Below are positions 1-64,000 of a stretch of 64,000 nucleotides of DNA, piece by piece. Position numbers and translations under genes: made by a program. Source of the stretch: SAR202 cluster bacterium bin16 (lineage in GTDB: Bacteria > Chloroflexota > Dehalococcoidia > Lucifugimonadales > Australimonadaceae); the NCBI GenBank assembly GCA_002238425.1, contig MPMJ01000001.1, positions 1-64,000 on the forward strand, in the 5' to 3' direction. The notes below the pieces were generated by a model that saw only the letters and a program-made list of their open reading frames with translations, had not been told where the DNA came from and ran no database searches. Each line of letters opens with the position of its first letter. Positions within the stretch are counted from its first letter, which is position 1.

Positions 1-163
1 ATTGCGCCATTACCGGCGCGCCAGGCATGGAGGTGCGCCGCCGGCTGCCGGTCCGTGTTTCTCTGTACGATTGCCAAGTTGGCGCCTCCCATTTTCCGGG
101 CATACTGTCTAGTGATTTTACCATCATGCGTATTTCCGTTCGTCCACCATTTCAGTGATTTTC

Positions 164-180
164 GGTAACTTATTGTTACC
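164..180. promoter_or_regulatory. Inverted repeat overlapping the kinase promoter
   Basis: GGTAAC-ttatt-GTTACC is a perfect 6-bp inverted repeat with a 5-bp spacer. Its right arm covers the -35 hexamer of the promoter for the downstream hybrid regulator. The position fits an operator. The downstream protein carries its own winged-helix domain, so autoregulation is possible but is only inferred. Confidence 0.4.
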
Positions 181-201
181 AGCCGCCGAAGATGGCATAA
201 T
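173..201 (+). promoter_or_regulatory. Sigma70-type promoter of the hybrid histidine kinase gene
   Basis: A -35 TTGTTA (173-178), a 17-bp spacer and a -10 CATAAT (196-201) lie upstream of the TTG start at 238. The predicted transcript would have a leader of about 30 nt that includes the GAGG ribosome binding site. The rest of bases 1-160 holds no gene that I can support. Confidence 0.55.
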
Positions 202-237
202 CGACCCGCCAAAGCCGAGTCCCATCGAGGTGACGAG

Positions 238-2634
238 TTGGACCGACCGGATGAGCTACACCGACGGATTCAGGAACTGGAAGAGCGCCTCTCGCGCCTG
301 AGCGGGGCCAGCCTCCGCATCAACGAGAGCCTCGACTTCGACACGGTGCTCCAGGAGGTGGTGGACGGCGCACGGGCCCTGACCGCTTCCCGATACGGGG
401 CTATCACCGTCCTTGGCGAAGCCGGACAGACGCCCGACTTCATCGTCTCCGGTCTGACCGGCGAGGAGCGCCAGGGTCTGTGGGACATGCCGGAGGGACT
501 GGGATTCTTCGAGTATCTCAGCGGGCTCGAGGAGCCCCTGCGGGTCTCGGACGTGGACAGCCACCTGGGAGGGCTGGACATGCCCAGGTTCCTGCCCTCG
601 GTGCCGGTGAAGTCCCTGCTGGTGGCGCCTATCCGCCACCAGGGGGCCGGGGTCGGCACGATCTATCTGGCCCATGACACGGGCGACCGCGAGTTCACCC
701 GGGAGGACGAGGAGACGCTGGTGCTCTTCGCGTCCCAGGCGGCGATGGCCATCGCCAACGCCCGCAGACACCGGGAGGAACGGCGGGCTAGGGCCGACCT
801 GGAGACGCTGATAGACACCTCCCCCGTGGGTGTTGCGGTCTTCGACGCCGTGACGGGAGCGCCCGTTTCCTTCAACCGGGAGGTCCGGAGGATCTTCGAC
901 AGCCTGCGTGATCCCGGCCAGTCGCCGGAGGATCTGCTGGAAATAATGATCTGCAAGCGCGCAGACGGGAGGGAGGTCTCCCTGCGGGAGTTCCCGATGG
1001 CCGAGCTCATGAGCAAGGGGGAAACGGTGCGGGCAGAGGAGATCGTCATGCGGGTCCCCGATGGACGTTCCGTCACCGTCCTGCTCAACGCGACTCCCAC
1101 CCACTCCGACGAGGGCGAGGTCGAGTCGGTGGTCGTCACCCTGCAGGACATGGCCGACGTGCAGGAGCTGGAGCGGCTGAGAGCGGAGTTCCTGGCGATG
1201 GTGAGCCACGAGCTGAGGACTCCCCTGACCTCCATCAAGGGCTCGGCCTCCACCATCATGGACGCGGGGACGGACCTCGACCCCGCGGTGGTCCGGCAGT
1301 TCGTCCGCATCATCGGCGACCAGGCCGAGCACATGAACGCCCTCGTCGCCGACCTGCTGGACGTGGCGCGCATCGAGACGGGCACGCTGCCGGTCAACCC
1401 CGAACCCGCGGAGGTGGCCGTGCTGGTTGACAGGGCGAGGAACGGCTTCACCAACTCAGGGGGCAAGCGCAACCTCGCCATCGACGTCGAGCCTGGCCTG
1501 CCCCTGGTGATGGCGGACAGGCGGCGCATCGTGCAGGTCCTCGGCAACCTGCTGTCCAACGCGGCCCGGCACTCCCCGGAATCGTCCGTCATCAGGGTGA
1601 GAGCGGTGCGGGACGGCGTTCATGTCGCGTTCTCGGTGGCCGACGAGGGCCGGGGTATCCCCGCCGAGAGCCTGCCCGATCTGTTCCGCAAGTTCTCCGG
1701 GGCGCAGTCCGAGGAGCAGGGAGGGGACACGGGGCTTGGCCTCGCCATCTGCAAGGGCATAGTGGAGGCGCACGGGGGCCGCATCTGGGCCGAGAGCGAC
1801 GGGCCGGGAACGGGGGCGTGCTTCACCTTCACGCTGCCATCGGTCGAGGAAACAGCGGCGACCACCATTTCGTCCATATCGACGCGGCGCGAGCAGAATG
1901 CGGAGGAGGAGCGGCTGCGCATCCTGGCGGTGGACGACGACCCCAACGATCTCCGCTACGTCCGCGACACCCTCGCCAGGTCGGGCTACGACCCGATGGT
2001 GACCGGGGACCCGCAGGAGGCGCTCCGCCTCGTGGCGGACGAGAGGCCGGAGCTCGTGCTGCTGGACCTGATGCTTCCGGGCACGGACGGCATCGAGTTG
2101 ATGAAGGACATCCTCGACGTGGCGGACGTGCCGGTCATCTTCCTGTCTGTCTATGGGCGGGAGGAGCTCGTCGCCAGGGCCTTCGACACGGGGGCCGCCG
2201 ATTACGTGGTCAAACCCTTCTCGCCGACGGAGCTTGCGGCAAGGATCAGGGCGGCCCTGCGCAGGCGTGTGACCGCCGAGCCGTCGGGACCCTACGTGTT
2301 GGGCGGCCTGACCATCGACTACGTCCAGCGCAGGGTGACCCTGGCCGGCCGCCGGGTGCAGCTGACCCCGACGGAGTACGGCATGCTGGCGGAGCTATCG
2401 GCCCACGCGGGACGGGTGTTGACCTACGAGCGCCTGCTGGAACGGGTCTGGAGGGAGCGGGGCAACGCCAATGTGCGGCCCATGCACACCATGGTCAGCA
2501 AGCTCCGCCGCAAGCTGGGCGACGACCCACGTGACCCCACCTACGTCTTCACCGAGCCCCGCGTCGGCTTCCGTATGCCGGAGGGGGAGGGGCCGAGTGG
2601 AGATCAAAGCCGACCTCCCATTCCCAGGGAGTAA
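238..2634 (+). CDS. Hybrid sensor histidine kinase with receiver and DNA-binding domain
   Basis: A complete two-component pathway in one soluble 798-aa chain. Order: short N-terminal coiled coil, GAF domain (about residues 25-175), PAS-like domain (190-310), HisKA with the phospho-accepting His near 324 (VSHELRTPL), HATPase_c with GLGLAICKGIVEAHGG, receiver domain from about 560 with the phosphorylatable Asp near 610 (LLDLMLPG), and an OmpR-type winged helix (about 690-780, LTPTEYGML). No membrane segment is seen, so it probably senses a cytoplasmic or diffusible signal through GAF/PAS. The start is TTG at 238, with GAGG seven bases upstream. Kinases fused to a receiver are common, but a further fusion to the DNA-binding output is unusual. 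Target genes are unknown. Confidence 0.92.
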   Translation: MDRPDELHRRIQELEERLSRLSGASLRINESLDFDTVLQEVVDGARALTASRYGAITVLGEAGQTPDFIVSGLTGEERQGLWDMPEGLGFFEYLSGLEEPLRVSDVDSHLGGLDMPRFLPSVPVKSLLVAPIRHQGAGVGTIYLAHDTGDREFTREDEETLVLFASQAAMAIANARRHREERRARADLETLIDTSPVGVAVFDAVTGAPVSFNREVRRIFDSLRDPGQSPEDLLEIMICKRADGREVSLREFPMAELMSKGETVRAEEIVMRVPDGRSVTVLLNATPTHSDEGEVESVVVTLQDMADVQELERLRAEFLAMVSHELRTPLTSIKGSASTIMDAGTDLDPAVVRQFVRIIGDQAEHMNALVADLLDVARIETGTLPVNPEPAEVAVLVDRARNGFTNSGGKRNLAIDVEPGLPLVMADRRRIVQVLGNLLSNAARHSPESSVIRVRAVRDGVHVAFSVADEGRGIPAESLPDLFRKFSGAQSEEQGGDTGLGLAICKGIVEAHGGRIWAESDGPGTGACFTFTLPSVEETAATTISSISTRREQNAEEERLRILAVDDDPNDLRYVRDTLARSGYDPMVTGDPQEALRLVADERPELVLLDLMLPGTDGIELMKDILDVADVPVIFLSVYGREELVARAFDTGAADYVVKPFSPTELAARIRAALRRRVTAEPSGPYVLGGLTIDYVQRRVTLAGRRVQLTPTEYGMLAELSAHAGRVLTYERLLERVWRERGNANVRPMHTMVSKLRRKLGDDPRDPTYVFTEPRVGFRMPEGEGPSGDQSRPPIPRE

Positions 2635-3066
2635 GCCGTTCATGTCTCAGGAGCAATTCAGTGGTGCGCTCCCCCCACCGGCGGTTCCGGTGAAGTTGCT
2701 TCATCCGAGCAAGCGATCACCGGCTGTTCGCCTCAATGTGTCACCGGGGCCGTTGTGTCCGCGCCGGCACCATTGCTACACTCACGAAACAGAACGTATG
2801 TTCTCATCAGGAGGGACGCTCCCTTCGCCAGCGCGCCATCGGCGCGCGAGACCCAGACCGTACCAAATGGAGCGGAGACATGCGGCAGAAGAAGCGGAGA
2901 CTGACCAGTGAGCAGGACGAACCGCGGTTGAACGGGCTGCGGATACCGGCCCGCATCATCTCGTGCGCCCACCTGGGTTTGCCTGCGGAGGAACAAGCGT
3001 CAGGGAACCGCGCGCCCGGCGCCCACGCGCACTCGCGCCGCAGGCCGATCGGGAAGGATGGCGGGC
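2635..3066. other. Intergenic region with LexA-like box and possible short ORF
   Basis: This stretch of about 430 bases holds no recognisable protein family. It contains a promoter-like element and a LexA-like palindrome near 2753-2804. A possible 65-codon ORF runs from ATG 2880 to 3077, with a GGAG upstream. That ORF is Arg-rich, has no recognisable domain and overlaps the next gene, so it is not called as a gene. Confidence 0.5.
2753..2804 (+). promoter_or_regulatory. Putative promoter with LexA/SOS-like operator
   Basis: TTGTGT (2753-2758), an 18-bp spacer and TACACT (2777-2782) form a plausible promoter. The palindrome AGAAC-GTAT-GTTCT (2791-2804) sits at the predicted transcription start. 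It matches the core GAAC-N4-GTTC of Gram-positive type SOS boxes (consensus CGAACRNRYGTTYC) but differs at the two outer positions. It would place the downstream HTH genes under DNA-damage control. This is inferred; no lexA gene is in the window. Confidence 0.45.
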
Positions 3067-3309
3067 ATGTCGGGTAGGCGCCGTCTGCTCACCGCGAGAC
3101 TCGAGCCCCGCGCGGTCTGGGAGCGACTCAACCGGCTGAACATGACCCAGAACGAGCTGGCGCGCCTGGCGGGTATCTCGTCGGGCTATCTCTCCCAACT
3201 GATTACCGGGAAGCGCAGACCCGGCCCGGAGACGCGGCGACGCCTGCAGCAGGCGCTGGCCGCCGCATTCGACGACCTCTTCGTCCTGGAGGCGGCGCGT
3301 GAACCGTAG
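3067..3309 (+). CDS. XRE-family HTH transcriptional regulator
   Basis: An 80-aa protein that is almost entirely one Cro/C1-type helix-turn-helix domain. MTQNELARLAGISSGYLSQL is a textbook HTH, followed by ITGKRRPGPETRRRLQQAL. It should bind DNA as a small repressor or regulator. The ORF track starts at 3058, but the Shine-Dalgarno GGGAAGG abuts that ATG, whereas the ATG at 3067 lies nine bases beyond it, so 3067 is preferred. The stop overlaps the start of the next gene by 11 bases, so the two are translationally coupled. The LexA-like box upstream may control both genes. Confidence 0.8.
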   Translation: MSGRRRLLTARLEPRAVWERLNRLNMTQNELARLAGISSGYLSQLITGKRRPGPETRRRLQQALAAAFDDLFVLEAAREP

Positions 3310-3652
3310 GTCGCCGCCCTCGCACCTCTTCCTCGGCTCCGGCTTTCTGCCGGACGACTTCCCCGACCGCTTGAAGCGCTTCAAGGAGGAGGCGGGGCTC
3401 ACGTGGGAGGGGGTCGCGATGTGCGTGGACGCCGATCCCCGGCAGGTGCAGCGCTGGCGCGACGGCACGGCGCCCTGCGGGGATGCGCTATTCTCCCTCT
3501 TCAAGCTGGCGGCTCGCGTGCCGGGCGGCGTGCAACTCCTGCTGGGCGAGGATGTCTGCCCTCCCGCAACGGCAGTGCCGACCTTGAAGGACCAACTCGA
3601 CGCTGCCACAGCGCGGCGCGGCGGCAGGCCCCAGAAGGACCATGCCGCGTGA
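3299..3652 (+). CDS. Small HTH-like protein coupled to the XRE regulator
   Basis: A 117-aa protein starting with GTG inside the end of the preceding XRE gene, with GGAGG about six bases upstream. Residues 20-70 (RLKRFKEEAGLTWEGVAMCV, then QVQRWRDGTAP) look like a second Cro-type helix-turn-helix with degenerate spacing. The C-terminal third is basic and probably flexible. Specific function is unknown. The tight coupling suggests the two small DNA-binding proteins act together. Such pairs are typical of accessory or phage-like islands, and neighbouring decayed genes support that reading. Confidence 0.6.
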   Translation: MNRRSPPSHLFLGSGFLPDDFPDRLKRFKEEAGLTWEGVAMCVDADPRQVQRWRDGTAPCGDALFSLFKLAARVPGGVQLLLGEDVCPPATAVPTLKDQLDAATARRGGRPQKDHAA

Positions 3653-3747
3653 CGAGTCAGACTGGTCTCCGCCAAGGGGTCAGCTTCTTTGAGGGGCACT
3701 GCAAAACGAGTAAGATGGGGTGCAGTTGCGATTGGAGGGCCCGCTGC

Positions 3748-4066
3748 ATGGGGACTTTCAAGTGGCCGGTGCGGATATCCAGCATGGACGGTCAACAGGT
3801 TCAGGATATTGAAGCTACGGTTGACACCGGAGCCGCTTACACCACATTGCCTGCCGGTTTGCTTCGGGACCTCGGAGTTGAGCCCATGGGGAAACGCCGG
3901 TTCCTGCTGGCTGACGGCCGGCGGGTTGATATGCGAAGTGACGATCGTGGTCTTCGGAGAGGACGAAGCGCCTCCCCTGCTCGGGGCCTACACCCTCGAG
4001 GGCCTAGCCTTGGCGGTAGACCCAACCTCTCAGCGCCTAGTTCCCACCCACATGATCCTGTACTAG
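3748..4066 (+). pseudogene. Broken clan AA aspartic protease (retropepsin-like)
   Basis: The first frame begins at ATG 3748 (GGAGG nine bases upstream). It encodes a retropepsin-like N-terminal half with the catalytic motif VDTGAAYTTLP and then FLLADGRRVD. The C-terminal half (IVVFGEDEAPPLLGAYTLEG, then LAVDP and QRLVP) continues in another frame. The break lies at about 3930-3940. The stretch normally found between the two halves of this family (a short strand and turn) also seems to be missing, so this is a deletion plus frameshift rather than a single-base error. The family, small clan AA proteases of about 110-120 aa, is common in Chloroflexota and cyanobacteria. Probably inactive. Confidence 0.65.
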
Positions 4067-4115
4067 GACGGCACGACCCTCATTGGCTGAGGAGTAGAGA
4101 TGCCGGCTACTATGC

Positions 4116-4295
4116 TCAGGCCGCCTTCTCCGCCAGTTCCTCCTGCCATGCCTCGATATCAGCCCGCCTCCAGGCGATCGCCTTGGGGGTGATGCGAAGT
4201 GGGGGAGGAAACGCACCCGCTTTGACCAGCCGCCATATCGTCGTTCGGCTTATCCCCAACTCCCGTTCTACGTCTTTCACTCTTAGCAATTGCAT
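4116..4295 (-). CDS. AlpA/excisionase-like MerR-type HTH protein
   Basis: A 59-aa protein starting MQLLRVKDVERELGISRTTI, then WRLVKAGAFPPPLRI and a closing WRRADIEAWQEE. This is the standard pattern of AlpA-family phage regulators and excisionase-like HTH_17 proteins. The track ORF is longer, but the internal ATG at 4295 has a near-perfect GGAGGAGGTG seven bases upstream, which decides the start. AlpA proteins activate excision genes of integrated elements. Here the gene lies about 220 bases from tRNA-Glu, a common integration site, but no integrase is present in the window. It is probably a remnant or an orphan regulator. Confidence 0.8.
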   Translation of the reverse strand: MQLLRVKDVERELGISRTTIWRLVKAGAFPPPLRITPKAIAWRRADIEAWQEELAEKAA

Positions 4296-4515
4296 TGCGC
4301 GCACCTCCTCCGTGGATAGTCCTGAAGGGCAGTCTGGCCCCAACCCCACCATCGTACAACGCGCACCGGCGTTAGTCTGACAGACTCCATGAATTGCTTG
4401 CTGGCATGTAGCATTCTGGGCATCACCGAGGATCAGAGTCTTAGGCAACAAGTGACAACGCAAGTGACAACAAGCATGCTTACGCCTTTGATTTACTCGT
4501 AAAACAGGAGAGTTC

Positions 4516-4592
4516 TGGTGCCCCCAGCGGGATTCGAACCCGCGATCTCCACCTTGAAAGGGTGGCGTCCTAGGCCGCTAGACTATAGGGGC
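4516..4592 (-). tRNA. tRNA-Glu (anticodon UUC), CCA encoded
   Basis: Read on the minus strand, the sequence folds as a standard tRNA. The acceptor GCCCCTA pairs with TGGGGGC, the D-arm has GTC/GAC ends, the anticodon loop CTTTCAA carries TTC, and the T-arm is GCGGG-TTCGAAT-CCCGC. Discriminator A is followed by an encoded CCA (4516-4518). It lies between the AlpA-like gene and argC, a typical place for element integration. No duplicated 3-prime tRNA end (att site) was found in the window. Confidence 0.93.
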
Positions 4593-4621
4593 ACGCGTGC
4601 GGCGCGCCTGTGGCAGACGCT

Positions 4622-5656
4622 CTACGGGTAGATGGCCAGTTGTTCCAGTCCCGTCGCCTCCGGCAGCCCGAACATGAGGTTCATGTTCTGCACCGCCTGT
4701 CCCGCCGCGCCCTTGACGAGATTGTCCAGCGCGGAGAAGACGACGAGCTTTCCCGTATGCCTGTCCACCGTAGGATAAACCAGGCAGTCGTTGTTGCCCC
4801 AGGTCTGCTTCGTCTGGGGCGCCTTGTCGGTCACTTTCACGAACGGCTCGTCGCGGTAGTACTCGCGATAGAGCTCCGTCACCGAGGCAGATGCTTCCTC
4901 CACCGAGCCGAACACGCCGTCCACGAAGTCGGCGTAGATGGTGTCGAGGATGCCGCGCGTCATCGGGATGAGGTGCGGCTGGAAGAGCACCTTCGGTGCG
5001 TAGCCGTCCTTGATACGGCGCAACTCCTGCGTGATCTCCGGCAGGTGCCTGTGCCCGCCCACCGAATACGCGAACACGTTCTCGTTGACCTCAGAGAAGT
5101 GCGTCGTCATGCTCAAGCCGCGGCCCGCGCCAGACACGCCGGATTTGCAATCGACCACAATCTGCTCGCCGATGAGGCCTTTCTCGACCACCGGCGCGAG
5201 CGCCAGCAACGCGGCAGTGGGGTAGCAGCCTGGATTCGCGACGAGTTGCGCCGAGGAGATGCCGTCCCTGTCCAGCTCCGTGAGGCCGTAGACGGACGTC
5301 TCCAGCAGGTCGGGTGCGGGGTGCTCTGCGCCGTACCAGCGCGCGTACTCGTCGGGGTCGTGCAGACGGAAGTCGGCAGAGATGTCGACGACCTTCACGC
5401 CGTCCCGCGCGAACGGGACGCACGCCTCAGCAGAGGCAACCTGCGGCAGCGCCGAGAACACGACGTCCACGCTGCGCGTGATCTCCGGCTCGATGGTGAT
5501 GTCCATGCGCGACAGGTGCGGCAGCGCGTCGCCCAGCTCCTCGCCGGCCTGGCTGCGCCCCGTGACGCTGACGACCTCCGCCTCAGGATGGCGGTACAGG
5601 ATGCGCGCAAGCTCGATGCCCGCATACCCCGTCACATTGATGATGCCTATCTTCAT
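4622..5656 (-). CDS. argC: N-acetyl-gamma-glutamyl-phosphate reductase
   Basis: Catalyses the NADPH-dependent reduction of N-acetyl-glutamyl-5-phosphate to the semialdehyde, the third step of arginine biosynthesis. The 344-aa length is typical. The N-terminal nucleotide-binding loop reads INVTGYAG, a variant of the usual GATGYTG. The catalytic cysteine is C144 in NPGCYPTA. Conserved stretches include DISADFRL and VYGL. No other arginine genes are adjacent, so the pathway is scattered. A perfect TATAAT on the minus strand at 5744-5749, inside the end of the neighbouring oxidoreductase gene, may give it its own promoter. Confidence 0.95.
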   Translation of the reverse strand: MKIGIINVTGYAGIELARILYRHPEAEVVSVTGRSQAGEELGDALPHLSRMDITIEPEITRSVDVVFSALPQVASAEACVPFARDGVKVVDISADFRLHDPDEYARWYGAEHPAPDLLETSVYGLTELDRDGISSAQLVANPGCYPTAALLALAPVVEKGLIGEQIVVDCKSGVSGAGRGLSMTTHFSEVNENVFAYSVGGHRHLPEITQELRRIKDGYAPKVLFQPHLIPMTRGILDTIYADFVDGVFGSVEEASASVTELYREYYRDEPFVKVTDKAPQTKQTWGNNDCLVYPTVDRHTGKLVVFSALDNLVKGAAGQAVQNMNLMFGLPEATGLEQLAIYP

Positions 5657-5692
5657 ATACCTTCACCCTGTCTCGTCATTCCCTCCCTGTAG

Positions 5693-5713
5693 GGGCGCCC
5701 CTTGTGGGTGCCC
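5693..5713. repeat. Small inverted repeat, REP-like
   Basis: GGGCGCCC-cttgt-GGGTGCCC forms a hairpin with one G-T pair on the plus strand. It lies in the leader between argC and the LLM oxidoreductase gene. The surrounding words (cgtcattccc, ctgtaggggcg) resemble interspersed extragenic repeats elsewhere in the window. It could be a REP-type element or a weak attenuator for argC. Confidence 0.35.
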
Positions 5714-5743
5714 TTCCAAGGCAAGCAACTATTCTCGCAGTCC

Positions 5744-5749
5744 ATTATA
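5744..5749 (-). promoter_or_regulatory. Candidate -10 element for argC
   Basis: TATAAT on the minus strand, about 90 bases upstream of the argC start. No good -35 is found at 16-18 bases, so the call rests on the perfect -10 alone. Confidence 0.3.
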
Positions 5750-5759
5750 GAGGAGAAGC

Positions 5760-6701
5760 CTACGCCCCCAGCGGAACGAGCTTCTTGTGGAACGGCTGCA
5801 CGATGGCCTCAGCCTGCAGCCGCATCTGCTCCAGCATCTCGTCAGCACCGCAGGCGGGGTTGAACACGAACTTGGACGCGCCCGCGTCGATGTACTCGCG
5901 CAGCCGTGCCATGATCTGGTCCGGCGTGCCGAGCAGGTTCAGTTGCTCCGGCGACACGTCGGAACGGCGCCGCAGCAGATAGCGCTCCTTGATGTGCTCC
6001 GGCACGGTGCCGCTCTCCACGAGGTAGCTGTTGATCTGCAGGCCGAAATGGTCGTGCTCTACCTCGCGTCCCACCTCCGCAGCGTACTCCTGGATGCGCG
6101 CGATGCCTGCCGCGACCTCCTCAGGCGTGATCTGCGTTGGCAGCCAGCCGTCGCCCAGCCTGCCCGTGCGGCGAAGCCCGGCCTCAGAGCGGCTGCCCAT
6201 CCAAATCGGCAGGTTCGCCTGCTTCGGCCGCACGCCTATCGTTGCGTCCGTCAGTTTGATGAATTCGCTCTCGTAGGTGACGCGCTCCTCCGTCCACAAA
6301 CGGCGCATGATGTGGATGGCCTCGTCGAGCCGCTTGCCGCGGTCGCGCTTGCGGACGCCCATCGCCTCGTACTCCGCGGGCGACTCCTGTCCGACACCGA
6401 CGCCTAGCACGAGGCGTCCGTTGGAGAGCAGGTCTATCGTGGCGAGCTCGCGCGCCGCGGTGACCGGGCTGCGCATAGACATCAGCAGCACGCCGGTGCC
6501 GAACTTCAGCTTCTCCGAACGTCCGGTGACGATGGCCATGCCCGCGATGGGGTCCATCCTCCACGCCGGGCCGACGATGCGGTCCGAGAACCAGATGGAG
6601 TCCCAGTCCAGCTCCTCGGCGGCGTCGATGTAGCGCAGGAACGTCTCGCGCCCCTCACGCGCCATCACTGAGGCCCCGGAAAGACCTATCTTCACCGACA
6701 T
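5760..6701 (-). CDS. LLM-class flavin/F420-dependent oxidoreductase
   Basis: A 313-aa luciferase-like monooxygenase-superfamily protein with a TIM-barrel fold that binds FMN or F420. Motifs include DWDSIWFSDRIVGPAWRMDP near the N terminus, KLKFGTGVLL, the conserved LSNGRLVLGVGVGQ, RGKRLDEAIHIMRRLW and LPIWMGSRSEAGLRRTGRLGDG. The start at 6701 is chosen over the longer track ORF because GGAGG lies just upstream and family members begin here. The substrate cannot be told. This family is strongly expanded in SAR202-like Chloroflexota, where it is linked to breakdown of recalcitrant organic matter. The gene has a strong promoter and a long structured leader ending in a terminator-like hairpin, so attenuation is possible. 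Confidence 0.88.
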   Translation of the reverse strand: MSVKIGLSGASVMAREGRETFLRYIDAAEELDWDSIWFSDRIVGPAWRMDPIAGMAIVTGRSEKLKFGTGVLLMSMRSPVTAARELATIDLLSNGRLVLGVGVGQESPAEYEAMGVRKRDRGKRLDEAIHIMRRLWTEERVTYESEFIKLTDATIGVRPKQANLPIWMGSRSEAGLRRTGRLGDGWLPTQITPEEVAAGIARIQEYAAEVGREVEHDHFGLQINSYLVESGTVPEHIKERYLLRRRSDVSPEQLNLLGTPDQIMARLREYIDAGASKFVFNPACGADEMLEQMRLQAEAIVQPFHKKLVPLGA

Positions 6702-6813
6702 GCCATCCTCCGCCCGTTCATGGTTGGAAACAGCCCGCCCGTCTACAAGGGCTGATTCTACCAGCAGTGCGTTCGTGGGACCGTATCCGCATGTCATACT
6801 CGCCTTAAACGAA

Positions 6814-6844
6814 GCGCCCCGGCTCCATGAAGGAGCCGAGGCGC
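6814..6844 (-). terminator. Hairpin with T-rich tail in the LLM gene leader
   Basis: On the minus strand a 13-bp stem (GCGCCTCGGCTCC with GGAGCCGGGGCGC, one G-U pair) around TTCAT is followed by TTCGTTT. It lies about 110 bases before the start codon and well after the promoter at 7069-7097. That is the arrangement expected for transcription attenuation. Confidence 0.6.
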
Positions 6845-7062
6845 CCGTCCTTTCCCCATGTCAGCACCGCCGGAGCGGAGCCTCCACGAGGTGCACCCTG
6901 CCGCGCCTCCCGCAAGGACCCACCACTGAGGTCCCACGGGACACCGCGGGCCGACCGACATCGACCGGTTCGGTCCCTAGCGGCGAGCAGCGGGTGACGC
7001 AGCAGTGCTAGGTAATGATGTATGCACTACGGATCACCCCCTTTCTGCGGCCTATCGCCGCA
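6845..7062 (-). ncRNA. Putative structured 5-prime leader, T-box-like but unproven
   Basis: A roughly 220-nt GC-rich leader between the minus-strand promoter and the terminator hairpin. Several helices can be drawn, including TGCGGC/GCCGCA near its 5-prime end, GGGTGA with TCACCC enclosing AGTGC with GCACT, and GTCCC/GGGAC. Just before the terminator is AGGGTGCACCTCG. This resembles the T-box consensus AGGGTGGNACCGCG but lacks one G of the tRNA-binding bulge, so a T-box assignment is uncertain. No other riboswitch class is recognised. No coding potential is supported here. Confidence 0.35.
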
Positions 7063-7068
7063 CGCGCC

Positions 7069-7097
7069 ATATTAGGGGTCGAATCCCCGCTTGCCAA
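7069..7097 (-). promoter_or_regulatory. Sigma70-type promoter upstream of the LLM leader
   Basis: On the minus strand TTGGCA (7092-7097), a 17-bp spacer and TAATAT (7069-7074) form one of the best promoters in the window. The transcript would start at about 7062, giving a leader of some 360 nt to the oxidoreductase start codon. Confidence 0.65.
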
Positions 7098-7157
7098 GCC
7101 CATCGCGCGCAAGTTTCGGGGAATATGCGCACTAACGTGTAGTACGAACATGCATGG

Positions 7158-7637
7158 GTGGTAATAGGCTCACGCATGATGCAAACCCCTGCCCTGCTCA
7201 TCATCCTGCTCACACTGCTTATCTCGGCCTGCGCGCCTGCTACCGAACCTCTCACTGCGGCCCCCGGCCTGCAACAGGTGCGTGTCTTCACTGCGTTCGA
7301 TGGAGACTCGGGCATCGCCGCGGATGCGGACGGGGAGTTCGAGTTCAGGTTGTACGGCATCGACGCACCAGAACGCGACGACGTGTCACGCGCGGCTCTG
7401 ATAGACCTTATTGCCATGTTCGGCAGCAACCTGTACGTAGAAGGAAGGGACGTGGACAAGTACGGGCGAAGAGTCGTCGTGCTCCAGACGAAAGATGCCT
7501 CACGTTTGATTAACGTCGAGATGGTGCGGCAAGGCTACGCCTATGCACTTCTCCAGTTCGGTGAGCTGGAGGGCATCGTCGCAGCCCAGGCCGAGGCTCA
7601 GGAGAATGGGCGCGGGATATGGCGTACGCCCCGGTAA
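7158..7637 (+). CDS. Thermonuclease-like (SNase) lipoprotein
   Basis: A secreted or membrane-anchored nuclease of the staphylococcal nuclease fold. An N-terminal signal peptide ends in the lipobox LLISAC, so the mature protein would be lipidated and held outside the membrane. The SNase domain shows FDGDSGIAADADGEF, RLYGIDAPERDD (catalytic Arg and Ca-binding acidic residues), KYGRRVVVL and the closing RGIWRTPR. Total 159 aa. The track start is GTG 7158. ATG 7176 or 7179 would begin directly at the signal peptide, and neither has a strong ribosome binding site, so the start is uncertain. Probable role: degrading extracellular nucleic acid for nutrients. Confidence 0.8.
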   Translation: MVIGSRMMQTPALLIILLTLLISACAPATEPLTAAPGLQQVRVFTAFDGDSGIAADADGEFEFRLYGIDAPERDDVSRAALIDLIAMFGSNLYVEGRDVDKYGRRVVVLQTKDASRLINVEMVRQGYAYALLQFGELEGIVAAQAEAQENGRGIWRTPR

Positions 7638-7668
7638 CTCCACTGAGGCGCCTTCGATCAGCCTCCCC

Positions 7669-8187
7669 TCACCCATCCCCCTTCGCCCACGCGGCGACCT
7701 CTGCATACGGTCCGCGCGTCGCCCGCGAAAGCATCCCACGCCTCGGGCCACACGCCCGGCAGTAGAGGCCCCGTAGCACGCGGAAACGGACGATGCGCAA
7801 GCCGCAGCCGGGGCACTCCAAACCGGAGCAGCGACGCTCCGCCGCAGGCTCCGGCGCGAGCGCGGGGCCACGATGCGCTGTTGCGCGCGGGTCCGCGCCC
7901 AGTTTCACCGCCCACGCCTTCCAGCGCTCGCCGTGCGGACGCCGTCCCCTTCCCACCGCAACGTGCGCCAGCTCGTGCCGCAGCGTCGCCTGCGCCTGCT
8001 CGTGGTCGAGCCACGCGGAGAGCCGGATGAGTCGCCGTTCGTGGTACGCCTTGCCGAGCACGCGCCGTAATCGGCGGGACCACTCCAGCGCCGGTTGCGG
8101 CGATATGTCGTGCTCCTCACACAACGCCGTCAGCAGGCGCTCCACCGAAGCGCGTTCGAGCGGCGAGATGGGGCGGGGCTCGCTCAC
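7669..8187 (-). CDS. SprT-like zinc metalloprotease-fold protein
   Basis: A 172-aa protein with the zinc-protease motif HELAH (residues about 71-75) followed by HGERWKAWA, the hallmark of SprT/Spartan-like domains. A C-terminal zinc ribbon has two Cys pairs (CPGCG, then CRACG). SprT-like proteins are linked to removal of DNA-protein crosslinks, but bacterial members are poorly characterised. The GTG start overlaps the stop of the endonuclease III gene (GTGA), so it is translationally coupled to a DNA-repair gene, which supports a genome-maintenance role. Confidence 0.8.
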   Translation of the reverse strand: MSEPRPISPLERASVERLLTALCEEHDISPQPALEWSRRLRRVLGKAYHERRLIRLSAWLDHEQAQATLRHELAHVAVGRGRRPHGERWKAWAVKLGADPRATAHRGPALAPEPAAERRCSGLECPGCGLRIVRFRVLRGLYCRACGPRRGMLSRATRGPYAEVAAWAKGDG

Positions 8188-8954
8188 AGCGGCTTGTGGC
8201 TGAGCGTGGCGGTCGGGACGCGCGGATCATCCTCGCGGAGATGGCGCGGACGCTCAGGGCACTGCTCGCTCAACGGGCAGGCGTGGCAGAGCGGACGCTG
8301 CGCCTTGCAGACCCGGCGCCCGTGCGTGATGAGATAGACGTGCATGTTCAGCACTCGCTCAGGCGCGATGGCCTGCTCCAGCACATCGTGCGCCTCGTCC
8401 GCCGTCACCTTCGGCCCGATGAGCGCGAGCCGCTTCGAGACGCGGTAGATGTGGGTATCCACCGCCATCGCGGGCTGCCCCATCGAGAACGACAGCACGA
8501 CGCCTGCCGTCTTCGGTCCAACGCCCGGCATGGCGCGCAGCCATGCCTTCGCCTCCTCCAGCGGCATGCGCTCGAGGAACGAGATGTCGAACCCGCCCGT
8601 GCGCTCGCGAACGGAGCTGAGCACCTGCTGGATGCGCGGCGCCTTCTGGTTGGCGAGCCCGCCGCTGCGGATCGTGTCCGCCAGGTCTGCCTCCGGCGCG
8701 TTCAGCACGTCCTCCCACGACTCGTAGCGGTCGGAGAGCGCGGCGAACGCGCGCTCCGCGTTCAGGTCGGACGTGTGCTGCGACAGGATCGTCCACACGA
8801 GTTCGGACATGCCGTCGAGCCGCTGGCGTCGACTCGGTACGCCGTAGTAGTCCTCCAGCAGGTCGTAGACCTCGTCCGGTGTGTACGGTTTGACGCCGCG
8901 CACGCTGCGCGGACGCAGCACCTTGCGGCGGGCCCTGCGCGGTGCGGTCGTCAT
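8184..8954 (-). CDS. nth: Endonuclease III family DNA glycosylase
   Basis: Base-excision repair glycosylase/AP lyase of the HhH-GPD family, 256 aa. Visible are the helix-hairpin-helix MPGVGPKTAGVV with the catalytic Lys, the catalytic Asp in AVDTHIYRVSKRL, and a C-terminal iron-sulfur loop CKAQRPLCHACPLSEQC (C-x6-C-x2-C-x5-C). The start ATG 8954 overlaps the stop of the upstream phosphatase gene (ATGA), and the stop overlaps the SprT-like start. The three genes therefore form one coupled operon. The first 25 residues are a basic extension, also seen in many Nth proteins. Exact substrate range (Nth versus a paralog) cannot be fixed by reading. Confidence 0.9.
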   Translation of the reverse strand: MTTAPRRARRKVLRPRSVRGVKPYTPDEVYDLLEDYYGVPSRRQRLDGMSELVWTILSQHTSDLNAERAFAALSDRYESWEDVLNAPEADLADTIRSGGLANQKAPRIQQVLSSVRERTGGFDISFLERMPLEEAKAWLRAMPGVGPKTAGVVLSFSMGQPAMAVDTHIYRVSKRLALIGPKVTADEAHDVLEQAIAPERVLNMHVYLITHGRRVCKAQRPLCHACPLSEQCPERPRHLREDDPRVPTATLSHKPL

Positions 8955-9565
8955 TCGATGCTCGCCAGGTGCGCCACGTCGTTGTGGGACGCCAGCCGCA
9001 CGGCCCCGTCCCCCACCTCCAGCGCCGTCAGCGAGGCGTACGTCGTCTTGATCCATTCATCGCGGTGGGACGAGTCCGGCAGGCCGTGCGCGATGGCGAC
9101 CGCCATCCGGACCGGCGAGTCGTGCGTCGCGGCGACGACCGTCCCCTCCGGGTGCGCCGCCGCCATGTCCCGGATGAAACGCTCGATGCGCCCCCGCAGC
9201 GCGGCGAGGTTCTCCCCGCCGTCGAACGTGACGTTCTGCGGCTCGGTGCGCCATCGGTGCAGCAGGTCAGGATCGTCCCGCATCACGTCGGCGACGAACG
9301 CGCCCGCGTACCGTCCGTAGTCGAGGTCGCGCAGCAGTTGGCGTCGGCGTACGGGCAGACCGAGCGTATCGGCAAGCGGTTGGGCGGTCTGGCGGGCGCG
9401 CCACGCGGGCGAGGCGTAGACGGCGGTGATGGGCTCGGCGGCGAGGCGTTCGGTCAGCGCGGCGACCTGAGCCCTGCCCACCTCGTCCAGTCCGCCGCCG
9501 CCCTGCACGCGGCCTTGCACGTTCCACGAGGTGCGGCCATGGCGAACGAAGATCAAGCGAAGCAT
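8951..9565 (-). CDS. Histidine phosphatase family protein
   Basis: A 204-aa phosphoglycerate-mutase-like phosphatase. The catalytic RHG motif is in LIFVRHGRTSWN, the conserved Arg and Glu follow in YASPAWRARQTAQP, and the second His is in VVAATHDSPVRMA. Substrates of this family range from sugar phosphates to alpha-ribazole phosphate, and the sequence does not decide. It is first in a three-gene overlapping operon with endonuclease III and the SprT-like gene. A second member of the family lies at 16907-17545. Confidence 0.87.
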   Translation of the reverse strand: MLRLIFVRHGRTSWNVQGRVQGGGGLDEVGRAQVAALTERLAAEPITAVYASPAWRARQTAQPLADTLGLPVRRRQLLRDLDYGRYAGAFVADVMRDDPDLLHRWRTEPQNVTFDGGENLAALRGRIERFIRDMAAAHPEGTVVAATHDSPVRMAVAIAHGLPDSSHRDEWIKTTYASLTALEVGDGAVRLASHNDVAHLASIE

Positions 9566-9614
9566 GGGTCAGGATTGTAGCGCGGTCGAACCGTTCGTGG
9601 TGAGCCTGAAGCCC

Positions 9615-10334
9615 TCACTGGATGTACTCGCGGACGGCTTCGCCGTAACGCTCGTCGAAGGCATGGCGGAGGCGGTCGAAGAGGGCGCGGTACTCCGGGG
9701 AGTCGAGAGCGTCCGTGGTCATGATGACGGCGTCCTCGTGGTTGTCGGCGTAGTAGCGGCGCCGGATACCCGCCTCGTGGAAGCCGTACTTGGCATAGAG
9801 CGCTATCGCGGGCTCGTTGGAGACGCGCGCCTCCAGCGTCACGACCTGCGCGCCGCGCGCCATCCCCATCTCGATCGCGCCGATGACCAGCAACTCGCCG
9901 AGTCCCCGCCGACGATAATCCTCCCTCACCGCTATCGAGACGATGTGCGCCTCGCCCGCCATGTGCCACACGCCGAGGAACCCGGCGAGGAACCGCCGCC
10001 GCTCCGGCGGCTCCGGCTTGTTGCGCCGGCAGAGGACCACCCGCCCCCCCGGCGGCTCGGGCTTGTTGCGGCGGAAGAGGCGGCGGAGCGCGCCCTGGTT
10101 GCGCTTGACGGTGAGGTACTCCCCGTCCCGCACGCAGACGAGGTACTCCGCGGTGCGGTTCCGCATCTCGCGGCGGTAGTTGGTGGGAGGCCAGAGCGTG
10201 GGAAACGCTTCGCGCTCCATCGCCCCGACCTGGTCGAGGTCGTCCCAGTCCATAGGGCGCAATGAGTAGGGGAGCACTGCTTCTCGGCGCACGTCGTCAG
10301 AACCACCTGCAGGGAACGCCTCCGATTCTAGCAC
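9615..10334 (-). CDS. GNAT acetyltransferase, RimI-like, with internal repeat
   Basis: A 239-aa GNAT-fold N-acetyltransferase similar to ribosomal-protein alanine acetyltransferase. The acetyl-CoA loop is VREDYRRRGLGELLVIGAIE, followed by LEARVSNEPAIALYAKYGF, typical of RimI. In the middle is an unusual 15-residue tandem duplication in which RRNKPEPP occurs twice (DNA period 45 bp, about 10006-10080). It falls in a loop between strands and makes the protein longer than RimI (about 150 aa). The start is uncertain: GTG 10334 or a later GTG. The substrate is unknown. Confidence 0.78.
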   Translation of the reverse strand: MLESEAFPAGGSDDVRREAVLPYSLRPMDWDDLDQVGAMEREAFPTLWPPTNYRREMRNRTAEYLVCVRDGEYLTVKRNQGALRRLFRRNKPEPPGGRVVLCRRNKPEPPERRRFLAGFLGVWHMAGEAHIVSIAVREDYRRRGLGELLVIGAIEMGMARGAQVVTLEARVSNEPAIALYAKYGFHEAGIRRRYYADNHEDAVIMTTDALDSPEYRALFDRLRHAFDERYGEAVREYIQ

Positions 10335-10482
10335 CAGCTCATGGAACGGGGGATCCAGGACGCCCCGTCTCTGTAGCCATCACTCCTACTGCAAAGCAGC
10401 AGTCTCACCGCCTTAACGAGTCCTTAAAGGTGGCGTATACTAGGCAGGATTCGTACCCTCGCTACCCGCCCCTGAACCCTCG

Positions 10483-12273
10483 ATGCGAAGAATCCTCTGG
10501 CGCATAACGAAACTCGCCGCCCTCGAGAAGGGGCGGCTCATCATAGCCTGGGTTTCGCTCATCACCGCATCCGTGCTCTTCCTCTCGGTGCCCCGGCTGG
10601 TGGGCACAGCGGTCGACGCCGCGGTCGGCGCCGACGGGCAGGGAGACAGCAGCGACCTCGTACGGTTGGGCCTGTTGGTGATCGGCGTCATCGCCGCACG
10701 GAGCGTCTTCAACTACGGAAACCTCTATATGGCGGAGGCCGTTTCCCAACGTGTCGCCTACCGCATCCGCAACATGCTGTACGACAAGCTGCAGCATCTG
10801 AGTTTCGCGTTCCACGACCGCGAGCACACCGGCAACCTCATGTCCAAGTCCACGGTGGACGTGGAGATGACGCGGATGTTCGTGAGCATGGGGCTCATCC
10901 GCGCTGGGCAGATCGTCCTGTTCACCGCAGGCTCCGCGACGATGATGATGCTGACGGACGTGCCGCTCGCGCTCATCAGCCTCTCCTTCGCTCCCATCAT
11001 CGCCGCGCGCGCCATCTGGGCGAGCAGGCGGATGCGCCACATGTGGCTCCAGACACAGATAGAGATGGGCAAGCTCACCACCGTGCTGCAGGAGAACCTC
11101 TCCGGCCAGCGCGTCGTCAAGGCATTCGGCGCGGAGGACCACGAAAAGCGCAAGTTCCGGGCACAGAACGACGAGGTGTTCAACCGCACGTTCGAAGTGC
11201 AGAAGGCCCAGTCCTTCAACACCTCGCTCATGCAGATCGTCTTCTGGAGTGCTTCCGGCGTCATCCTCTGGTTCGGCGGGAGGGCCGTCATCGAAGGGCG
11301 CATGACGCCGGGCGAACTGACGGAGTTCTTCCTCTACATCAGCCTGCTCGTGCAGCCCATCCGCATGCTCGGCTTCCTCGTCAACACGTTCGCCCGGGCG
11401 GCGTCCGCCGGCGAGCGCGTGTTCGCGGTGCTCGACGCCGACTCGCCGGTGCGGGACCTGCCGGAGGCAGCCCCCATCGGGAACGTGCGCGGCCACGTGC
11501 GGTTCGAGAACGTCTCCTTCAGCTACACCAACCGGGAAGCCGTGCGGAACGTCTCGTTCGAGGCGGAGCCGGGGCAGGTAACTGCGCTCATGGGCGCACC
11601 GGGTTCCGGCAAGACGACACTGATGAGCCTGCTCGCGCGCTTCTACGACCCGGACAGCGGGCGCGTCACCATAGACGGCAAGGACATCCGCGAGTGCCAA
11701 CTCGCCTCGCTCCGGTCGGCCATCGGCATCGTGCAGCAGGACGTCTTCCTCTTCAGCGCGACGGTGGCGGAGAACATCGCCTACGGCCGCGAGGACGCGA
11801 CGATGGACGACATCATCACCGCCGCCAGGACCGCCCAGATCCACGATGAGATCATGGCGCTGCCGGAAGGCTACGAGACGGTCATCGGCGAGCGGGGCGT
11901 CTCGCTCTCCGGCGGCCAGCGGCAGCGGCTCTCCATCGCGCGGACGCTGGCGCTCGACCCGCCGATACTCGTACTCGACGACTCGACGTCGAGCGTCGAC
12001 GCCGGCACGGAGTCGGGTATCCAGGACGCGATGGCGGAGGTGGTGAAGGACCGGACGACGTTCATCATCGCGCACCGGCTCTCGTCCATCCAGCACGCCG
12101 GACTCGTCATCGTGATGCAGAACGGTGAGATCGGCGAGATGGGGTCGCCTGACGAGTTGATCGAGTCGGGCGGGCTGTTCACGCACGTAACGGAGTTGCA
12201 GTACGCCACCAGCCTGAACGGCGTCGCCGCTGTGCGCATGGGTTCGCCCGCGCAGAGGAGAGCCACGCCATGA
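10483..12273 (+). CDS. ABC exporter half-transporter, subunit with degenerate catalytic site
   Basis: A 596-aa type IV ABC exporter half with six membrane helices in the N-terminal half and one nucleotide-binding domain. Walker A is GAPGSGKTT (Lys near 377), the signature LSGGQRQR is canonical (near 475), and Walker B is ILVLDDS. The catalytic Glu is thus replaced by Asp (residue 500). It overlaps the next exporter gene by ATGA, and the partner has the complementary defects, so the two form a heterodimer. The exported substrate (drug, lipid or peptide) is unknown. Confidence 0.93.
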   Translation: MRRILWRITKLAALEKGRLIIAWVSLITASVLFLSVPRLVGTAVDAAVGADGQGDSSDLVRLGLLVIGVIAARSVFNYGNLYMAEAVSQRVAYRIRNMLYDKLQHLSFAFHDREHTGNLMSKSTVDVEMTRMFVSMGLIRAGQIVLFTAGSATMMMLTDVPLALISLSFAPIIAARAIWASRRMRHMWLQTQIEMGKLTTVLQENLSGQRVVKAFGAEDHEKRKFRAQNDEVFNRTFEVQKAQSFNTSLMQIVFWSASGVILWFGGRAVIEGRMTPGELTEFFLYISLLVQPIRMLGFLVNTFARAASAGERVFAVLDADSPVRDLPEAAPIGNVRGHVRFENVSFSYTNREAVRNVSFEAEPGQVTALMGAPGSGKTTLMSLLARFYDPDSGRVTIDGKDIRECQLASLRSAIGIVQQDVFLFSATVAENIAYGREDATMDDIITAARTAQIHDEIMALPEGYETVIGERGVSLSGGQRQRLSIARTLALDPPILVLDDSTSSVDAGTESGIQDAMAEVVKDRTTFIIAHRLSSIQHAGLVIVMQNGEIGEMGSPDELIESGGLFTHVTELQYATSLNGVAAVRMGSPAQRRATP

Positions 12274-14147
12274 TGATGAACACGGGCGGCGGCAACTGGA
12301 TGACCCGCGGCCAGCAGGGCGACATCGACGAAGACGGCACGAAACTGTACGACCAGCGTGTCATCCTGCGCATGCTCAAGTACGTACGCCCGTACAAGTT
12401 TCCGGTATTCCTCGCCATGCTGGCCGTGGTCGTCTACACCGGCGCGACGGTCGCGATACCGCTCATCATCGCCATAGGGATAGACCGCTACATCGAGAAC
12501 GGCGACGTCTCGGGGCTCAACACGCTCGCCATCTGGTTCGGTGTCGTGCTGGTGGTGCACTACGCCGCGAACTACACGCACCAGGTGCTGTTGGCGCGCG
12601 TAAGCCAGCGCGTCATCTACGACCTGCGAAACGACCTCTTCAAACACCTGCAGGACCTGCCGATGTCGTTCCACAACCGGCACAAGGTCGGCTCCGTGAT
12701 GTCGCGCGCCCAGAACGACGTCTACCAGTTGCAGGAGTTCCTGGACATCGTCGTGTTGAGCATCGGCGACCTGCTGAGCCTCAGCGGCATCATCGCATTC
12801 ATGCTCGTCCGGGACTGGCAACTGTCCCTCCTTTCGTTCGCCAGCCTGCCCGTGCTGATGGTCATCATCTGGGTGTGGCAGAGGCACGCACGCCCGGCGT
12901 TCCTGCGCGTCCGCGTCGCCATCTCGCAGGTGAACGCATCGCTCGCCGAGAACCTGGACGGCGTGCGCGTCGTGCAGAGTATGAACCGCCAGAAGACGAA
13001 CATGACGGCGTTCGACGGGCTCAACGACCGCCACCTCCAGACGAACCTGCGCGCCCAGCGGCTCGCCTCTTCGCTCATGCCGGTGGTCGAGATGTTCATG
13101 TCGTTCAGCCTCGCCGCGACCATCATCTTCGGCGGGAGGCTCGTGCTCGGCGGAACGCTGGGCGCCGGTCAGCTCGTGCAGTTCACCCTCTACATTCAAC
13201 GCTTCTACGACCCGATCCGAAGCCTGACGATGCAGTTCACGCAACTGCAGCGCGCGATGGCTTCCGGAGCGCGCATCTTCGACCTGCTGGACACCGAGCC
13301 GGACCTGGTCGACGCACCCGATGCCAGGCCGATGCCGCAGATCCAGGGCGCGATCCGCTACGAGAACGTGTCGTTCGCGTACGAGCCAGGCAAGTTCGTG
13401 TTGAACGACGTGGACCTGGACGTGCAGCCCGGCGAGACCATCGCGTTCGTGGGACGCACGGGCGCAGGCAAGACGACGATGGCCGCGCTCGTCTCCCGCT
13501 TCTTCGACGTGGTCGGCGGGCGCATCACGATCGACGGCCACGACGTGCGCGACGTGACGCGCGAGTCGCTCGCGAAGCAGATGGGCATCGTGCTGCAGGA
13601 GCCGTTCCAGTTCTCCGGCACCATCATGGACAACATCCGCTACAACCACCCCGAGGCGAGCGACGAGACGGTGTACGAGGCCGCGAAAGCCGTGGGCCTG
13701 CACGACCACATCGCGAGCCTGCGGGACGGATACGAGACGATGATGGAGGAGCGCGGCGGCAACATGAGCCTCGGCCAGCGACAGCTCGTCAGCTTCGCCC
13801 GCGCGCTCGTCGCGGACCCGCGTATCATCGTGCTCGACGAAGCGACGGCGAGCGTCGACACGCAAACGGAGCAGCTGATCCAGCAGGCGATAGGCAGGAT
13901 GCTGCACGGGCGGACGGCCATCGTCATCGCGCACCGGCTCTCCACCATCCGCAACGCGGACAAGATCGTGGTGATGGAAAAGGGGCGCATCGTTGAGCTG
14001 GGCAACCACGACGAACTGGTCGCGCTCGGCGGGCTGTACGCACAGCAGCACGAGCTGCACGCGCGCCTCGCGGCGTCGGGCGCGAAGCGGGACTACGCCC
14101 CCACCAACGAGTTCGACGACGAAGTCCCCGGCCTCGCCCCTGCGTAA
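12270..14147 (+). CDS. ABC exporter half-transporter, subunit with intact catalytic Glu
   Basis: A 625-aa partner of the preceding ABC half-transporter, translationally coupled by ATGA (start 12270, or the ATGs at 12273/12276), with GAGGAG upstream. Six membrane helices precede the nucleotide-binding domain. Walker A is GRTGAGKTT, Walker B IIVLDEATASVD keeps the catalytic Glu (524), but the signature is NMSLGQRQL instead of LSGGQ. In the heterodimer, this Walker site pairs with the partner's intact LSGGQ to make one competent ATP site. The other site is degenerate on both sides, as known for TM287/288, LmrCD and BmrCD. Confidence 0.93.
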   Translation: MMMNTGGGNWMTRGQQGDIDEDGTKLYDQRVILRMLKYVRPYKFPVFLAMLAVVVYTGATVAIPLIIAIGIDRYIENGDVSGLNTLAIWFGVVLVVHYAANYTHQVLLARVSQRVIYDLRNDLFKHLQDLPMSFHNRHKVGSVMSRAQNDVYQLQEFLDIVVLSIGDLLSLSGIIAFMLVRDWQLSLLSFASLPVLMVIIWVWQRHARPAFLRVRVAISQVNASLAENLDGVRVVQSMNRQKTNMTAFDGLNDRHLQTNLRAQRLASSLMPVVEMFMSFSLAATIIFGGRLVLGGTLGAGQLVQFTLYIQRFYDPIRSLTMQFTQLQRAMASGARIFDLLDTEPDLVDAPDARPMPQIQGAIRYENVSFAYEPGKFVLNDVDLDVQPGETIAFVGRTGAGKTTMAALVSRFFDVVGGRITIDGHDVRDVTRESLAKQMGIVLQEPFQFSGTIMDNIRYNHPEASDETVYEAAKAVGLHDHIASLRDGYETMMEERGGNMSLGQRQLVSFARALVADPRIIVLDEATASVDTQTEQLIQQAIGRMLHGRTAIVIAHRLSTIRNADKIVVMEKGRIVELGNHDELVALGGLYAQQHELHARLAASGAKRDYAPTNEFDDEVPGLAPA

Positions 14148-14163
14148 GAGAGTGGGGCAGGCC

Positions 14164-14373
14164 ATGAAACCGGTAGTGAGATACTTCGAGGATACGGACA
14201 CACTGTCGGTTGACCTTGCGAGCCGCCCTGCCACCGAAGCAGAAGAAGTTGCCGAAGACGTCATCATCGATTTCGACAGCGATGGAAACGTGGTGGGGTT
14301 CACCATTGAACACGCCAGCCGCCTGCTCGGCCCGGCACTGAACGCCAAGCGCACTGCACACGCCCGGCGCTAG
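14164..14373 (+). CDS. DUF2283 family protein
   Basis: A 69-aa protein beginning MKPVVRYFEDTDTLSVDLAS, with EDVIIDFDSDGNVVGFTIEHAS. This is the standard DUF2283 pattern, a small beta-rich protein of unknown function that is frequent in Chloroflexota and cyanobacteria and is sometimes found beside toxin genes. The start is the internal ATG at 14164, after a GTGGGG element; the track ORF extends falsely upstream. It lies 16 bases after the ABC exporter gene, but no toxin partner is seen. Confidence 0.75.
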   Translation: MKPVVRYFEDTDTLSVDLASRPATEAEEVAEDVIIDFDSDGNVVGFTIEHASRLLGPALNAKRTAHARR

Positions 14374-14518
14374 CGCCGGATCAGCCACGCCCTACCCACA
14401 GGCGAGGATCTCCCTCCCTGACGCTGCTTCACCGACGCCCGGCCATTGCGCCGGTAACGCCGCCTCTCCTACCCTGTACGCTCGCGCCAAGCGCAATCCC
14501 AGAACACAGAGGCACGCC

Positions 14519-15865
14519 GTGGCTGAACCCTACGAACTGACCCTCACGCAGGCCGCCGCCGAGATCGCGGCAGGGCGGCTCTCATCCGTCGAACTGACTG
14601 AGTCGCTGCTCGCCCGCATCGAAGCGCTGGAGCCCCGACTGCAGGCGTGGGCGACGCTCCTGCCGGAGCAGGCGCTCGCTGCCGCCCGCGCCGCCGACGC
14701 CGCATCTGACGGCTCGCGCGGCCCGCTCGCGGGCGTCCCCTACGGCGCGAAGGACATCTTCGACACGGCAGGCATCCGCACGGCGGCAGGCTCGAAGATA
14801 TGGGCCGAGCGCGTTCCCGACGCAGACGCCGCGCCCATCGCGCTCGCGCGCAACGCGGGCGCGGTGCTGCTGGGCAAGCTGCACACGACCGAATTCGCCG
14901 ATGGCGATCCTGCGCCCTGCTTCAACCCCTGGAACGCCGAGCACACACCCGGCGGCTCCAGCACCGGCTCCGGCGTCGCGGTCGCGGCGCGCATGGTGCC
15001 GTGGGCGTTTGGCTCGCAGACCGTCGGCTCCGTGCTGCGCCCCGCCGCATACAACGGCGTCGTGGGCTTCAAGCCGACGTTCGGACGCATCCCGCGCCTC
15101 GGCGTCGTGCCGATGGCCACCTCGTTCGACCACGTCGGCGTGCTCGTGCGAAGCGTCGAGGACGTCGCGCTGCTGCTGAGCGTCCTCGCGCAGCACGACC
15201 CGGACGACCCGTACTGCGCAGACGTTCCGGCCGACGATTACCTCGCAGCCGTAAGCGGCGACCTGCCCGCGCCGCGCCTCGGCCTCGTGCGGGGCTGGTT
15301 CGCGAACGAGTCCGACGCCGAGACGCGCCTCCTGATGGAGGAGACGGCACAGGAACTCGCGAAAGCGGGCGCCATCGTGGAGGAGGTCGACCCCGGCGTC
15401 GACTTCGCGCGTGCCTACGCCTCGCACCGCATCATGCAGGAATCGGAGATGGCCGTCTGGCACACCCCGCTCTACACCGGCAACGAGGAGCTCTACGGCC
15501 CGAAGATTACCGTCTACATCGAGAACGGTTTCTCGCACACCGCGCGGGACTACGTCGCGGCGTCGGACTACCGTCGTGAGGTGCAATGCATGGCGGCGAG
15601 CGCGATGGAACAGGTGGACGCCCTCATCATGCCGACCGCCTCCGGCCCTCCTCCCCGCGACCGCACGCAGACCGGCGACACGCGCTTCCAGAGTCCATGG
15701 AGCTACACGGGGTTCCCCAGCATCTCGGTGCCCATCGGGCTGGCCAGCGACGGCCTTCCGCTCGGCGCGCAACTGGCGTGCGGCCCGTTCCGCGAAGCCC
15801 AACTGCTGCGCGCCGCGGCATGGGTCGAGCAGGCGCTGGGCGTCGAACTCAACCCTCCGCTCTAA
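14519..15865 (+). CDS. Amidase signature family hydrolase
   Basis: A 448-aa amidase with a Ser-cisSer-Lys catalytic triad. The Lys is in GVPYGAKDIFDTAG, the cis-Ser in the glycine/serine-rich PGGSSTGSGVAVAARM, and the nucleophilic Ser in GSQTVGSVLRPAAYNG. The signature ends with GVVGFKPTFGRIPRLGVV. The family includes amide, nitrile-pathway and aryl-acylamide hydrolases as well as GatA. It is probably not GatA, because gatB/gatC are absent and the C-terminal part differs. The start is GTG with AGAGG upstream. Likely role: hydrolysis of carbon-nitrogen bonds in organic matter. Confidence 0.9.
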   Translation: MAEPYELTLTQAAAEIAAGRLSSVELTESLLARIEALEPRLQAWATLLPEQALAAARAADAASDGSRGPLAGVPYGAKDIFDTAGIRTAAGSKIWAERVPDADAAPIALARNAGAVLLGKLHTTEFADGDPAPCFNPWNAEHTPGGSSTGSGVAVAARMVPWAFGSQTVGSVLRPAAYNGVVGFKPTFGRIPRLGVVPMATSFDHVGVLVRSVEDVALLLSVLAQHDPDDPYCADVPADDYLAAVSGDLPAPRLGLVRGWFANESDAETRLLMEETAQELAKAGAIVEEVDPGVDFARAYASHRIMQESEMAVWHTPLYTGNEELYGPKITVYIENGFSHTARDYVAASDYRREVQCMAASAMEQVDALIMPTASGPPPRDRTQTGDTRFQSPWSYTGFPSISVPIGLASDGLPLGAQLACGPFREAQLLRAAAWVEQALGVELNPPL

Positions 15866-15902
15866 GGAGCGGGGGCGAGAGAGTCACGGTCGGTGATGGA
15901 GA

Positions 15903-16037
15903 TCAGCGGACGCGCTTGGTGAACCCGAAGCGGACGCGCTTGCCGTTGCGCGTCTCGTCCTTCTTGCTGACCCGCGCGACGAACTGCTCGGTCGTCTCGG
16001 CGGGTTTCTCTTTCTTCGCTTTCTTGATGCGGGGCAT
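15903..16037 (-). CDS. Small basic hypothetical protein
   Basis: A 44-codon ORF, MPRIKKAKKEKPAETTEQFV through RVRFGFTKRVR, Lys/Arg-rich at both ends. No family is recognised and the ribosome binding site is weak. It lies in the otherwise empty 300 bases between the amidase and the HEPN pair. The composition looks protein-like, but the gene is unproven. Confidence 0.35.
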   Translation of the reverse strand: MPRIKKAKKEKPAETTEQFVARVSKKDETRNGKRVRFGFTKRVR

Positions 16038-16165
16038 GGTTTGCTCGCTACTGAGTGAGGTGTGCGGGAGAGAGTATACCAGCACGGGGGTTGCGCCATC
16101 AGTCCGTTCCGCAGACAGGCAGCGCGGGATATGATGTGTAGGCGAACCAGCTGGAGGATCGTACA

Positions 16166-16525
16166 TTGCCCGCGAACCGCACAAGTGTTATAGCCCGGCG
16201 TGACCTCGCTCTCCCGGCCGATGCGGCTCAACTGCTGGGTGCAGGCTGCGTCCGCGCGCTTGATACGGTTATCAAGGCCGTCGACGCGGAGGCGCGACGC
16301 AAAGAGTGGCCGGTCGCCGGAACGCGGATACGCGTGGAGACGGACCCGGAAGACCACGGTGCACGGACTGTCGAACTCGTTTTCATCCTTGACGCAGACC
16401 CCGAGGAGTCCGAGCGGGTGCTCGAAGGGTGCTACAGCGTGCTCGAAGCGTGCATCGGCCGCATGAACGGAGCCGTCCGTGAGCGGCTGATGAACACCTT
16501 GTTCTTCGACGTCGAACCCGCATGA
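16166..16525 (+). CDS. Unknown protein coupled to a HEPN-type protein
   Basis: A 119-aa acidic protein that I do not recognise. It starts at TTG 16166, with GGAGG eight bases upstream. There is no signal peptide or membrane segment. An alternating strand pattern (TRIRVETD, TVELVFILDAD) and helices suggest a small alpha/beta domain. The stop overlaps the start of the HEPN-type gene by ATGA, so the two are coupled and probably form a complex. By position it could be the antitoxin or regulatory partner of the HEPN protein, but it lacks the GSxRRG...D signature of MNT nucleotidyltransferase antitoxins. Confidence 0.6.
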   Translation: MPANRTSVIARRDLALPADAAQLLGAGCVRALDTVIKAVDAEARRKEWPVAGTRIRVETDPEDHGARTVELVFILDADPEESERVLEGCYSVLEACIGRMNGAVRERLMNTLFFDVEPA

Positions 16526-16893
16526 CGACTCCTGCAACCGCGCCGCGCGACATACTGACGTTCGCGGAGTCGCTGGTGAGCGGAGCATCGCCGGAAGCGG
16601 TACGCGCCGGGTGTGACCGTGCCTATTACGCGGCTTTCCTGTTCTGCCGCGAGCGCCTGCGACACCGGGGACTGTTCGACCCTTCCTCCGGGGCTGGCGA
16701 CCATCAAGCCCTGGCAGTGGCCCTTCGAAGATGGGAATTCGCCGCCGGCAACGACCTGCACCGCCTCCGTCGAAGCCGGAACCAGTATACGTACAGCCTT
16801 GATGAGGTCCGCCACGGTGGGCGCGGAGCGATCCCGCCACAGGGGATGCTCCGGCTGGCCCGGCGCGTCATGGCTGCGGTCGAAAGACTGTAG
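16522..16893 (+). CDS. HEPN-domain-like protein
   Basis: A 123-aa all-helical protein with features of HEPN proteins: AGCDRAYYAAFLFCRERLRH in the first helices and LRRSRNQYTYSL near the end. HEPN RNases use an R-polar-x3-H motif; here the matching stretch RNQYTY has Tyr where His is expected, so RNase activity is doubtful. HEPN proteins are toxins or RNases in toxin-antitoxin, CRISPR and abortive-infection systems. The upstream gene overlaps by four bases and is the likely partner. Confidence that this is HEPN is moderate, from pattern only. Confidence 0.6.
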   Translation: MTTPATAPRDILTFAESLVSGASPEAVRAGCDRAYYAAFLFCRERLRHRGLFDPSSGAGDHQALAVALRRWEFAAGNDLHRLRRSRNQYTYSLDEVRHGGRGAIPPQGMLRLARRVMAAVERL

Positions 16894-16906
16894 ACGAACG
16901 CTCGGC

Positions 16907-17545
16907 TCAGCGAGCGCTTACCGCGGGGAGGAGGCTCTCCAGGTGGCCGGCGTCGCTCCACGCGAACAACGCGGTGCGGCCGTCGTCCCGCCTGCGGACG
17001 CGCGAGATGCTCGCGGAGCGCAGTCCGCTGAGCGACCAGAACGTCTCGTCCGGGAGGTCGAGCATCCGTACGGCGAGCGCACGGAAGGCCGCGCCGTGGC
17101 CGACAACGAGCACGTCCTCGTTGGGGTGGCGCTCCTTCAGCATCTCCGCGAATTCGCCCAGCCGGTCCAGCATTTCGCGGTAGGACTCGCCGCCCGGCGG
17201 CGCGAAATCGAGGTTCCGCTCGTTCTGCACCGCCCTTATCCCCTCGTCCATCTCCGTCCACGTCTTGCCTTCCAGCTCCCCGAAGGACACCTCGCGGAGG
17301 CGCTCGTCGAAGACGATCTCGTACGGCCCGGTGTTGCTGGCGGCGACGATGATCTCCGCCGTCTCGCGGGCACGGATGAGGTCGCTCGAATAGACGGCGC
17401 CGAACCGGATGTCTGCGAGACGCTGGCCAGTACGCAGGGCCTGCTCACGACCGCCGTCGTGCAGAGGAACGTCCGTGTGTCCCTGCACGCGCCGCTCCGC
17501 GTTCCACGTGGTCTCGCCGTGGCGGATCAGGTACCAGTCGTTCAT
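16907..17545 (-). CDS. Histidine phosphatase family protein
   Basis: A 212-aa phosphoglycerate-mutase-like phosphatase: YLIRHGETTWNAERRVQGHT carries the catalytic RHG, YSSDLIRARETAE the phosphate-binding residues, and VVGHGAAFRALAVR the second His. It resembles broad phosphatases such as PhoE/CobC, but the substrate is not decidable. The ATG at 17545 overlaps the stop of the aldo/keto reductase gene (ATGA), so the start is well supported and the two genes are co-translated. Confidence 0.88.
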   Translation of the reverse strand: MNDWYLIRHGETTWNAERRVQGHTDVPLHDGGREQALRTGQRLADIRFGAVYSSDLIRARETAEIIVAASNTGPYEIVFDERLREVSFGELEGKTWTEMDEGIRAVQNERNLDFAPPGGESYREMLDRLGEFAEMLKERHPNEDVLVVGHGAAFRALAVRMLDLPDETFWSLSGLRSASISRVRRRDDGRTALFAWSDAGHLESLLPAVSAR

Positions 17546-18537
17546 CGCGAAACGTCCGGACGCGGGGGCGGAGTGGCGCTGTCGATGATGGCGTTGCGCC
17601 CCTCCCACCAGGACGTGAGGGCGTCGAGCTCGTCCATGTCCTCGGCAGTGAGCTTCCAGTCTGCGCCCTTTACGTTCGCCTCGACGTGCTCCGGGCGGTC
17701 GAAGCCGGTGAGGGCCAGCACGACCTCCGGGTGGGCGATGACCCAAGCGAGCGCAAGCTCGGTCACGGTGTGCCCGCGCTCTCCGGCGAACGATTCGAGC
17801 ATCGGAACGAGGCGGTCGACGCGCTCGGAGCGGAGGCGCGTCACGATGCCCGTTGGCACCTTCGCGGCGCGGCTCCCCTCCGGCGGTGGTTCGCCCGGGC
17901 GATACGTGCCGGTGAGCCAGCCGCCGCCGAGCGGGAAGTACGCGAGGAGCGACCTGCCGTACGCACGGCAGAACGGGATGAGCTCAACCTCGGCGTGACG
18001 GTAGAGGAGACTGTAGTGGTTCTGCGTGGACTGGAACTCGGCCATGCCGTTGGCGCGGGAGGTCTCTATCTCCTCCAGCCAGCGCCACGACGCGGTGTTG
18101 CAGTTGCCGATGTAACGCACCTTGCCCTGCCGGACGAGGTCGTCCAGCGGGCCGAGCAGCTCCTCGTGCGGCACCTCGGGCGTCGAGTAGTGCACCTGGA
18201 ACAGGTCGATGTGGTCCGTGTGCAGCTTGCGCAACGCCTCCTCGCAGCGGGCGAAGATGCGGTCGCGCGGCGTCTGGTCGCCGAGGTCGCGCAGGTTGAA
18301 CTTGGTCGAGAGGTAGATGGCGTCGCGCTTGCCAACGAGGGCGTTGCCGAGGAAGTCCTCGCTCTGCCCCCCGCCGTAGACGTCCGACGTGTCGAAGAAG
18401 TTGATGCCGCACTCGATGGCGCGATGGACGACGGCGGTCGTCTCGTCCTGGCCGAGCAGCGGCGGGCCGAACGGATAGCCGCCCGCGCCGATGACCGATA
18501 CGTCCATGTCCGTGCCGCCCAGCCGCCGGTACTCCAT
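17542..18537 (-). CDS. Aldo/keto reductase
   Basis: A 331-aa NADPH-dependent oxidoreductase of the aldo/keto reductase TIM-barrel family. The catalytic tetrad is visible: Asp and Tyr in NFFDTSDVYGGG, Lys in LSTKFNLRD and His in DLFQVHYSTPE. LRKLHTDHIDLFQVH is characteristic. GAGGAGG precedes the ATG. It lies 13 bases after eutA and overlaps the phosphatase gene downstream, so the three form a minus-strand operon. The carbonyl substrate is unknown. Confidence 0.92.
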   Translation of the reverse strand: MEYRRLGGTDMDVSVIGAGGYPFGPPLLGQDETTAVVHRAIECGINFFDTSDVYGGGQSEDFLGNALVGKRDAIYLSTKFNLRDLGDQTPRDRIFARCEEALRKLHTDHIDLFQVHYSTPEVPHEELLGPLDDLVRQGKVRYIGNCNTASWRWLEEIETSRANGMAEFQSTQNHYSLLYRHAEVELIPFCRAYGRSLLAYFPLGGGWLTGTYRPGEPPPEGSRAAKVPTGIVTRLRSERVDRLVPMLESFAGERGHTVTELALAWVIAHPEVVLALTGFDRPEHVEANVKGADWKLTAEDMDELDALTSWWEGRNAIIDSATPPPRPDVSR

Positions 18538-18550
18538 GGGTCCTCCTCTG

Positions 18551-20037
18551 TTAAACGCCGTCCTGCTGTCCCGGGAAGACGAGCGACTTGATGACGACCG
18601 GCGCAGCGCCGGACGACGGAATGAGCGCGCCGATGTCGATGTAGTCGAACTCGCGCAGTTCTATGCCGTCGATGGAGATCAGAGGGTTGGACAGGCCAAC
18701 CTCCTCGCGGAGGTGCAGCCCAAGCAGCCCGCCGATGTCGCCGTCGCTCACGAGGACGAGGGGGTTGCCCTTGTCCAGCAGCGCGCTCATGGCGGATGCC
18801 GCGCCGCGCGTGAATGAGTCCAGCCGCTGGAACGTGGCCGACCCGCCCCACCGGAAGCCGCGGGGGACCGCCGGATCGGGGCCGCCCCCCCCGTGGGGAA
18901 GCGGATGGCGCCCGCCGTATCGGCGTCATGCAGGTCGAGCCGCGTGAGTCCGGCGCGCACCGCGTTGGCAACGGCGTCTGAGTCGATATCGTCTCCGGTG
19001 AGGTCGAACTCGGGCGTCATCACGGGGATGTTGCGGATCGGCACGGACTCGATGGGCGAGATGAAGATGGTGCTGCCGCTCACCTGAACGGTGTATTGCG
19101 ACGCGCCGACAACCGTCGCGCGGATGCCCGCCGTGGGCGCCATGAGCATCGCGCCCAGTTCGCCGACGCGCTGCCGCATCGTGCGGGCGAGGAGCGGGCC
19201 AAGGTCGCCGTAGCTCTTCTTGTCGTAGCCGTAGACGAACTCGGAGACCCCGCCGGAGAAGATGACAGTGCCGACCGCGCCCTCGTACGACAACTCCGGC
19301 AGGCGCAGCAGGCCCTTCGTCTCGTCGGAGACGCCATTGCGCAGGACGACCTCCATGAGGCGGTCCACCATCTTCCCTGCGATGGCCTGCTTCTCGTCCT
19401 CGGAGAGCGTCGCGCCGAGCTCGACGCTGACGCCGGCCTCGCTGGCATAGAAGCGCCCCGCCTCTTCGATGCGGACGATACGGTCTTCCTCGTCGAATGC
19501 GAGCAGGCGTGCGCCCGCGTCGAGAGCAGTCACCTCGAGCGTCTTGCCGCCCTGGCAGACGGCGACCTTGCTGGTGCCCCCGCCGATGTCGATGTTCATC
19601 ACGACGCCGTGCGTCTTCTCGGACTCAGCGACCGCGCCGGAGCCGTGAGCGGCCATCGCCGCCTCGAGACCGTCGCCCGCGCTGACCGCGACGAACTTCC
19701 CGGCCTCCTGCGCGAAGAGCTCCGCGATGGCGCGGGCGTTGTGCCGCCGGACCGCCACGCCGGTCAGGATCAGCGCCCCGGTGTCGATCTGCTCGCGGCG
19801 GAGTCCCGTGGCGCGGTACTGCGCGTCGATGAACGCGCCGAGCGCGGCAGCGTCTATCGTCGCGCCGTCGTCCACGTAAGGCGTCAGGAGGATGTCCGAC
19901 TCGCGGATGATGGTCCGCTTGACGATGACGTAGCGGGTGTTGCGGCGCTCCAGTTCGAGCGCGGAGAAGACGAGATGCGACGTGGACGAGCCGATGTCCA
20001 CGCCGACGCTGGTGAGATGCAGCTCCTCCTCGCCCAT
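18551..20037 (-). CDS. eutA: Ethanolamine ammonia-lyase reactivating factor EutA, frameshifted
   Basis: An actin-fold ATPase that exchanges damaged cobalamin in ethanolamine ammonia-lyase. The main frame shows SVGVDIGSSTSHLVFSALE, ILTGVAVRRHNARA, SAGDGLEAAMAAHGSGA, NIDIGGGTSK and VIFSGGVSEF. The C-terminal part (LVLVSDGDIGGLLGLHL through FDYIDIGALIPSSG and VVIKSLVFP) is in another frame. The break coincides with a run of eight C at 18885-18892. Adding one base restores a 495-aa protein of family length, so a sequencing error is likely. No eutB or eutC is in the window. The start at 20037 is by family alignment and lacks a clear ribosome binding site. Confidence 0.82.
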
Positions 20038-20232
20038 GAACGAGCGGTCAGAGCCGGTGAAGCCTTCGCGTTGCGGTTGTGTCAAGGAAACTCCGAGGCG
20101 CGCGCGTCCGCTCTGAGGCGGTGCGGCGGCGCGAGTAAGTGTAGGAGCGTGCTCTGAGAGCGTCAAGGAATACGCACCATTAGCGGTAAGAGATAGGGAG
20201 TAGACTCCGGTGCGAGGTCGGAGCATAGGCGT

Positions 20233-21537
20233 ATGAGACGGAGCATGCAGGCTGGGCCCGGTTCCAGCATGTTCAGCAGGCAGGGTCTGCCGCTGTTCGC
20301 GACGTACCTCATCTGGGGAACGGGAAGTGGGGCGCAGACTCTGGGCCGGCCGCTGTTCGCGTACGAACTCGCTGACTCGATATTCCTCGTCACGCTGCTC
20401 ATCGCTGCGCTTGGCGCGTCGCGCATCATCTCCGCGCCGCTCACCGCGCCTGCGCTGGCCCCGCCGCCCCCCCCCCCCGCCCCCCCCCCCGCCTTCCGGG
20501 CGGCCCGCAGGGGGCGAAAGCCGCTGGCAGTAGTGGGGGCCGCCCTGCGGGGAGCCGCGTCGTTCGCCGTGCTCTACATCGACAACTACGCGGCGTTCTT
20601 CGTTATCGAGCTCATCGGCAACACCGGCGTGTCCATGTGGCAGACCACCTCGCAGGTCGTCATCGCGGACATGAGCACGCCGGAGAACCGGGGACGCGCC
20701 GTCGCGATGCGGAACTCGTCGCTCCGCCTCGGCCAGATCATCGGGCCGGTGCTCGGCGGCGTCATCGCCGCGACCTGGGGCCTGCAGGAAGTGTTCGTGG
20801 TGAACGGCGTCTCCAAGATCCTGGTGATGTTCATCACGCTCTACCTTATCGGCGAGACCCGCCCTACCCGCGAGCGCCGTCCTGCAGCGGAGCGCACCGG
20901 CCTGCGCGCCGACCTGCTCCCCATCGTCCTGAGCCGGGCCTTCATCGCACTGGGCCTCACGACCATCGCCGCGGCGCTCATCGGTCAGGGCATCGTGCAG
21001 GTGATGTTCCCCGTGGCCGGAAAGGAAGTTGCGGGGTTGGACGAGAGCCAGATCGGCCTGCTCATCGGCGTCGCGAGTCTGATCACCCTGCTCTGCTCCT
21101 TCCCGAACGGCATGCTGGTGGACCGTTTCGGACGTAAGACGTCACTCGTGCCGGGACTGCTGTTCGCCGCGGGAGCGTCCGTCCTGCTCTCGTTCGCCGG
21201 AGACTTCAACGGCGCGCTGGCGGCGATAGTCGTGTTCGGCCTGGCGCAGGCGATGACGATGGGTTCGACCCAGGCCTTCGCCATGGACCTCGCTCCGGAG
21301 GACAAGCGCGGCGCCTTCCTCGGGGTCTGGTCGGCATTCCAGAGCTTCGGCTCCGCCGTAGGTCCGCTGACCGCAGGCGCGATCGCCGAACTCTGGGGGT
21401 TCGGGACGGCGTTCATCGCGGTCGCAGGCTTCCTCGTGATAGCAGGGCTCGCGATGGCAGCGTTCGGGCCCGAGACACGCGTACGGCGTCGGCGCGAGGT
21501 GGAAGGGACGCCGTCAGGCCCACCGGGGAGCGAGTAG
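20233..21537 (+). CDS. MFS transporter with poly-proline anomaly
   Basis: A 434-aa major facilitator with about 12 membrane helices. Conserved loop motifs include NRGRAVAMRNSSLRLGQIIGPVLGG and MLVDRFGRKTSL between helices of the second half. In the first half, the equivalent loop (expected as a DRFGRKP-like motif before LAVVG) is replaced by PLTAPALAPPPPPPAPPPAF, encoded by runs of 12 and 11 C (20467-20490). That is probably a sequence or assembly artefact rather than a real loop. The substrate is unknown. It diverges from eutA across about 195 bases. Confidence 0.82.
   Translation: MRRSMQAGPGSSMFSRQGLPLFATYLIWGTGSGAQTLGRPLFAYELADSIFLVTLLIAALGASRIISAPLTAPALAPPPPPPAPPPAFRAARRGRKPLAVVGAALRGAASFAVLYIDNYAAFFVIELIGNTGVSMWQTTSQVVIADMSTPENRGRAVAMRNSSLRLGQIIGPVLGGVIAATWGLQEVFVVNGVSKILVMFITLYLIGETRPTRERRPAAERTGLRADLLPIVLSRAFIALGLTTIAAALIGQGIVQVMFPVAGKEVAGLDESQIGLLIGVASLITLLCSFPNGMLVDRFGRKTSLVPGLLFAAGASVLLSFAGDFNGALAAIVVFGLAQAMTMGSTQAFAMDLAPEDKRGAFLGVWSAFQSFGSAVGPLTAGAIAELWGFGTAFIAVAGFLVIAGLAMAAFGPETRVRRRREVEGTPSGPPGSE
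20467..20490 (+). repeat. Poly-C tract within the MFS gene
   Basis: Twelve C, one G and eleven C occur where a conserved inter-helix loop motif should be encoded. This low-complexity tract is out of character with the flanking coding sequence and suggests a damaged consensus. Confidence 0.7.
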
Positions 21538-21557
21538 CCCACACCCCTGCCACACTT

Positions 21558-21586
21558 CGTCATTCCCGCACCGGCGGGAATCCAGG
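21558..21586. repeat. Interspersed REP-like palindrome, copy 1
   Basis: CGTCATTCCCGC-acc-GGCGGGAATCCAGG-like element: TTCCCGC and GCGGGAA form the inverted repeat. A second, nearly identical copy lies at 43618-43646. Such elements are short extragenic palindromes. This copy is downstream of the MFS gene. Confidence 0.6.
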
Positions 21587-21708
21587 GTGACCGGGCAGGT
21601 CACGCGTTGGGGGGAGGGGTGGAGTGGGGCCCGGTCGTTCCTGCGCAGGCGGAGTCCGTGCTTCAGCGCGCAACATCCTCTCGGGAAACGCTCGCCTGCC
21701 CAGACCCC

Positions 21709-22743
21709 CTACAGCCCCAGCGTGATAGGCGCGAACAACTCCTCGATATTGGCCCGATTCTTCGTCAGCCCCTGCTCGTGCGAGTAGTCGATGAGCGTAT
21801 TGAGCATCGCCTCGTTCGCCTTCACCCCATAGGGGTACGGGTCGTTCCCGAAAACCGCCCGCGTCTGCCGCATGTAGTCGTTGCCGAAGACGAGGTCCGT
21901 CGGCATCCGCGCGGACAGCGTCCGCACCGACAGGTCCTTCGCCTGGACGAACGCGTTGTACAGGTTCAGCGCCACCCAGGGGTACTCGCGGTAGACGTCG
22001 CCCCGGATCACGTAGGTGTGGTTGGCGGGGATGAACCCGTGCTCCGTGAAGAATCGCGACCCCTCCGCGATGCGGTCCGGGAACATCGGCTTGATCTTGC
22101 TCAGGTCACCCTGGCCCTGGATGCGCCACGAGCGGTCGACGAGGTTCGGCCCCTGCCCTCCCGGCTCGTTGAGAGCAGCCGGGTTGACCGACGCGATGTC
22201 CAACTCGTTGGCCAGCAGCATCGACGCAAGGCTCTTGTCCGGTGGGACGCGCTGGAAAGAGATGCCCTCCGGAGGCTCGAAACCGGTCGCGCCGCCGTGG
22301 CTCATCTCTTCCGTCCGCTCCATGTACCAGTGCACCTTGTACTGCGACACGCCGTGGTCGTGGTCCATGATGCCGCGCATCCACAGCGCCGCCGTCTGCT
22401 GGTACTCCCCGACCCCGATGCGCTTGCCGACCACGTCGGACGGCTTCTCGATGCCGGAGTCCGTGTTGTAGTGCAGCCCCATGTGCATGAAGCTGCGGTG
22501 CGGGAAGACAGGTATCGCGATCCAGTCGGCTCCCTGCTCCTTCGAGATGAGGTACGACGAGATGGACAGCTCGTGGAACTCGAACTCGTGGAAGTTCAGG
22601 TGCCGCCACGCGCCCTCGGACATCCCCCCGAACGTATGGATGAGCTCGATCCCCTCGGGCTGGATGCGCCCGTCGATCAACGGGGCGACGCGGTCGCTGC
22701 TCGACGACATGAAACTGAGCCGGAGCTTCGGTTTGCTGACCAT
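21709..22743 (-). CDS. 4,5-dihydroxyphthalate decarboxylase-like protein
   Basis: A 344-aa protein of the periplasmic-binding-protein-like (NMT1/SBP) superfamily most often annotated as 4,5-dihydroxyphthalate decarboxylase. Typical stretches are PLIDGRIQPEGIELIHTFGG, FEFHELSISSYLISK, WIAIPVFPHRSFMHMG, VVGKRIGVGEYQQTAALWMRG and a C-terminal NRANIEELFAP. There is no signal peptide, so it is cytoplasmic. The enzyme removes CO2 from a dihydroxylated aromatic acid in phthalate degradation, but family members may act on other substrates. GGAGGAG precedes the ATG. It follows an amidohydrolase gene by 30 bases, suggesting a two-gene catabolic operon. Confidence 0.85.
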   Translation of the reverse strand: MVSKPKLRLSFMSSSSDRVAPLIDGRIQPEGIELIHTFGGMSEGAWRHLNFHEFEFHELSISSYLISKEQGADWIAIPVFPHRSFMHMGLHYNTDSGIEKPSDVVGKRIGVGEYQQTAALWMRGIMDHDHGVSQYKVHWYMERTEEMSHGGATGFEPPEGISFQRVPPDKSLASMLLANELDIASVNPAALNEPGGQGPNLVDRSWRIQGQGDLSKIKPMFPDRIAEGSRFFTEHGFIPANHTYVIRGDVYREYPWVALNLYNAFVQAKDLSVRTLSARMPTDLVFGNDYMRQTRAVFGNDPYPYGVKANEAMLNTLIDYSHEQGLTKNRANIEELFAPITLGL

Positions 22744-22773
22744 GTTCTCTCCTCCTGTTGTGCGGTGCTGTCT

Positions 22774-23841
22774 CTAGAAGCCGTAGAAGCGGCGGGTGTT
22801 CTCGAAGAGCACCGCGTGCTTCTGTTCGTCGGTGAGCGTCTCGTCCTCCAGCGTCTCCTCGATCTCGTGCATCGCCGCGGTGAGGTCGACCTCGTGCGGG
22901 TAGTCGGACGAGTACGCGAACGGCTCGATGCCGATGCGCGACGCCACGTACGGCAGGCTCACGTCGTTCCCCTCGCACCCGATGAGCACGTTCCCGCTCG
23001 TGATGTACTCGTCGAAGGGACGCTTCGCCACCTTGCCGAAGAACTCGTCGTCGCGTATCGCGCGGTCGAGCACCGGCACGAGCCAGCCCGGCCCGCCTTC
23101 CAGGAACGCGAGCTTGAGGCCGGGGTAGCGGTCGAACACGCCGTGGTAGACCAGCGCCACGAGCGAGTACATGAGCGGCACCGGGTGATGCAGGACGTGC
23201 GAGCCCACGAAGTCGGTGAACGTGTCGAGCCCGATCCCGCGGTTCGACCCCCCGTGCAGCGCGAGAACGCAGCCGAGGTTGGCCGCTTCCTCGTAGACAG
23301 GCCAGTAGTACTCGTGAGCCAGGTGCAGCGGCAGGCCGGTCGTCGGCAGCATCGCGCCCGGCATGCCGAGGTCGCGCACGATGCGGCGCAGCTCCGCAAC
23401 CGCGAGGCTGGGGCTCTGCATCGGTATCAGCCCGACAGGATGTATGCGAGCGTCCACCTTGTGATAGCGGTCGTACACGTAGTCGTTGTAGGCGCGGCAG
23501 AGACGGTCCGCGTACTCCGGCGTCTGGATGAAGCCGACGGCGAGGCCGCGCGTGGGAAAGATGACGGTCTGCTCGATACCGGTCTTGTCGAGGAAGTGCG
23601 TCCAGTCCTCGCCAGAGCCGGTGCGTTCCTCGCTGGCCATCGTCCGCTGCCCGCCGAACCGCCCCCCTTGTCCCTTAAAGAAGTTGTGGATGCCGTCCAG
23701 CGTCGGGAACGGGCCGTCCTGCGCGGGCACCTGCCCCGTAGCGACCGCCTTGATGGAGTCGTCCACGTACGCCCCAAGTTCGCTGTTCGACTCGATCAGG
23801 TGACCGTCCGAGTCCAATAGCCTGACCTGTGTGCTGGTCAT
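22774..23841 (-). CDS. Amidohydrolase-2 family metal-dependent hydrolase/decarboxylase
   Basis: A 355-aa TIM-barrel protein of the amidohydrolase-2 family (decarboxylases such as ACMSD and gamma-resorcylate decarboxylase, and lactonases). Seen are the N-terminal LLDSDGHLIE (with the usual first metal His), LALHGG, FLEGGPGWLVPVLDR and AYSSDYPHEVDLTAAMHEIEE (conserved Asp/His). The start at 23841 is chosen because GGGAGGAGGG lies just upstream. It shares an operon with the dihydroxyphthalate decarboxylase-like gene. Closest paralog in the window is 26026-27132. Confidence 0.88.
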   Translation of the reverse strand: MTSTQVRLLDSDGHLIESNSELGAYVDDSIKAVATGQVPAQDGPFPTLDGIHNFFKGQGGRFGGQRTMASEERTGSGEDWTHFLDKTGIEQTVIFPTRGLAVGFIQTPEYADRLCRAYNDYVYDRYHKVDARIHPVGLIPMQSPSLAVAELRRIVRDLGMPGAMLPTTGLPLHLAHEYYWPVYEEAANLGCVLALHGGSNRGIGLDTFTDFVGSHVLHHPVPLMYSLVALVYHGVFDRYPGLKLAFLEGGPGWLVPVLDRAIRDDEFFGKVAKRPFDEYITSGNVLIGCEGNDVSLPYVASRIGIEPFAYSSDYPHEVDLTAAMHEIEETLEDETLTDEQKHAVLFENTRRFYGF

Positions 23842-23875
23842 GGTTCCCTCCTCCCCTGTTCCTCTTGGCGGCATG

Positions 23876-25459
23876 CTACCACCAACGCGCGGGGGCGACG
23901 TTCACGTTCCGTTCTTCCTGACGTTCTTGATGAGGTCCCCACTCGTAAGCAGAGGGGGTAGATGACGCCTTGTCATCTATATCGAGCAGGCCACGGCCTT
24001 GTTCCGGGGGTAAGGCGTCAAGATGCGCGCTGAATCGCGTGTTGTGTTGCGGAAGGGACCAGAGCCAGTAGCCAGAACCTCTAGAGTCGTTCCTGGGGTA
24101 GACGCGGGTTGTGGCGACATTGCACAGGGCGCGGGCCCGGCGGAGACGACGCTCGGAGATGCCGAGTTGGGCGGCGCGGCGTGTGACTTCGGCGGCGGGT
24201 CGGGGTCCTTCCGAGAGGATTTCGGCGAGGAAACGGCAGACGTGGGCGGTCACGTCCGGGAGTTGGGGTCCGGGGGTCTTCGCGGCGTCGATGGCGAGGA
24301 GGCGTTCATGGGAGATGGGCTCACGCCATGCGATAGGCGGGGCGTCGTGGAAATTGAAGGGGATGGGCGGGAGGGTGTCGTGCATGGGCGGGCTGAGGGG
24401 AACGAGGAAGCGAGAGCGATCCTCGCCGACGAGGGCGATGGTGTAGACGGTGCCAGCCATGCCGAGGCGGGACTGCATGTGCCGGGCAGCGGCGGCGAGG
24501 GAGTGGGCGGGGTTGTGCATGAGGGCGAGGACGGCTGCGCCGGTGCGCGCCGCGAGGGCGTTCAGCAGCCCCGCGACGTGGGGAACCCTGGCGTTGTGAA
24601 CGAGGGCGAGGTGCTCGATCTGGTCGACGACGAGGAGGGCGGCGCTCCCACGGGTGATGAGGTTGGCAAGGCGGTTCATGACGACGGGGAGCGAGGGGCC
24701 TCGCACGGGTACCTGGGGTCTGGGCGGCGGGGGCGGAGGCGCGTAGGGGTCGATCATGGTGGGAGGCTCGCTGTAGCGGGCGTGCTCGCGGACTTCCTGA
24801 GTGTGGTCTTCGAGGCTGTCGACGTGGTCGTCCTCCGAGAAGTCGGCGAGGTGGACCGGAGAGAGGACGTCTGCGTGGAAGACGAGGCTGAGGTCCGCGC
24901 CGAGGGTCTTGAGGCGGGGGAGGAGCGACGCGCGGGGGTTCTTGAGGGGCGCGGCAATGACGACGGGGGCGCGGACGAAGGGGACGCCGGGCTGGTCGGG
25001 CGTGTCCGCGCCGAGGGAGACGCGGGTGGCGACGTCGAGCGCGACGGCGGTCTTGCCGGAGGCAGGGTAGCCGGCGACGAGGGTGAGTTCGCCCATGGGG
25101 ATGCGGTTGGGCCAGAGCCAGTCGGCAGGCTGAGGGATGAGGAACTCATATGAGGTGAGCCCGCCTTCGACGGCGCCGGCGGCGGCGTGGAGCGCGGTCT
25201 CCGTCGGCAGCCCGCGCCGGGCAAGGGCTTCTTCGATATCAGCCGAGGGACAGCCGGAGGTGCAGGAGAAGGAGAGGAAACCGACGTCCGGGTCGTGGGT
25301 GACGCGGAGCGTCGGGACGTAGGGGCTGGGGTGGACGGGGCAGTGGAAGCGGTCGGTTGGGACGGGCGTGCACCCGCAATCCGGGTCACCGCATCGGAGG
25401 GCTCGTCCGATGGCGTCGAGGTAGGTGCGCTGTTGGGGGGTGAGATGGATGTTTGTCAT
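23876..25459 (-). CDS. RepA-like AAA ATPase (phage/plasmid helicase type)
   Basis: A 527-aa protein. The N terminus has a Cys-rich segment (CGDPDCGCT, FHCPVH, SCTSGCP) like primase-type zinc modules. A RecA-like AAA_25 ATPase follows, with Walker A GYPASGKTAVAL (about residue 133) and Walker B AALLVVDQIEHL. A proline-rich linker (PYAPPPPPPRPQ) interrupts the core. The C-terminal winged helix reads EVTRRAAQLGISERRLRRA and YWLWSLP. Such proteins serve replication of plasmids and prophages. No replication origin, integrase or capsid gene is nearby, so it is an isolated, probably mobile-derived gene. The start ATG 25459 lacks a clear ribosome binding site. Confidence 0.75.
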   Translation of the reverse strand: MTNIHLTPQQRTYLDAIGRALRCGDPDCGCTPVPTDRFHCPVHPSPYVPTLRVTHDPDVGFLSFSCTSGCPSADIEEALARRGLPTETALHAAAGAVEGGLTSYEFLIPQPADWLWPNRIPMGELTLVAGYPASGKTAVALDVATRVSLGADTPDQPGVPFVRAPVVIAAPLKNPRASLLPRLKTLGADLSLVFHADVLSPVHLADFSEDDHVDSLEDHTQEVREHARYSEPPTMIDPYAPPPPPPRPQVPVRGPSLPVVMNRLANLITRGSAALLVVDQIEHLALVHNARVPHVAGLLNALAARTGAAVLALMHNPAHSLAAAARHMQSRLGMAGTVYTIALVGEDRSRFLVPLSPPMHDTLPPIPFNFHDAPPIAWREPISHERLLAIDAAKTPGPQLPDVTAHVCRFLAEILSEGPRPAAEVTRRAAQLGISERRLRRARALCNVATTRVYPRNDSRGSGYWLWSLPQHNTRFSAHLDALPPEQGRGLLDIDDKASSTPSAYEWGPHQERQEERNVNVAPARWW

Positions 25460-25653
25460 TCGTTAAGGTTAACTGGTGACACAGTGGCGACAGAAGGGGC
25501 GGATGTCACACGGCGAGTGTTCCGAGCGGAGCGGCGTTCTCCGGGAACGTTACCCGAGAGGATGCTGGGTGCTAGAGCATTGCCCTCTCCTTAGAGAGAC
25601 CTTTGCGCAACTGCCTTTAGCCCAGCGCGGTTCTTCCCACCCACCCGCCCCAA

Positions 25654-25751
25654 CGCCCCTCGGCAGGCCCCGGACAGGCCTTTGGGGACACCCCCACCCC
25701 CCGCCCGACCGCCCTTCGGCAGGCTCAGGACAGGCTTGGGGACACCCCCAC
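25654..25751. repeat. Two direct repeats, about 43 bp each
   Basis: Copy 1 (25654-25697) and copy 2 (25710-25751) share cgccc(c/t)tcggcaggc(c/t)c and ggacaggc, then ttggggacacccccac. The start-to-start distance is 56 bases. Both copies contain the palindromic word GGGGACACCCCC. Confidence 0.65.
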
Positions 25752-25752
25752 G

Positions 25753-25793
25753 CCGCGGGCTGAAGCCCGTGGCAGAGGGGATGCCCCCTCTGC
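25753..25793. repeat. Two adjacent hairpins
   Basis: CGCGGGCTgaAGCCCGTG is followed directly by GCAGAGGGGatGCCCCCTCTGC. Both are strong inverted repeats of the REP type. They could act as a bidirectional terminator, but no T-run follows. Confidence 0.55.
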
Positions 25794-26025
25794 ACTCCCC
25801 TCATCCCACAGGCCGTCCCGTGGTTCGACAAGCTCACCATGAGCGGATCGTCTCCGAGAGATGTTTCGACTCCGCTGCGCTTCGCTCAACATGACAATAC
25901 TCACCCTTCCCGCCGAGATTCCCCATCAATCCGGCGTTTTCCTTGACACAACCTCGGCGTTTCCAAGTATGATTCGCCCGCTTGTACCCAGGTTTCACGA
26001 ACGGCGCACGCGTTGGAGGAAAGTG

Positions 26026-27132
26026 ATGGCAAACCTCGAGATCGTGATCGACGGCGACGGCCACATCTTCGAAGACGGAGAAGGGCTGAGGAAGCACCTG
26101 AGGAAGCCGCTGGCGGATGCCAACATCGCCAAACTGTTCAGCATCTTCCCCCAGCTGGACCACCTCCACCACAGCGTCGTGCGCAACCCGGAGGACTCGT
26201 TCGGCATCAGCAACGGCGTCTTCAAGGACCCGGGTGTCGAGGGCTGGGGCGAGTTCATGGACAGGGCCGGCGTCGAGTCCGCCGTGCTCTACCCGACCTC
26301 CGGCCTCTCCTACGGCAAGATCATCGACCTGGACTTCGCCATTCAGGCATGCCAGGCGTACAACGACTGGGTCACCGACACGTATTCCTATAAGGACAGC
26401 CGCCTGCACCCGGTGGCGCTCATCCCCATGCAGGAGCCGGACGCCGCGGTCGAGGAGTTGCGCCGGGCCGTGGTTGACCTCGGCATGTGCGGAGCGATGC
26501 TCCCCTCCACCGGGCTGATGACGCACCTTGGAGCCAAGACCTACTGGCCGGTATACGCGGAGGCAGAGCGCCTCGGTGTTCCGCTGGCGGTGCACGGCGG
26601 CGCGCACCATGATCTGGGCATGAACACGATGAACGTGTTCGCGGCCACGCACGCCATCGGCCACCCCGTCGGCATCATGATCGGTCTCGCGGGCATGCTC
26701 TTCAACGGCGTGTTCGAGCGCTTCCCCAGCCTCAAGGTCGGTTTCCTGGAGGGCGGGGTTGGCTGGTTCCTGATGGCGCTGGAGCGGTTCAACGGCTCCT
26801 ACGAAGCGTTCACCCCGTTCGACCCGCGCAGCGAACTCCTGCAACTGCCGGAGGGCATGAACGTGCGCGAATACCTCGTCAGCCTCTGCCGCCAGGGGCG
26901 GATACGCGTCGGCGTCGAGGGCGACGAGCCCGCGCTCGCCTACGCCGTGCACGTCGCCGGGCCGGAAGCATTCATCTTCTCGTCCGACTTCCCGCACGAG
27001 GTCAACCTCGGCAGCATCCGGCACGAGATAGAGGAGTTGATCGAGATCGAAGAGCTCTCTCCGGAGGAGAAGGAAGCAATCCTCTGGAAGAACTCGCTGG
27101 ACTTCTACGGACTCAGCTCCGCGGCGGCGTAA
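26026..27132 (+). CDS. Amidohydrolase-2 family metal-dependent hydrolase
   Basis: A 368-aa paralog of the gene at 22774. Visible motifs are VIDGDGHIFED at the N terminus, LAVHGGAHHDLGMN, FLEGGVGWFLMALER and FIFSSDFPHEVN near the C terminus, with the metal-binding His and Asp. The ATG at 26026 has GGAGGA five bases upstream, whereas the longer ORF would include repeat sequence. It lies 56 bases before the TRAP transporter genes on the same strand, so its substrate may be the imported organic acid or a product of it. Confidence 0.88.
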   Translation: MANLEIVIDGDGHIFEDGEGLRKHLRKPLADANIAKLFSIFPQLDHLHHSVVRNPEDSFGISNGVFKDPGVEGWGEFMDRAGVESAVLYPTSGLSYGKIIDLDFAIQACQAYNDWVTDTYSYKDSRLHPVALIPMQEPDAAVEELRRAVVDLGMCGAMLPSTGLMTHLGAKTYWPVYAEAERLGVPLAVHGGAHHDLGMNTMNVFAATHAIGHPVGIMIGLAGMLFNGVFERFPSLKVGFLEGGVGWFLMALERFNGSYEAFTPFDPRSELLQLPEGMNVREYLVSLCRQGRIRVGVEGDEPALAYAVHVAGPEAFIFSSDFPHEVNLGSIRHEIEELIEIEELSPEEKEAILWKNSLDFYGLSSAAA

Positions 27133-27188
27133 GCCGGCCGGGGGCACACCAGAACAAAACGTCCCTTTATCAGGGTTAGGGAGGAACC

Positions 27189-29258
27189 ATGAGAGTCAGC
27201 AGGTACCTATTTGCAATAGCACTGATCGCCGCTCTCGGCATCTTTGCGAGCGCATGCGGCGACGACGAACCGGAACCGACGGCTACACCGGTCCCGGCAG
27301 CCGCCGAGCCGACGCCGACAGCGGCGATGATGGAAGAGGAGGACGAGCCGGTCACGATCGACCTGATCGACGCGTTCCCCGAAGTGCTCGACGTTGCCCG
27401 GGCCACGGCCTTCTTCATCGAACAGGTCACCGAGATCTCCGGGGGCTCCGTCACCATCAACCGCGTTGGTGGCCCCGAGGTCACCCACTCGCTGGAGCAG
27501 TTCGCTCCGACGCGCGACGGCGTGTATGACGCCATCGCGACCGTGGGCGCCTACCACACCGACCACACCAAGCTCGGCCTCGGTGAGAACGTCGCGGCCA
27601 ACTACACCCGCATCGGGGACAACTACACCCCGCGCGTGGACTGTGGCCTCTACACCGCGCTGGAAGACATCTACGCGCCGCTCGGCATCCAGTACGTCGG
27701 CTCCATCGCCGGTGGCTGGGGCGCCCGGCTGTGGACGATAGACCCGGTCCGTGACGTGTCCGACCTTGACGGCGTGCACCTGCGGGCGGCAACCATCTAC
27801 CAGCCGTTCCTGCACGACTACGGTGCAACGACGGCCCCGCTGCAGTTCTCCGAGATCTACCCCGCGCTCGAGAAGGGCGTCATTCAGGGTCTCTACTGGG
27901 GCGGCGCTGGCGCGCTGGCCGGCAAGTGGAACGAGGTCGTCAAGTACCAGTACCCCGACTCGCTTGCGGGCGGCGGTGGCGTCGGCATCATGTTCAACCA
28001 GGAATCATGGGACGCGATGTCCGAGAACCAGCAGCAGGCAGTCAGGGACGCGATCGCGAAGGCCTCCGAGTTCTACACCGAGTTCATCGATGGTGTTGAG
28101 CGGGAGGAAGTCGCGGTACTCGCGGAACAAGGCATCGAGAGCATCCCGTGGCCTGACGACCTCAAGAATCGCTGGACCAACGACCACTACGACAAGATCA
28201 TCGAAGACTTCATCATCGCGCCGGACCCGGTGCTCGGTCAGCCCTTGGCCGACGCCATCCGCTGCGTGAACGACATCGTGCTGCCTGACCGCGAAGTCGT
28301 GGACGACCCCGTCACGATCGACCTGATCGACGCGTTCCCGACCGTGCTGGACGTTGCCAGGTCCACGGCCTTCTTCATCGAAGAGGTCAACCGGATCTCC
28401 AACGGCTCGGTCACGATCAACCGCGTTGGCGGCCCCGAGGTCACCCACTCCCTGGAGCAGTTCGCTCCGACACGCGACGGCGTGTACGACGCTATCGCGA
28501 CCGTGGGCGCCTACCACACCGACCACACCAAGCTCGGCCTCGGCGAGAACGTCGCGGCCAACTACACCCGCGTCGCGGACAACCACACGCCGCGCGTGGA
28601 GTGCGGCATGTACGATGCTCTGGAAGCCATCTATGAGCCGCTCGGCATCCAGTACGTCGGCTCTATCGCCGGTGGCTGGGGCGCCCGGCTGTGGACGGTA
28701 GACCCGATCCGTGAGATCAGCGACCTGGATGGTGTGCACCTGCGAGCGGCAACCATCTACCAGCCGTTCCTGCACGCGTACGGCGCAACGACCGCCCCGC
28801 TGCAGTTCTCCGAGATCTACCCCGCGCTCGAGAAGGGCGTCATCCAGGGTCTCTACTGGGGCGGCGCTGGCGCGCTGGCCGGTAAGTGGAACGAGGTCGT
28901 CAAGTACCAGTACCCCGACTCGCTCGCGGGCGGCGGCGGCATCGGCATCATGTTCAACCAGGAATCATGGGACGCGATGTCTCCTCGCCAGCAGGAGGCC
29001 GTGCGCGCCGCGACCAAGACTGCCTCGAAGTTCTACACCGAGTTCATCGACGAGGTTGAGCGGGAGGAAGTCGCGGTACTCGAGGAACAAGGCATCGAGA
29101 AGATCGAGTGGTCGGACGAGATGACGGCAACCTTCACCAACGACCACTACAACAAGATCATCGAAGACTTCATCATCGCGCCGGACCCGGTGCTCGGTCA
29201 GCCCCTGGCCGACGCCATCCGCTGCGTGAACGACATCGTGCTGCCTGACCGGCAGTAG
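27189..29258 (+). CDS. TRAP transporter binding protein with two fused DctP-like domains
   Basis: A 689-aa extracytoplasmic solute receptor, about twice the usual length. The lipoprotein signal ends at FASAC, and a short Thr/Pro linker follows. Two complete binding domains then follow in the same frame: unit 1 from residue 55 and unit 2 from residue 375, period exactly 320 residues (960 bp). Both contain GGPEVTHSLEQFAPTRDGVY, SIAGGWGARLW, ATIYQPFLH and IQGLYWGGAGALAGKWNEVV. The units differ at many positions (EISGGSV versus RISNGSV), so this is not an assembly echo. Only one signal peptide exists. DctQ and DctM genes follow directly. The ligand is probably a carboxylate. Confidence 0.93.
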   Translation: MRVSRYLFAIALIAALGIFASACGDDEPEPTATPVPAAAEPTPTAAMMEEEDEPVTIDLIDAFPEVLDVARATAFFIEQVTEISGGSVTINRVGGPEVTHSLEQFAPTRDGVYDAIATVGAYHTDHTKLGLGENVAANYTRIGDNYTPRVDCGLYTALEDIYAPLGIQYVGSIAGGWGARLWTIDPVRDVSDLDGVHLRAATIYQPFLHDYGATTAPLQFSEIYPALEKGVIQGLYWGGAGALAGKWNEVVKYQYPDSLAGGGGVGIMFNQESWDAMSENQQQAVRDAIAKASEFYTEFIDGVEREEVAVLAEQGIESIPWPDDLKNRWTNDHYDKIIEDFIIAPDPVLGQPLADAIRCVNDIVLPDREVVDDPVTIDLIDAFPTVLDVARSTAFFIEEVNRISNGSVTINRVGGPEVTHSLEQFAPTRDGVYDAIATVGAYHTDHTKLGLGENVAANYTRVADNHTPRVECGMYDALEAIYEPLGIQYVGSIAGGWGARLWTVDPIREISDLDGVHLRAATIYQPFLHAYGATTAPLQFSEIYPALEKGVIQGLYWGGAGALAGKWNEVVKYQYPDSLAGGGGIGIMFNQESWDAMSPRQQEAVRAATKTASKFYTEFIDEVEREEVAVLEEQGIEKIEWSDEMTATFTNDHYNKIIEDFIIAPDPVLGQPLADAIRCVNDIVLPDRQ
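27351..29258 (+). repeat. 960-bp in-frame tandem duplication
   Basis: Unit 1 starts at 27351 and unit 2 at 28311, both with gtcacgatcgacctgatcga. The two units align without gaps and differ by scattered substitutions throughout. The junction reads LPDREVVDDP; the final unit ends LPDRQ-stop. Confidence 0.9.
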
Positions 29259-29396
29259 AACGGATCGTGTATGCGGGCCGGGCGTCCGGGAGGAGACCGG
29301 ATGGGGAGGGCGGCCGGGCCTCCGGGGGGGGGCCCCGGCCCGCAGCGGTTCACCCTATCCCACTCCGGCGGGTGGGAGGTAACAGGCGAACGGACG
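29259..29396. other. GC-rich spacer between TRAP genes
   Basis: This spacer includes the tract CCTCCGGGGGGGGGCCCC with nine G (29324-29332). The track ORF starting at 29271 reads through it, but DctQ-like similarity begins only at 29397. The tract is another suspicious homopolymer. The inverted repeat GGGCC/GGCCC could form an intercistronic hairpin that tunes receptor versus permease expression. Confidence 0.4.
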
Positions 29397-30029
29397 ATGG
29401 CAGAAGCGACTGACACCCAGCAAGACAAACCGGAAGGGTCGAAGCATCCCCTTGCGCGCCTGGTGGAGACGTTCCTGGACATCACAGAGCAGCAGCGGGC
29501 GGCCCGCTCCAGGAACCCACTGGTCACCCAGATATTCGACTGGGTCATCGACATCTCCGCATTTGCGGGTGCGCTCATCGTGCTCTATGTGGCGCTGACC
29601 ATCGGCGCAAACGTGCTGGGACGCTACGTCTTCGAATCGCCGCTGAAGTGGGCGCTGCCCACGACGGAATACAGCCTGCTGTATCTCACCTTCCTTGCCG
29701 CGCCCATCGTTCTCCGGCGTGAAGGCCACGTGCGCATGACCGCCATCACCGAACGGCTGGGCAACACGGCGAAGCTCTGGTTCTACATCGTCGGTTCGTT
29801 CATCTCCTCGGGCGTCTGCGGCATCATGGCCTGGAAGTCGTTCGAGAAGACGTTGGAGGAGTTCCAGTCCGGCTCCATCCTCCTCTCCGGCATCGAGGTC
29901 CACCGCGCATTGGTCACGTGGGTCATCCCCTACGGGTTCATCCTGCTCGGCCTGCAGTTCCTCCGCATGGGCATCAATGCCGTGCGCCTGCGCCGCTTCA
30001 GAGAAACGGTCGAGGAGGCAGGCATCTAG
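29397..30029 (+). CDS. TRAP transporter small permease (DctQ family)
   Basis: A 210-aa membrane protein with four predicted helices. It begins MAEATDTQQDKPEGSKHPLA, followed by a cytoplasmic segment, and contains TIGANVLGRYVFESPLKWAL and PIVLRREGHVRM, the standard DctQ pattern. It links the binding protein to the large permease and is needed for Na-coupled uptake. The start at 29397 follows family similarity; the upstream extension is low-complexity. Nine bases separate it from the DctM gene. Confidence 0.9.
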   Translation: MAEATDTQQDKPEGSKHPLARLVETFLDITEQQRAARSRNPLVTQIFDWVIDISAFAGALIVLYVALTIGANVLGRYVFESPLKWALPTTEYSLLYLTFLAAPIVLRREGHVRMTAITERLGNTAKLWFYIVGSFISSGVCGIMAWKSFEKTLEEFQSGSILLSGIEVHRALVTWVIPYGFILLGLQFLRMGINAVRLRRFRETVEEAGI

Positions 30030-30038
30030 CGCCGGCTC

Positions 30039-31367
30039 ATGGAATTCTTCGGCTACGAATTCTCCTGGTGGCTGACCCTCATCATCTTCTTCGCGCTCCT
30101 GCTTGCGCTCATGTCGACGGGGATGCCGGTGGCCATGGCCTTCGCCGTGCTGAACATCGCCGGACTTCTCCTCGTCGTGGACGGACTCAAGGGCCTCGAG
30201 CTGCTGGCCGGAAGCGTCTATAGATCGGTGGCGACGTTCAATCTGCTCGCTATACCGATGTTCTTCCTGCTCGGCGAGGTGCTGTTCCAGTCCCGCGTCA
30301 TCGGATTAACGATCGACGTGATGGATAGATGGATAGGCAAGGTGCGCGCGCGCCTGCTGTTCACCTCGCTCGGCGCGGGAACGCTCCTCGCGACCCTCAG
30401 CGGCGCGGGCATGGCGGACACCGCCCTCCTCGGCACGACCCTCCACCCTGAGATGGAGAAGCGTGGGTACGACCGCCGCCTCGCGCTCGGCACCATCATG
30501 TCGTCGGGACTGCTCGCCGCCATCATCCCGCCCAGCGCGCTCGCGGTGCTGGTCGGCAGCCTGGCGGAGGTCTCCATCGCGCGGCTGCTCATCGCCGGTT
30601 TCATGCCCGGCCTGCTGATGGTTGCCGTCTACGCCGTCTACATCTGGCTCCGCGTACGGATGAACCCGAGCCTCGCGCCGCCCTACACCGGCGAGGTCAT
30701 CACCTGGCGTTACCGCTTCCTGGGCCTCGCGCAGATGAGCCCGCTCGGCATCATCGTGATTATGGTCATGGGCTTCATCCTCTTCGGCGTCACGACGCCG
30801 AGCGAGGCTGCAGCTACGGGCGCGATAGGCGCCTTCATCGTCGCGGCGCTCTACCGGCGGCTCACCTTCAAGGTGGTCAAGGACTCGCTCTACGGCACGC
30901 TCTACATCGGCGGCATGATCTTCCTCATCATCACCGGCGCGGTGGCGCTCGGCCAGCTGCTGGCATTCACCGGCGCGACGCGCGAGTTCCTCGCGTTCAT
31001 CGTCGACCTCGGCCTCTCCGCCGTCATGCTCGTCATCATCGTGCAGTTGGCGGTGCTCATCCTCGGCTTCTTCATCGACCAGCTCTCCATCATGCTGGTG
31101 GCCATCCCGGTGCTGGTGCCCATCCTGGAGCCGCTGGGCATAGACCCGGTCTGGTTCTGGGTGCTGTTCCTCATGAACATCTCCATCGGCGCGATCACTC
31201 CGCCGTTCGGCATGATGCTGTTCGCACTCAAGGGCGTCGTTCCGCAGGCGTCCATGTCCGACCTGTACCGCGCGAGCATCCCGTTCGTGATCCTGGACGC
31301 CATCGCGGTAGGCCTGGTCATAGCCTTCCCCCAGATCGCCACCTGGCTACCGAACCTGGTTACTTAG
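30039..31367 (+). CDS. TRAP transporter large permease (DctM family)
   Basis: A 442-aa permease of the ion transporter superfamily with about 12 membrane helices. Typical sequences are MSTGMPVAMAFAVLN, LLAIPMFFLLGEVLFQS, ATLSGAGMADTALLGT, GLLAAIIPPSALAVLVGS and MNISIGAITPPFGMMLFALKG. It carries the solute with Na cotransport. It is third in a receptor-DctQ-DctM operon, and two EamA genes follow six bases downstream. Confidence 0.94.
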   Translation: MEFFGYEFSWWLTLIIFFALLLALMSTGMPVAMAFAVLNIAGLLLVVDGLKGLELLAGSVYRSVATFNLLAIPMFFLLGEVLFQSRVIGLTIDVMDRWIGKVRARLLFTSLGAGTLLATLSGAGMADTALLGTTLHPEMEKRGYDRRLALGTIMSSGLLAAIIPPSALAVLVGSLAEVSIARLLIAGFMPGLLMVAVYAVYIWLRVRMNPSLAPPYTGEVITWRYRFLGLAQMSPLGIIVIMVMGFILFGVTTPSEAAATGAIGAFIVAALYRRLTFKVVKDSLYGTLYIGGMIFLIITGAVALGQLLAFTGATREFLAFIVDLGLSAVMLVIIVQLAVLILGFFIDQLSIMLVAIPVLVPILEPLGIDPVWFWVLFLMNISIGAITPPFGMMLFALKGVVPQASMSDLYRASIPFVILDAIAVGLVIAFPQIATWLPNLVT

Positions 31368-31373
31368 CGACGC

Positions 31374-32333
31374 ATGTCGCCTGAGCTCACCGGCGGGCTG
31401 ATAGCGCTCCTCGTACCCCTCTGCTTCGGCACCGGCACCGTGCTGGCGCGCGCCGGCCTCGTGCATGTCCCCGCGGGCGCAGGCAACTTCCTGTCACTCG
31501 TGACAGGCTGGGTGCTCATCGCAAGCATCACCGCGGTGCTCTACCCGGACGCCCTCTTCGGCATCACCCTGGGAACGTTCGGCTGGCTCGCGATGATCGG
31601 CGTCGTCAACTTCCCCGGCGGACGGTTCCTGAACTTCGTCAGCATCAAGCACCTCGGCATCCTCAGGGCCAACCCCATCCTTGCGATGGCGCCAATCGTC
31701 TCAGCATTCGAGGGGGTCTTCTTCCTCGACGAACAACTCAACTGGGCCATAGCCACGGGGACGCTGCTGGCGGTCATGGGCCTCATCATCGTCGTTTACG
31801 GAGAAGTATCCGCCCGCGGCGGGCGCGTCCCTCAGCCGGCGGCGCCCGCACCGGCCCCCGGGGCGAAACGTCCCGGGCTCATCGAACGCCACCCGCGCGT
31901 GTTCGGGTACATTGCGGCGGCGGGGGCTGCATGTGCCTACGGGACGGTCCCTGCATTGGGCCGCGTCGCAGTGACCGACTTCGCCATCCCACTCGTCTCC
32001 GCGACCTACACGATGCTCGTCGGCTTCATCGTCATGGGGCTGTTCTCCGCGGGGTCGATACCGGGGATGTTGCGGAACGCTCCCCGCCGCTCGCTGGTCC
32101 TGGTCGCGCTTGGGGGCGCAGCGATGTCCACGGGCGTCTCGTTCCTCTACCTGGCGTTGAGCAAGGCCCCGGTGATAGTGGTCTCGCCGGTGTTCTCGCT
32201 CACAGCGGTCGTCTCGCTCGTGCTGGCGCACATATTCCTGCAGCGGCTGGAGCGCATCACGTTTCCGCTCGTCCTCGGGACCTCCTTCGCCGTCGGGGGA
32301 GTCATCGTCGTTATCATCGGGACGCAGGTATGA
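31374..32333 (+). CDS. EamA/DMT-family transporter, copy 1
   Basis: A 319-aa membrane protein with about ten helices in two EamA repeats. It starts MSPELTGGLIALLVPLCFGT and contains AMAPIVSAFEGVFFLDEQLNWA and ALSKAPVIVVSPVFSLTAVV, where EamA proteins have the APVV...P motif. It probably exports or imports a small metabolite. It follows dctM by six bases and is very similar to the next gene, so the pair arose by tandem duplication. Confidence 0.88.
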   Translation: MSPELTGGLIALLVPLCFGTGTVLARAGLVHVPAGAGNFLSLVTGWVLIASITAVLYPDALFGITLGTFGWLAMIGVVNFPGGRFLNFVSIKHLGILRANPILAMAPIVSAFEGVFFLDEQLNWAIATGTLLAVMGLIIVVYGEVSARGGRVPQPAAPAPAPGAKRPGLIERHPRVFGYIAAAGAACAYGTVPALGRVAVTDFAIPLVSATYTMLVGFIVMGLFSAGSIPGMLRNAPRRSLVLVALGGAAMSTGVSFLYLALSKAPVIVVSPVFSLTAVVSLVLAHIFLQRLERITFPLVLGTSFAVGGVIVVIIGTQV

Positions 32334-32372
32334 GCACCCTCACCGACACCCAACCCGGTGGTCCAGTGGCGC

Positions 32373-33332
32373 ATGTCGCCTGAACTCACCGGCGCACTGA
32401 TAGCGCTCCTGGTGCCGCTCTGTTTCGGCACCGGCATGCTGCTCGCGCGCGTCGGGCTCGTACACATCCCCGCAGGCGCGGGCAACTTCGTATCGCTCAT
32501 CGTCGGCTGGGTGCTCATCGCAAGCCTGACGACAGTGCTCTATCCGGACGCGCTCTTCGGCGTCACGCTCGGTACGTTCGCCTGGCTCGCGATGATCGGC
32601 ATCATCAACTTCCCCGCCGGCCGCTTCCTGAACTTCGTCAGCATCAAGAACCTCGGGATCCTCAGGGCGAACCCTGTCCTCGCGATGGCTCCCATCATCT
32701 CCGCATTCGAGGGCGTCGTCTTCCTCGGTGAGCGCCTCAACTGGGCGATAGCAGGAGGAACGCTGCTGACCGTCACGGGCGTCATCGTCGCGGTCTACGG
32801 CGAGGTGAAGGCGCGTGGCGGCGGCGCTACGCGCCCGGCAGCTCCCGCGCCGTCCCCGGATGGCAAACGGCTGGGGCTCCTCAAACGTCGGCCACGCCTC
32901 TTCGGTTACCTCGCGGCGTTCGGAGCAGCCTGTTCATACGGCACTATCACGGTACTCGGGCGTATCGCCGTCACCGACTTCACCGTCCCGCTCGTCACCG
33001 CGACGTACACGATGCTCGTCGGCTTCATCGTCATGGGACTGTTCTCCTCGAAATCGATACCCGTCATGCTGCGGGACGCGCCGCGGCGGGCGCTCCTGTC
33101 CGTGGCGCTGGGCGGCCTGTTCATGTCCTCCGGCGTGGCGTTCCTTTACCTGGCGCTGAGCAAAGCGCCGGTGGTAGTGGTCTCACCGGTGTTCGCGCTC
33201 AACCCGGTCGTAGCACTGGTGCTGGCCCACTTCTTCCTGCAACGGCTGGAGCGCATCACGCTGCCGCTCGTCCTGGGCACCTTCTTCGCCGTCGGCGGTG
33301 TCGTCACCGTCATCATCGGGACGCAGCTGTAG
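32373..33332 (+). CDS. EamA/DMT-family transporter, copy 2
   Basis: A 319-aa tandem paralog of the preceding gene, of identical length. It has MSPELTGALIALLVPLCFGT, AMAPIISAFEGVVFLGERLNWA and ALSKAPVVVVSPVFALNPVV. The start is set at 32373 by alignment with copy 1, because both have gcatgtcgcctga at this point. DMT proteins often work as homo- or heterodimers, so the two copies may pair. The substrate is unknown. Confidence 0.88.
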   Translation: MSPELTGALIALLVPLCFGTGMLLARVGLVHIPAGAGNFVSLIVGWVLIASLTTVLYPDALFGVTLGTFAWLAMIGIINFPAGRFLNFVSIKNLGILRANPVLAMAPIISAFEGVVFLGERLNWAIAGGTLLTVTGVIVAVYGEVKARGGGATRPAAPAPSPDGKRLGLLKRRPRLFGYLAAFGAACSYGTITVLGRIAVTDFTVPLVTATYTMLVGFIVMGLFSSKSIPVMLRDAPRRALLSVALGGLFMSSGVAFLYLALSKAPVVVVSPVFALNPVVALVLAHFFLQRLERITLPLVLGTFFAVGGVVTVIIGTQL

Positions 33333-33370
33333 ACTGGAGATGCGTCAAGCATGAACAGGATCATTACCTT

Positions 33371-33478
33371 ATGGGAACCGAGATAGAACCGTCCGACGAT
33401 GACAAGGGCGTACGGGACGCCTTACGAAACCTTGCGGAACTCCTGGCCGGTGTAACGTCGGACAAACCCGTACGCTGA
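33371..33478 (+). CDS. Possible 35-aa small protein
   Basis: ATG 33371 to TGA 33478 encodes MGTEIEPSDDDKGVRDALRN followed by LAELLAGVTSDKPVR. It is acidic then amphipathic and reads like a protein, but it has no known family and only a weak ribosome binding site. It sits between the EamA pair and the molybdenum hydroxylase gene. Confidence 0.25.
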   Translation: MGTEIEPSDDDKGVRDALRNLAELLAGVTSDKPVR

Positions 33479-33628
33479 ACAGGATTGGGGCCCTCCTCAG
33501 GGTAAGGAGGTATGGTAAGCCCCACTGTCCCCTTCGCCGCCTTCTCCCGACGCCTCCCGCGTGATACGCTCCGCCCGCCACGGACGGCACGGGCGCTCGA
33601 TGCGTCCGGTAGGCGAAGGAGACGCGGC

Positions 33629-35800
33629 ATGACGATGCGCGTAGTCGGCAAACGCACCCCCCGCATCGAGGGCCCCGACAAGACGAGCGGGCGCCTCCGC
33701 TACGCCGCCGACCTTGCTCCCGAAGGCTGCCTGTGGGGCAAGGTGCTCCGCAGTCCGCACCCACACGCACGCATCATCCGCATCGACACCGCGGCAGCCG
33801 AGCGCGTACCAGGCGTACACGCCGTCCTCACCGGCGCGCAGCACCCCCACTGGATAGGACGCATCATGCGCGACCTTCCCGTCCTCGCCGTCGACAAGGT
33901 GCGTTTCATCGGCGAGCGCGTCGCCGCAGTCGCGGCGGACTCGGCTGATGCCGCGAACGAGGCGCTCACGCTCATCGAGGTCGAGTACGAGGAACTGCCC
34001 GCCGTGTTCGACGTTCCCGAAGCGCTCGCGCCGGACGCGCCGACCGTCCACGACGACCCCACGCAGTACGCGGGCGCGTTCGTGCACCCGGAGCGCCCCG
34101 ACCTGCCCAACCTCTGCTCCTACGGACACTGGACGCACGGCGACATCGAGGCCGAGCTTGCGGGCTCGCACCGTGTGTTCGAGAACACGTTCGTCACGCA
34201 GAAGGAGCACCACGTCTACATGGAGACGCACGCCTGCGCCGTCTCCGTCCACCCGGACGGCACGGCGGACGTGTGGGCGTCCAACAAGAGCCCGCATATG
34301 CTGCGGGGCCAGTTGGCCGCCGCGATGGGCGTGGACGTCCCAACCATCCGGGTGCATCCGATGCCCGTGGGCGGCGACTTCGGCGGCAAGGGTTCGCCCA
34401 TGGACACGCCCGTCGCCTACCTCCTCTCCCAGGCGACGGGCCACCCCGTGAAGATCGTGATGTCGTACCAGGAGGAGTTGCTCGCGGCGAACACCCGTCA
34501 CCCCGGCACCATCACGGTACGCACAGGCGTCACGAATGATGGTCATGTCACCGGCATGCAGGTGGAAGCGTACTTCGACAGCGGCGCCTACGGTGCGTTC
34601 AAGCCCGCCCCCAACGTCAACCTGCACGGACTGGAGCAGGCCGGCAGTTGCTACAGGTTCACAGCGCTCGACGTGACGAGCCACATCGTCTACACGAACA
34701 CGCTCCCCTCCGGTCACATGCGCTCACCCGGCGGGCCGCAGGTCAACTTCGCGGTCGAATCGCAGTTGAACATCGTCGCGGGAGAGCTGGGGATGGACGC
34801 CGCCGAGTTCCGGAGGCGGAACCTGCTTCGCCCCGGCGACACGTCCCCGAACGGCGAGCAGTGGGGCGCGATCAAGGCGGTCGAGGCGCTCGACGCCGCC
34901 GTCGAGGCGATAGGCTGGAACGCGCCCAGGGCTCCCTTCGTCGGACGCGGCGTCTCCCTGTACGAGCGCGGCCCCATCGGCGGCGACTCCAGCTGCCGCC
35001 TCGTGCTGCACCCGGACGCTTCGCTGACGCTCTACGTGCCCATCGCCGACCCCGGCCAGGGCGCGTATACGGCGATGCAGCAGGTCATCGCGGAAGAGTT
35101 GGGCATCGAACCGGAGACCATCAATGTGCTCCCCGCCCCTACCGACGAGTTGACGTTCGACTTCGGCGTCTCCGGCAGCCGCACGACGTTTGCGCTCGGA
35201 GTAACGGTGCAGGAGTCAATCAACACCCTGCGCGCACAGTTGCGCGAGGCCGCGGGCCACGCCCCGTTCGCAGAGGCCGCCGCCGAACTCTGCCGCGCCA
35301 GCGGCGGCGACGTATCGGTGAACACCTACAAGAAGGTGCCGCTCTTCCCGGACCCGCCCACCACCGAGTTCACAGCACAGGCCGCCGAAGTCGCGGTAGA
35401 CCCCGAGACCGGCAACGTCACCGTGCGCAGGCTCGTGAGCGCGCACGATGTGGGCACCATCATCAACCCGGAGGGACACCGCGGCCAGATACTCGGTGGT
35501 GCGATACAGGGTTTGGGTATGGCCACAGTGGAGGAGCACATCATCGAGGACGGACGCCCTGTGGCGCTCAACCTCGCCGATTACAAGATACCGAACATCG
35601 CCGACATACCCGCGTTCGAGACCGTGCTCATCCCGAGCGGCGAGGGGCCGGGGCCGTTCAACGCAGGCGCGATAGCCGAGTCCGCCAACGTGCCGACCGC
35701 CTCCGCCATCGCGAACGCGGTGCACGACGCTATCGGCATACCGGTGCATTCGCTCCCGCTCACAGCGGAGCGGGTGTACAACATGCTCCACGGGGCATGA
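33629..35800 (+). CDS. Xanthine dehydrogenase-family molybdopterin-binding subunit
   Basis: A 723-aa catalytic subunit of a molybdenum hydroxylase (aldehyde oxidase/xanthine dehydrogenase/CoxL superfamily). It opens with VVGKRTPRIEGPDKTSGRLR, the usual start of the domain, then has VRFIGERVAAVAADS, the cofactor-binding PVGGDFGGKG, LPSGHMRSPGGPQ and a late SGEGPGPFNAGAIAE containing candidate catalytic Glu residues. It hydroxylates a heterocycle or aldehyde with water as the oxygen source. The FAD and 2Fe-2S subunits expected for electron transfer are not adjacent. The start at 33629 has GAAGGAGA upstream. Confidence 0.9.
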   Translation: MTMRVVGKRTPRIEGPDKTSGRLRYAADLAPEGCLWGKVLRSPHPHARIIRIDTAAAERVPGVHAVLTGAQHPHWIGRIMRDLPVLAVDKVRFIGERVAAVAADSADAANEALTLIEVEYEELPAVFDVPEALAPDAPTVHDDPTQYAGAFVHPERPDLPNLCSYGHWTHGDIEAELAGSHRVFENTFVTQKEHHVYMETHACAVSVHPDGTADVWASNKSPHMLRGQLAAAMGVDVPTIRVHPMPVGGDFGGKGSPMDTPVAYLLSQATGHPVKIVMSYQEELLAANTRHPGTITVRTGVTNDGHVTGMQVEAYFDSGAYGAFKPAPNVNLHGLEQAGSCYRFTALDVTSHIVYTNTLPSGHMRSPGGPQVNFAVESQLNIVAGELGMDAAEFRRRNLLRPGDTSPNGEQWGAIKAVEALDAAVEAIGWNAPRAPFVGRGVSLYERGPIGGDSSCRLVLHPDASLTLYVPIADPGQGAYTAMQQVIAEELGIEPETINVLPAPTDELTFDFGVSGSRTTFALGVTVQESINTLRAQLREAAGHAPFAEAAAELCRASGGDVSVNTYKKVPLFPDPPTTEFTAQAAEVAVDPETGNVTVRRLVSAHDVGTIINPEGHRGQILGGAIQGLGMATVEEHIIEDGRPVALNLADYKIPNIADIPAFETVLIPSGEGPGPFNAGAIAESANVPTASAIANAVHDAIGIPVHSLPLTAERVYNMLHGA

Positions 35801-35863
35801 CCCTCACGCACCACCTCCTTCTGGGGAGGGTGAATCCAAGGACGACAGAACAAGGAGAACGAC

Positions 35864-36709
35864 ATGGCAGACGGAGTGCTGAACGGCAAGACGATCATCG
35901 TAACGGGCGCGGGTTCGCCCATAGGCATGGGTCGCGAGATGTCCATCTCACTCGCATCCGCAGGTGCGAACGTCGTGATGATGGACATCGACGGCGCAAC
36001 GCTTGAGGCAAGTGCAAGCGATGCCCGCGAAGCCAGCAGCGACGAGCAGATCCTGAGCGTAGTGGCAGACGTGACCAGCTACGCCGACGCGCAGCGCGTC
36101 GTGCAGTCGGCGCTGGACCACTTCGGCGGGCTGCACGTGCTGGTCAACAACGCCGGCACGAACCAGCGCAACGTCGGCATGAGCAACACGCTCATGGAGC
36201 CGTGGTGGGATGTGACGCCGGAGGCGTGGGCCCGCGTCATCGCGGTCAACTTCAGCGGCCCGTTCCATATGGCGCGCGCAGCGGTCGGCCACATGCTGGA
36301 GCAGGGCTGGGGCCGCATCATCGGCGTCACCACCAGCCTGGACACCATGATCCGCATCAACATGTCGCCCTACGGCCCGTCCAAGGCCGGACACGAGGCG
36401 CTCGTCGCAACGATGGCGACCGAACTCGAGGGTACCGGCGTCACCGCGAACGTCCTCGTTCCCGGCGGGCCGGTGAACACGAACCTCCTCCCGCCTGACT
36501 CGCCCTTCGACCGGGCGAAGCTCATCCAGCCGGACGTCATGCGCGTGCCGGTGGTCTGGCTCGCCTCCGACGCCGCTGACGGCGTCAACGGCCGCCGGTT
36601 CATCGCCTACGACTGGGACGAGTCGCTCCCCATCGAGGAGCGTCTCGAAAAGGCCGGCGCTCCCGCCGCCTGGCCGCAGATACCGAGCAAGGCGGTCTAT
36701 CCGGCGTAG
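35864..36709 (+). CDS. SDR-family oxidoreductase
   Basis: A 281-aa short-chain dehydrogenase/reductase. The dinucleotide loop is TGAGSPIGMG, with MDIDGATLE after the second strand (an acidic residue suggesting NAD preference). NNAGTN follows, then catalytic Ser in VTTSLDTM and Tyr-Lys in SPYGPSKAG. The C-terminal WLASDAADGVNGRRFIAYDW is typical. AGGAGAA precedes the ATG. It lies 63 bases after the molybdenum hydroxylase gene, so it may act on the same substrate series. The substrate is not decidable. Confidence 0.92.
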   Translation: MADGVLNGKTIIVTGAGSPIGMGREMSISLASAGANVVMMDIDGATLEASASDAREASSDEQILSVVADVTSYADAQRVVQSALDHFGGLHVLVNNAGTNQRNVGMSNTLMEPWWDVTPEAWARVIAVNFSGPFHMARAAVGHMLEQGWGRIIGVTTSLDTMIRINMSPYGPSKAGHEALVATMATELEGTGVTANVLVPGGPVNTNLLPPDSPFDRAKLIQPDVMRVPVVWLASDAADGVNGRRFIAYDWDESLPIEERLEKAGAPAAWPQIPSKAVYPA

Positions 36710-36753
36710 GTGATAACTATAACGCCAGGGTGATACCACGGACAGCTGGTACT

Positions 36754-36762
36754 TGCTATCAT
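36754..36762 (+). promoter_or_regulatory. Candidate extended -10 promoter of the ATPase/TOPRIM pair
   Basis: TGC-TATCAT is an extended -10 element 32 bases before the ATG of the ATPase gene. No matching -35 is seen. The surrounding 80 bases are more AT-rich than the flanking operons. Confidence 0.35.
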
Positions 36763-36793
36763 TGGCACATCCTTCCAAGGGATAGGCGAACTC

Positions 36794-37954
36794 ATGGCTG
36801 ACAAGAAGAACACGCTTCACCTGCCTGACCTCACGATAGACGGCTTTCGTGGGATTGAGTCGCTCGCTATTCCCCGCTTGGGGCGTGTTACGCTAATCGC
36901 TGGCAGGAACAGCGTAGGCAAGACGACGATTCTGGAGGCTGTTCGGATATACGCTGGTCAAGGTAGCACATCTCCTCTCTTTGACCTGTTAAGGAAACGG
37001 GAAGAGTTTTCACTAGCCATTGATGAAGACGGGGACAATGCAACCAATCTTGATTGGCCCACACTGTTCTATGGGCGCAATATTTCTCAGGAGTCCCACA
37101 GCTCAATTGGGCCTGCAAATCCTGCAGACCGGGTACTCATTGAATCGACTGTCTTGCGAGAAGATGAGATTGACGAATTGCCCAATGACTTCTCGGCTGA
37201 AGCTCCTTTCCAAGTCATTCGGCTTAAGTTTCGGCGAAACGAAAGAATAGCTCCATGGATCATCTCACTAAGTGGTTCTAGGAGTTCCAATAGCTATTAT
37301 ATCCCACGGGCAATACGCCGACTATCCCAAAGCACCGAGGCCGTTCCTGAGATTAAGTGCGTCTCCCTAGGCCCAGATATCATAACAAACCGAATGATAG
37401 CAGAGCTATGGGATGACGCCGCAGATCTTAAGGAAGAAGGCCTCGCGGTAGAGTCACTCAAGATAATATTCGGTAGGGATATAGAGGACGTAGTCATGAT
37501 TGGAGAAGACAGGTCGAATAGGCCATCTCCGTGGAGAGTTGGTGGGGCTATAGGTGGTCGTAGGGCGAAGGCAAGCCTCCAGTACTTCAACCACCGTGTC
37601 CCCCTGAAGAGTCTGGGGGATGGGGCAATACGGCTATACGGAATTGCTTTGGGTTTAATCAATAGTAGGGGCGGTTTTCTGTTGATCGATGAGGCAGAGA
37701 ATGGCCTGCACTATTCAGTTCAGCATGACTTCTGGAGTATGGTGCTTCAGGAAGCAGAAGCAAACAACGTGCAGGTTCTGGCGACTACGCATAGTGCAGA
37801 CTGTATAGATGGGTTTGCACTCGCAGCTTCTGAACATCCAGATATTAGTAGTGTTTACCTCCGGCTGGATAAGGACGCCAGCGGTCATTTCATCGTTGAC
37901 TATCCTAAGGAAGATTTGGTTGTTGCATCTGAACATGGGACGGAAATGCGCTAG
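36794..37954 (+). CDS. AAA ATPase of a PARIS/OLD-like defence pair
   Basis: A 386-aa ABC-type AAA ATPase (AAA_15/AAA_21 class). It has an N-terminal LTIDGFRGIESLAIPRLGRV, Walker A AGRNSVGKTTILEAV (near residue 38), a signature-like VPLKSLGDGAIRLYGIALG, Walker B GGFLLIDEAENGLHYSVQ and the H-loop ATTHSADCIDGF. This architecture is shared by AriA of PARIS, AbiLi/RloA and the ATPase half of OLD nucleases. The gene is clearly lower in GC than its neighbours, suggesting transfer. The next gene, two bases downstream, encodes a TOPRIM-like partner. Likely role: sensing phage infection and controlling the partner. A non-defence role cannot be excluded. Confidence 0.82.
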   Translation: MADKKNTLHLPDLTIDGFRGIESLAIPRLGRVTLIAGRNSVGKTTILEAVRIYAGQGSTSPLFDLLRKREEFSLAIDEDGDNATNLDWPTLFYGRNISQESHSSIGPANPADRVLIESTVLREDEIDELPNDFSAEAPFQVIRLKFRRNERIAPWIISLSGSRSSNSYYIPRAIRRLSQSTEAVPEIKCVSLGPDIITNRMIAELWDDAADLKEEGLAVESLKIIFGRDIEDVVMIGEDRSNRPSPWRVGGAIGGRRAKASLQYFNHRVPLKSLGDGAIRLYGIALGLINSRGGFLLIDEAENGLHYSVQHDFWSMVLQEAEANNVQVLATTHSADCIDGFALAASEHPDISSVYLRLDKDASGHFIVDYPKEDLVVASEHGTEMR

Positions 37955-37956
37955 CA

Positions 37957-38640
37957 ATGGTAACCAGTCAGCAGACAGAAGAATCTGAAAATATACTCCT
38001 AGTTGAAGGGGAAGATGATTTGCATGTCGTGCTTAACCTCTACCAACGCATCGAAAACCAAGAACCGAACTTCTGGATCTTAGACAAGAAAGGGTTCAAT
38101 AACTTGCTCGCTGATATCAACAATCAAATCAGGAAGTCTCAGCGACAGAAAATCGGCATTGTATTTGATGCTGACTGCAAGCGCAATAGTGACGGACAAA
38201 TGAATCGCTGGGTAGACATTAGAGACAAGATTAGGGAACTTAATGGCATAGTCATACGGAAAAATATAGCGCGCAAGGGGACAATAATCAAAGGTAGGCC
38301 CGACGGCATAGGCCATTTTCCTCGTATCGGTATTTGGATGATGCCTGACAATCAATCCCCAGGTGAATTAGAGGAATTCATCGATTCGATGATTCCAACC
38401 GACAACCCAGCGCGCCGACTTGCGAAGTCCTATATCAGCTGCATTCTAAAGGAAGTCTCAGAGGCCAATGACAAGGGTCGCTTAGCGGAAAGGAAAACTC
38501 TAAGGGCGGAGATTCATGCTTGGCTTGCCACGAGAAAGAGGCCGCGCCACTTGGGTGCAGCTATCGCAGCAGAATATCTGAATACTAACGTCAAGACTAG
38601 CACGGAATTCATAGGATGGGTTAAGAGATTGTTCTCTTAG
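37957..38640 (+). CDS. TOPRIM/DUF3226-like effector partner of the ATPase
   Basis: A 227-aa protein starting two bases after the ATPase stop. It has the TOPRIM signature: a conserved Glu in ILLVEGEDDLHVVLNLY and the DxD motif in IGIVFDADCKRN. The DUF3226-type block IGIWMMPDNQSPGELEEFID follows, and the C-terminal half is helical. TOPRIM partners of such ATPases (AriB, RloB, the OLD C-terminal domain) are nucleases released when phage is sensed. Low GC matches the ATPase gene. Nuclease activity here is inferred from motifs only. Confidence 0.8.
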   Translation: MVTSQQTEESENILLVEGEDDLHVVLNLYQRIENQEPNFWILDKKGFNNLLADINNQIRKSQRQKIGIVFDADCKRNSDGQMNRWVDIRDKIRELNGIVIRKNIARKGTIIKGRPDGIGHFPRIGIWMMPDNQSPGELEEFIDSMIPTDNPARRLAKSYISCILKEVSEANDKGRLAERKTLRAEIHAWLATRKRPRHLGAAIAAEYLNTNVKTSTEFIGWVKRLFS

Positions 38641-38802
38641 GTTATTCCCTCAGAAAATCCCTACACTCCTATGAAGCGCTTCCCAGGGGCGTGCATGTAT
38701 TCTCAACAGGCATGAGGGCGCTGTGGCTCCGTGCTATGTAGGTCCTGCGAACGGTGGTCATGCGTACAGTGTAGCGAGCGTCCCGAAAGCGGAGCAACCT
38801 CG

Positions 38803-40113
38803 CTAACGGCCCGCAGCCCGCGCGAAGATCTCCTCTGCCGTGCGCGCGATGGGCCCGTACTTGCCGGTGGGGCTGCGAACGAGCTTGCCCGTGTCCGGGT
38901 CCTTCTCGCCGGACATGGGCAGGGCCTGGAACGCTCCGCCTATCTGACGGCGTCCCTTCAGCCTGCGCTCGCCGGGCGCGCGGTGCTCATCGAAGGTGAA
39001 GATGATCTCGTTCTCCGCGGGGTCGCGGAACGTATTCATCGGGTCGATGCCGTCCTCAACCAGCCGCATCTGCTCTTCCAGCAGCTTGCGGTACATGATG
39101 ATGCCGATGTCCGACTGCCCCAGCTTCTCCAGGTGGCGCTTCGCGATGGGCCCCTGCGTCCACCACGCCATCGTGTCCTGCCCGATGACGAAGTTCACGG
39201 CAGCGCGGCCTTCCTCGTCGACATAAGGCACGTCGTAGCCCGGAATCTCTTCCTGTGGCTCCAGCTCGACGCCCTCCGGCGGCACGTAGACGTTGTAGAG
39301 GATGTGCCACGTGGTCGTATCGTCTATCGGCACGCGCATCTGGAATCCGGTGGTGCCGCCGAGCCAGTTCGGGAAGATGATGGGATGGCCGATCGTCCAC
39401 TCCGGGTCGTCCTCAGTCGTCCCCTCGACCACGCGCTTCTTCACGAGACCGTTCGCGTAGCGGTCGAACCCGATCTTCTGATGCGTGCGCCGGGCGATCT
39501 CGCTGCGGTCCGCTATCGTGCCCTCGCGCTCGAGCACGGCACTCGTCTGGTAGACGTGCAGCCATTCCGTGTGGACGGGGTCCATCGAGTTCTCCATGCA
39601 CTGCAGCCAGTTGCAGGGCAGAACGGTGGTCCCAATGTCGCGCAACACGTTGTCCCATGCGAGCAGGTCCCATCGCGGCAACAGCGGCGCGGGCGCAGGG
39701 CCCATGTACGCCCAGAGCAGTCCGCCTAGTACCTCCACGGGGTAGGCGGTGACGCGCACCTTCTCCTTGAACCTGCCGTCAGGGTGTACGGTCTCCTCGA
39801 ACGGCTGCTCGATGCACTGGCCGGTCTCGTCCATCATCCAGCCGTGATACATGCAGCGCAGGCCGTGCTCCTCCGGTATGCCGTAGGAGAGGTCGACACG
39901 TCGGTGGGGGCAGAAGCGGTCGAGCAGTCCATACTCGCCGGAGCGGTCGCGGTAGAGGACGAGGTCCTCCCCCAGGATACGAACAGGCGTAGTGGGTCTC
40001 TTGTTCAGTTCCGACGTGACCGCGACGGGCTGCCAGTAGCGCCGCATCAACTCGCCCATCGGCGTGCCCGGTCCTACGCGCGTGAGCCGTTCGTTCTCAG
40101 CCGTTGACAGCAT
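38803..40113 (-). CDS. Rieske non-heme iron oxygenase, alpha subunit (copy 1)
   Basis: A 436-aa aromatic-ring-hydroxylating oxygenase. The N-terminal Rieske 2Fe-2S domain has CPHRR then LRCMYHGW (C-x-H...C-x2-H). The catalytic domain binds mononuclear iron with the D-x2-H-x4-H motif in NSMDPVHTEWLH. It uses O2 and electrons from a separate reductase to oxidise an organic substrate. No ferredoxin or reductase gene is adjacent. The start at 40113 (MLSTAENERL) matches the paralogs. It is the tandem neighbour of copy 2, and the two are clearly duplicates. Confidence 0.93.
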   Translation of the reverse strand: MLSTAENERLTRVGPGTPMGELMRRYWQPVAVTSELNKRPTTPVRILGEDLVLYRDRSGEYGLLDRFCPHRRVDLSYGIPEEHGLRCMYHGWMMDETGQCIEQPFEETVHPDGRFKEKVRVTAYPVEVLGGLLWAYMGPAPAPLLPRWDLLAWDNVLRDIGTTVLPCNWLQCMENSMDPVHTEWLHVYQTSAVLEREGTIADRSEIARRTHQKIGFDRYANGLVKKRVVEGTTEDDPEWTIGHPIIFPNWLGGTTGFQMRVPIDDTTTWHILYNVYVPPEGVELEPQEEIPGYDVPYVDEEGRAAVNFVIGQDTMAWWTQGPIAKRHLEKLGQSDIGIIMYRKLLEEQMRLVEDGIDPMNTFRDPAENEIIFTFDEHRAPGERRLKGRRQIGGAFQALPMSGEKDPDTGKLVRSPTGKYGPIARTAEEIFARAAGR

Positions 40114-40170
40114 GATGGCGCCCCCTGTTCCGTACGTCGGGCGCATGATACGCCGGGGTACATGGAGCGT

Positions 40171-41496
40171 CTACGCGGACGGAATAGCCCGGCGCTTCGC
40201 CTCTGCGAAGGTCTCCTCCGCCGTGAAGGCGATGGGGCTGTACCTGCCCGTGAGGCTGGGTACGTGCCTGCCCGTTTCCGGCTGGCGCTCGCCGGACATG
40301 GGTACAGCCATGAACGCGCCCCCGAGTTGCAGCAGACCCTTCTCGGGGCGCGCTCCCGGCGCCCGGTACTCATCGAACGAGTAAAGAGTCTCGTTCTCCG
40401 CAGGGTCGCGGAACGTGTTCATCGGGTCGACGCCGTCCTCCACGAGCCGTATCTGCTCCTCCAGGAGCTTGCGGTACATGATGACGCCGACGTCCGACTG
40501 CCCAAGCTTCTCTCTCGTCCGGTCCGCTATCGGCCCCTGCGTAACCCAGGCCGACGAATCCTGCGCGACCACGAAGTTCTGCAGGTAACGCCCGTCCTCG
40601 CCCACATAAGGAACGTCGTAGCCGGGTATCTCCTCCTGCGGCTCCAGTTCGACGCCCTCCGGCGGCACGTAGACGTGGTAGAAGAAGTTCAACGTGTGGG
40701 TGTCGTCCACTGGCACGCGCATCTGGAAGCCGTTGATGATGCTCACCCACGTTGGAAAGATGATGGGGTGGCCGACCGTCCACTCGCGGTCCTGCTCGGT
40801 CGTGCCCTCGACGACACGTCTCTTGATGACGCCGTTCTCGTATCGGTCCAACCCGATCTTCCGGTGCGGGCGCCGCGGCATCTCGTTGCGGTCGGCTATC
40901 GAACCCTCGCGCTCCAGGACCGCGCTCGTCAGGTTGACGTGCAGCCATTCGGTATGGACGGGGTCGACCGCGTTCTCCACGCACTGGAGCCAGTTGCACG
41001 GCAGCACCACGACGCCGATGTCACGCAGCACGTTGTCCCACACCAGCAGATCCCAACGCGGCAGCAACGGCACGGGAGCGGGCCCCATGTACGCCCACAG
41101 CAACCCGCCCAGCTCCTGCACCGGATAGGCTGCGACGCGCACCTTCTCCTTGAACCTGCCGTCCGGGTGGACGGTCTCCTCGAACGGCTGCTCGATGCAC
41201 TGCCCGTCCGCGTCGAACATCCAGCCGTGGTACATGCACCGCAGGCCATGCTGCTCCGGTATGCCGTAGGAGAGGTCGACGCGGCGATGGGCGCAGTACC
41301 GGTCGATCAGCCCGTACTCGCCGGAGCGGTCGCGGTAGAGGACGAGGTCCTCGCCGAGGATGCGCACGGGCTTCGTGGGCCTGGCGTTCAACTCGGAGGT
41401 GACGGCGATGGGCTGCCAGTAACGGCGCATCAGTGCGCCCATCGGCGTGCCCGGCCCTACCCGCGTGAGCCGTTCGTTCTCAGCCGCTGACAACAT
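40171..41496 (-). CDS. Rieske non-heme iron oxygenase, alpha subunit (copy 2)
   Basis: A 441-aa paralog immediately upstream of copy 1. The Rieske cluster ligands are in YCAHRR and LRCMYHGW, and the mononuclear iron site is in NAVDPVHTEWLH. Near-identical stretches shared with copy 1 (CIEQPFEETVHPDGRFKEKV, VPPEGVELEPQEEIPGYDVP) show recent duplication, while the substrate-facing region differs, consistent with diverging specificity. The start is ATG 41496 by alignment, although ATG 41505 is also in frame. Confidence 0.93.
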   Translation of the reverse strand: MLSAAENERLTRVGPGTPMGALMRRYWQPIAVTSELNARPTKPVRILGEDLVLYRDRSGEYGLIDRYCAHRRVDLSYGIPEQHGLRCMYHGWMFDADGQCIEQPFEETVHPDGRFKEKVRVAAYPVQELGGLLWAYMGPAPVPLLPRWDLLVWDNVLRDIGVVVLPCNWLQCVENAVDPVHTEWLHVNLTSAVLEREGSIADRNEMPRRPHRKIGLDRYENGVIKRRVVEGTTEQDREWTVGHPIIFPTWVSIINGFQMRVPVDDTHTLNFFYHVYVPPEGVELEPQEEIPGYDVPYVGEDGRYLQNFVVAQDSSAWVTQGPIADRTREKLGQSDVGVIMYRKLLEEQIRLVEDGVDPMNTFRDPAENETLYSFDEYRAPGARPEKGLLQLGGAFMAVPMSGERQPETGRHVPSLTGRYSPIAFTAEETFAEAKRRAIPSA

Positions 41497-41505
41497 AGGC
41501 CGCAT

Positions 41506-41877
41506 GATACGCAGGGGGGTGGTTCATCGCCACTGACTCCCCGGTGTCGTGACACCTGCCCCTTACCCGGATGCCGCTGAGTCTCTACGATGGTTCTGCA
41601 AGGAACGGGCGCCTGCGGCAAGCCCCAGGCTGGCCGCTCAAGGGGTGGCTCCAAATGGCCCCAAACCTCGCTCATCCGGCCCCGAATCGGCCCCGTTTCA
41701 GCCTCAAACCGGCCCCGCGCAGCCCTCGGTCTCACGAGTGAATGGGGCCAAATGGGGCCGGATGGAGCCACTTGCTGAGAACGCAAGGCAGGGAGTGACT
41801 GCTGGCGCTTGCCCTGCCCTTGCCCTGCGACTCGTATCGGGGTAGCCTCGCAGGAAACGAACGGCTGGGAGCGCGCC
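41506..41877. other. Intergenic region with GGCCCC repeat array
   Basis: About 370 bases between divergently oriented genes, with no supported ORF. The middle holds several GGCCCC and GGGGCC words enclosed by a 9-bp perfect inverted repeat (see repeat entry). The promoters for the Rieske pair and the D-aminoacylase-like gene must lie here, but none stands out. Confidence 0.5.
41645..41771. repeat. 127-bp element with inverted ends and internal GGCCCC words
   Basis: GTGGCTCCA (41645-41653) and TGGAGCCAC (41763-41771) are perfect inverted ends. Inside, four GGCCCC words in the left part and two GGGGCC words on the right allow an extended hairpin. No coding content. It could be a MITE-like insertion or a regulatory array. 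Confidence 0.5.
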
Positions 41878-43572
41878 ATGTACGACCTGCTGATCAAGAA
41901 CGGAAGAGTCGCTGACGGATCGGGCATGCCCTCGTTCATCGCCGACGTCGGCATCGTGGACGGACGCGTCGCCGACGTGGGCCGCCTCTCCGGTCCGGCG
42001 CAGCGCACCATCGACGCCGAAGGACGCGTCGTCGCGCCCGGGTTCATCGACAACCACTGCCACTTCGACGCGCAGGCCACGTGGGACCCGCTCTGCACCT
42101 TCTCTCCGCAGCACGGCGTCACGAGCGTCATCTTCGGCAACTGCTCACTGACGCTCGCACCGGTGAAGCCGGAGGACCACGACGCCCTCGCGATGATGCT
42201 CTCACGCGTCGAGGCGATCCCCATGGAGAGCCTCCAGGAAGGCATCCCGTGGGAGTGGACAACGTTCGGCGGCTACCTCGACTTCCTCGACCAGCGCCTT
42301 GGCGTCAACGCGGGCTCGCTCGTAGGCCACTCCGCGATTCGCCGCTGGGTCATGGGCGACGAGTCGTTCCAGCGCGCCGAGGCCACACCCGCCGAGATGG
42401 AAGAGATGAAGCAACTCATCCGCGATTCCATCCGGCAGGGCGCACTCGGTCTCTCGTTCAACCGCAACAGCGGCCACATGGACCTGCTCGGACGCCCCAT
42501 CCCCGGCATCGTGCCTCCCGTCGAGGAGTTGTACGAGCTCGCCACTGCGCTCCGCGATGTGGGCGCTGGCGTCGTGCAGTGCGGCGCGGCGTACCCGCTG
42601 GAGATACGCGACGGCTTCGCCACGAAACTCGGCGAGTACGCGCAGCGCCCCGTCGTCTACAACCAGATCGTCCACCACCCCAGCGAGCCTGACCGGTGGA
42701 AGCGCCACCTCGACATCGTCGAGCGCGGCATCGCCGAAGGGAAGCAGGTGTACCCCGTCATCAACCCGCGCCCCCAGGCGCAGCGCTTCACCATGCGCAA
42801 CGCCCAGATATTCGACCGGATGCCCACCTGGCGCGACGTGATGCTCGGTTCTGTCGAGGAGAAGGCCGCCGCCTTCCGCGACCCTGCGGTGCGCGACAAA
42901 CTCCGCGCTGAGGCCGTGGACGGCAAGGGCCTGCCATCCGGCGCGCTGCCCGTCACGTGGGAGCGAATATTCATCACCCGCACGCTCAAGGAGCGCAACA
43001 GCGCATACAAGGGCATGAGCATCGCGGAGATGGCCGAAGCCCAGGGCAAGGATGTCATCGACGGTTTCCTCGACCTCGTGCTGGACGAGGACCTCGGGAC
43101 CGGCATGCAGAACAGCCAGGCCGGCGCGGACGGCGGCGTGATGGGTCAGCTCATCGCCAGCCCCTACACCGTCATCGGCCTCTCGGACGCAGGCGCGCAC
43201 GTCGTTTTCGAGGCAGGTTACGGCTACAGCACGGTCGTCCTCGGCAAGTGGGTACGCGAGGAGGGCGCGCTCTCGCTGGAGGAAGCGGTGCGGAAGCTCA
43301 GCTTCATGCAGGCTTCGCTCTTCGGACTGCACGACCGCGGCCTGCTGCGCCCCGGATTCGCCGCCGACGTAGTGGTGTTCGACCCGGACACCGTCGGCGC
43401 GGAAGAGCCGGACGAGGTGAACGACCTCCCCGGTGGGCTGATGCGCCTGCGCCAGAAGGCGAACGGCGTGGACTACACTATAGTTAACGGAGAGGTGCTG
43501 CTGGAGGATGGCGAGCACACCGGAGCATACCCGGGCCGCACGCTCCGCAGCCGCGCGCCGGTGCCCGCGTAG
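41878..43572 (+). CDS. D-aminoacylase/N-acyl-amino-acid hydrolase-like amidohydrolase
   Basis: A 564-aa metal-dependent hydrolase of the amidohydrolase-3 family. It starts MYDLLIKNGRVADGSGMPSF, has the metal-binding HCHFDAQ after VAPGFIDN, then GVTSVIFGNCSLT, a distal VIGLSDAGAHV (conserved Asp) and the C-terminal KLSFMQASLFGLHDRGLLRPG followed by ADVVVFDPDTV. Families with this architecture hydrolyse N-acyl-D-amino acids and related amides. The ATG at 41878 follows GGGAGC; the track extension upstream is not family-like. The precise substrate is unknown. Confidence 0.88.
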   Translation: MYDLLIKNGRVADGSGMPSFIADVGIVDGRVADVGRLSGPAQRTIDAEGRVVAPGFIDNHCHFDAQATWDPLCTFSPQHGVTSVIFGNCSLTLAPVKPEDHDALAMMLSRVEAIPMESLQEGIPWEWTTFGGYLDFLDQRLGVNAGSLVGHSAIRRWVMGDESFQRAEATPAEMEEMKQLIRDSIRQGALGLSFNRNSGHMDLLGRPIPGIVPPVEELYELATALRDVGAGVVQCGAAYPLEIRDGFATKLGEYAQRPVVYNQIVHHPSEPDRWKRHLDIVERGIAEGKQVYPVINPRPQAQRFTMRNAQIFDRMPTWRDVMLGSVEEKAAAFRDPAVRDKLRAEAVDGKGLPSGALPVTWERIFITRTLKERNSAYKGMSIAEMAEAQGKDVIDGFLDLVLDEDLGTGMQNSQAGADGGVMGQLIASPYTVIGLSDAGAHVVFEAGYGYSTVVLGKWVREEGALSLEEAVRKLSFMQASLFGLHDRGLLRPGFAADVVVFDPDTVGAEEPDEVNDLPGGLMRLRQKANGVDYTIVNGEVLLEDGEHTGAYPGRTLRSRAPVPA

Positions 43573-43617
43573 CAGTCCCGTCGTTCACAGCAGCCCTCGA
43601 CATTCCCGCACCTCACC

Positions 43618-43646
43618 CGTCATTCCCGCGAAAGCGGGAATCCAGG
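43618..43646. repeat. Interspersed REP-like palindrome, copy 2
   Basis: CGTCATTCCCGC-gaaa-GCGGGAATCCAGG matches the copy at 21558-21586 except in the loop. Its 3-prime end plus the next bases (CCAGGAG) supplies the Shine-Dalgarno of the small gene starting at 43656. Confidence 0.65.
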
Positions 43647-43655
43647 AGCAAACAG

Positions 43656-43880
43656 GTGGACTACCGCGCCCTGACGAAACAGGACAACCCCCCGAAGGGT
43701 CAGGGCGGTGCGGTAGGCGACGAGTACGTCACCTACGAGATAGAGCGCGACAAGGCGCCGAAGCTCGCCGAGTGGCTGAACCAGATGGACGCGAACGGCT
43801 ACGAGCTGGCGGCGCTGGAAGGCTACGGTGGCGGAGGCTCTGTGTACCTGATGGCAGTAATGCGCCAGAAGCAACGGTAA
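43656..43880 (+). CDS. Conserved-looking small hypothetical protein
   Basis: A 74-aa protein, MDYRALTKQDNPPKGQGGAV then EYVTYEIERDKAPKLAEWLN. It has a helix-strand pattern ending GGSVYLMAVMRQKQR, like small DUF4177-type proteins (EYK...LN..G..GWEL), though that match is only by general pattern. It starts at GTG, with AGGAG eight bases upstream derived from the REP-like element. It lies 16 bases before msrA. Confidence 0.55.
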   Translation: MDYRALTKQDNPPKGQGGAVGDEYVTYEIERDKAPKLAEWLNQMDANGYELAALEGYGGGGSVYLMAVMRQKQR

Positions 43881-43896
43881 GTAGGAGGTTCCCGGT

Positions 43897-44433
43897 ATGA
43901 CGACCGAGATGGCCACGCTGGCCGGAGGCTGCTTCTGGTGCCTGGAGGCCGTGTACGAACAGGTGCGCGGCGTCGAGAAGGTCGTCAACGGCTACACCGG
44001 CGGCACGACCGTTGACCCTACCTACTACGCGGTCTGCTCCGGCAACACCGGCCACGCCGAGGCCGTACAGCTCACCTACGACCCGGACATCGTCTCGTAC
44101 CGCCAGCTGGTCGAACTCTTCTTCACGATGCACGACCCGACGACGCTCAACCGCCAGGGGCCGGACACCGGCACGCAGTACCGCTCCGCCATCTACTACC
44201 ACGATGACGAGCAGCGCCGGATCGCAGAAGAGATCATCGCCGACTTCACGGAGCGCCGCGTCTGGCGCGACCCCATCGTCACCGAGTTGCAGCCGCTCGA
44301 CGTCTTCTACGACGCCGAGGACTACCACCAGCAGTACTTCCGCAACAATCCGTGGGCGGGCTACTGCCAGGTCATCATCGCGCCGAAGGTCGCCAAGCTC
44401 CGCAAGGAGCACCTGGAAGCGCTCAAGGCCTGA
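43897..44433 (+). CDS. msrA: Peptide methionine sulfoxide reductase A
   Basis: A 178-aa enzyme that reduces methionine-S-sulfoxide in proteins and free methionine. The catalytic Cys is C12 in GGCFWCLEAVYEQVRGV. Family landmarks are GYTGG, NTGHAEAVQLTYDP, LFFTMHDPTTLNRQGPDTGTQYRSAIYY and AEDYHQQYF. The Cys after the second catalytic motif (WAGYCQV) may act as the resolving residue. AGGAGG precedes the ATG. Grouped with osmC, it suggests an oxidative-stress neighbourhood. Confidence 0.96.
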   Translation: MTTEMATLAGGCFWCLEAVYEQVRGVEKVVNGYTGGTTVDPTYYAVCSGNTGHAEAVQLTYDPDIVSYRQLVELFFTMHDPTTLNRQGPDTGTQYRSAIYYHDDEQRRIAEEIIADFTERRVWRDPIVTELQPLDVFYDAEDYHQQYFRNNPWAGYCQVIIAPKVAKLRKEHLEALKA

Positions 44434-44516
44434 CTCCAAGGGCCTCGTTCCCTCTCCGTAGAAGTAGTGGGCAACGCGCTTCAGCCCTCGGTGAGGGTGA
44501 ATCGGACAGCAGCGCG

Positions 44517-44546
44517 TTGACCCATCGGTATCCTCCCGCCGATAAT
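44517..44546 (+). promoter_or_regulatory. Sigma70-type promoter of the osmC-like gene
   Basis: TTGACC (44517-44522), an 18-bp spacer and GATAAT (44541-44546). Transcription would start at about 44553, directly at a palindrome that may be an operator. Confidence 0.6.
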
Positions 44547-44553
44547 TGATGTG

Positions 44554-44572
44554 GGCCGCTCGACGAGCGGCC
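44554..44572. promoter_or_regulatory. Perfect 9-bp inverted repeat at the osmC transcription start
   Basis: GGCCGCTCG-a-CGAGCGGCC has perfect arms with a one-base centre, just after the -10. It is placed like a repressor operator (OsmC/Ohr genes are often controlled by OhrR or other peroxide sensors), but it could also form a leader hairpin. No ohrR gene is nearby. Confidence 0.5.
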
Positions 44573-44602
44573 TTATCTTCGGAATACCCCCAAGGAGGAG
44601 TT

Positions 44603-45046
44603 ATGGCAATCACCCGATCTGCGCACGCCGTTTGGAGCGGCGACCTGTTCTCCGGCACCGGCACGGTCACCGCGTCGTCGTCCGGCGCGTACAACGAGCT
44701 TCCCGTCTCATGGAAGGCGCGCAGCGACGAGGCCGCAGGCCCCAGCACCAGCCCCGAGGAGCTGGTCGCCGCAGCCCACGCGAGTTGCTTCTGCATGGCG
44801 CTCTCCGCCCGCCTCGGAGCCGACCGCAAGGTCGCGACCCGGCTGGAAGCGGACGCCACGGTCACGTTCGAGCTGTTCGAGGGCGGCGCGAAGGTCGCGT
44901 CCAGCGCGCTCAAAGTCGTAGGCGAAGTGCCTGACATGAGCGAGGCCGACTTCCAACAGGCCGCAGAGGACGCCAAGAACGGCTGTCCCATCTCAACCGC
45001 GATGGCTGGCAACGTCGAGCTCAGCGTCGAGGCGTCGCTGGCGTAG
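44603..45046 (+). CDS. OsmC/Ohr family peroxiredoxin
   Basis: A 147-aa OsmC-type thiol peroxidase that reduces organic hydroperoxides. Two redox cysteines are visible in ASCFCMALSARLG and NGCPISTAM, with the family stretch AGPSTSPEELVAAAHASCF before the first. It starts at ATG 44603 after AAGGAGG; the longer track ORF is excluded because it would begin inside the promoter. A strong terminator follows at 45074-45101, so the gene is monocistronic. Confidence 0.93.
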   Translation: MAITRSAHAVWSGDLFSGTGTVTASSSGAYNELPVSWKARSDEAAGPSTSPEELVAAAHASCFCMALSARLGADRKVATRLEADATVTFELFEGGAKVASSALKVVGEVPDMSEADFQQAAEDAKNGCPISTAMAGNVELSVEASLA

Positions 45047-45073
45047 CCCCCCGCTAACGCAGGCCTATAGCGA

Positions 45074-45101
45074 GGAGCCCTCCCGAAATCGGGAGGGCTC
45101 C
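45074..45101 (+). terminator. Rho-independent terminator after osmC
   Basis: GGAGCCCTCCCGA-aa-TCGGGAGGGCTCC is a perfect 13-bp stem followed by TTCGTGT. It lies between convergent genes and may serve both strands. Confidence 0.75.
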
Positions 45102-45131
45102 TTCGTGTCAGCCGTGACTTCCGCCGTCGGG

Positions 45132-46415
45132 CTAGTCCACACCGCCTGCGAGTGTGATGAAGCCCTCACGGAGCACCGGGTCCTCCAGCGCGATCAGGCC
45201 CTCCTGCAGCACCTGCACGATCTCGTCAGGTCCTGCATAACCAACCTCACGGTTGAGGAGGGACATCGCTTCCAGGAACTCGGGGTCATGCGCCGTAGCG
45301 CGGAATGCGTCCACCCAGACCTGGTAGATGTGGTCCGGCGTGTCCGGGTGCATGATGAACAGCCGTGACATCTTGTCGTTGATCGTCTCGGTGACGCTGA
45401 ACAGCGTCTTCTGCTCCTCCGTCAGGTCGATGATGTCGAACACGTGCGGCGGTAGCTCGGCCCCGAGATCGTTCACAACGTAGTTCGTAAACGCCTGGTC
45501 GGTAGACGGGTCAGCGCCCCAGTAGAAGAGCGGCACGATCTGCTGCTGCTCTACCCACTCGGGGAAGAGGCTCTTCGCCGTGGCCTCAGATCCTCTGGTG
45601 GTGATGTCGATCTCACGCCGGTCGAACGCCGCGGCGATGTCGGAGGAGCCGGGGTAGCCGTAGATGTTCTTGATGGGGCCGCCGACCAGCTCGATGAACG
45701 TCGTGGCAAGTCCTCCGCTGTCGCCCGGCTCGGTTGCGCCAACCTTGAGTTCGCCGCCGGCATTCGCCACGGCCTCATCCCACGTCGTGCCCAAGTCTCG
45801 GAAGGCGAACTGCGCGCTCACCGTCGATACTGCTGAGGCCGTGCCGATGATTCTGATTTCATTCATGTCAAAGTCGGGCACGTCTATGCCAACCAGTTCG
45901 CGCTTGAAGAAGCGCGGGTGCACGACGGCAGCGGCATAACCCTCAGGCTCGATGTCGACCAGCGTCGGCCGGAATATCCGCTCTCCCCCGCCGCCGGTCA
46001 GATTCCTGACGAGGATGCGCGGGTTACCGGGCAGGTGCCTGGGCAGGAACTTCGCCACCACTCGTCCGAACGTGTCGTAGCCGCCGCCCGGCGAGAAGCC
46101 GACGTTGATGGAGATGCGCTTATTCTTGAAATGCTCCTCCGGGTCGAAGCCGGGGATGGGCGTCGCCGTCGGGGGTGGGGGTGACGTCGGGGTTGGAGTG
46201 GGTGGCGGCGGGGTGACACCCGGTGGGAGCGGCGTCGGTGTGGCCGCTGGTTCCTCCGGTTCCATGGCGTCCATGGCCGTCGGCGTAGGCGTAACCGCAG
46301 GCACAGGTGTAGGTGTAGCTGTGGGATCAGGCTCTTCGTCGCCTCCACAGGCGACAGCCAGGAGCGCCGCCATGAGCAGCGCCAGTGTAAGGGCGAAGAG
46401 TCGCGTCAAACGCAT
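45132..46415 (-). CDS. TctC/Bug-type solute-binding lipoprotein
   Basis: A 427-aa extracytoplasmic binding protein. The signal peptide ends at the lipobox LLAVACGG, and a Thr/Pro linker of about 60 residues follows. The binding domain shows ISINVGFSPGGGYDTFGRVV and LPGNPRILVRNLTGGGGERI, the pattern of tripartite tricarboxylate receptors. VGATEPGDSGGLATTFIELV and GYPGSSDIAAAFDRREID also fit. The membrane components TctA and TctB are not in the window. It is probably an orphan receptor for carboxylates, working with a transporter elsewhere. Confidence 0.83.
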   Translation of the reverse strand: MRLTRLFALTLALLMAALLAVACGGDEEPDPTATPTPVPAVTPTPTAMDAMEPEEPAATPTPLPPGVTPPPPTPTPTSPPPPTATPIPGFDPEEHFKNKRISINVGFSPGGGYDTFGRVVAKFLPRHLPGNPRILVRNLTGGGGERIFRPTLVDIEPEGYAAAVVHPRFFKRELVGIDVPDFDMNEIRIIGTASAVSTVSAQFAFRDLGTTWDEAVANAGGELKVGATEPGDSGGLATTFIELVGGPIKNIYGYPGSSDIAAAFDRREIDITTRGSEATAKSLFPEWVEQQQIVPLFYWGADPSTDQAFTNYVVNDLGAELPPHVFDIIDLTEEQKTLFSVTETINDKMSRLFIMHPDTPDHIYQVWVDAFRATAHDPEFLEAMSLLNREVGYAGPDEIVQVLQEGLIALEDPVLREGFITLAGGVD

Positions 46416-46583
46416 GTCTTTCCTCCCGCGCTGCGAGTGGGCTCGCAGACACGGAGCGAACGATAACAGGCGGGTACTGTCAATGCCAAGCGTTGGGAGC
46501 GATTTCGCTGTTGAAGTTAGGCAGTTTTGATTGGCCGTCTAATAAGTGATAATCTTCCTGCGAATCTTCGCAAGAGCTATTCG

Positions 46584-47111
46584 ATGCAAAACCCGAACGA
46601 TACCGCCCAATCGCTACGTGCCACAGGGCACCGCGTCACCATCCAGCGTGTCGCCGTGCTGGACGCCATCCGCGAGATGGGTGGGCACGTCGCCGTCGAC
46701 CAGGTCGCGGCGAGGGTGCGCGAGAAGCATCCCCAGATGGACCTCGCGACCGTCTACCGCACCGCAGGACTGCTCAGCCGCCTGCACCTGTTGAACGAAG
46801 TCTCCATCGGCGGTGTGAACCATTACGAGTACTCTGCTCCGGGCAAGCGGCACGGCCATATGGTGTGCGAACACTGCGACAGGGCCATACATGCCTCAAC
46901 GACACACCTCGACGAACTGCGTGAGGCTCTTCTGCGCGACACCGGTTTCGAACTGCACCTGGAGCACCTCACGATGAGCGGGCTCTGCCAGGATTGCCGG
47001 CAGGATGAGGAGCACTCGCACAGCGGCCACACGCACGCCCAGACCCAACACCACGAACACTCTATGTCACCTGCGCTTGACCGCGGCGCCGGAATGGGAA
47101 GCCAGCAGTGA
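46584..47111 (+). CDS. Fur-family metal-responsive repressor
   Basis: A 175-aa Fur-superfamily protein. The winged helix is LRATGHRVTIQRVAVLDAIR followed by MDLATVYRTAGLLSRLHLLN. The dimer domain carries metal sites: GKRHGHMVCEHCDRA, ELHLEHLTMSGLCQDCRQ (two CxxC pairs for structural zinc) and an unusual His-rich tail (HSHSGHTHAQTQHHEHS). The next gene, a nickel/cobalt transporter, overlaps by GTGA, so the likely effector is nickel, cobalt or zinc. Start ATG 46584 by family length. Upstream AT-rich words (AAGTGATAATCTT) may be its operator. Confidence 0.88.
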   Translation: MQNPNDTAQSLRATGHRVTIQRVAVLDAIREMGGHVAVDQVAARVREKHPQMDLATVYRTAGLLSRLHLLNEVSIGGVNHYEYSAPGKRHGHMVCEHCDRAIHASTTHLDELREALLRDTGFELHLEHLTMSGLCQDCRQDEEHSHSGHTHAQTQHHEHSMSPALDRGAGMGSQQ

Positions 47112-47854
47112 TAGAAGCCACTTCCGGCATATGGGCCATCCTGGCCATCGGGATGCTGCTGGGACTGAAGCACGCCACCGACGCCGACCACGTCGTGGCC
47201 GTCGCGACCTTCGCGACGGAGCATGGCAACGTATGGCGCGGGCTATGGGTCGGCGCATCGTGGGGGCTCGGACACACGACTCCGCTGCTCATCCTCGGCA
47301 TCGTCATCCTGCTGGTGAAGGAGGCCCTGCTCGACCGCTACGAGGACGTCGCGCCCGTGCTGGAGTTCGGCGTAGGAATCATGCTGGTCTTCCTCGGAGC
47401 CCAGGTCTTTTACAACCTCCGCCGGGGCACGTTGCACGCGCATTCGCACCAGCACGAAGGCCATGCTCACGTGCACGTTCATGCGACGCACCACGAGGGC
47501 AGCGAACCCGGCAACGGGAACGGACTCCACGAGATCCTCCGTCCACAGTTCCGCCTCAAGTCGTTTGGGGTCGGCATCGTGCACGGTCTCGCCGGGAGCG
47601 CGGCAGTGATGCTGGTGCTCCTGCCGCAGATAGAAGTGTTCTGGGTGGGACTGGGCTACTTGGTGGTGTTCGGCGTCGGGACCATCGCTTCCATGGCTCT
47701 CATCACCATCGCCCTGGGTGTGCCGTTCGCACTCACGACGCGCGCAAGGCAGTGGCAGCAGGCGATCGCTGGCGTAGCAGGCGCCGCGAGCCTCTTGTTC
47801 GGCGTGGCGCTGATGGCCGAGATAGCGACCGGCGCGGCTATCATCCCGTTCTGA
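47108..47854 (+). CDS. Nickel/cobalt transporter-like membrane protein
   Basis: A 248-aa membrane protein with about six helices and the NiCoT/UreH-type motif LGLKHATDADHVVAV in the first helix. A cytoplasmic His-rich loop (HAHSHQHEGHAHVHVHATHH) in the middle is suited to metal binding. GLGHTTPLLILG and VGIVHGLAGSAAVMLVLLPQ are also characteristic. GTG start overlaps the Fur-family stop, so regulator and transporter are made together. It probably moves Ni or Co (direction not decidable), possibly for cobalamin or nickel enzymes. Confidence 0.85.
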   Translation: MIEATSGIWAILAIGMLLGLKHATDADHVVAVATFATEHGNVWRGLWVGASWGLGHTTPLLILGIVILLVKEALLDRYEDVAPVLEFGVGIMLVFLGAQVFYNLRRGTLHAHSHQHEGHAHVHVHATHHEGSEPGNGNGLHEILRPQFRLKSFGVGIVHGLAGSAAVMLVLLPQIEVFWVGLGYLVVFGVGTIASMALITIALGVPFALTTRARQWQQAIAGVAGAASLLFGVALMAEIATGAAIIPF

Positions 47855-47958
47855 GGCCCCTCATCGGTCGTGCGCCGACCGCGAAATACCTCTCATGCGG
47901 TTCTCGGCTATAGTTGCGCGCGTACGCAGCAAACCTGAACAAGTGAGCGGGGTGCGTG

Positions 47959-49038
47959 ATGGCAACCGTGATTGACGCCGATACCCACGTGGTCGAGTCC
48001 GAGGCGGTCTGGGAGTTCTTCGACGAGGACCTGGCACACCTGAAACCGGTGCTCGTCGGCACCATGGAGCCGTCCTCGGGGGTCCCGCGCAACCGGTGGG
48101 TCATCGGGCGGCGGCTGATCCCACAGCCCGCCGGACCGGGAGGGCACAACGCCCAGGCGCCGCCTGCGGATGCCGAAGTCCTTGCCGGCAAGTTCTGGGG
48201 CGGCAAGTCGCTGCAGGACCTGTCCTACCGGCTGTATGCAGCTGATGAGATGGGCGTGGACGTGCAGGTCATCTACCCCACGCTCTTCATCGTCTATCTC
48301 ACCGGCGACCCGCAACTGGAGCTCGGGCTATGTCGCGCCTACAACCGCTTCATGGCCGACGTCTGGTCCAGGTCCAACGACCGCCTGCGCTGGATACTCG
48401 TTCCGCCTCTTCAGTCCATCGACCGGGCCATCGAGGAGATGCACTACGGCGTCGCGAACGGCGCGGTCGGCGTCCTCTTCCGCGGCATGGAAGGCAGCCG
48501 CTCGCTCTGCGACCCCTACTTCTTCCCGGTTTACGACGAGGCGCAGCGGCTCGGCCTGCCTATCTGCATCCACACCGGCGCGGGCAACCCCGCGATCACC
48601 GAAGCGTTCGACACGACGATCGTGCAGTCGTTCCCCCAGCAGCGCCTGCTGCCCCTCATCGGTTTCCATGACCTCGTCTCCCACCGCGTGCCGGAGCGGT
48701 TCCCGGATCTGCGCATCGGATTCGTCGAGACGAGCGCGTCCTGGGTGCCGTACCTGCTGCACTACCTGAAGCATCGCGTGCGCGACGGCAGCGACCGTTG
48801 GGAAGGCGGAGTGCTGAAGGACTACCGGCTGTTCGTGGCGTGCGAGGCGGACGAGGACATCTCCTACCTCGCGCAGTGCATCCCGGAGGACCAGCTCCTC
48901 ATCGGCTCTGACTGGGGCCACACCGACCCTTCGGCGAACTACTCCATCGTAGATGAACTCAATGCGCGCGAGGACGTAGAGCCGCAGCTCAAGGAGAAGA
49001 TCCTCTCGCATAACCCGCGGAGTTTCTACCGGTTCTAA
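47959..49038 (+). CDS. Amidohydrolase-2 family metal-dependent hydrolase
   Basis: A 359-aa TIM-barrel hydrolase or decarboxylase. Metal ligands are in VIDADTHVVES, in the central ICIHTGAGNP and in LIGSDWGHTDPS near the end; AYNRFMADVW and FVETSASWVPYLLHYL are family landmarks. It is more divergent from the other three paralogs in the window. The ATG at 47959 is preferred over the GTG at 47956. It converges on hemH and is probably a single-gene unit. Confidence 0.87.
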   Translation: MATVIDADTHVVESEAVWEFFDEDLAHLKPVLVGTMEPSSGVPRNRWVIGRRLIPQPAGPGGHNAQAPPADAEVLAGKFWGGKSLQDLSYRLYAADEMGVDVQVIYPTLFIVYLTGDPQLELGLCRAYNRFMADVWSRSNDRLRWILVPPLQSIDRAIEEMHYGVANGAVGVLFRGMEGSRSLCDPYFFPVYDEAQRLGLPICIHTGAGNPAITEAFDTTIVQSFPQQRLLPLIGFHDLVSHRVPERFPDLRIGFVETSASWVPYLLHYLKHRVRDGSDRWEGGVLKDYRLFVACEADEDISYLAQCIPEDQLLIGSDWGHTDPSANYSIVDELNAREDVEPQLKEKILSHNPRSFYRF

Positions 49039-49044
49039 CGCGGG

Positions 49045-49992
49045 TCAGCCGCTCAAACCGACGACCCGCGCGCCTGTGCCGGTGGTGACGAGGTCGAACA
49101 GCGCCTCGACGAAGTCCGGCGAGTCGTTCGGCATTTCGATGCGTGCCAGCCGCACACCGACGCGATTTGCCGCCTGCGTCGCGGCGATGTCGATGTCGAA
49201 CAGTATCTCCAAGTGGTCACAGACGAAGCCGAACGGAACGACCAGCACGTTCTTCCCGCCCTCGCGCGCGACCTGCTCGATGCTCTCTAGGATGTCCGGC
49301 CCCAGCCACGGCGTGCCGGTCTTCGCGGCGCTCTGGTAGGCGAAGCGCCAGGATGTAAGTCCCGCAGCCGCTGCTACCGCCATGGCGCTATCCGTCAACT
49401 CCTGTGGGTATGGGTCACCCTCATCGATTATCCGCGCGGGCAGGCTGTGCGCAGAAAACAGCACTTCCACGTCCGAAGGGCCAGCGTCGAACCAGGCAAT
49501 CGCGTCCGTGATGCGCCGCGCGACGAGCGCCACGAACAGGGGATTCGCATGCCAGCTCTCGACGAACTGCATCGGCGGAGGCGACGACGCTTGCGCCATG
49601 CTGCACGCCACGGCCTCACGGTATCCAGCGATGCTCATCCTGGAGTAGTGCGGCGCCAGTGGCAGCGCAACGAGTTCGTCTACCTCGTCGGCCAGGATCC
49701 GCTCGACACTCTCCGCGATGTACGGGTGCCAGTGCTTCATGCCGACGTACACGCGCCATGAGGCGTCTCTGGCATCGCGGTTCAGGCGCCGCTCCAACAG
49801 GTCCGCGACACTCCGGGTAATCTCCAGCAACGGCGTCCTGCCGCCCACCGCGCGGTACCGCTCCACGAGCGTGGTCACCGCTTCCGGGCTGGGTTCCCGC
49901 CCACCGAGTATGTCGCGGTAGTATGGCTCAACGTCGCTCAGGTGCTCCGGCGTCCCATACGCCATCAGCAGAACGCCTTTCAACCCTGACAC
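49045..49992 (-). CDS. hemH: Ferrochelatase (coproporphyrin type by context)
   Basis: A 315-aa enzyme that inserts Fe2+ into the porphyrin. It begins SGLKGVLLMAYGTPEHLSDV, has the catalytic His region PLAPHYSRMSIAGYREAV, and the signature FSAHSLPARIIDEGDPYPQE. It ends PFGFVCDHLEILFDIDI with conserved acidic metal residues. The start is GTG 49992, with GGAG six bases upstream; the longer ORF overlaps hemY and is not family-like. As last gene of a hemQ-E-Y-H operon it should act on coproporphyrin III. Confidence 0.93.
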   Translation of the reverse strand: MSGLKGVLLMAYGTPEHLSDVEPYYRDILGGREPSPEAVTTLVERYRAVGGRTPLLEITRSVADLLERRLNRDARDASWRVYVGMKHWHPYIAESVERILADEVDELVALPLAPHYSRMSIAGYREAVACSMAQASSPPPMQFVESWHANPLFVALVARRITDAIAWFDAGPSDVEVLFSAHSLPARIIDEGDPYPQELTDSAMAVAAAAGLTSWRFAYQSAAKTGTPWLGPDILESIEQVAREGGKNVLVVPFGFVCDHLEILFDIDIAATQAANRVGVRLARIEMPNDSPDFVEALFDLVTTGTGARVVGLSG

Positions 49993-50012
49993 TCCTTCTC
50001 TCCGTCCTCGCG

Positions 50013-51470
50013 CTAGACGCTCGTGGTCTGCGCTGCGCCTCGACGCGCGAACGCATGGACGCGCTCCGCGGCACCGCGCCCTTGCCGGATGCAGTCGGGG
50101 ACGCCGACCCCACGGTAGGACGCACCGCACAGGAAGAGACCGGGATGCGCATCGAGCTCTCGGTCAACGATTTCCAGCCATTCGGTATGGTCAATCTTGT
50201 ACTGCGGCAGCCCGTCCGCCCATCGATGCACCCAGGTTCGTTCCGGCGGGCCGCCTATGCCGAGGAGCGGACGCAGTGCCTCGGTTGCAGCCTCGACCAG
50301 TTCGGCATCCCTCTCACCGGCGGAGGCATCATCCTCGGTCCGCATGAATGCGCGCAGCAGTACGTAGTCCTGCGGACTTCGGCCCGGCCACTTCGACGAC
50401 ATCCACGTGCAACCCGCAACCGGACCCGCCTCGGAGCGCGGCGACAGGAAGCCGGAGCCGTCCAGCGCGTGGGCCACATCCTCGCGACGGAACGCCAGGT
50501 ACACGCTGACCGCTGGCGCGCTCCGCATCCGCTCCAGCAGCCCGGTCAGCCTTGGTGCGAACGACCCGACGAGGCTCCCCGCCCCTTGAGCAGGCGTCGC
50601 GAGCACTACCGCGTCCGCCTCGAACGAACTCTCGTCGTCCAGCGTTACGCGGTACCGAGGGGCCGCATCTCCGATGCGGTCGACCGCGATCGCTGCACGT
50701 CCGCTGACGACCTCCGTTCTTCCGAGATTGTCCGCTATCGCCTGCACTAGCCGCTGGGTTCCGCCTTTGAGCGAGAAGAACGCGCTCGGGGGCTGTTCGG
50801 TACCGCGCGCCGCCCTTCTCGCCTCGCTCATTCCGCGGACAATGCTGCCGTAGCGCTGCTCCCACTCTTCCAGCATCGGGAAGAGCGCATCCAGGCTCAT
50901 TTCGTAGGAATCGCTCCCGTATATCCCGGCGGTGAGCGGCTCCAGCAGTGTGTCGGTGAACTCTGCGCCCAAGCGCCTCCGCAGAAACCCGCCCAGCGAC
51001 TCACGCCCTTTGGCCCTCCGCCTGCGCACCAGCGGCTCGATGCTGGCGCGCAGCTTGCCACGCCACGACAGGAACGACGCACTCCATACGTCCTTCCGGC
51101 TGGCAGGCGCAGGCCCCATCAGGCCCGGAGGGATGCGGTGCAACTTCCCGTTGCGGCGAAGCAACGCGCCGGTCGCCTGCATGTAGACGACGCCATCCCC
51201 GATGCCGAGTTCGTTCGCCAGTTCGAGCGCCCACGGCTTCCTCGTGAGGAATCCGTCCGGTCCGCCCTCCACGATGAAGCCGTCCTCGTTCAGCGTGCTG
51301 ATCTTGCCGCCGAGGACTCCCTCACGCTCAACCAGGACAGCAGAGAGATCGGTCCCGCTCTCCCGGCATGCCTTTTCGAGGTACCACGCGGTGGCGAGGC
51401 CGGTGATGCCGCCACCCACGATGACTACCGACAGGCGATTCTCGTCGGGGGTGTCATGGTCAGGCGGCAT
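50013..51470 (-). CDS. hemY: Coproporphyrinogen/protoporphyrinogen oxidase, HemY type
   Basis: A 485-aa FAD-dependent oxidase. The FAD-binding motif is VVIVGGGITGLATAWYLEKA, followed by LGGKISTLNEDGFIVEGGPD. The C-terminal flavin site is LFLCGASYRGVGVPDCIRQG. In organisms with HemQ this enzyme oxidises coproporphyrinogen III to coproporphyrin III. It overlaps hemE by 11 bases upstream and precedes hemH, so the pathway order follows the operon. Confidence 0.94.
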   Translation of the reverse strand: MPPDHDTPDENRLSVVIVGGGITGLATAWYLEKACRESGTDLSAVLVEREGVLGGKISTLNEDGFIVEGGPDGFLTRKPWALELANELGIGDGVVYMQATGALLRRNGKLHRIPPGLMGPAPASRKDVWSASFLSWRGKLRASIEPLVRRRRAKGRESLGGFLRRRLGAEFTDTLLEPLTAGIYGSDSYEMSLDALFPMLEEWEQRYGSIVRGMSEARRAARGTEQPPSAFFSLKGGTQRLVQAIADNLGRTEVVSGRAAIAVDRIGDAAPRYRVTLDDESSFEADAVVLATPAQGAGSLVGSFAPRLTGLLERMRSAPAVSVYLAFRREDVAHALDGSGFLSPRSEAGPVAGCTWMSSKWPGRSPQDYVLLRAFMRTEDDASAGERDAELVEAATEALRPLLGIGGPPERTWVHRWADGLPQYKIDHTEWLEIVDRELDAHPGLFLCGASYRGVGVPDCIRQGRGAAERVHAFARRGAAQTTSV

Positions 51471-52521
51471 GCGAGGCGTCCCATTCCCGAACGCAATCGA
51501 TCATGTGCATGATGTTGTCGATCGGGGTCTGGGGCAGGAAGCCGTGGCCCAGGTTGAAGATGTGGCCGGAGCGTCCTCCGGCGCGTTTCAGTACGTCGAG
51601 GGTCTGCTCGCGCACCACGTCGGGCGGCCCGAGCAGGACGGCGGGATCGAGATTCCCCTGCACGGCAACATCCCCCAGCGAAGCCCACGCCTCGTCCAGC
51701 GGAACGCGCCAGTCCAGGCCGATCACATCGGCTCCACTGTCCCTGATGACTTCGTTGAGACCGCCGGAGCCAGTCGCAAAATGGATGGCAGGAACGCCGG
51801 TTGCCTTGACGGCGCTGATGATCTCACGGGTGTACGGGAAGACGTACCGGCGATAGTCCTGTGGGCTCAGCCAGCCAACCCAGCTGTCGAACAACTGCAG
51901 CATCTGCGCCCCTGCGCCCGCCTGGGCGCGCAGGTACGCGACGATCATGTCGCTCAGCCTGCTCATCAGGCCGTGCCACAGGTCCGGCTGGCCGTACATC
52001 ATCGCCTTGGTCGTGGCGTAGTTGCGGGACGGTCCGCCCTCGATGAGGTAGGTGGCGAGCGTAAACGGAGCGCCGGCGAAACCGATGAGCGCCTTCGCCT
52101 CCGGCAACTCGTTCCTCACGAGTCTGAGCGCCTCCAACATGTACGGCACGTCCTGTTCGGGGTCGAGTGGCCGCAGGCGTTCGAGGTCGCTCTCGGAGCG
52201 GATCGGCGGGTCGATGACTGGCCCGACCTTCTCGACCAGTTGCACGTCGATACCGATTCCCACCAGCGGTGTGACGATGTCGGCAAAGATGATGGCGGCG
52301 TCCACGTCGAAGCGCTCGACGGGTTGCATCGTTACGGCGGCAGCGAGTTCCGGGTTACGGCAGATGTCCAGCAGGCTGTGCTTCCCGCGCACCTTCCGGT
52401 ATTCGGGCAGTATCCTGCCTGCCTGCCGCATGAACCACTGAGGCGTGCCTCCCGCCTTCTCCATCCGGGCGGCCTTCAGCAGCGCAGGTTCGCGCTCGAT
52501 CTGTATCGCAGGGGTGTTCAT
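51460..52521 (-). CDS. hemE: Uroporphyrinogen decarboxylase
   Basis: A 353-aa enzyme that decarboxylates uroporphyrinogen III to coproporphyrinogen III. Signatures are TPQWFMRQAGRILPEYRKVR with the invariant Arg residues, DAAIIFADIVTPL with the catalytic Asp, GFAGAPFTLATYLIEGG and FNLGHGFLPQTPIDN with the conserved His. It lies 15 bases after hemQ and overlaps hemY by 11 bases. Confidence 0.97.
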   Translation of the reverse strand: MNTPAIQIEREPALLKAARMEKAGGTPQWFMRQAGRILPEYRKVRGKHSLLDICRNPELAAAVTMQPVERFDVDAAIIFADIVTPLVGIGIDVQLVEKVGPVIDPPIRSESDLERLRPLDPEQDVPYMLEALRLVRNELPEAKALIGFAGAPFTLATYLIEGGPSRNYATTKAMMYGQPDLWHGLMSRLSDMIVAYLRAQAGAGAQMLQLFDSWVGWLSPQDYRRYVFPYTREIISAVKATGVPAIHFATGSGGLNEVIRDSGADVIGLDWRVPLDEAWASLGDVAVQGNLDPAVLLGPPDVVREQTLDVLKRAGGRSGHIFNLGHGFLPQTPIDNIMHMIDCVREWDASHAA

Positions 52522-52536
52522 CGAAGATTCGCCCGG

Positions 52537-53229
52537 CTATCCGAGCATGTTCAGGATACCTTCAGGGTCTCTCTTCACGCACGTGAAGATGGGAGTGTCG
52601 CGCAGGGTGTGACGCCTCGCCTCAGTGGAGCGGAGCTCGATGACGAGGTCCTGGAACTCGGCGAGCGAGTCGGTCTCGTAACCCACGATGAACTCCTGAT
52701 CGCCCAGCCCGGTCGAGTAGAGCAGTATCTGGCTGATGTCAGGGTGCGTGCGCCCCACCCGGATGTGCTCGTTCATCATCCCCTGCCTCGCCTCGCGGGA
52801 GATGAGGTACCAATCGATGGTCTTGGTGAAGGGGTAGAGCACGAAGTACTTGCCCTTCTCCTGCGACTGCTCCGCGTGGTCCTGGTCTGTGCGCGCCTGC
52901 CTGTAGGTTGACCGTCGAAGCAGACCGAAGTACGAATGGCTGACCTCCAGGAATCCGCCCAACTCAGTCGACAGCAGCGCTCCAAGCGTCTCTTCGAGGC
53001 ACTCGAGTCCTGTGGACGTCCGCCACAGCATGAAGTCGGTGTCAGCGCGCAGTCCAAGCGTGCTGTACGCATGGGCCGGTACTTCGGCTTGCGTCGCCCG
53101 AAGGGTCGTCACGAACTCTTCCTTGTGGCGAGTCCTGGCTTCGGCGGGCTGCCGCCGCCACGACCCATCCACCTTGAAGAACACGAACTGGACGCAGGTG
53201 TCGCCCGTTCCTGTTGGACCGTCTTTCAA
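52537..53229 (-). CDS. hemQ: Coproheme decarboxylase HemQ/ChdC (chlorite dismutase family)
   Basis: A 230-aa chlorite-dismutase-fold protein. It has QFVFFKVDGSWRR at the N terminus, then KYFVLYPFTKTIDWYLIS (the region with the catalytic Tyr in ChdC) and MMNEHIRVGRTHPDISQILL, where the His is the heme ligand region. It turns coproheme into heme b with peroxide. It starts at TTG 53229 with AAGGAAGGG upstream. It is the first gene of the hem operon, 35 bases from tRNA-Gln. Its presence with HemY and HemH defines the coproporphyrin-dependent branch. Confidence 0.93.
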   Translation of the reverse strand: MKDGPTGTGDTCVQFVFFKVDGSWRRQPAEARTRHKEEFVTTLRATQAEVPAHAYSTLGLRADTDFMLWRTSTGLECLEETLGALLSTELGGFLEVSHSYFGLLRRSTYRQARTDQDHAEQSQEKGKYFVLYPFTKTIDWYLISREARQGMMNEHIRVGRTHPDISQILLYSTGLGDQEFIVGYETDSLAEFQDLVIELRSTEARRHTLRDTPIFTCVKRDPEGILNMLG

Positions 53230-53263
53230 ATCATCCCTTCCTTGCTACCAGCAGGCTCCGGTC

Positions 53264-53337
53264 TGGCTGCCCCGCCTGGATTCGAACCAGGGTCAACAGA
53301 TCCAAAGTCTGCTGTGCTACCACTGCACCACGGGGCA
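53264..53337 (-). tRNA. tRNA-Gln (anticodon UUG), CCA encoded
   Basis: On the minus strand the acceptor TGCCCCG pairs with CGGGGCA. The anticodon loop CTTTGGA carries TTG, the T-arm is CCTGG-TTCGAAT-CCAGG, discriminator is G, and CCA is encoded at 53264-53266. It lies directly upstream of hemQ on the same strand, so the two may be co-transcribed. Confidence 0.93.
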
Positions 53338-53398
53338 CCGGGCCAGTGCAGTTCCATATTGTAACGCTCCGTGTCCTCGCACGAATCAGACGCTGGAA

Positions 53399-53722
53399 CT
53401 ATGGCTGCGGGGAGAACGACGTTGCCTCCCAGATCGAGTTCTCGATCCTTTCGACGATAAGGCCATCCTTCTCCGACTCCGCGAACGCACGGATGCGCTC
53501 CGGGTCCTCGCGGAACTCGGCCCACTTCGCGCGGCGCTCCGCGTCGTCCTCCCATGCCAGCATGTAGTGGAACTTCGTGTTGTCGCCCACCGACTCCGTC
53601 CAGTACCCCACTGGGCGGAACCCGTATTTCAGGAATAGTTCGTGGGTCACATCCGCGAACCGCTGCACGACCGCGCGCAGCTTGCCCGGCATCGAATAGT
53701 AGGTGCGCATCTCGTAAATCAT
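53399..53722 (-). CDS. NIPSNAP family protein
   Basis: A 107-aa ferredoxin-like alpha/beta-barrel protein. It starts MIYEMRTYYSMPGKLRAVVQ and contains RFADVTHELFLKYGFRPVGYW and HYMLAWEDDAERRAKWAEF, the classic NIPSNAP pattern. The family function is unclear; members often accompany oxidative catabolism genes. GAGGAGG precedes ATG 53722, which excludes the longer ORF. Confidence 0.9.
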   Translation of the reverse strand: MIYEMRTYYSMPGKLRAVVQRFADVTHELFLKYGFRPVGYWTESVGDNTKFHYMLAWEDDAERRAKWAEFREDPERIRAFAESEKDGLIVERIENSIWEATSFSPQP

Positions 53723-53764
53723 GAGAACCTCCTCAGCCGGGCGAGGATACTTCATCGCGCCGAT

Positions 53765-54436
53765 TCATGGCTGCGGGACGAAGATGACGGCCGACCCTTC
53801 CCCGATGCCAAGCTCCTCGGCTAGCCCGGCGTTAATCTCCAGCACGTACCGGATAGGAACGCCGGAGGAGTAGCGCGGCAGCGACGAGTCCGGCGTCCCC
53901 GGCTCGGGGAACGGCAACCTCTCCGCCACGCCGGTCACGACAAGGTCGTCCGATATCCACACGATGTCTATCGGGAAGCGCATGCCCCGCATCCAGAACG
54001 TCGCATTCCCCGTGCCGCCCATGTCGAACCACATGCCGCGCTCCCGCGCCAGCCTATCGCGTCCGCCAAGCCCCAGCCCGCGCCGCTCATACGTGTCCGC
54101 CACGTCCACCCCGAAAGTGAACCCTTCGACCGTCACCTCCGCCTGCGGGTAGCCGGACGGCGTTGCGGTTGGCACGGGGGTAGGCGTCGACGTTGGTGTC
54201 GATGTAGGCGCCGGGGTAGGTGTCGGCGTGGATATAGGTGTCGGAGCAGAAGTTGGAATCGAAGTTGGGATGGGCGTTGGCGTCGGGGTTGGCGTCAGAG
54301 TAGGAGTCGCGGTAGGTGTCGCCGTAGGAACGGAAGTGGGCGTCTGCGTGGGGTCGGCCGCGCAGGAGAGATTCGCCAGCGCGAGCGCCATGCACAGCAG
54401 CACGGCGGGCAACGCGTTAGGGCGGTGGGGATTCAC
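53765..54436 (-). CDS. DUF192 lipoprotein with long Thr/Pro linker
   Basis: A 223-aa exported protein. The signal peptide ends at [10 protein letters not shown] (lipobox), followed by a linker of about 70 residues made of TPT/PTP/STP repeats. The C-terminal DUF192 domain reads [20 protein letters not shown], then [11 protein letters not shown] and [23 protein letters not shown]192 proteins are small extracytoplasmic beta-rich proteins of unknown function. The linker would hold the domain away from the membrane, as in many Chloroflexota surface proteins. GTG 54436 is chosen because the signal peptide starts there; the ribosome binding site is weak. Confidence 0.82.
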
Positions 54437-54464
54437 GGGGCTGTCGAGTCCACGGCGTCGGTCG

Positions 54465-55856
54465 TCAGGCCCCTTGCGCCTGCCGCGCTTGGAGCTCCTC
54501 TGTCTCCCGGTAGAGCTGCACGATGGTGTCACGGTCCGGGCAGTACCGGTCTACGTCGTCGTCGATATAGAGCCAGCCGCCCTTGGATACCTTGTGGAAG
54601 TTGGCGCGGTAGTAGATCGTCCCTCGTGCCCCCCTGCTGGCAAGCACCTTGGCCGCCGTCTCGCTGTCCTGCTCAAGAACCCTCTCAGGGCGCTCGATCG
54701 TGGACGGGTCGCGGAAGACGTTCATCGGCTCGCCCCCGTCCTGTACAACCTTTATCTGCTCCTTCAGCAGGTTCCGGTACGCGATGACACACGCATCCGA
54801 GACGCCGAGGTGCTCCTGCGTCCTGTCCGCTATCTCGCCCTGCGACCACCACGCGATCATGTCCTGGGAGAGCACGTTGTCCAGTATCGGCTCACCGCTC
54901 TCGTAGTCCAGCGGCACCTCGGCGAAGGGCACGCCGTCCTGCTCCGGCACGTCCACGCCGGGTGGGAAGTCGTAGTAGAAGTACTGGAAGTGCCAGGTGC
55001 TCGTGTCGTCCAGCGGCACGCCGATCTGGTACGACTTGCGTATGGTCCCCGGTTGGTACGGCGCGAACGTGAGGGTGTAGGGGAAGAGGAAAGAGTTCGC
55101 GCCTATGTTCCATGACGGAGAGTCCTCGCTCTTGTCCGATTCCAGGTTGCCTTTCGAGAACCCGAACTGGTTCCAAACGGGCTGGTACTTCGTGTAGACG
55201 CCCCGGTCCAACCTGTCCTGCTGCTGGCGCATCGTTGCGTTGTAGCGCGCGCGGCTATCGTCGGTGAGCCTGCCCTGGCGTTCGAGCGCATACTGCGCGA
55301 GCCGTCCGTGCAGGTAGGTCGCGTGTCCGAGGTCGCCACGGTTCTCCATCACCTGCAGCCAGTTGCACGGCAGGTGGTGAGCGACGATCTGACGGAAGCC
55401 GCCCGGGCGCACGAAGAGGTCCCAGCGCGGAAGCAGCGGCGCGGGTGTAGGGCCGAGGTACGCCCAGACGAGCCCGCCCATCTCCTGCACAGGGTAATGC
55501 AGCGCTTCCACCTTCTCCCTGAACGTGCTGTCCGGGGGCTCCAGTGGCGTCTCGATGCATCGGCCTTCCTCGTCGAACATCCACCCGTGGTAGCCGCAAC
55601 GCAGCCCATGCTCCTCCGGGATCCCGTACTCCAGGCTCATCAGCCGGTGGGGACAGCGCAGCCCCAAGAGACCCAGCGTTCCGGAGCGGTCGCGGTAGAG
55701 CGCAAGCTCCTCGCCGAGAATCTTCACCTTGCGGACCGGATTCTCGTCCAACCGCTGGGTCGCCAGGATGGGATGCCAGTAGCGGCGCATCAGCTCACCG
55801 CCGGGTGTGCCGGGCCCTACGCGTGTCAGCAGTTCGTTATCCTGCGCGGTCAGCAT
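54465..55856 (-). CDS. Rieske non-heme iron oxygenase, alpha subunit (copy 3)
   Basis: A 463-aa oxygenase, the most divergent of the four in the window. Rieske ligands are in [12 protein letters not shown] and [14 protein letters not shown]; the mononuclear iron site is [15 protein letters not shown] (D-x2-H-x4-H). It shares the N-terminal pattern [20 protein letters not shown] with the others. AGGAGGGA precedes ATG 55856. Electron-transfer partners are absent locally. It lies between ruvB and the DUF192 gene, all on the minus strand. Confidence 0.92.
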
Positions 55857-55878
55857 CGCGTCTCCCTCCTGCACATGT

Positions 55879-56925
55879 TCACTGCCCCGTACTGTCCCAC
55901 AACTGGGGCTGACCGACCGCTAAACGGGACGGGGGCGTGAGGCCCAGGTGCTCATAGGCCGCGCGCGTAAGCATCCGTCCGCGTGGCGTGCGATTCAGGA
56001 AGCCCAGCTGCATCAGGTACGGCTCGTACACGTCCATGATGGTGTCGGCTTCCTCGCCTGTTGATGCCGCGAGTGTGTCCAGCCCCACCGGGCCACCGCC
56101 GTACTTCTCCGCGATCATCCGCACGAGGCGATGGTCCACCTCGTCGAGGCCGATCGCGTCCACCTCCATCAGCCCGAGTGCCTGCGATGCAACGTCGCGC
56201 GTGACACGGCCGTCGGCGCGCACCTGCGCGAAGTCGCGCACCCGGCGCAGCAGCCGGTTCGCCACGCGGGGCGTCCCCCGCGCGCGCTTGGCGATCTCTT
56301 CCACGCCGCCCTCGTCTGTCTCCAAGTCAAATATGCGCGTGGAGCGCCGAACGATGGCCTGCATCGCGGCCTCGTCGTAGAAATCGAGGCGGTACACCGA
56401 GCCGAACCGGTCGCGCAGCGGCGCACTCAGCATCGAGTAACGCGTCGTTGCACCGACGAGCGTGAACGGCTCCACCTTCAGGTTGATGCTCTGCGCCTGC
56501 AGTCCCTTCCCCATCACCCATGAGAGCGAGTAGTCCTCCATCGCGGGGTAGAGGATCTCCTCCACGATCTTGCTCAGCCGGTGAATCTCGTCGATGAACA
56601 GCACATCGCCGGCCTTGAGCTGGGTGAGGAGCGATGCCATGTCGCCGGGGCGCTCGATTGCCGGTCCCGCCGTCGTGCGCAGGTTCGCGCCCATCTCAGC
56701 GGCGATGATGGAGGCGAGCGTCGTCTTGCCGAGGCCGGGCGGGCCGTAGAGCAGTACGTGGTCGAGCGGCTCACCGCGCTGCAGGGCGGCGTCCATGGAG
56801 ATGATGAGCGTCTCCTTCACGCGCTCCTGGCCGATGTACTCGGCGAGGCGGCGTGGGCGCAGTCCGCCCTCCGAACCCCGGTCTTCCTCGCGCGCTGCTC
56901 CAGAGACGATGCGTTCGTTGGCCAT
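55879..56925 (-). CDS. ruvB: Holliday junction branch migration ATPase RuvB
   Basis: A 348-aa AAA+ motor that drives branch migration with RuvA. Walker A is [18 protein letters not shown], Walker [10 protein letters not shown], with sensor [18 protein letters not shown]. The C-terminal winged helix reads [20 protein letters not shown] followed by [17 protein letters not shown]. Full length for the family. ruvA and ruvC are not adjacent, as is common in this phylum. Upstream is an unrelated nuclease-like gene. Confidence 0.98.
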
Positions 56926-56964
56926 CCCGCCGCGATTCTAGCGCATGGGGCGCATACGAGAGCA

Positions 56965-57963
56965 CTAAGGCAGGTTCAGATACACCTGCGATGGGTCTTT
57001 GCCAAGATGCTCCAGCAGACGTCGAACGCTCCGGACACTTAAGGTGGAGCTGATGTTACCCTCCACAATGATGCCTGTGTCACCTACCGGTATCGGAGTA
57101 TGGAACGCTCCACCATTCGGATGTATTCCGTCTGTGTTATAGAGATAACGTTTATGCCCGCTTCTGAACTGGCATTCCTCATGCGTGAGCACGCCTTCTT
57201 TGTGCAGCCATCTTACGGACTCGATTACGATACCACGCCAACTCCTGATATCTCGCTCTTCACCACTGGGAAGCCGTATCACAGCGGGCGCAGGTCTATT
57301 GGTGGTTTCAAAATCCCCAGTCAGAGGAGTCCACGCTCCCCCGCTCGGAGCAGAAGCCTGCGCAACACTCTGTACAGGCATTGGCCGAGGCTCCGGTGCC
57401 ACTTCAATGTAAGGAACTGGGTCAGGTGCAACGTGAGTCTCGGTTTCAATCAACGGCTCGGCTGCATACTCATAGCTGCCGTCCTCCAAGCTGCGTTGCC
57501 ACAGGCCAAGCATGGCTAACGCTACTTTTCCAGGTTCGGCGTCGGCAATGGTAACCCGGAGTATCTTCCTCTCCTCCAACGGGACTTGCTGGAATACATC
57601 GTAGACTTCCCAAATGTTCCCGTCGGTAAGGCAACCATAGCGAACTCCCCTTACCAAGGCGTAATTCAGCAGCTGTCCTACGTGGGGATCCAATGGCTCG
57701 TTGAGTTTTTTCGCCTCGATTAGAACGACTGGCGGGTTGTCCAGACCCCTCCTAAGCCCATAGTCGGCACGGCCTGGGGGCACCTCATACTCCACTGTTA
57801 CCAGCGATGGGTCAGTTGCGTCCCAGCCCAGCGCCTTCAACATCGGGTCTATTAGTACTACCCGAGTGCGGAACTCGTTCTTGCTTAGTTCGAGGTTGTA
57901 CCTGCCCATCCGTTCTCTAAGCGTTTCAATGGTCCGCACCAGTTCCCCAAGCAAATCCGCCAC
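56965..57963 (-). CDS. Standalone HsdR-N-like PD-(D/E)XK nuclease-type protein
   Basis: A 332-aa protein whose N-terminal half matches type I restriction HsdR N-terminal nuclease domains: [30 protein letters not shown] with the catalytic Asp, then [14 protein letters not shown] (E-x-K), and [21 protein letters not shown] variable Pro-rich linker (190-215) leads to a C-terminal domain of unknown role ([20 protein letters not shown]). No helicase or methylase genes are nearby. GC is visibly lower than in ruvB and the mutase gene, suggesting transfer. GTG 57963 is preferred by its spacing from AGAAGAGG. Confidence 0.75.
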
Positions 57964-58036
57964 GCCTAACACCTCTTCTACGATGTCGCGCTATCCTAAC
58001 ACCATCCCTCTTCCCTGCACCTTGTACACTAACCCC

Positions 58037-59686
<1,650 letters not shown>

Positions 59687-59735
59687 CCTCTTCCCTTGCT
59701 CTGCAGTGCAACCAGAGGGCTATTCTTGCATTGCG

Positions 59736-59778
59736 GATATAGACTAGTCTGGTCTGGATGATATAGACTAGTCTATAT
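59736..59778. promoter_or_regulatory. Two palindromic operators of the toxin-antitoxin operon
   Basis: GATATAGACTAGTCT occurs at 59736-59750 and again at 59760-59774, spaced 24 bases. The second is part of the perfect 18-bp palindrome ATATAGACTAGTCTATAT (59761-59778). They lie 23-65 bases before the antitoxin start and are well placed for cooperative autoregulation by the antitoxin-toxin complex. Confidence 0.75.
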
Positions 59779-59800
59779 TCAACGAGAGGCAGGCTGACCC

Positions 59801-60100
59801 ATGACCACACGCACCCCGCCGTCACAAGCCGATTCCACCCGCACGTGGACCATCGCCGACACCAAAGCGCGGCTGTCCGAGATCCTCCGTCTCGCAGAGG
59901 AGGAAGGCCCGCAGCGCATCGGCGTCAAGCACGCCTTCATCGTCGTGCCGGAACGCCTGTGGCAGGAGCGCGCACGCCCTCGCAAGCCCCTCGGCCAATG
60001 GCTCGTGGAGAACTTTCCCCGCGTCAATCTGGAGATTCCACCACCGCCACCTGAACGAGAACCTCCTTTCTCCGATGAGCGGGATGAATCAGAAGCATGA
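59801..60100 (+). CDS. Phd/YefM-type antitoxin
   Basis: A 99-aa protein with an N-terminal Phd/YefM DNA-binding fold (TWTIADTKARLSEILRLAEE, then GPQRIGVKHAFIVVPERLW) and a C-terminal proline-rich, acidic tail (IPPPPPEREPPFSDERDESE) that would wrap the toxin. It overlaps the toxin start by ATGA, giving tight coupling. Autorepression through the two upstream palindromes is expected. Confidence 0.87.
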   Translation: MTTRTPPSQADSTRTWTIADTKARLSEILRLAEEEGPQRIGVKHAFIVVPERLWQERARPRKPLGQWLVENFPRVNLEIPPPPPEREPPFSDERDESEA

Positions 60101-60516
60101 GCAGCTATCTGCTCGACACCAACGTCATCTCCGAGCTGACCAAGAGGCCACCCGATTCGAATGTCCTGACGTTTTTCTCATCGGAGCATGACTTCTGGCT
60201 CCCGGTGATAGCGCTGGAGGAGGTGCAGTATGGTCTGCAGCTCCTGCCAGCCGGCAGGCGGCGCTCTGAACTGGAATCCGCCATGAGCATCATCATTACG
60301 GCATACGAAGACCGCATCCTGCCCTTGTACCGCGAAGCGGCCGAGTATGCCGGCACTCTCCGTGCACAGGCCCAGCGCTCCGGTCGATTGCTGAGAGTGA
60401 ACGACGCGCTCATCGCCGGGATCGCCATAGCAAACGACCTCTCCCTTGCCACGCGCAACGTTGCCGACTTCGACTATCTCCCCATCGAAGTGACCAACCC
60501 CTGGCAAGAGTCGTAA
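60097..60516 (+). CDS. VapC-type PIN-domain toxin
   Basis: A 139-aa PIN-domain RNase. The acidic Mg-binding residues are visible: D7 in YLLDTNVISELTKR, Glu in ALEEVQYGL, Asp in RVNDALIAGIAIAND and the last Asp in TRNVADFDYL. Type II VapC toxins cleave tRNA or rRNA when the antitoxin is lost. The ATGA overlap with the Phd-type antitoxin marks a complete module. Confidence 0.92.
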   Translation: MSSYLLDTNVISELTKRPPDSNVLTFFSSEHDFWLPVIALEEVQYGLQLLPAGRRRSELESAMSIIITAYEDRILPLYREAAEYAGTLRAQAQRSGRLLRVNDALIAGIAIANDLSLATRNVADFDYLPIEVTNPWQES

Positions 60517-60563
60517 CCGCTACCAGCACTCGCCAGAGGATACGAGTGCAACTCCCCCGCCCG

Positions 60564-60572
60564 TGCTACAAT
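60564..60572 (+). promoter_or_regulatory. Extended -10 promoter of Rieske copy 4
   Basis: TGC-TACAAT lies 35 bases before ATG 60607. No strong -35 is present. GGGAGG follows as the ribosome binding site. Confidence 0.4.
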
Positions 60573-60606
60573 CCCGCCAATCTGCCTGCACCGGGAGGAT
60601 GAAGCG

Positions 60607-61908
60607 ATGCTCTCCGCACAGGACAACGAACGTCTAACGCAGGTCGGCGCCGGAACGCCCATGGGCGAGCTCATGCGCCGCTACTGGCACCCCTTCGCCG
60701 CCGCGACCGAACTCGACGAACGCCCCACGAAAGCAGTGCGGCTGCTCGGTGAGGACCTCGTCCTCTACAGGGACAAGTCCGGCACGCTCGGCCTCATCGA
60801 ACGCTTCTGCCCCCACCGACGCGTCGACCTCTCCTACGGCATACCGGAGGAGCACGGCCTGCGCTGCATGTACCACGGCTGGATGATGGACGAGACCGGC
60901 CAGTGCATCGAGCAGCCCTTCGAAGAGACCGTCCACCCGGACGGACGCTTCAAGGAGAAGGTGAAGGTCGCGGGCTACCCCGTGCAGGAGATGGCGGGGA
61001 TGCTCTGGGCGTACATGGGCCCTGCCCCCGTGCCGCTCATCCCCATGTGGGAACCGTACACCTACGAGAACGGCTACTCGGACATCGGCATCGCTGAACT
61101 GCCCTGCAACTGGCTCCAGTGCCAGGAGAACTCCCACGACCCCGTGCACCTCGAGTGGCTGCACGGCTACTGGGGTGTCGTGCAGCAGCGCGAGAAGGCC
61201 ATCGCCCTCGGCGGCGAGGCCGACCTCAGCCCCATCATCCCGCGCAACCACAAGGAGATCGGCTTCACCGAGTTCGAGCACGGCATCATCAAGCGCCGTG
61301 TCGTCGAGGGCACCTCGAAGGAAGACCACGACTGGAAGGTCGGCCACCCCGCGCTCTTCCCCAACATCCTTTTCGTGGGCGACGGCGTGAAGTGCAACTT
61401 CCAGTACCGCACGCCGGTCGACGACACCACGACGCTCCACATCACCTGGTTCTTCTACAAGGCCGCTCCGGGCACGACGCTGCCGAAACAGGAGAAGGTG
61501 CCGCACTTCATCGTGCCGCTCTACGACGAGTCCGGCAAGCTCATCCCTGACCTCGTGAACCACCAGGACTTCGTTGCATGGATCACGCAGGGCCCGAACG
61601 CCGACCGCGTCCAGGAGAAGCTCGGCGAGTCCGACCGCGGCATCATCCTGCTCCGCAAGCAGCTGACGGAGCAGATGAAGATCGTGGAAGACGGCGGCGA
61701 CCCCATCAACGTCATCCGCGACGCGGAGAAGAACCGCAACATCGAACTGCCGCTCGAGCGCTGGCCATCATTGCAGGAAGTCAGCCGGATCTCGACCTAC
61801 TTCACCGCGCAGGCCGGCGAGAGCGAGCAGGTGAAGAGCGACATCCAGGGCGTGCTCGACACCTGGGCGAACCACGCCGACGAGGTGGTCGCGAGCAACA
61901 GGAGCTAG
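60607..61908 (+). CDS. Rieske non-heme iron oxygenase, alpha subunit (copy 4)
   Basis: A 433-aa oxygenase close to copies 1 and 2 in the N-terminal half ([20 protein letters not shown], then MYHGWMMDETGQCIEQPF). The mononuclear iron site is NSHDPVHLEWLH. The C-terminal half, which forms the substrate pocket, differs (GWW-type loops replaced by GYWGVVQQREKAIALGG). GGGAGG precedes the ATG. It lies 54 bases before an amidohydrolase gene on the same strand, suggesting an oxygenase-hydrolase (or oxygenase-decarboxylase) catabolic pair. Confidence 0.94.
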   Translation: MLSAQDNERLTQVGAGTPMGELMRRYWHPFAAATELDERPTKAVRLLGEDLVLYRDKSGTLGLIERFCPHRRVDLSYGIPEEHGLRCMYHGWMMDETGQCIEQPFEETVHPDGRFKEKVKVAGYPVQEMAGMLWAYMGPAPVPLIPMWEPYTYENGYSDIGIAELPCNWLQCQENSHDPVHLEWLHGYWGVVQQREKAIALGGEADLSPIIPRNHKEIGFTEFEHGIIKRRVVEGTSKEDHDWKVGHPALFPNILFVGDGVKCNFQYRTPVDDTTTLHITWFFYKAAPGTTLPKQEKVPHFIVPLYDESGKLIPDLVNHQDFVAWITQGPNADRVQEKLGESDRGIILLRKQLTEQMKIVEDGGDPINVIRDAEKNRNIELPLERWPSLQEVSRISTYFTAQAGESEQVKSDIQGVLDTWANHADEVVASNRS

Positions 61909-61962
61909 GGAGAGGAACACGATACGATGCGGCACTGAACGAGCCGCAGAGGAGGAGCAGCG

Positions 61963-63105
61963 ATGGCTAAGAACGGCTTCCTCATCTTCGACAGCGACAT
62001 GCACATCATGGAGCCGCCGGACCTCTGGCAGCGCTACATAGACGAGCGCTACAAGAGCGCCGCGCCGGTCGGCATCACCTCGGAGAACGTGCGCGACCTC
62101 CGCATCAGTTGGCCCGACCTCGCGAAGATCGCCGATGGCACCGGCGCGGGCGGGACCACCATCAACCGCAGGGGCCACAACTACGAGAAGAACCAGGTGC
62201 TCTACAAGGAGCACTCCTCGCGCGGGTGGGACTCCTACTGCCAGTTGGAGGCGATGGAGGCGGAAGGCATCGACGTCGCCGTCATGTTCCCCAGCCGCGG
62301 CCTCAGCGTCCTCACCCGGCCCGACATCGACGCGGGCCTGGGCGCCGCGATCGCCCGCGCCTACAACGACTGGATGTACGACTTCTGCTCCGTCGACCCC
62401 AACCGCATGTTCGGCGCGGGCATGATCTCCGTCTACGACATCAACGACGCCGTAGCGGAGGCGCGGCGCGCGGTGCAGGAGCTCGGCTTCAAGGCTGTCT
62501 TCGTCCGCTCCAACGTCGTCAACGGCAGGAACTGGCACGACGCTTGGTACGACCCGCTGTGGGAAACGCTGCAAGAACTGGACGTGCCCATCGGCTTCCA
62601 CGAGGCCTCCGGCTCCATGTCCAAGCAGGCCGGCGAGCACTTCGACAACTTCATGCTCCGCCGCGTCTACGCCCAGCCGTTCGAGCAGATGATGGGCCTC
62701 GGCAGCTTCGTAGGTGGCGGCGTCCTGGAGCGCCACCCGGACCTTCGAGTCGCATTCCTGGAGGCCAACTGCGCGTGGATCCCCTGGTTGCTCTGGCGCA
62801 TCGAGGAGATGCACGAGCTTGAACTCGATGCCTACATGCCGGAACTCCAGGAGAGCCCCATCGAGCTCTTCAAGCGCCAGTGCTGGGTCTCCATCGAGCC
62901 TGACGAGGACCCCGCCAGGTACGCCATCGACTACATCGGCAACGACCAGCTGGTCTTCTCCACCGACTACCCCCACGGCGACTCGCGCTACCCGAACGCG
63001 GTCACAGCGTTCCTCGAGCTCGACATCACCGACGAGGACAAGCGCAAGATCCTCTGGGACAACTGCGCCCGCTTCTACAAGGTGGAGGCGCCGGTGCCGG
63101 TCTAG
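61963..63105 (+). CDS. Amidohydrolase-2 family metal-dependent hydrolase/decarboxylase
   Basis: A 380-aa TIM-barrel enzyme. The metal ligands are in LIFDSDMHIMEPPDLW, the central PIGFHEASGS (His) and LVFSTDYPHGDSRYPNAV (Asp/His). IDVAVMFPSRGLSVL and FLEANCAWIPWLLWRIEEMH are family hallmarks. It probably processes the product of the adjacent Rieske oxygenase by hydrolysis or decarboxylation. GGAGGAG lies upstream of the ATG. A strong terminator follows. Confidence 0.9.
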   Translation: MAKNGFLIFDSDMHIMEPPDLWQRYIDERYKSAAPVGITSENVRDLRISWPDLAKIADGTGAGGTTINRRGHNYEKNQVLYKEHSSRGWDSYCQLEAMEAEGIDVAVMFPSRGLSVLTRPDIDAGLGAAIARAYNDWMYDFCSVDPNRMFGAGMISVYDINDAVAEARRAVQELGFKAVFVRSNVVNGRNWHDAWYDPLWETLQELDVPIGFHEASGSMSKQAGEHFDNFMLRRVYAQPFEQMMGLGSFVGGGVLERHPDLRVAFLEANCAWIPWLLWRIEEMHELELDAYMPELQESPIELFKRQCWVSIEPDEDPARYAIDYIGNDQLVFSTDYPHGDSRYPNAVTAFLELDITDEDKRKILWDNCARFYKVEAPVPV

Positions 63106-63130
63106 ACCGCACGGCCAACGTTCGCACACA

Positions 63131-63159
63131 AGGGGGCAGGCACCAGTTGCCTGCCCCCT
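63131..63159 (+). terminator. Rho-independent terminator after the oxygenase-amidohydrolase pair
   Basis: AGGGGGCAGGCA-ccagt-TGCCTGCCCCCT is a perfect 12-bp stem followed by CTTATGTCTCATTT. Confidence 0.8.
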
Positions 63160-63233
63160 CTTATGTCTCATTTGTGCGTAACGGGCTATTGAGATACGCT
63201 TGCCCCACATTCAACAGAGTGAGGTGACGCCTG

Positions 63234-64000
63234 ATGGTTATGCAAGGCACCGACATGAAGGTGGCGGAGACGCCAACCGGTCAACTCGAAGACTTCCGCA
63301 TCCCCGACGCCTACGAGAACTGGCTGGAGAGCGAGGGAGTGATGGTCCACAAGACCTTCTACGTCCCCAACTGGCACGAGGTCGAGGTTGGCCCATGGGA
63401 GCGCAAGGGCGGCGAGGGCGCAGTCGTCCACATCGACAACGCCCACATGCCGAACGACCTCCACGTCGTGGACATCGTGCCCGGCGGCAAGTCCGAGCCC
63501 GAGCACCACATGTACGAGATCAACTTCTACATCGTCTCCGGGCGCGGCGCGACGACCGTCTGGATGGACGAGGACAGCAAGCAGACGTTCGAGTGGAGGG
63601 CCGGCTCTCTCTTCACCATCCCTCTGAACGCCTGGTACCAGCACTTCAACGGCTCCGGCGACGAGAAGGTGCGCTACATGGCCACCACAAACGCCCCGCC
63701 CATGATGCGCCTCTTCCGCGACACTGACTTCATGTTCAACAACGACTTCATGTTCCGCTCCCGCTACACGGACGACGAGTCCTACTTCAGCGGCAACGGC
63801 ACGCTCTACAACAAGCGCATCTGGGAGACGAACTTCATCCCCAATGCTCCGGACATGGCCCTCTACGGCTGGAAGGAGCGCGGCGCGGGCGGCATCAACG
63901 CCATGCTGCAGATGGGCAAGAACGACATGGGCAACCACATCTCCGAGTTCCCCATCGGCACCTACAAGAAGGCCCACCGCCACGGCCCCGGCGCCCACCT
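63234..64000 (+). CDS. Cupin-domain protein, truncated by the window end
   Basis: An ORF open at the end of the window, so it is missing from the ORF track; 255 codons are visible. It starts MVMQGTDMKVAETPTGQLED with GAGGTG seven bases before the ATG. The cupin barrel shows VDIVPGGKSEPEHHMYEINF (metal-binding His pair and Glu) and FTIPLNAWYQHFNG. A second histidine-rich segment (YKKAHRHGPGAH) at the very end suggests a bicupin like gentisate dioxygenase-type or related enzymes. Oxygen or sugar-acid chemistry cannot be told apart. It is separated from the previous operon by a terminator. Confidence 0.8.
   Translation, partial: MVMQGTDMKVAETPTGQLEDFRIPDAYENWLESEGVMVHKTFYVPNWHEVEVGPWERKGGEGAVVHIDNAHMPNDLHVVDIVPGGKSEPEHHMYEINFYIVSGRGATTVWMDEDSKQTFEWRAGSLFTIPLNAWYQHFNGSGDEKVRYMATTNAPPMMRLFRDTDFMFNNDFMFRSRYTDDESYFSGNGTLYNKRIWETNFIPNAPDMALYGWKERGAGGINAMLQMGKNDMGNHISEFPIGTYKKAHRHGPGAH

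Follow-up and report, generated by a model that had tools for sequence, protein, structure and literature searches.

The window analysed here comprises 64,000 nucleotides of the genome of SAR202 cluster bacterium bin16 (contig MPMJ01000001.1, positions 1 to 64,000). On its forward strand it carries a double DctP gene (27189–29258), a single open reading frame with an ATG start, no internal stop codons and a product of 689 amino acids. The protein matched the Pfam family PF03480 (DctP) in two stretches with a score of 167 bits (cut-off 23.4) and was also matched in two stretches by the NCBIfam model TRAP_S1, and both unit 1 and unit 2 exceeded the PF03480 cut-off when scored alone. As judged by eye, the chain starts with a hydrophobic signal peptide containing a lipobox-like FASAC motif, whose cysteine is residue 23 (27189–27257); similar leaders are found elsewhere among the proteins of this genome. 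It continues with a Thr/Pro- and acid-rich tether (amino acids 24–54; 27258–27350), DctP unit 1 (amino acids 55–369; 27351–28295), the five-residue linker VVDDP (28296–28310), delimited by comparing the junctions in three genomes, and DctP unit 2 (amino acids 375–689; 28311–29255), which has no signal peptide of its own. The limits of both units were set by Pfam and unit alignment. A repeat finder detected one direct-repeat family with a spacing of 960 bp inside the reading frame, with repeat units at amino acids 55–374 and 375–689 that start 320 codons apart and align without indel. The two units share 87% of their amino acids and 89.1% of their nucleotides. Reading frame, repeat finder and Pfam thus confirm the architecture proposed in the sequence-only reading, namely one lipoprotein-type signal, two DctP domains and a gap-free 960-bp period, together with its observation that substitutions are scattered across both units (differences at 41 of the 315 aligned residues). 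In sequence, the linker is similar to EEDEP, the acidic stretch that closes the N-terminal tether (EVVDDP vs EEEDEP). The duplicated segment therefore probably reached from the tether end almost to the stop codon, and unit 2 would have been leaderless from the outset.

Double genes encoding 690 amino acids were found in two further draft genomes of the same genus, at locus L012 (JAJEFD010000016.1, a Dehalococcoidia MAG; contig C17 of genome G002; 91% identity) and at locus L013 (VXQP01000081.1, a Chloroflexi MAG; contig C4 of genome G001; 89% identity); the window's genome is designated G000. In G005, a single-contig genome of the same genus, and in G014, from another genus of the family, the corresponding position holds a single-domain P gene (382 and 346 aa, respectively; each ~74% identical). 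Given the length and identity of the repeat and the recurrence of the architecture in two further genomes, chance is excluded and the double gene is real.

The search for other two-domain DctP proteins, as proposed in the earlier reading, returned these two further genomes of one genus in scans of the Chloroflexota. At the order level, five of 147 genomes contained a homologue at E <=1e-60, three of them double and two single. At the class level (294 genomes), frames with two DctP stretches occurred only in this genus among the 132 DctP matches listed, and no other double DctP frame was seen among 400 genomes of the phylum; the class and phylum sets overlap, and the scans at all levels were non-exhaustive, with few candidates scored per genome. 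Other long DctP frames of the phylum (G728, 715 aa; G666, 572 aa; G494, 521 aa) contained one DctP each. In a tblastn search of plasmids (110 records), both query halves fell on one DctP-sized place of ~0.7–0.9 kb among the matches listed. Non-exhaustive literature searches, which covered few subscription papers, turned up no description of a double DctP receptor. DctP-type receptors are usually monomeric proteins of 300–350 amino acids with one binding unit (PMC12344293), a chain length that is usual, not strictly defining, and that is exceeded here by two units in 689 amino acids. The protein is a PF03480 member of unusual architecture, in which the two receptor domains per chain are the new aspect and the family itself is known.

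One gene each for the permease subunits is co-encoded with the double gene directly downstream on the forward strand: DctQ, the small subunit (29271–30029; PF04290, E 7e-23, tested from 29361, which may be its start), and DctM, the large subunit (30039–31367; PF06808, E 3e-73; TIGR00786). Directly upstream, also on the forward strand, lies a gene for an Amidohydrolase-2 family enzyme (26026–27132; PF04909), which synteny shows to be conserved next to P, whether P is double or single. The order amidohydrolase, P, Q, M, EamA, EamA is common to the double-P genomes. The two tandem EamA transporter genes that follow the PQM genes (31374–32333 and 32358–33332) are 77% identical, and EamA is present in two copies in all three double-P genomes and in one copy in both single-P relatives; two duplications, of the P domain and of EamA, have arisen in one operon in the same lineage. 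Between the two amidohydrolase genes of G000 and G002 lies a 527-aa reading frame with a P-loop-like motif (23876–25459), which had no match in NCBIfam and is missing in G001, suggesting gene gain or loss there. Another contig of the window's genome (C56, locus L044) encodes a single-domain DctP (5070–6173) that is 47% identical to the double protein and lies beside a thiamine-diphosphate enzyme-like reading frame. With no DctM match on its contig, this protein may be an orphan receptor, but only 2.6 kb of sequence remain downstream before the contig end.

The closest PDB sequence matches include TakP (2hzk). Alignment to this structure mapped its ligand-contact residues (PMC1839085) Arg177, Tyr100 and Trp215 to Arg145, Tyr68 and Trp183 of the DctP units, with the arginine at unit position 145 encoded at 27783–27785 (unit 1) and 28743–28745 (unit 2) on the forward strand. 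All three residues are identical in both units of the three genomes and in both single-domain orthologues. The arginine (SiaP Arg147 / TakP Arg177) is 97% conserved in the family and acts as a carboxylate filter (PMC4646407). Since the two halves do not differ at the mapped contact positions, one shared carboxylate ligand for both units is favoured, and the earlier suggestion that the double receptor could bind two ligands is disfavoured; the mapping covers three positions, a part of the pocket, and nearby changes could alter affinity or specificity. The cation ligands of TakP, Gln156, Glu214 and Glu240, correspond to Gly, Tyr and Ala in all units in a distant pairwise alignment, and the part aligned to the DctP units does not include its swapped C-terminal helix. 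AlphaFold2 models reached a mean pLDDT of 38 for the double protein (three sequences) and 33 for one unit (six sequences) and were not used. The neighbourhood encodes a 4,5-dihydroxyphthalate decarboxylase-like protein (21709–22743; PDB 9jp7, E 8e-46; no match in Pfam or NCBIfam), two Amidohydro_2 enzymes related to aromatic-acid decarboxylases and a molybdenum hydroxylase, whose nearest relative is 4-hydroxybenzoyl-CoA reductase at a score below the cut-off of that family. On account of these neighbours, our guess is that the ligand may be an aromatic or cyclic carboxylate.

The history of the two halves was reconstructed from amino-acid and codon comparisons. An amino-acid tree grouping all unit 1s and all unit 2s was strongly preferred; trees pairing both halves of G000 were rejected (AU p <=0.002), as was an independent fusion in each species (AU test, p below 1e-60). 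As the amino-acid trees reject these alternatives, we infer that the halves were fused once, in frame, before the three species diverged. Third codon positions alone did not resolve the topology. Fixed differences between unit 1 and unit 2 were found at 15 positions across all three species, one at the linker edge and six of the other 14 within unit positions 220–275, a region that is variable among orthologues as well. The silent divergence between the halves of G000 (dS 0.21) is lower than that between orthologous units (0.32–0.47), an order that 0 to 24 of 2000 codon bootstraps reversed; for the nearby M and amidohydrolase genes, dS was 0.28–0.37. Informative residues followed orthology (22 orthologous and 2 concerted for G000 vs G002; 17 and 4 for G000 vs G001), whereas silent codons were mostly concerted (2 and 12, Fisher p 2.6e-6; 2 and 9, p 0.0016). 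Because silent sites are concerted in G000 while residues follow orthology, the economical reading is that gene conversion has acted between the halves and that selection restored or protected unit-specific residues. Within-gene dS of G001 and G002 is not lower than between-species dS, so the evidence for ongoing conversion applies only to the G000 lineage. The EamA tandem, which is duplicated only in the double-P genomes and served as a control, showed the ordinary pattern (paralogue dS 0.57–0.64, orthologue dS 0.32–0.44), unlike the G000 DctP halves. Selection on residues can be separated from conversion at silent sites, which shows that the two halves are not interchangeable. Orthologue dN/dS values are low (0.08–0.17 for unit 1 and 0.11–0.19 for unit 2), which indicates that both units are constrained by purifying selection; dN/dS between the halves (0.24–0.43) is higher. 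Domains, conservation in three species and trees together support the view that a fused and diverged double receptor has been kept for some time.

We consider it reasonably probable that the protein is a lipid-anchored, covalent tandem TRAP receptor whose domains take the same kind of carboxylate ligand and dock in alternation on one QM permease. Both domains would bind this ligand; at any one time, one of them would close on it and dock on the single Q-M permease, with the other capturing or holding a second ligand. With two domains on each anchor, twice as much ligand could be captured at the permease without an increase in lipoprotein synthesis. The TRAP QM permease is monomeric, and the published PQM model, which contains one P, has space for a second P monomer that points away, an arrangement like that of the TakP dimer (PMC9352664). 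Tandem receptor domains of the ABC importer GlnPQ are functional and largely independent (PMC8025302). Omp85 was sought in the window's genome (93%-complete) and gave no match, while control genomes were positive; the cell is apparently without an outer membrane, as judged from this one absent family at that completeness. A receptor in such a cell would have to be anchored, and a higher receptor density on each anchor, in line with the raised local concentration suggested in the earlier reading, would fit a cell without Omp85. A more specialised arrangement, in which the protein is an obligate covalent hetero-pair maintained by selection against ongoing conversion, with the distal domain capturing and the proximal domain docking, is unlikely; if true, no earlier TRAP transporter would have had a two-stage receptor built into it.

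This covalent tandem receptor is favoured over different ligands, a covalent dimer and redundancy. The strongest of the three, although itself unlikely, is that the domains differ in ligand specificity or affinity, comparable to SBD1 and SBD2 of GlnPQ, and so widen the substrate range of one permease. The tandem domains of GlnPQ do differ in specificity (PMC8025302), and the 15 fixed differences have persisted in three species despite the homogenisation of silent sites in G000; however, the mappable contacts are the same in all units and single-domain orthologues, six of the 14 in-domain differences fall in positions 220–275, where orthologues vary too, and overall identity between unit 1 and unit 2 is 81–87%. 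Somewhat less likely still is a covalent TakP-type homodimer in which the ligand is passed from the distal to the proximal domain. TakP, the Thermus lactate-binding protein and a Thermotoga protein form dimers (PMC5812351), TakP is close in sequence among solved structures, and its authors proposed hand-over through an interface channel (PMC1839085), but neither the cation ligands of TakP are conserved in the DctP units nor does its swapped helix fall within the aligned part. We regard as improbable a near-neutral tandem fusion, in which either half would suffice and conversion would merely slow the decay of the redundant one: in its favour, the double form is restricted to one genus, with three genomes, relatives have kept the single form and dN/dS is higher between halves than between orthologues, yet orthologue dN/dS is low in both halves and all three species retain an intact frame at a silent divergence of ~0.3–0.4. 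An assembly artefact or misjoined repeat is negligibly probable even though all three double-P genomes are draft assemblies and were judged at the assembly level, since the architecture recurs in two further assemblies, where each half carries differences specific to the species, and the halves differ at ~11% of bases, which could result neither from collapse nor from a single copy being falsely duplicated. With three different assemblies in agreement, the claim of a single fused gene, rather than two genes or a collapsed unit, is very unlikely to be refuted.

Compared with known systems, the double protein shares with the DctP-type proteins HiSiaP, TakP and Polaromonas 4mnc the full domain and conserved arginine of each unit, the adjacent Q and M genes and the lipoprotein-type leader, and differs from them in having two domains in one chain. 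Like TakP and other dimeric TRAP receptors it would have two DctP units working side by side, whereas TakP is a homodimer of separate chains and has cation ligands that are absent here. Gene fusion is also seen in other TRAP-like secondary transporters, such as M-P and Q-M fusions and the TAXI-GltS receptor with extra domains; M-P and Q-M fusions are listed for TRAP transporters, and some DctP receptors are dimeric (PMC12344293, PMC5812351, PMC9352664). In these fusions, however, the receptor is joined to the permease or to other domains, never to a second receptor domain. GlnPQ is similar in having two tandem receptor domains per permease, a short linker and no free periplasmic receptor, but it is ATP-driven, belongs to an unrelated fold cluster and has its domains fused to the permease (PMC8025302); these domains are of unlike specificity and joined by a 14-aa linker (PMC8025302). 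The partners of the double DctP are DctQ and DctM instead of an ABC permease and ATPase; by analogy, it may nevertheless share a tandem-receptor working mode. The doubled TRAP receptor is genuine, but as a departure from a familiar transporter family it is modest. TRAP transporters have been studied as one receptor domain meeting one QM permease, and the natural tandem with its syntenic single-domain orthologues offers a ready comparison for the effects of receptor number and tethering on a secondary transporter, a question comparable to that already addressed in the ABC importer GlnPQ.
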